Shown here one piece after another: positions 1 through 12,778 of a stretch of DNA of 12,778 bases. This DNA comes from Promethearchaeota archaeon. Lineage in GTDB: Archaea; Asgardarchaeota; Lokiarchaeia; Sigynarchaeales; SOKP01. The position numbers were made by a program, and so were the translations under genes. The DNA lies in the NCBI GenBank assembly GCA_016839655.1, contig JAEOTW010000213.1, forward strand, positions 1 to 12,778. The letters are read 5' to 3'. Under the pieces are notes generated by a model. The model did no database searches and was not told the DNA's origin. It saw only the letters and a list, made by a program, of their open reading frames with translations. How positions within the stretch are numbered: the first letter of the stretch is position 1; every line of letters begins with the position of its first letter.

Positions 1-644
1 GAATATTTTTTACTGTGACCGATCGATGTGTTTCCTAGTACCCAAAGGGGTTGATCAAGGTTGCGCATTTTTCCATTGGTAATATTACCCGTTAAGATTA
101 TCTGTCGGTCAGTTGTGTCTTCTTTAAAATCCAGCAGTATATCTCCCTTTGAGCTAGTCGTATATATAGCATTTTTACTGTTTCTGTCTGCAACTCCTAC
201 TGAAGGGGCAGCAATTATAGTGTTGCTCAGAATATCGATAAAAATCCAGGATATAAGACCGGTTTCTTTATCTTCCGCAATGAGATATGTTTCTAGCCTA
301 GACCCCCAAAAAGTACTTGCTCGGGTATTGAAAACCCCCATTCCCAAATAGTGTTCTGGTTCTTCATCATCAAAAATTTTGGTCTTCTTCAACTCATAGC
401 GTTCCGGCAATAATGATTTTGCTTTTTCGATATTTTTAAGCTTAAAGAATAAAAACAAACTATAAGGTTCAATTACAAATCCCATGTAGGGAGTCTTTCT
501 TGAAGTCCTAACTAACAGCTTTTTAAAAAGGGAGCGAGGCAAAAACCGTTTGAATCCTTGGAAGAAATACAAAAAGCTAACTTCCTTAGGATCAATTAAG
601 CTTTCCACATTTCTGATAAATTTCTCATCATCCAAAATTTTCAT
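1..644 (-). CDS. Unrecognised soluble protein, N-terminal part (runs off left edge)
   Basis: Reading the minus strand from the ATG at 644-642 gives 214 codons with no stop up to the window edge, so the gene is 3'-truncated by the window and not broken. The protein begins MKILDDEKFIRNVESLID and has no signal peptide or clear membrane segment. A basic, aromatic stretch near residues 28-45 (FQGFKRFLPRSLFKKLLV) is followed by a mixed alpha/beta region. Around residues 75-150 there are phrases such as LLPERYEL, GSRLETYLIAEDKETG and APSVGVADRN. These faintly recall the acetoacetate-decarboxylase-like beta-barrel group, but I cannot support that assignment from sequence alone. The start is favoured because a TATA-like element (681-689) lies about 37 bases upstream. 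It is divergent from the 7-TM gene at 802, and its downstream neighbours are not visible. Confidence 0.75.
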   Translation of the reverse strand, partial: MKILDDEKFIRNVESLIDPKEVSFLYFFQGFKRFLPRSLFKKLLVRTSRKTPYMGFVIEPYSLFLFFKLKNIEKAKSLLPERYELKKTKIFDDEEPEHYLGMGVFNTRASTFWGSRLETYLIAEDKETGLISWIFIDILSNTIIAAPSVGVADRNSKNAIYTTSSKGDILLDFKEDTTDRQIILTGNITNGKMRNLDQPLWVLGNTSIGHSKKY

Positions 645-680
645 AGTTTACAAAACCTTCAAAAATTGAAATAATTTCCT

Positions 681-689
681 ATATTAAAG
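681..689 (-). promoter_or_regulatory. TATA-like box for the 1-644 gene
   Basis: On the minus strand this reads ACTTTAATAT, about 37 bases before the ATG at 644. That would give a short leader of roughly 10 bases. Such boxes occur by chance in AT-rich DNA, so this rests mainly on spacing. Confidence 0.35.
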
Positions 690-763
690 TTTTAAGCATT
701 TAATTCATAAATTAAGAACTTTTTGCCTTTCCATTCCAATTTCATGTAAAATTGGGACAAAAC

Positions 764-771
764 TTAAAATA
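764..771 (+). promoter_or_regulatory. TATA-like box for the 802 gene
   Basis: TTAAAATA sits 30 to 38 bases before the ATG at 802, which fits an archaeal promoter with a nearly leaderless transcript. No GGTGA-type ribosome site precedes this start, which agrees with leaderless initiation. Confidence 0.35.
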
Positions 772-801
772 ATTAAATATGTTAAATGCAAATGATTAAA
801 C

Positions 802-1632
802 ATGTTATTTGAAAGTATATTCATGATTAGAGGGGGTTTCTTCGGGTATGACTTCAGTATTAAATTAATTATTACCTTATTTGCAATTTTCCTTTGCTAT
901 TATGATTGGAGAAAAAATGAAAAAAGATTAGATTATTTTTGGGTTTTTTTAATTGGGACATTAATATGGTCTTTAGCTGAATTCTTATTACAACTTGTGG
1001 GAATTAGGGAACTGCAAGAAAAATATCTATTTGGAGTTAATATCACTTCTTGGTTTTGGCTTACAATTCCTTTGCAAGGAATGTCAGAAGGAGCATTTGT
1101 CGCAGTACTCAGTTTATTTGTTGGAGATAGAATATTAAATAAAGAAAAGAGAAAAGAAGGAAAAATAGGATTATTCGTATTTTTGGGCTATATTATAATA
1201 AGGTATGGTATAGTTTATTCGATATTATTTAGTCTTGGATATAACTTTCTAGATGTAGATGTTGGAGATCTTAATGTTCCATCAAGAAGAGATATTTTTA
1301 CTATCCCCTCACTGATATATTTAGCTGTATTTATCGCACCGTTTATTTATTGGTTCATTAGAACTAATAAACAGTCGAGAAAGAGAGCAAATTTGATGTT
1401 TTCTATAATGTTAATCAATATTTCTATCTGGACTATCTTAGAATGGCTAACGGGCCAACGTTGGATCGAAGTAGGCATTAAAACTTCGGAGGGTACGTAT
1501 TTGTATTTATCAAGGGCTCCCGCTTTGGTTGAATTTTTAGCTCTTGCCTATGATGTTATAATTGAAATTGCTTTAATGTATATGCCATTTTTAGCAATCC
1601 CCTATCTACTAGGATTAATAAAGTCGGATTAA
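802..1632 (+). CDS. Seven-TM integral membrane protein of unknown function
   Basis: This 276-residue protein is dominated by hydrophobic helices. I count about seven, near residues 19-36, 44-66, 82-107, 122-147, 169-187, 196-216 and 241-270. Charged loops lie between them, for example DWRKNEKR (36-43), NKEKRKEGK (113-121) and RTNKQSRKRAN (187-197). Membrane-embedded acidic residues occur in SLAEFLLQL, MSEGAF and ILEWLTGQRW, and such residues often mark substrate or ion sites in transporters and membrane enzymes. I recognise no family signature and name no function. The start follows a TATA-like box at 764-771; the next in-frame ATG is at 823. The gene is monocistronic: it runs towards the ABC ATPase gene on the other strand, leaving 46 bases between the two stop codons. 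Confidence 0.85.
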   Translation: MLFESIFMIRGGFFGYDFSIKLIITLFAIFLCYYDWRKNEKRLDYFWVFLIGTLIWSLAEFLLQLVGIRELQEKYLFGVNITSWFWLTIPLQGMSEGAFVAVLSLFVGDRILNKEKRKEGKIGLFVFLGYIIIRYGIVYSILFSLGYNFLDVDVGDLNVPSRRDIFTIPSLIYLAVFIAPFIYWFIRTNKQSRKRANLMFSIMLINISIWTILEWLTGQRWIEVGIKTSEGTYLYLSRAPALVEFLALAYDVIIEIALMYMPFLAIPYLLGLIKSD

Positions 1633-1678
1633 CTTAAATAAAGTTTTTAGTGAAAATCAGACTCTGAATTCACCATTT

Positions 1679-2458
1679 CTACACTTTATTTTTTTGTTTG
1701 GCTTTTTTTGGCTTTTTTACTTTATCTGTAAGATTTGTATTAGACCAATCTGTTATACCGTCTTCAGGAGTATCAATTAATTTCCCATCATTTATCCAGA
1801 TATTTTTACCTGAAGGATGTTCGGCTACCATTTTCGCTATTCTGGGGTCATGAGTAACAATTATGACTGTTTTTCCTTTCTTTGTTAAATTTAGCAATAG
1901 TTCTACAATCGATTTTCCTGTTTTTGAATCTAAATTACCGGTAGGTTCATCAGCTAGAATCAGATCGGGATCATTAATCAATGCTCTAGCAATAGCAACC
2001 CTTTGAGATTCTCCTCCAGATAATTTCCCAACCTTACTGTGAGTTCTATCGCCTAAACCTACCATTTCTAATAATTCAACTGCTTTTTTTCTGTTGTTAG
2101 GCGAAATTCTGTAGGGTACTAAAGGCATTAATACGTTTCCAATAACATCAATGTTAGGAAGAAGAAAATAATTCTGGAAAACAAATCCTACGACATTTTT
2201 CCTAAGTCCTGCTAGTTTCCTCTCAGGTAAACTTCCAATTTCAATATTATTCACAAAAATTTCTCCAGAAGTAGGATCATCCATCGCTCCAATTAGATTT
2301 AATAACGTGCTTTTACCACTCCCTGAGGGCCCCATAATCGTAATGACTTTCCCCCTATCAATTTTTAAACTGACGTTATCTAGTGCTCTAATTGTTGTTG
2401 TTTCTTCTCCGTATATCTTACTGACCTTTTTTAGTTGTATCAGAGTAATTTTTATCAC
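1679..2458 (-). CDS. ABC transporter ATPase, MacB/LolD family
   Basis: The 259-residue protein is a complete ABC nucleotide-binding subunit that should drive the adjacent FtsX/MacB-type permease from the cytoplasmic face. The Walker A motif is GPSGSGKST (43-51), the Q-loop is around FVFQNYFLLPN (92-102), the signature is LSGGESQRVAIARAL (146-160), Walker B is LILADEP (166-172), the D-loop is NLDS (175-178) and the switch His is in VTHD (201-204). The QNYFLLP stretch and strong N-terminal match (KKVSKIYG, ALDNVSL) are typical of the MacB/LolD/FtsE group of mechanotransmitting exporters. The C-terminus carries a lysine-rich tail, KVKKPKKAKQKNKV, beyond the usual domain. The start is a GTG at 2458-2456, one base after the permease stop TAA, and no ATG or other start lies nearby. 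The partner transports an unknown substrate. Confidence 0.95.
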   Translation of the reverse strand: MIKITLIQLKKVSKIYGEETTTIRALDNVSLKIDRGKVITIMGPSGSGKSTLLNLIGAMDDPTSGEIFVNNIEIGSLPERKLAGLRKNVVGFVFQNYFLLPNIDVIGNVLMPLVPYRISPNNRKKAVELLEMVGLGDRTHSKVGKLSGGESQRVAIARALINDPDLILADEPTGNLDSKTGKSIVELLLNLTKKGKTVIIVTHDPRIAKMVAEHPSGKNIWINDGKLIDTPEDGITDWSNTNLTDKVKKPKKAKQKNKV

Positions 2459-2459
2459 C

Positions 2460-3695
2460 TTATAGTTCTTTCAAAACTTTAACTGGTCTTACTTTAGATG
2501 CCTTTATACCAGGATATAATCCACCGAGTACTCCTAAAGCTACAGCATAAATAACTACCTGAACAATACCCTGCCAAGTAATCACAATTGGTGTAGATCC
2601 AAAAGCAGTTAAATTTCCACTTAAGGAGAAAATAAGTAATGACCCTATTATTAACCCAAAAACAGCACCTACTAAGCTCAAAGTAAGAGATTCTAAAATT
2701 ATATTAATTAGAATATGCTTATTTTTCCACCCCGTAGCTTTGAGAATAGCGAATTCTTTCATACGAGCAGACACAGACATTAATTGTCCTACTATAATTG
2801 CCATTCCTCCTGCTAACACGGTAATGATGCCCAATATCGCCGTAAAATCATATATTATTGACAAATTTTCCTCAATTGCTTGATAAAATGCGAAAAGTGA
2901 AAATGCAGAAATAGAGACGGGAAAATAATACCCATCACTAGAAAAATCTTTAATCTTTTCTACGAATACTTTGGTTTCTTCGTGACTTCTTACGTCAAAC
3001 CTCAGAGAAATTAGAGAGTAGATGTCAGTTATGTCTCCAGATTGTTCTCTAGCATCCCACATTGTCTGAATATCAGTATAAATATAATAATCTCTTGGAA
3101 TAAAGGGAGGTGTTCCATCTTCAATAGCTTCATAAATCCCTACAATAGTTAGTTCTAATGTCAAATTTTTAACTATGTCTAAATCCAATGTAATTTTATC
3201 TCCAATAGTGACAGGAAAATCTGCAATGGCCGCCAACTGTGAACTAATAATTGTTTCGTTTTGTCCGGCTTCAAAAGATCGTCCAACAGTAATTTTAGTG
3301 GTAAATCCATTCCACTCCTCATCTAGCGTTTTATTAAGACCCACCACAGTTAATCTATCACCTGGATTAGCTAATTTATCAGAATATTCTGCTGTATAAT
3401 AATATGGAGCTTGGGTTTCTACATTATAATTAATGATAAATTCCCCGACCTCGGTAGTATTTAGTAAACTCTCTGTAATATTCAAAGGTAAATGACTATC
3501 CGGTCCAAGTTTTGATTCTTCAACAATATTGACTGTTCCTAAAGTTCTTGTTAAATTGCTCTCGAATTGAACTTGAACTCCTGCGCTATATGCCCCCACT
3601 ACGAAAACTAACATAAGTCCAATAGCTACTCCCAAGCTAGATAAAATTGAAGTAGATTTTTTGCGAAATGCGTTTTTAATACTAAATTTTAACAT
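2460..3695 (-). CDS. ABC transporter permease, MacB/FtsX family
   Basis: The 411-residue protein has the standard MacB-type plan. It has a short basic N-terminus (FSIKNAFRKKSTS), TM1 at about 16-39, a large extracytoplasmic domain at about 40-275 with several N-x-T/S sequons, and three C-terminal helices at about 282-306, 330-357 and 374-397. The FtsX-domain coupling helix SARMKEFAILKATGWKNKHI (309-328) and the C-terminal LYPGIKASKVRPVKVLKEL (393-411) are diagnostic. In known relatives the extracytoplasmic domain moves mechanically to push lipoproteins, peptides or antibiotics out of the membrane; the substrate here is unknown. The ATG at 3695 is preceded by GGTGA with a 7-base spacer. A TATA-like box at 3725-3736 could let this gene and the ATPase be transcribed apart from the two upstream genes. 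Only one base separates its stop from the ATPase start. Confidence 0.95.
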   Translation of the reverse strand: MLKFSIKNAFRKKSTSILSSLGVAIGLMLVFVVGAYSAGVQVQFESNLTRTLGTVNIVEESKLGPDSHLPLNITESLLNTTEVGEFIINYNVETQAPYYYTAEYSDKLANPGDRLTVVGLNKTLDEEWNGFTTKITVGRSFEAGQNETIISSQLAAIADFPVTIGDKITLDLDIVKNLTLELTIVGIYEAIEDGTPPFIPRDYYIYTDIQTMWDAREQSGDITDIYSLISLRFDVRSHEETKVFVEKIKDFSSDGYYFPVSISAFSLFAFYQAIEENLSIIYDFTAILGIITVLAGGMAIIVGQLMSVSARMKEFAILKATGWKNKHILINIILESLTLSLVGAVFGLIIGSLLIFSLSGNLTAFGSTPIVITWQGIVQVVIYAVALGVLGGLYPGIKASKVRPVKVLKEL

Positions 3696-3702
3696 AAATT
3701 CT

Positions 3703-3707
3703 TCACC
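3703..3707 (-). promoter_or_regulatory. Ribosome binding site of the permease gene
   Basis: The minus strand reads GGTGA, 7 bases before the ATG at 3695. The same GGTGA motif stands before the starts at 12267 and 12754, which supports it as this genome's Shine-Dalgarno sequence. An out-of-frame ATG overlaps it and is not used. Confidence 0.7.
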
Positions 3708-3724
3708 ATATTTTTATTTTTTTT

Positions 3725-3736
3725 TTATAATTATAC
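3725..3736 (-). promoter_or_regulatory. Possible internal promoter (TATA box) before the permease
   Basis: The minus strand reads TATAATTATAAA about 30 to 41 bases before the permease ATG, inside the 53-base gap after the PlsY-like gene. The gap has no T-tract terminator for the minus strand, so read-through from upstream is equally possible. Confidence 0.4.
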
Positions 3737-3748
3737 TAGTTTGGTTGG

Positions 3749-4558
3749 TTAAATATTTACAAAAGTTAACACCGCATAAATCGCGATTGTAGCGCTTAAG
3801 CTAACAATACTTATCAGTATACGCCATTTTCCAAGCGATTTAAAGAAATCTTCCATTTTCTGCAATCCTCGAAATTGTGCGGTCATTTCAGTTATTTTTT
3901 CTTTATATTCCTTATCCTTACCTTCCTTACGGAGTTGAATATAAAGCTTGATTTCAGGGATCTGGCTTAAAATTGCTATTATATTTATAAGAACGGCATA
4001 CAATACAAAATTAATATCAAAATATCCGAGTAAAAACCACGGTATCATCATCCATAACCATAAATACGATGCAAAAACAAGGCTACCAAATAATGCGAAT
4101 CCTAGTAAATTTCCTAAAATGATATTGATAACTACAGCTAACCAATCAATCACTATTAAACTTCCAAACATAACGGAATGACCTCGACCACCCTTGAATC
4201 GATAATAAATTGGCCAATTATGTCCAATCAATCCAAACGCAGCAACATAGAGAAAATAAGGCTCTAATGGAAATAGGAAATATCGAAATATAATCAATGG
4301 GATTATAACTTTCATCATGTCAAGTATGCCGATAATAATTCCCCATTTTGTACCTAAAATTATGGAAGCTTTATTAGCACCTGCTCCCATCATTACTGTA
4401 ACTTCATCTTGAGAATTATCTAATTTAAGTTTAAGGTCATCAATTGATTTCTTAGGAGCCTTAATTCTCAAAATGATCCTTGAGAATGAAATTGAACCTA
4501 TAAGATACCCAATGATAGAACAGATGATGATAATTATAATATTAATGGTCGTTTTCAC
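3749..4558 (-). CDS. PlsY-like membrane acyltransferase with altered substrate loop and C-terminal extension
   Basis: This 269-residue membrane protein is a divergent member of the PlsY family (acyl-phosphate:glycerol-3-phosphate acyltransferase). Motif 1 is conserved as YLIGSISFSRII (18-29, Ser22 and Arg27). The DALKG-like element is DMMKV (80-84). Motif 3 is intact as GHNWPIYYRFKGGRG (112-126, His113). Motif 2, GSGNxGATN in PlsY and linked to glycerol-3-phosphate binding, reads GAGANKASI (58-66), and about 20 extra residues precede it. Canonical PlsY is near 200 residues; here a charged cytoplasmic segment (about 205-240, LRKEGKDKEYKEK) and one more helix (247-268) are added. The start is a GTG at 4558-4556, three bases after the upstream stop codon, with no nearby alternative; the protein becomes hydrophobic at once. 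Family membership is firm, but the acceptor is unknown and may not be glycerol-3-phosphate. No PlsX is visible in the window. Confidence 0.85.
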   Translation of the reverse strand: MKTTINIIIIIICSIIGYLIGSISFSRIILRIKAPKKSIDDLKLKLDNSQDEVTVMMGAGANKASIILGTKWGIIIGILDMMKVIIPLIIFRYFLFPLEPYFLYVAAFGLIGHNWPIYYRFKGGRGHSVMFGSLIVIDWLAVVINIILGNLLGFALFGSLVFASYLWLWMMIPWFLLGYFDINFVLYAVLINIIAILSQIPEIKLYIQLRKEGKDKEYKEKITEMTAQFRGLQKMEDFFKSLGKWRILISIVSLSATIAIYAVLTFVNI

Positions 4559-4561
4559 CTC

Positions 4562-7000
4562 TTAGGTATTTTTGATTTGTTCAAGTAATTCAGGTAGTTC
4601 CCCCTCATGCTTGTAAGTATCTTCTAAAATAGAAATTTTACCTTTATATGCATCAACGGCAATTAATGTGTTATCTTTTAAAAGAGTTGCATTATTGACA
4701 GATACCACTGCAGGAATGTTATATTCTCTCGCAACAATAGAACAATGTGATAAAATCCCCCCCGATTCTGAGATCACCGCTTTCGCTTTAGCAAATAGAG
4801 GTGTCCAACTTACATCTGAATAAGGAATCGCAATTATATCACCATCTTGAATTTTATTTATATCGTTTATTCCTCTAACTATCTTGACAGGACCAACATG
4901 ATATCCTTTTGAAGTAGGTACTCCCTCTAATTCTTTAGTTATATGTGCCTGGTTTATAGGTACTGGTAAAAAGTCATCATAAATAATTTCTGGAAGCTTA
5001 ATATTTCGATATTTTACCATTTCAATTTTTCTCTTAGTTATTTTATTTTTAAAATCTATTGATTTTTCCTTGTTTTCTATGAGTTCTTTCACTTCATCAG
5101 AATTCATATAGAAAATATCATTCTTTTCTTTTATTAGTCCTTTACTTACAAATAAATCACCAATTCGTAAGTAAAACCTCCTAAAGAGCCCATATCCATA
5201 ACTATAGATATTAGTTACTAGTTGTCGATATTCAAGATAACGCATTGCCCTGTTGAATAATAAGTTAGAGAAAGGGGATTTGAATATATCTTTTTTTATT
5301 GTCTTTATTCTTTTTTTATTACCTTTTTCTAATTGTGGTTCTTGGTATTCTATTACCATTTTTAATATTTCATCAGGGTTTTCACTCCACACTGACTGTG
5401 AAAAATCATTTTGGTTATCTCGAAGGTACCCAAATTTCAACAAAAAATTCTGAAAATCCTTAGTGAACTTAAGATCAGGGTAATACGACAGTAATTCTTT
5501 ATAAACCATCTTTTTTATGTTTTCTTTTTCAGAATCTTTCAGTTTCTTAAACTCTTTATTTAATTTAGAAATTTGTGCACGCGGATCCGAAAATTCAAGT
5601 CTTTTATTAATAGCTGAGAAATTTAGTCCCTCGAACTCGATTGAATTTTTCTGTAATTTGTTTTTTATCATTTTATTGTAAAAATTGTTTAGAAGCTGCG
5701 TTAATATGACGAAATAAGAAGCTTGAATATTCAGTACTATAAGTTTATTAATAATTTCCAAACTTTCTTTCTCATCTAGATTTCCAATATTTATTTCTTC
5801 TATTGGTTTATATTCCTTTTTATGCAATTTTAAAAATTTTTCAATATATTTTGAAAAAGAATATAATTTTAAACTAAACAAAAGAATCCGTGGCAAATAA
5901 TAGAGAGTTCTGCCAGATGGTTTAAAACTCGGTTTATCCTTTCCATTACTTTCTATTCCCGCAAGATTTTCTAAAAGATCTCGTGGCATCCCAAACAATT
6001 CGAAAATGTCGCCCATAATTTTCATATTAAAATATGCTCGATAATAAAACTGATGAGCAAGTTGGTTAATATCAATTTTTTTGGCGGAAGATCCAATAAG
6101 TTCTTCGAAAATATGTTTCCAAGATGTATTTACCACCCTTATATTTACTGACCAGATTAATGGTTTTATCATCCCCGGCAAAAATTCTCTCGAGAGTTTA
6201 TTAGAATAGAGCTTATTGTTTTTCAAGGTGGTTATTTGTCTTAATTGTAGCCAATAAAGATTCTTGCCATCATAAGCCCATTCAAGATCTACAGGTTCAC
6301 CATATTTTTTACCAATTTTTCTTGATTCTTCTGCTATTTTGGTAAAAATTTCTTTCTTGGCTTCAGATTTAGGGGGGAGTTCAATCCATTCGCCCCATTT
6401 GTTTACCCATCGTTCAGGAGTTTTTCCTAGTTGAACCAAATTTTCTCCAAGCCCTTCGATTGATTCGATTATTATTTCATTTAATCCTGTAATTGGATTT
6501 CTAGTAAAAACCACGCCAGAGAATTCGGGAAAAACCATTTCTTGTATTATTACACCCATTTTGATTTGATCTGAACTTTCAGAAAACACCTTTCTATAAG
6601 TTTGCGGTTTTTCATCTTCAAATGAATTCCACAGCTCAACCACATTATTTAAAATATTATGAATTCCCTTTTGGTTTAATAGTGTGAGAAATTGCCCTGC
6701 AAAGGAGTTATCTGATTCATCTTCTATATTGGCTGAAGATCTAACAGAATAAGATTTATGTTCTTCAATATAATACTGCAATTCCTTTTTTAAATCAGTT
6801 AATATTGTAGAATCTCCTTGATTGTAAAGATTAAAAGCCTTAAAACTGCATACGAAGGTTAGAGGAATTTTGAATCCTTTTTTCAGAAGAAATCTTAAAT
6901 TAAGGGCTTTATTTCCTATGTTTTCATTGATATCTTCAAGGTTAAAAATATATTGCTTATGGTTTTTATAATATTGTTTCAACTTTTTCAAATTGACCAA
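4562..7000 (-). CDS. Rifampin-phosphotransferase-like (PEP-synthase-related) dikinase
   Basis: This 812-residue soluble enzyme has an N-terminal ATP-grasp domain of the PPDK/PEP-synthase type: GNKALNLRFLLKKGFKIP (29-46), SVRSSANIEDESDNSFAGQF (85-104), IQEMVFPEFSGVVFTRNP (152-169) and DLEWAYDGKNLYWLQLRQI (238-256). A substrate-facing middle region spans about 270-690 and includes FGYLRDNQNDFSQSVWSENP (523-542). A swivelling phosphohistidine domain ends the protein, with ESGGILSHCSIVARE (745-759) carrying the expected catalytic His752. It stops soon after this domain, so the PEP/pyruvate TIM barrel of PEP synthase and PPDK is absent. This is the architecture of rifampin phosphotransferase, which moves the ATP beta-phosphate through His to a bound small molecule; the acceptor here is unknown. 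The start is a TTG at 7000 behind AAGGAGG (7014-7020); an in-frame stop at 7006-7004 excludes a longer form. It leads the block, three bases before the PlsY-like gene. Confidence 0.9.
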   Translation of the reverse strand: MVNLKKLKQYYKNHKQYIFNLEDINENIGNKALNLRFLLKKGFKIPLTFVCSFKAFNLYNQGDSTILTDLKKELQYYIEEHKSYSVRSSANIEDESDNSFAGQFLTLLNQKGIHNILNNVVELWNSFEDEKPQTYRKVFSESSDQIKMGVIIQEMVFPEFSGVVFTRNPITGLNEIIIESIEGLGENLVQLGKTPERWVNKWGEWIELPPKSEAKKEIFTKIAEESRKIGKKYGEPVDLEWAYDGKNLYWLQLRQITTLKNNKLYSNKLSREFLPGMIKPLIWSVNIRVVNTSWKHIFEELIGSSAKKIDINQLAHQFYYRAYFNMKIMGDIFELFGMPRDLLENLAGIESNGKDKPSFKPSGRTLYYLPRILLFSLKLYSFSKYIEKFLKLHKKEYKPIEEINIGNLDEKESLEIINKLIVLNIQASYFVILTQLLNNFYNKMIKNKLQKNSIEFEGLNFSAINKRLEFSDPRAQISKLNKEFKKLKDSEKENIKKMVYKELLSYYPDLKFTKDFQNFLLKFGYLRDNQNDFSQSVWSENPDEILKMVIEYQEPQLEKGNKKRIKTIKKDIFKSPFSNLLFNRAMRYLEYRQLVTNIYSYGYGLFRRFYLRIGDLFVSKGLIKEKNDIFYMNSDEVKELIENKEKSIDFKNKITKRKIEMVKYRNIKLPEIIYDDFLPVPINQAHITKELEGVPTSKGYHVGPVKIVRGINDINKIQDGDIIAIPYSDVSWTPLFAKAKAVISESGGILSHCSIVAREYNIPAVVSVNNATLLKDNTLIAVDAYKGKISILEDTYKHEGELPELLEQIKNT

Positions 7001-7013
7001 ATATTATCACTAT

Positions 7014-7020
7014 CCTCCTT
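7014..7020 (-). promoter_or_regulatory. Strong Shine-Dalgarno site for the phosphotransferase gene
   Basis: The minus strand reads AAGGAGG, the strongest ribosome site in the window. It is 13 bases from the TTG start at 7000, longer than usual. A GTG only 3 bases away is out of frame. The TTG is the first start codon after the in-frame TAA at 7006-7004. Confidence 0.65.
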
Positions 7021-7070
7021 TCAAGAATATATTTAAAAAGAGTATAGATTAGTAGTTAAAAGACTCCTCT

Positions 7071-7083
7071 TTAAATTATAAAT
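7071..7083 (-). promoter_or_regulatory. Candidate promoter TATA box for the phosphotransferase block
   Basis: The minus strand reads ATTTATAATTTAA. A start of transcription about 25 bases downstream would leave a leader of about 50 bases that includes the AAGGAGG site. A second TATA-like run (7027-7037) is closer to the gene but would start the transcript downstream of the ribosome site, so it is less likely. Confidence 0.4.
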
Positions 7084-7183
7084 ATGTTATAGAGTAAAGT
7101 TTATTAATTATCATAAGATTAAAATTCTAGTTAAATCCTATAACCCTTTTTATGGGGTTTCTCATTATAACTATTGATTAGAC

Positions 7184-7558
7184 ATGAAATATTTGTATCA
7201 AAATGATGACGGATTTACAGTTGAAAGAAAACTTGGTCACACCTGGTACTATTGCAATATTCTGAAATCTGCTATTGAGAAATATGCTCTTTCAGAAGTT
7301 CCTGATTATGATGAGCTTGATAGGATTGTTAAAAGGATTGATATATACATGAGAAGTAGTAGATATGGAGGGGAGTTAGGTGCTCCAATTTATTGCACTT
7401 CTGGTTATGCCTCCGATGTAATGCTTATCAGAAAGGCGCTATTAAAAGTTGACCGGAAAAAAATGTCAAAAGAACAGATTCAAACGTTTTATAAAACCCA
7501 AATTAAAATGATCGATAAAGCATATGAGGATTACCGGTCTGATCTCTGGACTTCATAA
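7184..7558 (+). CDS. Small soluble protein of unknown function
   Basis: The 124-residue protein begins MKYLYQNDDGFTVERKLGHT and has no membrane segment or signal peptide. It is rich in Tyr, Lys and Asp and looks largely helical, with likely helices near residues 26-36, 41-57, 75-88 and 93-118. Two Cys residues (about 24 and 70), the run GHTWYYCNILKSAIEKYAL (18-36) and GELGAPIYCTSGYASD (63-78) are the most distinctive parts. I do not recognise the family and no cofactor motif is evident. The ATG is the first in frame in the 183-base divergent region shared with the phosphotransferase gene. No GGTGA precedes it, so a leaderless or short-leader transcript is likely. Codon use and length support a real gene. 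Sharing an upstream region with the phosphotransferase does not prove a joint function. Confidence 0.75.
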   Translation: MKYLYQNDDGFTVERKLGHTWYYCNILKSAIEKYALSEVPDYDELDRIVKRIDIYMRSSRYGGELGAPIYCTSGYASDVMLIRKALLKVDRKKMSKEQIQTFYKTQIKMIDKAYEDYRSDLWTS

Positions 7559-7646
7559 TTATGCAAGGAAAAATATACTTTATTCTTTCTTTAGAAAAAG
7601 TAATATTATTCAAATATGTTTGATATACCAATTTAATTTGAGCTCC

Positions 7647-7654
7647 TTATATAA
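7647..7654 (+). promoter_or_regulatory. TATA box for the 7658 membrane protein
   Basis: TTATATAA is a good archaeal TATA box. Transcription would start near 7675-7680, which would make the ATG at 7679 the real, leaderless start and place the earlier ATGs (7658, 7670) upstream of the transcript. Confidence 0.5.
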
Positions 7655-7657
7655 TTG

Positions 7658-8593
7658 ATGGGTAAGGAAATGAAAATCATGAAGAATATAACCTTGGAAA
7701 AAAACCTGAGATACATGTATGCTTCCATTTTTATCTTAATCATAATCCTTATAATTGTTTTCAATCAGGTAGATAAAATTCTTTATACTCCTGTTATGAC
7801 CCCTGAAGAGTGGTTAGAAAGTCAACCCTGGATACAACTAGATTTCTTTTCATTAAACATAATACTGGTTCAGCCCAGCTCCACTTTATTTGTATACTCA
7901 CTTGGTATTATAGCAATCGTATTTGGAGTTCTTTTATTAAAAACTGATAAAAGTAATAAATTTATATCATGGTGGGGTATAGCATTGATATTATGGGGGA
8001 TAGGTGCAGTTTTCGCAGGTACTAGTTATCAAGCATTCAGTTACGAGATCAAATGTGCTGGTAGGAGTTCTTGCATATGGACAAGTGTATGGGAACTATT
8101 GTACCTTATATTTTCAGTTGGAAGTGTAAATGCAATGTTAATGGCTCAAGTAAATTTAGATGAGAAGAATAAATTGAGTAGAATCATGGAAAAATACGCA
8201 CTTATGAACTTTTTAATTTATGAAATCATAGTCCTAATCGGAGCAATAATTCCCGTCCAGTTTATGATTTCATTTGAACTCATGATCCTATTTTTAGCCC
8301 CTACCATCTTATTCTTATTAATTTCCAATGTTCATAATTATTTTGAGTATAAAAGGCGCATCAACTTCTCTCTTACAATTATTTGGTTATCTTTAATCCT
8401 GATAATTGGATTATATTTCCTGTATTTCATGCTTGGAATTACAGACTTACTTTGGGAACAGCATATTTGGTTCTCTGAGAATGATGTGCTCCATATCGGC
8501 TTGATACTGTGGATGATTTTTATATATATTACCATAAATAGAAATAAAAAAAGAATACCAAATATCGAAAAAACAGGAAACCTTGCAATTTAA
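7658..8593 (+). CDS. Seven- or eight-TM membrane protein, unknown function
   Basis: This is a multi-spanning membrane protein of about 311 residues. Helices lie near residues 23-40, 77-97, 104-128, 142-166, 180-203, 205-226, 233-262 and 280-297. The extracytoplasmic or lumenal segment after the first helix contains MTPEEWLESQPWIQ. Two Cys residues flank a short loop (KCAGRSSCIWTS) and could form a disulfide. The late helix reads ENDVLHIGLILWMIFIY. The phrases AGTSYQAFSYE and DVLHIGLILW have a weak flavour of the 7-TM ceramidase/PAQR (CREST) group, but the expected His pattern is not clear, so I do not assign it. Four in-frame starts compete: TTG 7655 and ATG 7658, 7670 and 7679. I give the first ATG, while the TATA box at 7647-7654 and AAGGA at 7664-7668 favour 7679. 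It converges on the 4-TM gene, 37 bases away. Confidence 0.8.
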   Translation: MGKEMKIMKNITLEKNLRYMYASIFILIIILIIVFNQVDKILYTPVMTPEEWLESQPWIQLDFFSLNIILVQPSSTLFVYSLGIIAIVFGVLLLKTDKSNKFISWWGIALILWGIGAVFAGTSYQAFSYEIKCAGRSSCIWTSVWELLYLIFSVGSVNAMLMAQVNLDEKNKLSRIMEKYALMNFLIYEIIVLIGAIIPVQFMISFELMILFLAPTILFLLISNVHNYFEYKRRINFSLTIIWLSLILIIGLYFLYFMLGITDLLWEQHIWFSENDVLHIGLILWMIFIYITINRNKKRIPNIEKTGNLAI

Positions 8594-8630
8594 ATATCCT
8601 TCCTCTCCATACTTACTGATGAAAAAAAGA

Positions 8631-9179
8631 TTAAAGATTTTTCTCTTTTCTTTTAGATATTGAAATAACGCCAAAGACCGCAACCCAAATGATTCCAATA
8701 AATAATAAAATCCATTTAATCAATGCAAATACTGAATGAGAAATAGCCAAAAAATTAGGGAATCCTGTGGGGTCTCCAAGCATAGCCAAAATGAAAATAT
8801 TTTCAATCCCATCACAACAAGCTGCTATTACTCCACAGATCGCTATAATAATGCTAAATCGTCCTATTTTTGAAGATTCTCCAAACTTTCTCGCTATTAA
8901 TATAGATAAACTAAAAAGAATCGTCCCATAGCCCACCATAAAAATGTAATCCAACAAGGCAGTAACCCGATAAATTCCAATATCCGTAACTGCATAATAG
9001 GATTTCATCAAATCTCCATTAAAACTTAACTGACTTGAAAAAATCTGTGCAGGAAATCCAGATAAAGCCGTGAAATATTGCATCACAGGAATTACAACAA
9101 AACATAGAATTAAACCGATAATTATAAGAATCTTAAAATTTCTAGAAGCAGGTCTCTCAAATAATTTTTCAAACTTCAT
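8631..9179 (-). CDS. Four-TM membrane protein, unknown function
   Basis: The 182-residue protein has four helices near residues 14-36, 72-97, 107-133 and 148-173, with a basic N-terminus (FEKLFERPASRNFK) and a basic tail (SKRKEKN). Between helices 1 and 2 lies a soluble loop of about 35 residues. Polar residues recur inside the membrane: LLDYIFMVGYG (75-85) in helix 2 and CDGIENIFIL (122-131) in helix 3, plus Lys155 in ALIKW of helix 4. From memory this arrangement (aspartate-aromatic in TM2, D-x-x-E-N in TM3, Lys in TM4) resembles a scattered family of uncharacterised four-helix proteins, so I give no function. An AT-rich TATA-like element (9203-9211) lies about 25 to 30 bases before the ATG at 9179, which suggests a leaderless transcript. 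It is divergent from the flavodoxin gene, with 102 bases between. Confidence 0.8.
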   Translation of the reverse strand: MKFEKLFERPASRNFKILIIIGLILCFVVIPVMQYFTALSGFPAQIFSSQLSFNGDLMKSYYAVTDIGIYRVTALLDYIFMVGYGTILFSLSILIARKFGESSKIGRFSIIIAICGVIAACCDGIENIFILAMLGDPTGFPNFLAISHSVFALIKWILLFIGIIWVAVFGVISISKRKEKNL

Positions 9180-9202
9180 AACTCAATTAAATTTTTAATA
9201 AT

Positions 9203-9211
9203 TTAATATAT
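9203..9211 (-). promoter_or_regulatory. TATA-like box for the four-TM gene
   Basis: The minus strand reads ATATTAAAT within ATATATTAAATTATT, about 24 to 32 bases before the ATG at 9179. This fits leaderless initiation. Confidence 0.4.
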
Positions 9212-9242
9212 TTTTTTTATCGAGATTAAAGAAAAAATGGTC

Positions 9243-9250
9243 TATATAAG
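9243..9250 (+). promoter_or_regulatory. TATA box of the flavodoxin gene
   Basis: TATATAAG is close to the archaeal consensus and stands 32 to 39 bases before the ATG at 9282, giving a leader of about 10 bases. It is the clearest promoter element in the window. Confidence 0.6.
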
Positions 9251-9281
9251 TTTATTAAGCAATATTCCACTTATTTAAACT

Positions 9282-9758
9282 ATGAAAATACAAATAATGA
9301 CTAATACCAAGTTTGGTAATGGTAAATTATTAGCCGAAGCTCTTAAACAAGAGTTTTCCAGCGATGTTGAAGTTAATATTGCTGATGTGAAGGAGGTATC
9401 TCCTGAAAAGATTGCTGAAGATCATCCAAATGTGATTATTCTAGGAGGAGCAATACGGGCGTTTAGAGCAGACCCAAAATCTAAGAAATGGTTATCTAAG
9501 TTAAACAATAGCCTTGAAAAATCTGGGAAAAAAATTCAATACGGGACTGGCTTTTTAACCCACTCAATGCCAACTGATAAAGTTCAGGGATATGCTACGA
9601 AATATCTAAAAAAAATAGAAAGCCTGTCGATGATTGAAAGTACATATTCCGAATTGTTAACTGCTCGAGTTAAGGACATGAAGGGTCCTATCTTCCCAGA
9701 AGAAATGGAAAAAGCGAGAGGTTATATCAAGGAATTTAACAATTGGATCCAAAAATAA
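9282..9758 (+). CDS. Flavodoxin-like protein
   Basis: The 158-residue cytoplasmic protein has the size and alternating beta/alpha order of a single-domain flavodoxin. The first strand and phosphate loop read KIQIMTNTKFGNGKLLAEAL (2-21), with T7-N8-T9 and G12-N13-G14 where FMN phosphate is held. The third strand, VIILGGAIRAF (51-61), leads to the loop next to the isoalloxazine ring, and the fourth, IQYGTGFLTHSM (85-96), to the second ring-contacting loop. It would carry electrons for an unknown redox partner, or act as a small NAD(P)H-linked flavoprotein; no iron-sulfur motif is present. A good TATA box (9243-9250) precedes it. Its last 20 codons recur in decayed form at 11655-11714, so the genome once had a second copy. 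The DHA1 exporter gene follows 206 bases downstream with its own promoter. Confidence 0.85.
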   Translation: MKIQIMTNTKFGNGKLLAEALKQEFSSDVEVNIADVKEVSPEKIAEDHPNVIILGGAIRAFRADPKSKKWLSKLNNSLEKSGKKIQYGTGFLTHSMPTDKVQGYATKYLKKIESLSMIESTYSELLTARVKDMKGPIFPEEMEKARGYIKEFNNWIQK

Positions 9759-9831
9759 TATAAGTTAAACAAGAAGCATAAGTAGGTCTTTATTACTCAT
9801 TGTTATTTACCTATCTTTTAAATTCCATTTA

Positions 9832-9843
9832 TTTTTCTTTTTT
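9832..9843 (+). terminator. T-rich terminator after the flavodoxin gene
   Basis: TTTTTCTTTTTT lies 74 to 85 bases after the stop codon, with no strong hairpin before it. T-tracts alone can end archaeal transcripts. Confidence 0.35.
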
Positions 9844-9886
9844 CGATTTAAATTATAAAATAAAATATATGACAAGTTTTAACTTA

Positions 9887-9918
9887 AATTTGCAAATTGA
9901 ATCAATAGCAAATTGAAT
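9887..9918 (+). promoter_or_regulatory. Candidate operator at the MFS exporter promoter
   Basis: A perfect 12-base palindrome, AATTTGCAAATT (9887-9898), overlaps a direct repeat of GCAAATTGAAT (9892-9902 and 9908-9918, period 16). The second copy abuts the TATA box. This is where a repressor could block TBP/TFB binding. The sequence pattern is seen directly; the regulatory role is inferred. Confidence 0.5.
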
Positions 9919-9928
9919 ATAATATAAT
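9918..9928 (+). promoter_or_regulatory. TATA box of the MFS exporter gene
   Basis: TATAATATAAT stands 37 to 47 bases before the ATG at 9965, directly after the second copy of the 11-base repeat. Confidence 0.5.
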
Positions 9929-9964
9929 CCTAATTCTTAAAATCCTTACTTTTTTTAGCTTCTT

Positions 9965-11221
9965 ATGACAAAGAAATATAAATATAGAGATCTTAATCCT
10001 CTTTGGATTTCGGTTTTTGTGGATATTCTTGGATTTAGTATTATCCTTCCCTTTTTGCCGTTCTTTATCGCTGAATTTAATGCCTCACCCGTAATTATCG
10101 GATTTTTGTTAAGTTCGAATGCGATTTTTGGATTCTTTTTTGGACCAATACTTAGTAAATTGAGTGATACTTATGGTCGAAAACCTTTAATGCTGATTTC
10201 TTTAGCGGGAACGTTTGTAGGTTTTATACTTTTAATTGTTTCTAATAATATTATTGTTTTACTAATTTCAAGAATAATAGATGGAATATTTAGTGGTCAA
10301 TTCCCAATTGCGAAAGCAATTATTGGTGATGTAGTATCTCCCGAAGATCGGCCAAAGCAAATGACCAATATTGGAATAACGTTTGGCTTAGCATTCTTAA
10401 TAGGCCCTGGTATTGGAGGTGTATTATCTTCTTTTGGATTCATAGGACCTGGTATTCTTGCAGCAATATTAACGGGTTTTTCATTTGTATATACATTAAT
10501 ATATTTAAAGGAAAGTTTACCAAGCAAGGTAGGACGTATTACGTGGGAAATAAATTTACCAGAAATACATGAATTAGGTACAGAATCACAATCTTTTTGG
10601 AAAAGTAATAAAACTTTGACTCTAGTGATACAATATAGTTTTATTGCAATTACAGGAGGTATACTACAAACAACCTTCAGTCTTTTTGCTGGTATTCGTC
10701 TCGGTCTAGAGCCATTAATTGTAGGGATTTTATTGACACTCTTAGGAGTATATCAAATACTTTTTCGGGCATTACTATTTAATCGTTTAAGAGACAAACT
10801 TGGGGATCCTAAAACTGCACTTTTAGGATTAGGTACTTATATATTTTCATATTTACTATTAGCTTTTGCTACTCAAGCTTGGGTATTGGTTATACTGTTG
10901 TTATTTGTTAGCTTTGCAGGATCTACCTCTCAGGGAATAGTGACAGGTTTTATAAGCCGCTCTGTGGATAATCGAAACCAAGGTAAAATAATGGGAATCA
11001 CTACTGGAATAGATAATTTAGCACAGATACTCGGCCCTATAATTGGAGGTATATTACTTTCGTTCACCGGAAATCTACCATATGCTCTAGCCCTGAGCCT
11101 TTTAAGCATAATACCTTTCTCTATTGGTTTTAAGGTTTTAAAATTCGGTTATGACAATAGAAAAGTAGTTGATACCAAGCAAATCCCAAGAGAAACTATA
11201 GAACCTAAAATCATCACCTAA
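9965..11221 (+). CDS. MFS drug:H+ antiporter, DHA1 (12-TM) type
   Basis: This 418-residue protein is a complete major-facilitator exporter in the cytoplasmic membrane with about 12 helices. TM1 carries the DHA1 motif D, DILGFSIILPFLP (20-32). The loop between TM2 and TM3 is motif A, GPILSKLSDTYGRK (60-73). Motif B in TM4 is ISRIIDGIFSG (101-111, Arg103). The antiporter motif C in TM5 is GLAFLIGPGIGG (141-152), which in this superfamily marks proton-coupled exporters as opposed to importers. A central cytoplasmic loop (about 183-212) and a second motif-A-like loop NRLRDKLGDPK around residues 274-284 complete the two-bundle plan. A substrate such as a drug, sugar or metabolite cannot be named. 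The ATG at 9965 follows a TATA box and a possible operator, which would suit induction by a small molecule. T-tracts follow the gene. Confidence 0.93.
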   Translation: MTKKYKYRDLNPLWISVFVDILGFSIILPFLPFFIAEFNASPVIIGFLLSSNAIFGFFFGPILSKLSDTYGRKPLMLISLAGTFVGFILLIVSNNIIVLLISRIIDGIFSGQFPIAKAIIGDVVSPEDRPKQMTNIGITFGLAFLIGPGIGGVLSSFGFIGPGILAAILTGFSFVYTLIYLKESLPSKVGRITWEINLPEIHELGTESQSFWKSNKTLTLVIQYSFIAITGGILQTTFSLFAGIRLGLEPLIVGILLTLLGVYQILFRALLFNRLRDKLGDPKTALLGLGTYIFSYLLLAFATQAWVLVILLLFVSFAGSTSQGIVTGFISRSVDNRNQGKIMGITTGIDNLAQILGPIIGGILLSFTGNLPYALALSLLSIIPFSIGFKVLKFGYDNRKVVDTKQIPRETIEPKIIT

Positions 11222-11247
11222 TTTTTTAAAAATATTTGTTTTTTTAA
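11222..11247 (+). terminator. T-tract terminator after the MFS gene
   Basis: Two T runs (11223-11228 and 11239-11245) follow the stop codon at once, separated by an A-rich segment. This suits factor-dependent or intrinsic archaeal termination. Confidence 0.45.
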
Positions 11248-11263
11248 AAAATTATCAATCTAT

Positions 11264-11607
11264 CTATTTTTTAGTAGGAGATTTAAGTTTTTCAGCTGGT
11301 ATATTCATCAAGGAAACGATTAAATCAGAAATACACTGAGCTGTAGAATGTAATTGTCCCATATCAACCTTATCGAGAGTATCTTCCCCCGTTAACAAGT
11401 AATACGGAGCCCGTATCCAATGAATAACATCGATATCCGCTTGCGTACTAAAATGACCAGCTTCTCCTATAGGAGGAGTTGCGAAGAAATTATCAGGAAT
11501 TAAGATCATTTTCTCAATACTATGTTCTCGACAAGCTTTAATAACTGGAGCAACTAGACTATTTTCCTCGTGAAATAGTTAAACCCTAAATTTCCTACTA
11601 AATTCAT
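11264..11607 (-). pseudogene. C-terminal remnant of an M28-peptidase-like protein, frameshifted
   Basis: An 81-codon frame (11509-11264) stays open upstream to 11578, adding ENSLVAPVIKACREHSIEK before the Met at 11509. Immediately upstream a second frame, starting at an ATG at 11607, reads NLVGNLGFNYF, so the two appear joined by a one-base frameshift near 11570. The text TPPIGEAGHFSTQADIDVIH followed by GEDTLDKVDMGQLHSTAQCI resembles the C-terminus of M28-type aminopeptidases, where a Asp is followed by a DTxDKxD segment; the usual His before that segment is not seen. Everything N-terminal, including the zinc-binding core, is missing, and no promoter precedes it. I take it for a decayed fragment. 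The family call is moderate, because it rests on the DTLDKVD pattern and the overall spacing. Confidence 0.55.
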
Positions 11608-11654
11608 ATAGGTTTTTATTGTATTGACTGAAAATTATCCACATTTTCTTTCCC

Positions 11655-11714
11655 GAAGAAATGGAAAAAACCAGAGGGTAAATCAAGGAATTCTTCAACT
11701 GGACTCAAAAATAA
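11655..11714 (+). pseudogene. Tail of a decayed flavodoxin paralogue
   Basis: These 20 codons align without gaps to the last 20 codons of the flavodoxin gene (9699-9758), with 50 of 60 bases identical. The translation is EEMEKTRG-stop-IKEFFNWTQK against EEMEKARGYIKEFNNWIQK. The Tyr codon TAT at 9723-9725 corresponds to TAA at 11679-11681, a nonsense mutation. Similarity to the preceding PIFP codons continues weakly to about 11640 with an apparent one-base loss. Several differences are amino-acid changes, so the copy diverged as a paralogue before dying and is not a fresh duplication. Confidence 0.8.
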
Positions 11715-11774
11715 TGAATTGCTTCTTTATCTTTTTTATTGTTCACAAAAAAAAATATAAAGTTTGTATAATTT

Positions 11775-11990
11775 TTATTTCAGAAAACCAAATAATACAT
11801 CTAAAAATTTATCAGGTTCTTCTGTATGAATAAGATGAGCATTTTCTTTAAAGTAAACAACTTCAGCAGTTGGCATTTTTTCAGCTAATAATTCACCATT
11901 TCTAGACGGAACAAGAATGTCCTTTTTACCATGTACTATTAGTGATAAATTGAAATTAATATGCCTATGGGTAAGACCCAACAAATTCAA
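11775..11990 (-). pseudogene. C-terminal fragment of an alpha/beta hydrolase
   Basis: The 71-codon frame encodes only the end of an alpha/beta-hydrolase fold. LIVHGKKDILVP (17-28) is the strand and loop that carries the acidic catalytic residue (Asp24), and VVYFKENAHLIHTEEPD (44-60) carries the catalytic His52 of the usual GHxxHxExP pattern, followed by the last helix FLDVLFGFLK. The nucleophile elbow, oxyanion hole and about two thirds of a normal protein are absent. An in-frame stop lies just upstream at 12008-12006, the only start is a TTG at 11990, and there is no ribosome site. It cannot be an active hydrolase by itself and is most likely a remnant. A small chance remains that it is a domain used in another way. 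Confidence 0.7.
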
Positions 11991-12060
11991 ATTTTTTAAT
12001 TGTGGTTAATTGGAATTCTACTCAGAATTAATTAGTAATTGATTAAGTGATGGTACTTGT

Positions 12061-12267
12061 TCATTTCTTTTTCAATACTAGCATACGATTCTCGCATACA
12101 TTATTATACCATTTCTTATCTTTACGGAACTCATTAATGATATTCATACACATAAATTCCTTATAATCATGGTATTTTTCTGGTAATTCGGTCTCTATTA
12201 ATGGCATTCTTTTAATAACTTTTCTTTTAGGTCTATCATTTTGACATACGCTACATTTTACTTGCAT
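12061..12267 (-). CDS. Small Cys-containing protein, possible zinc site
   Basis: The 68-residue protein starts MQVKCSVCQNDRPKRKVIKR. It has a CxxC pair at residues 5 and 8, with further Cys at 40 and 58 and His33, so a four-Cys metal site is possible but not certain. It is very basic at both ends (KRKVIKR, ending MLVLKKK) and has no membrane segment, which suits nucleic-acid binding or a small regulator. It has a proper ribosome site: GGTGA at 12272-12276 with a 4-base spacer to the ATG, the same layout as at the gene starting at 12754. This makes it a real gene and not a chance frame. The family is not recognised. It lies next to the degenerate region and runs towards it. Confidence 0.65.
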   Translation of the reverse strand: MQVKCSVCQNDRPKRKVIKRMPLIETELPEKYHDYKEFMCMNIINEFRKDKKWYNNVCENRMLVLKKK

Positions 12268-12271
12268 TTTT

Positions 12272-12276
12272 TCACC
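12272..12276 (-). promoter_or_regulatory. Ribosome binding site of the 68-aa gene
   Basis: The minus strand reads AGGTGA, with the GGTGA core 4 bases before the ATG at 12267. It matches the site before the 12754 start. Confidence 0.6.
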
Positions 12277-12397
12277 TTTTTGTTAAAATATTCTAACGTC
12301 TATTCTGTAATAGGACGCGCTCCACTAAACACTAATTTCGAATTTTTAATGAAATTTTTACAGAAAGAGTAATTAACAGATAAGGTAATTAAAAACA

Positions 12398-12417
12398 TTT
12401 AAACTTTTTAGTTTAAA
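12398..12417. repeat. Perfect 8-bp inverted repeat (hairpin) with TTTT loop
   Basis: TTTAAACT, then the loop TTTT, then AGTTTAAA. It is a perfect stem but nearly all A/T, so the RNA hairpin would be weak. As DNA it could be a protein-binding palindrome in the long intergenic region. Confidence 0.6.
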
Positions 12418-12691
12418 ATTATTATTAAATAAAATCTCATGAATTTATCAAGTTTTTAATTTTAAAATATTTTTTAGGAATTTTGGCAAAAATAAGTAAA
12501 ATTTTTTACCTAAGAATTTATGTTAAACCTGTTCTATACCCTTTCTTCCAAAAATTTTAAATTTTTTCACTTTTTCTTCTTAAAATACCTCTAGTTAACC
12601 CTTTCAAACAAAAATTAACCGAGATATTTATTTACAGAATTTTGAATTGTATTTTTCAAAATACTAAGGTTTATTAAATTTAGAAATATAT

Positions 12692-12700
12692 CTTATATGC
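12692..12700 (+). promoter_or_regulatory. TATA-like box for the right-edge gene
   Basis: CTTATATGC follows AAATATAT. Transcription would start near 12720, leaving a leader of about 30 bases that includes the GGTGA at 12745-12749. Confidence 0.4.
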
Positions 12701-12744
12701 TTGAACAGTGAAATTTCAATGTTACGAGTATAAAAATAAAATAT

Positions 12745-12749
12745 GGTGA
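12745..12749 (+). promoter_or_regulatory. Ribosome binding site of the right-edge gene
   Basis: GGTGA stands 4 bases before the ATG at 12754, the same motif and spacing as for the 68-aa gene. Confidence 0.6.
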
Positions 12750-12753
12750 AAGT

Positions 12754-12778
12754 ATGTCTAATAGAAATTATGGCAATA
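12754..12778 (+). CDS. Start of a gene running off the right edge
   Basis: The ATG with a GGTGA ribosome site opens a frame MSNRNYGN that is cut by the window end after eight codons. The promoter and ribosome-site layout supports a true gene start, but the product cannot be judged from eight residues. Confidence 0.5.

Follow-up and report, generated by a model that had tools for sequence, protein, structure and literature searches.

The window, that is, the whole stretch of 12,778 nucleotides analysed here, carries on its minus strand four genes that are best explained as a lipid module of an RPH-type dikinase, a PlsY-fold protein, and the permease and ATPase of a MacB/LolDE-type transporter. 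The dikinase (812 aa, 4562..7000) has a TTG start with a Shine-Dalgarno-like GGAGGA, read from the sequence, on its 5' side (7013..7018). It is followed by the PlsY-fold membrane protein (269 aa, 3749..4558; PF02660, 4.6e-17), whose GTG start is overlapped by a second Shine-Dalgarno-like motif, GAGGTGA, lying directly after the dikinase stop (4555..4561). If GTG is used, the two genes are separated by 3 nt, as the sequence-only reading had stated. However, the 97% identical PlsY of a relative (P0001) begins at the fifth codon of the window gene, an ATT at 4546-4544, which is the probable real start; because of this start and the overlap of GAGGTGA with the GTG, the two genes may actually lie 15 nt apart. 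The permease is of the MacB/LolCE type (411 aa, 2460..3695; MacB_PCD 7.4e-17, FtsX 1.9e-15) and the ABC ATPase of the LolD/MacB type (259 aa, 1679..2458; ABC_tran 8.7e-34); the latter matched the LolD model at 4.8e-65, yet below the curated cut-off. With MacB_PCD and FtsX in the permease and an ABC ATPase next to it, the two genes have the make-up of a MacB/LolDE-type exporter; no adaptor gene was recognised among the 10 window ORFs scanned. Terminator-like sites were not above chance in the window, and RNA families and tRNAs gave no help. The suspected archaeal origin agrees with the homologue search, in which the closest relatives with names were Lokiarchaeota/Promethearchaeota.

Pfam recognised PPDK_N and PEP-utilizers in the 812-aa ORF, and the best match among solved structures was RPH at approximately 20% identity, in line with the RPH-like enzyme first proposed. 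An ATP-grasp domain (residues ~15-260, 6221..6958), a mostly helical central substrate domain with the family signature FYYRAYFNM (residues ~264-680, 4961..6211) and a swivelling phosphohistidine domain (residues ~690-793, 4622..4933) follow each other on the minus strand in the order of RPH. The 812-aa dikinase gave no match to PEP-utilizers_C, the TIM-barrel pyruvate domain of PEP synthase/PPDK, and its His domain is C-terminal; the earlier description as TIM-barrel-less was thus correct. The catalytic His752 (minus strand, 4745..4747), located in LSHCSIVAREY, is invariant in the alignment (93/93 dikinases, the window counted in). R87 and T106 align with R117 and T136 of RPH and K31 corresponds to K22 by motif, R87 being kept in 90 and K31 in 88 of the 93 sequences. 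By a gapless hand count rather than a structural superposition, R592 occupies the position of RPH R666 and is Arg in 87/93 dikinases; the same mapping places the base E667 of RPH at position 593, which is Glu in 73/93 dikinases, Gln in the window and Gln or Leu in its close relatives. The RPH equivalog model of NCBIfam (NF041857) scored 200.1 bits, below its cut-off of 999. PF27448, annotated on many dikinase homologues, had no match in a Pfam scan of five proteins.

The PlsY-fold protein matched G3P_acyltransf (PF02660) with 63 bits against a cut-off of 24.1, and a profile built from 20 window-type PlsYs found the PlsY structure 5xj5 with an E-value of 9e-16. The PlsY equivalog model TIGR00023 stayed below its cut-off (56.0 versus 137.2 bits). 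His113 (4220..4222, minus strand) is the equivalent of PlsY His92 in the acyl-phosphate hole, and the GGRG loop (residues 123-126; 4181..4192, minus strand) that of PlsY GGKG with K104 replaced by R; the His92 equivalent and GGxG are each present in 23/23 window-type PlsYs. At the sites of the glycerol-3-phosphate (G3P) clamp, S35, R45, K104 and N180, and at H177, the window has V, I, R, E and Q, respectively, the divergent S35-R45 loop being the least sure part of the alignment. All five residues together were found in none of 41 aligned dikinase-linked PlsY sequences. Because the clamp is not conserved, the window protein is probably no ordinary glycerol-3-phosphate acyltransferase; of the PlsY-like acyltransferase first proposed, the fold stands and an ordinary G3P activity is unlikely. 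The His92 equivalent is absent from fused-type (12/12) and cyanobacterial (6/6) PlsY domains, and as judged from these alignments the acyl-phosphate site is not preserved across the whole dikinase-linked PlsY family. In the C-terminal tail, R230-G231 is invariant among 20 aligned window-type sequences. The tree placed groups A and B+C of the dikinase-linked PlsYs apart with good support; we do not claim two origins, given that a single clade was not rejected (AU p 0.385).

Both proteins are conserved together, up to fusion. Among the best 120 of 1689 dikinase homologues, which include the window's own protein, 36 are longer than 930 aa, and every one of these carries PF02660. We examined the gene context in the best 80 of 578 loci confirmed by a contig profile scan, 28 of them non-cyanobacterial and 52 cyanobacterial. 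Our own profiles detected a PlsY within 5 kb of the dikinase in 22 of the 28 non-cyanobacterial loci, where it was placed upstream, downstream, convergent, divergent or fused. Close neighbours on the same strand occurred in 14 non-cyanobacterial loci; in 11 the spacing was -4 to 18 nt, and in the remaining 3 the longest frames showed larger apparent overlaps. In four of the six loci lacking a PlsY (L001, L005, L044, L058), the dikinase lies at the edge of the contig and one flank is missing; the other two (L011, L020) are short contigs from genomes with a window-type or fused-type PlsY elsewhere (L108, L094). The two genes are fused in 49/52 cyanobacterial loci of the same set, the exceptions being split neighbouring frames (L066, L074) and a start at a contig end (L059). 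Two window-type PlsYs lie next to a single dikinase in L006, L010, L019 and L171. As a control, more distant dikinases had a PlsY match in 0/21 Asgard loci (L120-L140, the one of G068 among them) and 0/57 loci of Chloroflexota and Thermoproteota, with flanks of approximately 1.5 kb; these more distant dikinases (21 Asgard and 57/60 other loci without a PlsY match) were rejected as family members. A shared function of dikinase and PlsY-fold protein is very likely. The sequence-only reading had taken the linkage as meaningful and would have given it up if homologues were not neighbours; they are, in several orders and as fusions across phyla.

Any match to the dikinase profile was obtained in 124 of 148 Asgard genomes, a sample including the known-positive starting genome, and a match of at least 848 bits in 9/148, one of them (G028) cut by the contig end. 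In these nine, PlsY is fused twice (G092, G151), adjacent five times (G001, G028, G122, G135, G148) and part of a same-strand cluster once (G120); in G159 the contig ends directly after the dikinase. A match of 335 bits in G068 lies in a 5.4-kb locus without PlsY, and the others listed reached at most 194 bits. Counting the dikinase part only, 37/117 cyanobacterial genomes had a frame of at least 939 aa that matched with 222 bits or more; in genomes of approximately 2 Mb the matches were mostly just weak ones. The strong form was found in 2/201 Chloroflexota and 1/250 Thermoproteota genomes, with PlsY adjoining in all three. Each of these three samples takes in its known-positive starting genome. 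The module is not specifically archaeal; it occurs in bacteria of several phyla as well.

The permease and the ABC ATPase on the same strand had no part in the earlier reading and recur beside relatives. The order ATPase-permease-dikinase-PlsY is found in G001, G122, G135 and G148, and in G092 the fusion precedes a permease, which scores 526 bits against that of the window, and an ATPase. An ATPase of this type, such a permease or both lie near the dikinase in 6/22 bacterial non-cyanobacterial loci (L004, L005, L009, L012, L015 and L048, the latter from a genome that also holds L096). A MatE gene is located near the dikinase in L016 and a similar gene in L018. Ferrochelatase/CbiX-like, HupE/UreJ with DUF6512, GDSL hydrolase and cupin genes were considered as clues to the substrate and rejected, because they recur in parts of the tree only.

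No PlsX (PF02504) was detected in 148 Asgard genomes or among the 10 window ORFs scanned. This confirms what had been noticed at the locus and agrees with the relevant part of Coleman 2019 (PMC6431249). PF02660 is present in 53/148 Asgard genomes, only 9 of which have the dikinase. Of these 53, 29 have DegV/FakB, 8 have the dikinase alone, 15 have frames of approximately 400 aa and one has a fragment (G146). All 29 Asgard genomes with DegV/FakB above the cut-off have PF02660, all 24 with a PF02660 match of at least 146 bits have DegV, and only 1/9 dikinase genomes (G151) has DegV; Fisher tests on these co-occurrences, in genomes of unstated completeness, ignore kinship, and the split between FakB and dikinase may track phylogeny. 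One Asgard locus (L238) contains a plsY-fakB-fakA cluster. The second half of one of the ~400-aa PlsY proteins (L165) has 50 relatives, three of them named dolichol kinase and one diacylglycerol/polyprenol kinase, with PF01148 carried by three of these relatives; the other ~400-aa proteins were classed by length alone, and Pfam scans of the second halves of three such proteins gave nothing significant. PlsC (PF01553) showed no clear pattern (49/148 Asgards, 3/9 dikinase genomes). In PlsX-less genomes, PlsY-fold proteins thus tend to accompany a lipid or fatty-acid kinase, and by analogy with the FakB and dolichol-kinase-like partners the dikinase would be a third such kinase. The earlier proposal that the dikinase feeds the PlsY-fold protein gains from this analogy, their joint reaction being what we infer. 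The dikinase is unlikely to be a simple substitute for PlsX, because 13/14 bacterial source genomes have PlsX beside the module and 13/14 a second, stronger PF02660 protein (at least 114 bits).

We tentatively favour a reading in which the dikinase produces a lipid phosphate, acyl-phosphate being the most likely one, and the PlsY-fold transferase uses it with an acceptor other than G3P. ATP would charge the dikinase histidine, giving AMP and Pi, and the charged histidine would swing to the central domain and phosphorylate a lipophilic substrate there. If this is a free fatty acid, the likeliest candidate, the resulting acyl-phosphate would enter the hole of the PlsY-fold neighbour. From there, the acyl group would go to an acceptor that is not G3P in its known pose, and the lipid product would then be moved by the ABC exporter. 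A single donor enzyme serving two acylations would be expected to have two PlsYs beside it, as in the four loci named above. More specifically, the dikinase could be an RPH-fold enzyme that converts fatty acids to acyl-phosphate, with ATP going to AMP, and supplies an acyltransferase of the PlsY fold whose acceptor is not G3P, in Asgards, cyanobacteria and other bacteria; this is a conceivable extension that we hold with greater reserve. If true, it would be a third source of acyl-phosphate beside PlsX and FakAB, in archaea devoid of PlsX.

A donor role is favoured over a kinase acting on a lipid alcohol, which is somewhat less likely. Here, the dikinase would phosphorylate the hydroxyl of a membrane lipid (a diglyceride, prenol or polyprenol), and no acyl transfer would occur: the former acyl-phosphate hole of the PlsY-fold protein would only hold this lipid and its phosphate. 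A carboxylate substrate requires no base, so the Glu at the RPH base position in 73/93 dikinases would rather favour a hydroxyl substrate. The five residues of the clamp set are never all kept (0/41), and ~400-aa PlsY proteins, one of them with the dolichol/polyprenol-kinase-named relatives, occur in 15/148 Asgards. In addition, the fusion in L174 is part of what looks like a Loki-type operon, together with CrtI-like, GT87, UbiA, DUF362 and GtrA genes, and this polyprenyl-phosphate-glycan-like context without fatty-acid genes fits a lipid alcohol. However, it is seen in one locus only, His92 and GGxG are kept in all 23 window-type PlsYs, and this reading does not easily account for the four loci in which one dikinase has two PlsYs.

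It is improbable that the dikinase phosphorylates a polar acceptor, which PlsY would acylate with acyl-phosphate from elsewhere. This would be consistent with the loss of the clamp for free G3P, the invariant R230-G231 in the PlsY tail of 20 window-type sequences and the supply of acyl-phosphate by PlsX in bacteria, but in Asgards, with no PlsX and with no DegV in 8/9 dikinase genomes, acyl-phosphate would be missing unless there is another source. Similarly improbable is a detoxification module, with a hydrophobic toxin or antibiotic modified by an RPH-type kinase and removed by a MacB-like pump, and with an accessory role for the PlsY-fold protein. In its favour, no solved structure is closer than RPH, the dikinase often has MacB/LolDE-type ABC genes nearby and MatE-like genes are found in two loci; however, the score against the RPH equivalog is far below the cut-off, and neither co-conservation nor fusion with a lipid-enzyme fold would be expected. 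Finally, a chance neighbourhood in a compact genome, for which nothing speaks except that any two genes could adjoin, is refuted by the counts to the point of deserving almost no credence, with fusion and adjacency in several gene orders across contigs titled Asgard archaea, Chloroflexota, Thermotogota, Actinomycetota, Clostridia, Gammaproteobacteria and Cyanobacteria, and no PlsY next to the more distant dikinases.

The pair hints at an undescribed way to a phosphorylated or acylated lipid; no publication on a dikinase-PlsY pair or fusion was found in the portions covered of open-licence PMC papers. Earlier publications mention the PlsY homologues of Loki- and Thorarchaeota as a possible indication of bacterial-type membrane lipids (PMC6431249, PMC6737245, PMC13400652), and according to a 2022 review, what these homologues do is still to be worked out (PMC9385802). 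Our analysis sorts the Asgard homologues into classes by kinase partner. Since the dikinase-linked class of the window lacks the G3P clamp, it should be left out of the case for bacterial phospholipids unless an assay supports it. For a new lipid-phosphate route, the dikinase-PlsY pair is a concrete and assayable candidate that is testable in cyanobacteria, too.

Compared with known systems, the window dikinase shares with RPH the ATP-grasp, the helical substrate domain and the C-terminal swivelling His domain in identical order. With RPH and HpeHI/CreHI/PpsAB, as characterised in the pertinent parts of two reports (PMC4844700, PMC12167813), it has in common the ATP-site residues and the catalytic His; by the hand count, it probably also has the Arg of R666/E667. 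What sets it apart from RPH and the small-molecule dikinases is a PlsY-fold partner, as a neighbour or in fusion. This partner, in turn, differs from PlsY, the acyl-phosphate:G3P acyltransferase, since S35/R45/N180 and H177 are not conserved and K104 is R. The permease with FtsX/MacB_PCD and the LolD-like ATPase resemble MacB/LolCDE exporters, from which they are distinguished by forming a unit with the dikinase and the PlsY-fold protein. The proposed supply of acyl-phosphate by a kinase partner in the absence of PlsX resembles FakAB with PlsY. In contrast to the dikinase, however, FakA and FakB belong to the DAK2 and DegV families, and the dikinase would release AMP and Pi and is a fused or translationally coupled partner.

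The PlsY-fold gene of the window probably begins at a non-AUG start codon, ATT at 4544-4546; close relatives begin with methionine at the matching position. Further genes in the window encode, according to Pfam, a DUF6962 membrane protein (7655-8593), a flavodoxin-like protein whose match falls below the cut-off (9282-9758) and an MFS transporter (9965-11221).

In four other loci (L006, L010, L019 and L171), two PlsY genes of the window type were found near a single dikinase gene. Two such matches also lie near the dikinase of L017, but these are overlapping frames, and the pair is therefore possibly one misread gene. Ferrochelatase/CbiX-like genes lie near the dikinase in the loci L006, L011, L013, L015, L023, L024 and L058, the assignment in L013 and L024 being based on similarity only; in L023 and L058 the gene overlaps the dikinase. 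Moreover, the dikinase or PlsY gene is located near HupE/UreJ and DUF6512-type membrane-protein genes in L004, L006, L008, L010, L017 and L019, as called by Pfam for L004 and via clustering or by eye for the remaining loci.

In Nostoc-like loci, the end of the gene fusing the PlsY domain to the dikinase is overlapped by 4 nt by a small gene (L026:11229-11606), for which a cupin domain was demonstrated in L026; similar frames are present in L027, L030, L035, L040 and L055. The fusion gene of L174 belongs to an apparent operon (3-12901) together with genes for CrtI-like FAD enzymes, GT87, UbiA, DUF362, GtrA, a permease and an ATPase.

A different C-terminal half follows the PlsY domain in L165:171-1376, L167:850-2058 and L168:1462-2670, and frames of this length occur in 15 of the 148 Asgard genomes. 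A Pfam scan of the three halves recognised no family. A homologue search with the L165 half retrieved relatives, some of them annotated as dolichol kinase or as diacylglycerol/polyprenol kinase.

DegV/FakB was present in all Asgard genomes with a strong canonical-type PlsY and without PlsX (24/24), and one of ten loci examined, L238 of genome G145, contains a plsY-fakB-fakA cluster (1634-2353, 2422-3264 and 3387-4328). This suggests that FakAB may supply the acyl-phosphate for canonical-type PlsY in PlsX-less Asgards.
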